From contig DAOUUR010000045.1 of NCBI GenBank assembly GCA_030668045.1, positions 1 to 10,160 on the forward strand: a DNA stretch of 10,160 nt, given 5' to 3'. The translations under genes were made by a program, and so were the position numbers. Shown one piece after another: positions 1 to 10,160 of the stretch (position 1 is its first letter; the number at the start of each line of letters is the position of its first letter). The notes under the pieces are model-generated. The model worked only from the letters and a program-made list of their open reading frames with translations, was not told the DNA's origin and ran no database searches. The stretch comes from a bacterium. GTDB taxonomy: Bacteria > Zixibacteria > MSB-5A5 > GN15 > FEB-12.

Positions 1-385
1 ACCACTCAAAATACACATCGTAACCTTTTCCCTCCATATTCCTTCCTGCTTCCAACATTCGCTCCAACGCCTCGGGTGTATATATCTCCGAAGCGTTTGA
101 TAAACGCTTAGCCACGAAATGCTCGCCATCGCCCCGTGCTATCCATTCGGGCAATGGAGTTGATTTGACAGATTCCACCGCCTCAAAAACATGGGACTTA
201 CCGTCCTTGACATATACGATGCCCATGTGGCTGTATTGCGAGTGCGTCGCGATCTGAATTGCTCGGCTTTGGGAGGAACGAGATGTATGGAATACAATGT
301 CACCGTTGCGAGGATTGTAGGACGAGTCCTTGCCACACCCCTGAAGGGAAGCCAGCGACATGAGAATAAGTATAAGTTGTTTCAT
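1..385 (-). CDS. YiiX/YebB-like lipoprotein, permuted NlpC/P60 (papain-like) family, 3' end cut by window edge
   Basis: Reading from an ATG at 385, the first 128 codons are visible and the frame is still open at base 1. The N-terminus is a short lipoprotein signal (hydrophobic residues 4-14, then LQGC with Cys17 as the likely lipidated residue). The body has the family pattern: GDIVF at 28-32, a YSHMGIV block at 51-57 whose His53 fits the catalytic His of permuted NlpC/P60 enzymes, and FEAV at 67-70. KGYDVYFEW at the cut matches the segment that usually comes just before the catalytic Cys (YCSELV in relatives), so the Cys is probably just outside the window. Such proteins are thought to be amidases or peptidases acting on cell-envelope or lipid substrates; the substrate here is unknown. 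The gene follows atpC by 87 bases on the same strand. No clear Shine-Dalgarno sequence precedes the start. Confidence 0.75.
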   Translation of the reverse strand, partial: MKQLILILMSLASLQGCGKDSSYNPRNGDIVFHTSRSSQSRAIQIATHSQYSHMGIVYVKDGKSHVFEAVESVKSTPLPEWIARGDGEHFVAKRLSNASEIYTPEALERMLEAGRNMEGKGYDVYFEW

Positions 386-397
386 TTTTTACACGTA

Positions 398-428
398 ATA
401 TTACCTCACACCCGAGTGTCAATGTCAA
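398..428 (-). promoter_or_regulatory. candidate sigma-70-type promoter for the YiiX-like gene
   Basis: On the minus strand two tandem TTGACA hexamers (423-428 and 417-422) precede TAATAT (398-403). The spacer is 19 bases from the first hexamer and 13 from the second, neither ideal. Transcription would start near 391, only about six bases before the ATG at 385, which fits the missing Shine-Dalgarno sequence. The tandem hexamer could instead be an operator-like repeat. This is pattern matching by eye. Confidence 0.3.
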
Positions 429-449
429 CCTTGTTTACGCTGCAGAAAC

Positions 450-463
450 GGTGACGGGTCACC
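450..463 (-). terminator. weak hairpin after atpC, possible operon end
   Basis: A perfect inverted repeat GGTGAC/GTCACC with a two-base centre lies about ten bases after the atpC stop codon. Realistically it is a five-pair stem with a four-base loop. A G-rich run lies before it, and only GTTTCTG follows on the minus strand, so the U-tract expected of a strong intrinsic terminator is missing. It may be a weak or Rho-assisted end of the atp transcript. Confidence 0.3.
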
Positions 464-472
464 CCCCACCCC

Positions 473-888
473 TCAGTGTGTTTCTTCGTAGATGCGGATG
501 CGGTTGGCGGCGCGTTCGATAGCGGCCCGGACCGTCGGTAGATCGATGTCGGTCTCCTCCTTACCGGCGGAGATCAGTCTGTTCTTTTCACGTTCATACG
601 CTGCGCGGGCGCGTTCAATGTCGATCTCATCGACATCTTCAGCAGCATCGGCTAAGATCGTCGCCAGGTTGCCCGATACTTCCAGAAACCCGCCCGACAC
701 CGCCAGTTGATGTATCTGATCTTCGGTATCGCGAAACTCAATCTTACCCGGCTTGATCGCCGTAATAAGCGGCGCATGATGCGCCAGTATGCCGAGGTAA
801 CCCTCACTGCCGGGGACGGTCAACGACTCAACCTCGGCTTCGTAGAAAACCTTCTCCGGTGTTACTATGGACAGTTTGAACGCAGCCA

Positions 889-889
<1 letters not shown>
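473..889 (-). CDS. atpC: F1Fo-ATP synthase epsilon subunit
   Basis: Epsilon is the small central-stalk subunit of F1; it binds gamma and the c-ring and can inhibit ATP hydrolysis. The 138-residue product has the usual two domains: an N-terminal beta-sandwich (about 1-85, with PGSEGYLGILAHHAPLIT at 26-43 and GGFLEV at 66-71) and a C-terminal helical hairpin (about 90-135). IDIERA at 89-94 matches the I(L)DxxRA motif described for ATP binding in bacterial epsilon, so regulation by ATP is possible. The start chosen is the ATG at 889, whose A is the last base of the atpD stop (TGATG), giving tight translational coupling. A TTG three bases upstream is in frame but less likely. It is the last gene of the operon. 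Confidence 0.97.
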
Positions 890-2295
<1,406 letters not shown>

Positions 2296-2304
2296 CTATA
2301 TTAT

Positions 2305-2328
2305 CTCCAGTGTCAAAACACTTTTTTT
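2305..2328. promoter_or_regulatory. hairpin against the atpD ribosome binding site
   Basis: In the 40-base atpG-atpD gap, AGTGT/ACACT arms with a four-base loop (2309-2322) form a hairpin that ends exactly where the minus-strand GGAG (2305-2308) begins. Read as atp mRNA, it is a stem just upstream of the ribosome site. Read on the plus strand, the same stem is followed by seven T residues (2322-2328), like an intrinsic terminator for antisense transcription. The stem is short, so either role is tentative. Confidence 0.4.
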
Positions 2329-2335
2329 CAATCAA

Positions 2336-3202
2336 TCAGCCTTTGAGGGCTTCAGCGCCGGAGACGATCTCCAGCAGTTCCTTGGTAATCTGTCCCTGAC
2401 GCGCCTTGTTGTAATCAAGGGTCAGACTCTTCATCATATCGCCGGCGTTGTTGGTGGCGTTGCCCATCGCAATCATCCGGCTGCCGTGCTCACTTGCAAA
2501 CGATTCCACCAGCGCTGTTACCATCTTGGTGGTGGCATAGCCGGGCATCAACGCCGAGTAGATCATCTCGGGGTTCGGCTCGAAAATATATTCGCGGTGA
2601 ACGTCGCTATCGTCCTCAACTTCGGGTCGGGCTATCGGTAGATATTTTTCGACAACAATGCGATACTTGACCGTCGAGATGAAACGGGTGAAGATCAGAT
2701 CAATCTGATCGGTCTCGCCGGAGATAAACCGGTCGGTCAGGAAAGCGACCACTTCTCGGGCCTTATCATAATCAAGCATCCCGCCCCAGTCGGCCCAGTG
2801 TCCAACAATCGGCCACTCGCGCCGTTTGAAAATATCGTTGGCTTTCTTGCCGATGGTGACGATCTCGACATCGGTACCCTTATTTTCTCTTAGCCACTTG
2901 AAGGCGGTACGGATGACATTGGCATTAAACGATCCGCAGAGACCGCGGTCGGACGCTGAGATAACGAGCGTCTTTTTCTCAACCGGTCGTTCTTCAAAGT
3001 ATGGATGAATGATCTCGCCGGTCGACCCTGAAGCCAGGTGCGAAAGCATTTCGTCGAGCTTGGCGGCATATGGACGTGCCTGCTCGACCCGTTGCTGGGC
3101 GCGCCTGAGTTGCGCGGCGGCCACCATCTCCATTGCCTTGGTGATCCGCTGGGTCGATTCGACCGTCTTGATTCTTTTTTTTACTTCTCTAAGTGTCGCC
3201 AT
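2336..3202 (-). CDS. atpG: F1Fo-ATP synthase gamma subunit
   Basis: Gamma is the rotating central shaft that links the c-ring to the three catalytic beta subunits. The 288-residue product has the long N-terminal helix that opens the family (MATLREVKKRIKTVEST, then QRITKAMEMVAAAQL), the core motif SDRGLCGSFN at 84-93, and the C-terminal coiled-coil helix ending ITKELLEIVSGAEAL at 272-286. The frame stays open 16 codons further upstream, but that stretch overlaps the preceding gene and is not gamma-like, so the ATG at 3202 is chosen. A GGAG lies 12 bases before it. It begins 17 bases after the stop of the second beta-barrel gene rather than after atpA, so its translation may depend on that inserted gene. 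Confidence 0.98.
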   Translation of the reverse strand: MATLREVKKRIKTVESTQRITKAMEMVAAAQLRRAQQRVEQARPYAAKLDEMLSHLASGSTGEIIHPYFEERPVEKKTLVISASDRGLCGSFNANVIRTAFKWLRENKGTDVEIVTIGKKANDIFKRREWPIVGHWADWGGMLDYDKAREVVAFLTDRFISGETDQIDLIFTRFISTVKYRIVVEKYLPIARPEVEDDSDVHREYIFEPNPEMIYSALMPGYATTKMVTALVESFASEHGSRMIAMGNATNNAGDMMKSLTLDYNKARQGQITKELLEIVSGAEALKG

Positions 3203-3219
3203 AAACTCGTCAAGCTCCG

Positions 3220-3891
3220 CTATCTTCCAAACCCAAGACCAACCGTGCAAGCGATCGATCGAGTTCTGACTGCTTCACCATATGAATCGAAAATCGCCGC
3301 CAACCCATGACTATACCGTATTTCCATCAAGAATACACCTTTGTTCATGGGGAACTCAAGCCCGCCCACGATAGACAATCCGTAATCAATATCCTTCTCA
3401 AGCGGGTCACCACGAAGAGTGATGATCTCACTCCAATCATCAATAAGCCGCAGTTCTTGTTTCTCCCTGGAATCCAATTTGGCGGCAAAGAATGATCCTA
3501 CACCCACAAACGGAATCGGGCTAACACTTGATGGAAATCTAAGCCCGAAAAGAACAGCATTCACATCAAGATAATATAGATCGAGCGTATGCTCTCCGGT
3601 CGAATATCTGTTACTCCAATACGGGAGGAAACCGCGGCGAGCTCGCTTTAGGCCGAAGCTGACCTCAAAGCGCATGAAGTTCTTCTCCTGTAGCGATGTA
3701 GTCAAGAAGAGTCCGCCTGACACGCCTGCGGCGGGCCTCCATCCTAGCGCTGTCTTACCTGAAATGCCTCCCCAGGTAGGTCCGGCTTTTGCACCCCATG
3801 TCCAGGAAGAGGCATGGACCCCAGATGTTATCAAGAGGGAGCACACGACTACAACAACGGTCCAGATGCGGTTGTGGGATGATCCTGACAT
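3220..3891 (-). CDS. secreted beta-barrel-like protein 2, inserted in the atp operon
   Basis: About 223 residues. A hydrophobic segment near residues 10-24 with a likely signal peptidase I site after VHA (residue 27) predicts export. The mature part alternates short hydrophobic and glycine-rich strands and opens with WGAKAGPTWGG, like PorT/OmpW-type outer membrane barrels. RYSHGL near 192-197, preceded by FPMNKG, is shared with the gene upstream (RYSHGL, VPLANK), so the two are probable paralogues. The C-terminus is GLGFGR, not the terminal aromatic residue typical of BAM substrates. A strong AAGGAG lies six bases before the ATG at 3891; another ATG at 3894 is only three bases away. Arg codons include at least five AGA/AGG, which seem rarer in atpA and atpD by eye. 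Role unknown; it could be a porin, an assembly factor or a structural barrel. Confidence 0.8.
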   Translation of the reverse strand: MSGSSHNRIWTVVVVVCSLLITSGVHASSWTWGAKAGPTWGGISGKTALGWRPAAGVSGGLFLTTSLQEKNFMRFEVSFGLKRARRGFLPYWSNRYSTGEHTLDLYYLDVNAVLFGLRFPSSVSPIPFVGVGSFFAAKLDSREKQELRLIDDWSEIITLRGDPLEKDIDYGLSIVGGLEFPMNKGVFLMEIRYSHGLAAIFDSYGEAVRTRSIACTVGLGFGR

Positions 3892-3928
3892 CATCGACTC
3901 CTTACTGCGTTTGTCTGTTTTCTATCTC

Positions 3929-4579
3929 TCAAAACATATATCCCAAGGAAACACTAGTCGACGAAATCTGGGTCTCGTGAAATGCCCCCCACCATTCTAT
4001 TTCGGATTGATCCAAGCCGTGACTGTACCTGCAATCCAATAACAACATCTTGTTGGCGAGCGGAACTTCCACTCCCATTCCAACAACAAGATTGAGACTC
4101 CACCTGTCTCCTTCAAGATCCTGCCCGCTTTCCCGAATGGTGTTAGACCAGATGTATTCCTCATCTATGAACTTGCGGAGACACTCGCCGTCCAACATGT
4201 ATACCAGAGACGTACCGACTGTGAAGAACGGAGTTGTCTCACAACTGACGGGCACACGGTAATTCAACAGAAGCGGTGTCTCTAAGTAAAAGAACGGATG
4301 GGTCTCGTGGCCCAACGCGCTTTGCATACCCTTCTTCGTAAACAGCAGCTCAGATTGAAATATAACTCGTGAAGAGAGGCCGATTCGAGAGATCACCCCA
4401 AGACTGAATCCGGTCAATGATTCCCAGCCCAAGATCCGGATTTCGTCCAACTCGAAGTTGGACCAGTTCAGACCCGCTCTCACGCCGAAATCGACCGCCT
4501 CGCATGCCTGATACGACAGGCTTACAGCCACAACAACGGCGAGTACAAGTATGATATGTCTGGTCCCTGAGGTCTTCAT
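3929..4579 (-). CDS. secreted PorT-like beta-barrel protein 1, inserted in the atp operon
   Basis: About 216 residues with a signal peptide (hydrophobic 9-23, probable cleavage after ACEA near residue 28). The mature protein looks like the PorT-like outer membrane beta-barrel family: GVRAGLNWSNF at 32-42 after the signal, SELLFTKKGM at 76-85, YLETPLLLNYRVP at 98-110, and RYSHGL at 184-189. It ends SLGYMF with a terminal Phe, the classic outer-membrane barrel signal. Four Cys residues are visible; one lies in the signal peptide, and whether the other three pair is unknown. The start chosen is the ATG at 4579, 17 bases after the atpA stop; a GTG one codon upstream is possible, and the ribosome site is weak. 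The second barrel gene follows after 34-37 bases. Its function is not known, and nothing in it suggests contact with ATP synthase. Confidence 0.82.
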   Translation of the reverse strand: MKTSGTRHIILVLAVVVAVSLSYQACEAVDFGVRAGLNWSNFELDEIRILGWESLTGFSLGVISRIGLSSRVIFQSELLFTKKGMQSALGHETHPFFYLETPLLLNYRVPVSCETTPFFTVGTSLVYMLDGECLRKFIDEEYIWSNTIRESGQDLEGDRWSLNLVVGMGVEVPLANKMLLLDCRYSHGLDQSEIEWWGAFHETQISSTSVSLGYMF

Positions 4580-4596
4580 CACATCTCAGTTTGTTG

Positions 4597-6105
4597 TCAG
4601 GCCTTAAACCCTGCCTTGAATTTCTCGATTGCTTCCTTCAGTTTAGCATCCATCTCCTCGGAGATGATCTTCTCTTTGGCCAGCGTTAGCTCAATATCTG
4701 GGTACTCTTTTTCACAGAAGACAAAGAACTCTTCCTCGAATCGCGCGATAGCATCGTTGGGGATGTCGTAGAGGAACCCTTTAGTACCGGCCCAGACCAT
4801 TATCACCTGGCGAGCAACCGGCATCGGGACATACTGCCCCTGCTTGAGTAACTCCACCATTTTCTGACCACGGTTCAACTGTTTCTGGGTGGCTTCGTCA
4901 AGATCGGAACCAAACTGAGTGAAGGCTGCCAGTTCGCGATACTGGGCCAGATCGAGCTTGAGTGATCCGGCGACCTGGCGCATCATCTTTACCTGGGCGT
5001 TACCACCGACGCGCGAGACGGAGATACCAACATTAATGGCCGGACGAATACCGGCAAAGAACAGTTCCGACTCCAGGAAAATCTGGCCGTCGGTAATTGA
5101 AATCACGTTGGTTGGGATATAGGCCGAAACATCGCCCGCCTGCGTTTCGATAATAGGCAGCGCCGTCAACGAGCCACCGCCCAGTTCATCGGAAAGCTTC
5201 GATGCTCTCTCCAACAGGCGTGAGTGACAATAGAAAATGTCACCGGGGTAGGCTTCGCGTCCCGGTGGACGACGCAACAGCAGCGACAACTGGCGATACG
5301 CCTGAGCCTGTTTTGACAGATCGTCATAGATGCAGAGTACGTGCTGGCCGTTGTGCATGAATTCTTCGCCGATCGCACACCCTGCGTACGGGGCGATATA
5401 CTGCAGCGGAGCGGGGTCGGTAGCCGTGGCCGCCACTACCGTCGTGTACTCCATCGCACCATTCTTGCGTAGAGTGTCAACTACCTGAGCGACGGTTGAA
5501 GCCTTTTGTCCGATGGCAACATAGATGCAGAAGACATCGGTATTTTTCTGGTTGATAATCGTATCAAGGGCGAGTGCCGTCTTGCCGGTCTGGCGATCAC
5601 CAATAATCAATTCGCGCTGGCCACGACCAATCGGAATCATTGAATCGATTGCCTTCAGTCCGGTCTGCAGCGGCTCTTTCACCGGCTGTCGTTGTACGAC
5701 GTTGGCGGCGAGGCCTTCGATAACACGGTACTTGTCGGTCGCGATTGGACCTTTTCCGTCGATAGGTTGACCAAGCGGATTGACCACCCGGCCGACCATC
5801 GCCTCACCAACCGGCACAGAAGCAACTTTGCCTGTGCGGCGAACAGTGTCACCTTCGTTAATAGCGGTGTCGGGGCCAAACAGTACGGCACCAACATTGT
5901 CCTCTTCGAGGTTGAGCACCATCCCTATAATGTCACCGGGGAACTGGATAAGCTCGGACATCTGGACATCTTCCAGACCCCAGATACGGGCGATACCATC
6001 TCCGACCTGGAGAACAGTCCCGACCGATTCCATCTCAAGCTTCTTCTCGTATTTCTCAATCTCTTTTTTCAGAACTGAGGATACTTCTTCAGGATTTAAT
6101 CCCAT
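4597..6105 (-). CDS. atpA: F1Fo-ATP synthase alpha subunit
   Basis: Alpha alternates with beta in the F1 hexamer (three copies) and holds the non-catalytic nucleotide sites. The 502-residue product is of normal length. Visible are the N-terminal helix that meets delta, the beta-barrel domain (about 26-95), Walker A GDRQTGKT at 169-176 (Lys175), the Walker B segment LCIYDD ending at Asp261-Asp262, the signature [10 protein letters not shown] at 355-364, and the arginine finger Arg365 in SVSRVGG that completes the catalytic site on beta. [15 protein letters not shown] has Cys where Leu is usual, probably harmless. The ATG at 6105 has AGGAG eight bases upstream, directly behind a six-pair hairpin. 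Unlike most bacterial atp operons, the next gene is not atpG but a beta-barrel gene. Confidence 0.99.
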
Positions 6106-6134
6106 CCTAAGAACTCCTGCGGGTGTTGACCCGC
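6106..6134 (-). promoter_or_regulatory. hairpin plus ribosome binding site of atpA
   Basis: In the 69-base atpH-atpA gap, GCGGGT-CAAC-ACCCGC (6119-6134) forms a perfect six-pair, GC-rich stem with a four-base loop. It is followed without a gap by AGGAG (6114-6118) and eight bases later by the ATG. No U-run follows, so it is not a terminator. A stem set just before a ribosome site can keep that site free of other pairing or protect a processed 5' end; that role is inferred. Confidence 0.5.
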
Positions 6135-6174
6135 TCTATATTCACAATCATCTTTTCCGATTCTATTGATCGCC

Positions 6175-6723
6175 TCAATTGACACGCACTTTCCCAAGCT
6201 GTTCGGCCACCATGTTCAAACCATGCTGCACCGAACCATCAATAATCTGATCCTCTATCACGACGATCATTCCTCCGAGAATGGTCGGATCGACTTTCTC
6301 TTCCATAACGATCTCAAGGCCGGTTTTGGCGGCCAACTTCTGTATCAATTGATTTCTCTGTGATTCCTCAAGTTGTCTGGCCGTTGTTACCTGCACCCGC
6401 TCAATCCCTTTTTCGTTCTCGACCAGTTCAATAAACTCGTCAACGATCTGCGTGAGATAGGCAACCCGCTTCTTTTCCAGCAGCACAATCAGAAACTCAA
6501 CAAAGAGCTGCTCCAATCGACTTGAGAAGACATCACGCACAAGCGTCTGCTTGTGCTCATTGAGGACGTGGGGCGCACCCAGGAAGTTCAGTAGCGATTT
6601 ATCCTCAGCCAGGAACGCCTTCAGATCGTTAAACTGCTCGTAGGCAGTGTCGATCAAATTCCGATCCTTGGTGGCGAGAAACAGAGCCTGGGCGTATTTC
6701 CCGGCTACTTCCTGAACTAACAT
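6175..6723 (-). CDS. atpH: F1Fo-ATP synthase delta subunit
   Basis: Delta sits on top of F1 and ties alpha to the b dimer of the outer stalk. The 182-residue product has the six-helix N-terminal domain (about 1-105, opening with VAGKYAQALF) and the shorter C-terminal domain with the conserved PTILGGMIVVIEDQIIDGS at about 146-164. Length and motifs are normal. It starts seven bases after the atpF stop, so coupled translation is likely; the ribosome site (AGAGCAAAG) lies across the end of atpF. The 69-base gap after it, before atpA, is one of the larger gaps in the operon. Confidence 0.96.
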   Translation of the reverse strand: MLVQEVAGKYAQALFLATKDRNLIDTAYEQFNDLKAFLAEDKSLLNFLGAPHVLNEHKQTLVRDVFSSRLEQLFVEFLIVLLEKKRVAYLTQIVDEFIELVENEKGIERVQVTTARQLEESQRNQLIQKLAAKTGLEIVMEEKVDPTILGGMIVVIEDQIIDGSVQHGLNMVAEQLGKVRVN

Positions 6724-6730
6724 CTTTGCT

Positions 6731-7213
6731 CTACGCTTTCTCCACGTTGTCGATGAAGTTTCCGATCAACTCGCGGTGCTTGGCATCATCGAGCCGCTCG
6801 CGGATAATTTTCTCGGCTGCTGTTATGGTGATACTGACCATCTCTTCTTTAAGCTGTACACGAGCTTTGGCAATATCACGTTCCAACTCGGCCTTGGCCC
6901 TGGTCTGGATCGCCTTGCCCTCGTCGCGGGCGGCCGCTTTGATCTCATCGGCTACTTTTTTGCCCTCACTGACAGCCTCAACGATTTTGGCCCGTCGCTC
7001 GGACTCAATGCCCTTCAGCTTGCCTTCGTACTCAGAGGTCAGTTTGGCGGCGTTCTCTTTTTCCTCTTCGATCTTGTTGAACTCGTCAACAATCTTGTTA
7101 CGCCGCTCCTCCATAATAGCCAGCAGCGGTCCCCAGGCAAAACGCTTGAGGATCCAGAGGGTAATAAGAAAACCGACAGCATGCGTTACGAGTAATTGCC
7201 ACTGTAAATCCAT
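6731..7213 (-). CDS. atpF: F1Fo-ATP synthase b subunit
   Basis: The b subunit forms the outer stalk that holds the catalytic head still against the turning c-ring. The 160-residue product has one N-terminal membrane helix (about 7-27) and then a long charged coiled coil with many Lys, Glu, Arg and Ala residues (about 34-140), ending in the region that binds delta. Only one b-type gene is present, so a homodimer is expected and not the b/b' pair of some phototrophs. The ATG at 7213 has GGAG five bases upstream, and this GGAG lies partly in the 3' arm of a small hairpin (7220-7235). Confidence 0.96.
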   Translation of the reverse strand: MDLQWQLLVTHAVGFLITLWILKRFAWGPLLAIMEERRNKIVDEFNKIEEEKENAAKLTSEYEGKLKGIESERRAKIVEAVSEGKKVADEIKAAARDEGKAIQTRAKAELERDIAKARVQLKEEMVSITITAAEKIIRERLDDAKHRELIGNFIDNVEKA

Positions 7214-7219
7214 TTTTTC

Positions 7220-7235
7220 TCCGGTCTTTCCCGGA
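7220..7235 (-). promoter_or_regulatory. hairpin overlapping the atpF ribosome binding site
   Basis: TCCGG/CCGGA arms with a six-base loop lie in the atpE-atpF gap. The 3' arm runs into the GGAG used by atpF, so the stem could mask part of the ribosome site. A second, competing five-pair stem (GACAG/CTGTC) can form just upstream on the same strand. Both are short and seen by eye only. Confidence 0.3.
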
Positions 7236-7280
7236 CAGATGTCGCTGTCGGATTACATCACCAACAGCAAGACCTGTCTC

Positions 7281-7514
7281 TTAACCGATCTTGCCTGAGA
7301 GAATAAAGAAAACAACCAGAGCGTAAATGGTCAGCGCCTCAATCAGAGCGGCACCGATAATCATGGCTGTCTGAATCTTGCCCGATGCTTCCGGCTGGCG
7401 ACCAATCGCTTCCATTGCCGAGCCGACTGCGCGTCCCAACCCGAGGCCGGAACCAACAGCTGCCAGGCCAACACCCATTGGCAGCGCCCATGCTAACATT
7501 GCCTGATATTCCAT
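7281..7514 (-). CDS. atpE: F1Fo-ATP synthase c subunit (rotor ring)
   Basis: The c subunit is the two-helix hairpin that forms the ion-carrying rotor ring. The 77-residue product has a glycine-rich first helix (GSGLGLG at 21-27), the polar loop ARQP-type GRQPEASGK at 38-46, and a second helix with the ion-binding carboxylate Glu59. Aligned to the sodium-type c subunit of Ilyobacter from memory, the sodium ligands Gln32 and Ser66 correspond to Leu26 and Ala60 here, so proton coupling is predicted. A strong AAGGAG seven bases before the ATG at 7514 fits the high expression needed for a multi-copy ring. It follows atpB after 52 bases with no notable structure. Confidence 0.97.
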
Positions 7515-7566
7515 CTCAAAACTCCTTACTGTAAAACCGTTCTACTTATTTTCTCTTCATCAAAGC

Positions 7567-8397
7567 CTAATGGTGCTCCTCGTGCGGCAGCATCATCAGG
7601 ATATATATTGTCGAAAGCAGCGTAAACACTAACGCCTGAATAGTCGAGAGCAAAATTCCCAACAGGATAAACGGTACATTAAACGGCAGACCCACCGGAG
7701 ACCCAACAAATGCCAACGCCGAGATACCGAGCCCAACAAAAGCGGCCACCAGAATATCTTCACCGGTAATGTTACCAAAAAGTCGTAAGGCCAGACTGAA
7801 CGGCTTGGCGATTTCACCGATGATATGCATCGGCAACATCAACGGTACAAGACACCAGCTGATCACATCGCGCGGTTGCCCGGCCAGATGGTCCAGCCAG
7901 CCAACAAAACCGAGCCGGGTAATGCCGGTGTACTGTGCATACAGAAAAACCAGAATTGCCAGCGATGCCGTGATATTGATACTGGTCGACGGTGAGAAAC
8001 CAAACGGTATGATTCCCAGGAAGTTCATCGCCAGAACGTAGAAAAAGAGTGTCCCCAGGAAAGGCGTGTAACGCTTGGCATCTTTGCCCAGAATTGAGTG
8101 GAGAAAATTATACATTCCTTCCACCATCATCTCGATCACATTTTGGAACGGTCCGGGAATCATCTGCCGTTTGCGATAAACCTGCAATGCAGCGATTGAA
8201 AAAAGAACTGAGATCAACAATGTATAAATGACCGGTTTCCAGTAGTCCAGTGCCTCACTGTGGAACATGCCAACGACGTCCGGCAGATGTGTGCTTCCCC
8301 CGCCATGACCACCATCGCCGCCGCCCGAAGCGACCAGCCAGAGTGGCGAAAACTTGATCATCCCGAGACAGAGAATATGATAAACCGAACTAATCAT
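7567..8397 (-). CDS. atpB: F1Fo-ATP synthase a subunit
   Basis: Subunit a is the stator channel that feeds protons to the c-ring. The product is 276 residues with about five to six membrane helices. The essential arginine is in FSLALRLFGNITG (Arg205, with Asn209 close by), and a C-terminal helix pair ends MMLPHEEHH. After a short hydrophobic start there is a Gly/His-rich stretch (ASGGGDGGHGGGSTH, about 23-37) that would face the periplasm; a His-bearing N-terminal extension is known in some Bacteroidetes-type AtpB. The ATG at 8397 shares its A with the stop of the upstream AtpI-like gene (TGATG); a TTG just before it is less likely. An internal Met at 13 is another possible start. Confidence 0.97.
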   Translation of the reverse strand: MISSVYHILCLGMIKFSPLWLVASGGGDGGHGGGSTHLPDVVGMFHSEALDYWKPVIYTLLISVLFSIAALQVYRKRQMIPGPFQNVIEMMVEGMYNFLHSILGKDAKRYTPFLGTLFFYVLAMNFLGIIPFGFSPSTSINITASLAILVFLYAQYTGITRLGFVGWLDHLAGQPRDVISWCLVPLMLPMHIIGEIAKPFSLALRLFGNITGEDILVAAFVGLGISALAFVGSPVGLPFNVPFILLGILLSTIQALVFTLLSTIYILMMLPHEEHH

Positions 8398-8801
8398 CAA
8401 TGCACTTTCTGTAGCTTTTCGTTTTTATGCACCGAGTTATCAAGGCCAAGATAGAGCCGCCCCAGAACCTTCAGCACCATCACCGCCAATAACAAGGAAA
8501 AACCAATCAGCAGATGAATCGGATTAAACTGCGGCACTTTCAACAAAAAATACCCGGCCGCATACAGCGCCGGGAATTTGATCAGTGCAAAGGCGACCGC
8601 TCTTGAAGTCTGGGCTCCTTCGGCGCGGATCGTCGACTGAACCAGCCGTGTGATGAACAGGACGTTGAGAATACCCCAGATGCCGCCGGAAAGAATCGCC
8701 AGCGTCTGATAGAAACCTAAATAATAAAGACCGACCGGCACGAAAATCAACAGCAGCGCAGCCGTCGTTCGGAAAGTACGATTCAGGAAATCAAGACCCA
8801 A
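8397..8801 (-). CDS. atpI: AtpI-like ATP synthase accessory membrane protein
   Basis: A 134-residue protein with four predicted membrane helices (about 12-33, 34-53, 69-88, 93-114) and a charged tail. The helix-two pattern LSGGIWGILNVLF and its position just before atpB identify it as AtpI-like (ATP synthase I chain). AtpI of other bacteria helps assemble the c-ring. Sequence conservation in this family is poor, so the assignment rests largely on layout and position. The start is a TTG at 8801, overlapping the end of atpZ by 11 bases; no ATG occurs before the last helix, and GAGAG lies about five bases before the TTG. Its stop TGA shares a base with the atpB start. Confidence 0.82.
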   Translation of the reverse strand: MGLDFLNRTFRTTAALLLIFVPVGLYYLGFYQTLAILSGGIWGILNVLFITRLVQSTIRAEGAQTSRAVAFALIKFPALYAAGYFLLKVPQFNPIHLLIGFSLLLAVMVLKVLGRLYLGLDNSVHKNEKLQKVH

Positions 8802-9087
8802 GTTTGCTCTCGTCTTTCTCTTTTTCTTTCTCTCTCTCGATGGCCGACGATTTTTTCACCAAGTACGACACTTCCAGACCTGCCGAAGCAAATCCGAGAA
8901 TCACTCCAATAATCATCGCTGTTGGCTCACTGTCAAACTTGGTGTCGAGCCACTTGCCGACAAAAAACCCAACCAGCGGCGCCGCTACCAACATGGCAGG
9001 TACCGTCGCAAGCAAACTCACCTGCCTCAAATCTCTGTTCGGCTTGCTTTTAGGTCGAGAAGGCCGCGGCTTATTGTTTTCGTCCAT
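8791..9087 (-). CDS. atpZ: AtpZ-like small membrane protein, first gene of the atp operon
   Basis: A 98-residue protein: a basic, proline-rich N-terminus (1-21), two membrane helices (about 23-46 and 56-77) joined by a short loop, and a highly charged Glu/Lys tail (82-95). The GFFVGKWLD motif at 40-48 and the short two-helix layout before atpI fit the AtpZ/AtpQ family (ATPase gene 1). AtpZ is reported to act with AtpI in assembly of the enzyme or in divalent-cation handling; which applies here is unknown. The ATG at 9087 has TAAGGA three bases upstream, closer than ideal. No other gene lies upstream on this strand, so it opens the operon. Confidence 0.85.
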   Translation of the reverse strand: MDENNKPRPSRPKSKPNRDLRQVSLLATVPAMLVAAPLVGFFVGKWLDTKFDSEPTAMIIGVILGFASAGLEVSYLVKKSSAIEREKEKEKDESKLGS

Positions 9088-9106
9088 CGGTCCTTACCAA
9101 AGCCGG

Positions 9107-9135
9107 AAATAACGCGGCATCCAAGAATGTGTCAA
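9107..9135 (-). promoter_or_regulatory. candidate promoter of the atp operon
   Basis: Upstream of atpZ on the minus strand there is a perfect TTGACA (9130-9135), a 17-base spacer and TTATTT (9107-9112), giving a transcription start near 9100 and a leader of about 13 bases. The -35 and spacing are good but the -10 is poor (2 of 6), so this is tentative. The rest of 9088-9221 is AT-rich and holds no gene I can support; the frames there are short. Confidence 0.3.
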
Positions 9136-9221
9136 CAAGTTTTTGTTCCTCAGCATTATCAAGATTAGACACTAACATTGTTGTGGCCAACCCTTTGGTA
9201 ATTAATCTCCACTGAGGTAAG

Positions 9222-9394
9222 GGGTTTGTTGAAAAAGTCCCAACGCATGGTTGCGGCAGGTCTTGCGAATCCATTTCTATGGATTTGTGTGACCTGACGC
9301 ACTTGCCTAACATGTACTTACGTGTCATGTCACAATCCCGCTTGGACGGGATCAAGACCTGACACAACGGTAAATGAGGTTTATCAACAAGCCC
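9222..9394. repeat. 173-bp MITE-like element with imperfect terminal inverted repeats
   Basis: The left end (9222-9265, opening GGGTTTGTTGA and closing CAGGTCTTG) and the reverse complement of the right end (9353-9394, opening GGGCTTGTTGA and closing CAGGTCTTG) align over about 40 bases with some mismatches. Inside are nested hairpins: AATCCAT/ATGGATT (9268-9285) within CAGGTC/GACCTG (9257-9296), and ATCCCG/CGGGAT (9335-9352). A TAA occurs just outside both ends (9218-9220 and 9395-9397 if one more G is included), a possible short target duplication. There is no transposase. A long minus-strand frame runs through it, but its product is set by the repeat and is not credible as a protein. Non-autonomous transposon relics look like this; the family is unknown. 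Confidence 0.6.
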
Positions 9395-9407
9395 TAAAAA
9401 GCGGGTA

Positions 9408-9854
9408 GTGTGTGTACCGCCTATCGACCTTTCACGACAACCACCGACTTGCTCCGGCTCCATTCAGGCTCAGATGAACACTCAACCGGATATCAGAGAC
9501 CACACTTACAATAACGGTCGACTGTATACCATCTTTAACAACAATGGCATCGCGGGTAATTTCTTTGACTTTGACGACGGGTACGAAAACCGCAATACCG
9601 AACTGGCTGATGACCGCGCCCGCAACATCTATTTTGCCAATCTTCCAAATCGGTGCGCTATTTCAATATATTCAATCGATGGCGACCTCGTTCGCAAGAT
9701 CGAGCACGACGAACCGACGGGAAACGCTACAGCCTCAACCGAACGCTTCAGCATGATTACACGAAACACCCAAGCTCTGGTATCCGGTCTGTACTATTGG
9801 GCAATCGTCTCAGAGTACGGCACTCAAATTGGTAAACTGGTGGTAATCAAGTAA
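9408..9854 (+). pseudogene. C-terminal remnant of a secreted protein with a type IX-like sorting domain
   Basis: The last 75-125 codons read as the tail of a large exported protein: IYFANLPNRCAISIYSIDGDLVRKIEH, then SMITRNTQALVSGLYYW and a closing GTQIGKLVVIK. This beta-sandwich tail is common at the C-terminus of secreted proteins in FCB-type bacteria, where it can direct type IX secretion. The tail never works alone, yet here there is no signal peptide and no upstream domain. The frame opens just beyond the MITE-like element, with only a GTG (9408) or an ATG lacking a ribosome site (9474). A good terminator follows the stop. I read it as the 3' end of a gene truncated by rearrangement, possibly by the element. 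A short real gene is less likely. Confidence 0.55.
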
Positions 9855-9865
9855 TTACCTACCCA

Positions 9866-9890
9866 ACCGGTCTATGAGACCGGTGATTTT
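9866..9890 (+). terminator. intrinsic terminator after the sorting-domain remnant
   Basis: ACCGGTCT-ATG-AGACCGGT is a perfect eight-base inverted repeat 11 bases after the stop at 9854, followed by GATTTTCCCGATTTT. The stem is strong and the tail is moderately T-rich. It supports the view that this was once the true 3' end of an expressed plus-strand gene. Confidence 0.65.
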
Positions 9891-10160
9891 CCCGATTTTC
9901 CGAATAATTCATTGATTTCGCACGTATATATAGTAGAATTTCATCAAATGGCGGTGCCCTGAAATTGTTAAGTTGATGTATAATATATTGTTACGTCGAT
10001 TCGGCAATCCCGGCGCAATGATTAATGATCGATATTTTGCCCACCGGGAACTTGACAGTGACCCCGAACTGTTGTTAATTATAGGGCCTACTAATTTCTC
10101 AGGCTTCAGGCGCACTTACTATCTATGGCACGGGATGCTGAGGCCGCCACCCGGAACCGG
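9891..10160 (+). other. no recognised gene; open frame reaching the right edge
   Basis: This stretch starts AT-rich. A perfect TATAAT sits at 9979-9984 with no good -35 at 16-18 bases. One plus-strand frame is open from 9937 to the right edge, with Met codons at 9976 and 10018 (the second begins MINDRYFAHRELDSDPELLLI). Neither has a clear ribosome site, and I do not recognise the protein. If TATAAT is a true -10, only the 10018 start would be on the transcript. The minus-strand frame here looks random. It could be the start of the next gene or non-coding sequence. Confidence 0.2.

Follow-up and report, generated by a model that had tools for sequence, protein, structure and literature searches.

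The gap between atpA and atpG in one family of Zixibacteria is probably a site where genes for small outer-membrane barrels are exchanged repeatedly, entering and leaving by recombination that would be anchored in the atp genes themselves. We give this reading, drawn from comparison of sequences, a probability of roughly 60%. Within the family, the state of the site changes at least ten times; outside it, none of the readable genomes examined has a barrel there. The junction between atpA and atpG is a well conserved one. If one family does keep it as a variable slot for surface proteins, a core operon can be a safe landing site.

The window, by which we mean the whole stretch of 10,160 nucleotides analysed, comes from the genome called G000 here, and all genes and spacers of the site lie on its reverse strand. 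From atpA (4597..6105, Pfam ATP-synt_ab), whose stop codon is the left edge of the putatively exchanged segment, a spacer of 17 nt (4580..4596) leads to the first barrel gene, b1 (3929..4579, 216 aa); a spacer of 34 nt (3895..3928) with a ribosome-binding-like motif, AAGGAG, precedes the second, b2 (3220..3894, 224 aa); and another 17 nt (3203..3219), with a GGAG motif at the edge, separate b2 from atpG (2336..3202, Pfam ATP-synt). The ATG of atpG is the right edge of the segment, and the 5′ end of the same gene is the portion that is seen as partial copies in relatives. The only long same-strand open reading frames in the gap are b1 and b2. Two same-strand, secreted-looking barrel genes between atpA and atpG, with 17-base gaps on both outer sides, had already been described in the sequence-only reading that preceded this work, and both points are borne out. 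No structured RNA was found in the window (0 Rfam matches at the gathering score). At its margins, a lipoprotein-like reading frame with a match to Peptidase_C92 (YaeF/YiiX amidase; E 4.6e-12) lies directly downstream of atpC (2-385, reverse strand) and is cut by the contig end, and on the opposite strand, past the atp operon, a short frame (9408-9854, forward) weakly resembles the Por_Secre_tail sorting domain, with a score under the cut-off (E 0.0017).

What kind of proteins do b1 and b2 encode? Against PF13568 (OMP_b-brl_2) they score 52.7 and 35.3 bits, both above the curated cut-off of 27 bits, and their AF2 models have eight main strands in a predicted OmpA-like fold. In sequence and model, each N-terminus has a basic start and a hydrophobic helix resembling a signal peptide. 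They are predicted to be secreted barrels, as the sequence-only reading had supposed, with eight strands and an outer-membrane fold of the OmpA/OmpW-like kind, and not cytoplasmic proteins, and presumably they are expressed, exported and functional as such. Family and fold are already known: the barrels of PF13568 and PF13505 and the fold of OmpA, OmpW, OmpX and NspA belong to the same class. Compared with solved structures of the OmpA/OmpW/OmpX/NspA type, however, the window barrels show at most 17% identity in the top rows, and, unlike known PF13568 and PF13505 barrels, the pair sits inside an atp operon and b2 has no close sequence relative that could be found. b2 is 32% identical to b1; searched against 5.8 billion proteins, it matched only itself at the sensitivity of that search, and no donor was found. 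A sequence search of solved structures, with b1 as the only query, returned none. NCBIfam NF049866 (TDE1717 family barrel), with a cut-off of 135 bits, gave 45.6 bits for b1 and no match for b2, which places both outside that family. Arginine codon usage of the barrel genes differs from that of the atp genes, in agreement with the earlier impression.

The edges of the variable segment can be read by comparison with congeners. G002, the nearest relative examined, has an AtpA 98% identical to that of G000 and 56 bp between atpA and atpG; G001, the other congener, has 164 bp there and no barrel. The DNA of G000 and G002 is 92.9% identical up to the atpA stop codon and 92.5% identical from the atpG ATG, and between these two points no alignment was found, the spacer between atpA and b1 included. 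In 60-nt steps, identity near the left edge is 0.87-0.88 and near the right edge 0.95-0.97, within 0.78-1.0 across the stretch inspected. A sharp edge where homology starts is found both here and between G051 and G013. The pair of G000 and G002 does not by itself say which of the two changed; gain in G000 is favoured because both congeners are empty, the codon bias differs and b2 has no close relatives. Insertion or exchange is the better reading, and it recurs in the family. The idea of a fixed lineage-specific insertion holds in its second half, as the arrangement belongs to one family among the genomes examined, and fails in its first, as the site is unstable and empty in G001 and G002.

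Edges that fall repeatedly at the ATG of atpG might also be expected from a site-specific mobile element, integron-, IS- or ICE-like, aimed at the start of this gene. This is highly improbable: where both atpA and atpG flank the gap, only barrel reading frames are seen in it by eye; the window insert has no paired repeats at its edges, where short pairs occur but not at both; and the AtpG-derived tags described below vary in length from 47 to 97 nt. The queries A1 and b1 also have no relatives among viral contigs, on which ground a viral origin was set aside as well. Nor does the window gap, with b1 and b2 as its only long same-strand reading frames and no paired edge repeats, look like a transposon or integron cassette.

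In the family of the window, atpG was searched in 54 genomes, and the gap was read from fetched stretches and from one atpA-side contig (G050). Barrels, one to five each, occupy the gap in 22 genomes; in 28 it is empty, with 13-164 bp; and four are unreadable, either for lack of an atpG match (G022, G023, G059) or with a partial one (G047). By our own count 35 barrel reading frames stand at the site, all on the atp strand. Most genomes have one, G000 has two, G050 two at a contig end, G013 three and G051 five, and G048 has two loci with four and two barrels, the second adjoining a run of N. The barrel of G044 is broken by such a run, with its start inside, and that of G068 matches PF13568 and is overlapped by a reverse reading frame. 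The slot holds different barrel types, namely PF13568 matches, PF13505-like ones and types below cut-off. Co-expression of the barrels with the atp genes is plausible, because all 35 run with the operon and no promoter of their own was found at the site. PF13568 matches in the family number 91, of which 24 lie in the atpA–atpG gap and the rest over 58 fetched places, some in tandem. Adjoining barrel genes away from the atp locus are seen in several family genomes (L164, L167, L173, L180, L183) and have no AtpG tags.

Could the window arrangement be an artefact of assembly or binning? G000 is a metagenome-assembled genome of 622 contigs with a contamination of 4.77%, and the contigs of several relatives end at the gap. 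Yet in 19 of the 22 barrel-bearing genomes atpA, barrel or barrels and atpG lie on one contig with a gap free of N (the contigs of G043 and G061 having the 3′ end of atpA only), and the window junctions coincide with gene boundaries, flanked on either side by DNA about 93% identical to that of G002. An assembly join, a worry voiced in the sequence-only reading, is thus hardly credible. Of the remaining three, G045 and G044 have contigs without atpA and G050 one without atpG. N-run joins are included in the loci of G044, G046 and G048; G048 (L144, L145) and G046 (L156, L157), each a single scaffold interrupted by N-runs, have two atpG matches apiece. Both G048 copies carry arrays of related barrels, and therefore the second may be a strain variant or a misjoin.

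How often has the slot changed its state? On an AtpH-A-G-D tree (57 rows, quick method), presence and absence of barrels change at least ten times, eight of the changes being forced by starred branches, against about 18 in shuffles. A quite different history might still be imagined, in which one barrel gene was inserted in the ancestor of the family, was inherited vertically with very fast evolution, was duplicated in tandem in places and was lost many times, the tags being tandem duplications with the right breakpoint in atpG. Such an ancient insertion would be consistent with the barrel tree (89 rows), where location at the site or elsewhere changes six times against a shuffled mean of 21, and where no starred branch speaks against one origin, the starred branches forcing a single change. 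It would also agree with the related site barrels of congeners (G021, G056 and G060; G052 and G053). This tree holds 24 of the 35 site barrels and 65 of the 68 others; G068, three barrels of G013, #1 and #5 of G051, two of G050 and those of G045, G061 and G044 were left out, all but the first as other barrel types or incomplete. With its long branches and the unsure placement of G000_1 and G000_2, it neither supports nor rejects a single clade of site barrels. On the other side, the unrelated barrel types in the same slot do not fit an ancient insertion, nor do several properties of the tags, and we regard it as rather unlikely.

These tags are probably scars of exchange. In seven of the 35 site barrels (three in G051, two in G048 and one each in G013 and G050), the reading frame opens with the N-terminus of AtpG (MATLREVKKRI.. 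and variants), in frame with the core of a signal peptide. The tag comprises about 16-26 codons of atpG, or 47-97 nt by blastn, and none of the 68 barrels away from the site, at 58 places, carries it. Compared ungapped from the start codon with atpG of its own genome, it matches at 43, 41 and 43 of 47 nt in G051, at 72 of 78 in G013 and at 70 and 64 of 78 in G048; of its 16-26 codons, 2-6 differ synonymously and 1-6 in other ways. Upstream, the 40 nt before tag and before atpG match at 6-17 positions, in G013 at 6. A tandem duplication should copy the spacer too, and the G013 leader with its dissimilar upstream stretch therefore argues against the ancient insertion. The three tagged genes of G051, which match one another by blastn only over their first 47-66 nt (82-96%), point in the same direction.

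A whole-genome search of the 54 genomes gave six partial leader copies, each just upstream of an atpG; it was not exhaustive, because the tag of G050 falls under its threshold. F1-gamma profiles recognize the start of the G013 chimera (residues 1-30 by NCBIfam, E 7.6e-6; 3-26 by Pfam, E 0.0006), below whole-protein cut-offs, and more weakly that of the chimera in the second G048 locus (G048b); two shorter G051 tags tested gave no match. A tagged G051 barrel searched against the 5.8 billion proteins had seven matches, all tagged, and a profile of ten tagged barrels had 146, of which the best 120 were listed. Among 125 retrieved proteins, which include the window b2 (P0001), agreement with the tag is bimodal: 24, including proteins of G048 and G050, match at 10-14 of 14 positions and 101 at five or fewer, a proportion that is not a frequency because the queries favour tagged proteins. 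Tagged arrays occur in two genera only (g12, g38) among the genomes examined.

The window itself is free of such scars. Over 14 residues, the AtpG match of b1 and b2 is at background, which puts them outside the tagged class; a partial atpG duplicate at the join, present in G013, G051, G050, G048 and the Elusimicrobium locus L074, is absent from the window. A vestigial leader in b2 (NRIWTV) was considered and dropped, its score of 12 lying within the range of 65 barrels elsewhere (up to 17). Capture of a leader at barrel loci away from atp was also considered; the 58 fetched loci have no match to AtpA, AtpG, AtpD or AtpH. For five of the 68 barrels elsewhere, in three loci, the first 75 nt are repeated; two of these loci hold tandem barrel paralogues and the third is L169.

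Is the tag a scar at all, or is it kept because the start of atpG gives strong translation or a good n-region of a signal peptide? The tag stops at the start of the hydrophobic core and provides an n-region rich in Lys/Arg. It also hardly varies in an alignment where most rows share 18-24% identity with the first, as would be expected from retention for function. Nevertheless, 28 of the 35 site barrels do without it (one of them, in G044, with its start in the N-run), none of the 68 barrels elsewhere carries it, and L074 has a comparable piece with different cargo. Retention for function as the whole explanation is therefore doubtful, and the two may act together.

Several genomes show signs of probable rearrangement of the arrays. 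G013 and G051, of the same genus, align on the left side of the array; beyond it they differ as far as the leader ATG that opens the last barrel, and from there are 91.7% identical. The tagged barrel of G050 is a mosaic of two likenesses, one to G051 #5 (80% over nt 1-152) and one to the untagged G013 #2 (91.9% over nt 69-402). Its homology stops after nt 402 and the reading frame closes after 166 aa, close to the end of the contig, so that truncation or misassembly may be involved. In G048b, part of the atpA 3′ end is present as a copy (40 nt, 80%). In an Elusimicrobium (L074, MGUR01000062.1), a gap of 2.45 kb between atpA and atpG (L074:7516-9966) has non-barrel reading frames, an atpG stump identical to the real atpG in 24 of 24 residues with synonymous differences in 16 of the 24 codons, and a further remnant of 26 nt. 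It is the sole case flagged among 108 loci scanned, a set including short family loci with arrays cut off. So many synonymous differences are not what the tandem duplications of an ancient insertion would give. By their sequences, the stumps look like displaced atpG alleles of another lineage, as incoming DNA with its own atpG would predict.

How could a barrel gene be loaded at this place? In the exchange that we favour, incoming DNA carrying barrel, spacer and atpG would recombine on the right side through atpG homology. On the left side, homology in atpA would give a clean segment swap, as in the window, or else an illegitimate join would fall among the opening codons of the resident atpG and turn its stump into the start of the new barrel gene. 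Either route would leave an intact atpG, and existing stumps might serve as homology for further stacking, swapping and clean loss. Since b1 and b2 are free of scars, we infer, rather than read, this mechanism for the window copy. Transcription of the barrels would presumably run along with that of the atp genes; their products would leave the cytoplasm through Sec and settle in the outer membrane, a place in which phages or other surface interactions may select variable surface proteins. More tentatively, the 5′ end of atpG might be a docking site in its own right: DNA bearing atpG could load ahead of the resident atpG harmlessly, and each scarred loading would leave a stump that is both the start of the cargo and a handle for the next loading or for clean excision. 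This possible, and less probable, extension would make the slot a recombinase-free cassette array of surface barrels driven by the atp operon in one Zixibacteria family, with a like scar beside other cargo in another phylum.

Homology-facilitated illegitimate recombination has been proposed for stacked orphan immunity arrays of Vibrio T6SS clusters (PMC5361080). As far as the excerpted text of that paper goes, the two systems share a conserved anchor, serial addition of modules, retention of displaced older modules and mosaic exchange by homologous recombination; they differ in that the anchor here is an ATP-synthase gene kept intact, the cargo is outer-membrane barrels, and the 5′ stump of the anchor starts the cargo protein. 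Variable segments of small size, lying between conserved genes or inside them (PMC2884548, in excerpt), are similar in that related genomes have short alternatives at one locus, whereas here one gap in one family is repeatedly the target of one class of surface genes across species and genera. Interruption of the atp operon has been argued to be harmful, according to an excerpt of PMC5709465. The atp locus is on record as split, in some lineages also between atpA and atpG, and as holding intervening reading frames (PMC4154653), but the excerpted text describes neither recurrent barrel insertion nor AtpG-leader chimeras. Among the matches listed for open-licence papers (titles and beginnings of abstracts), none dealt with barrel genes in an atp operon or with such chimeras. 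What would be new is an anchored exchange array in a core operon, with cargo that borrows its start from the anchor gene. Successive gene captures, seldom visible otherwise, would be on record in the stump chimeras, and these predict proteins whose secretion signal begins with a piece of an ATP-synthase subunit.

Beyond the family of the window, the phylum sample of 132 genomes has 78 members, and in 64 of them atpA and atpG matches lie on one contig, as read by hand from the tables. None of these 64 readable Zixibacteria has a barrel between the two genes, and the barrel slot is therefore confined to one family in the genomes examined. The spacing is about 10-280 bp in 62 of the 64 and about 470-500 bp in two (G097, G034), where the extra length proved to be C-terminal extensions of AtpA and not barrels. 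AtpA frames of 666-674 aa, with a C-terminus about 165-170 residues beyond the usual, occur in L226 and L228 (G034, G037) and in L225 (G097), and in L226 AtpG is also enlarged (357 aa). In two bacteria of other groups, L077:5911-6464 and L090:6972-7548 hold similar-looking non-barrel reading frames of about 150 aa between atpA and atpG, as judged by eye.
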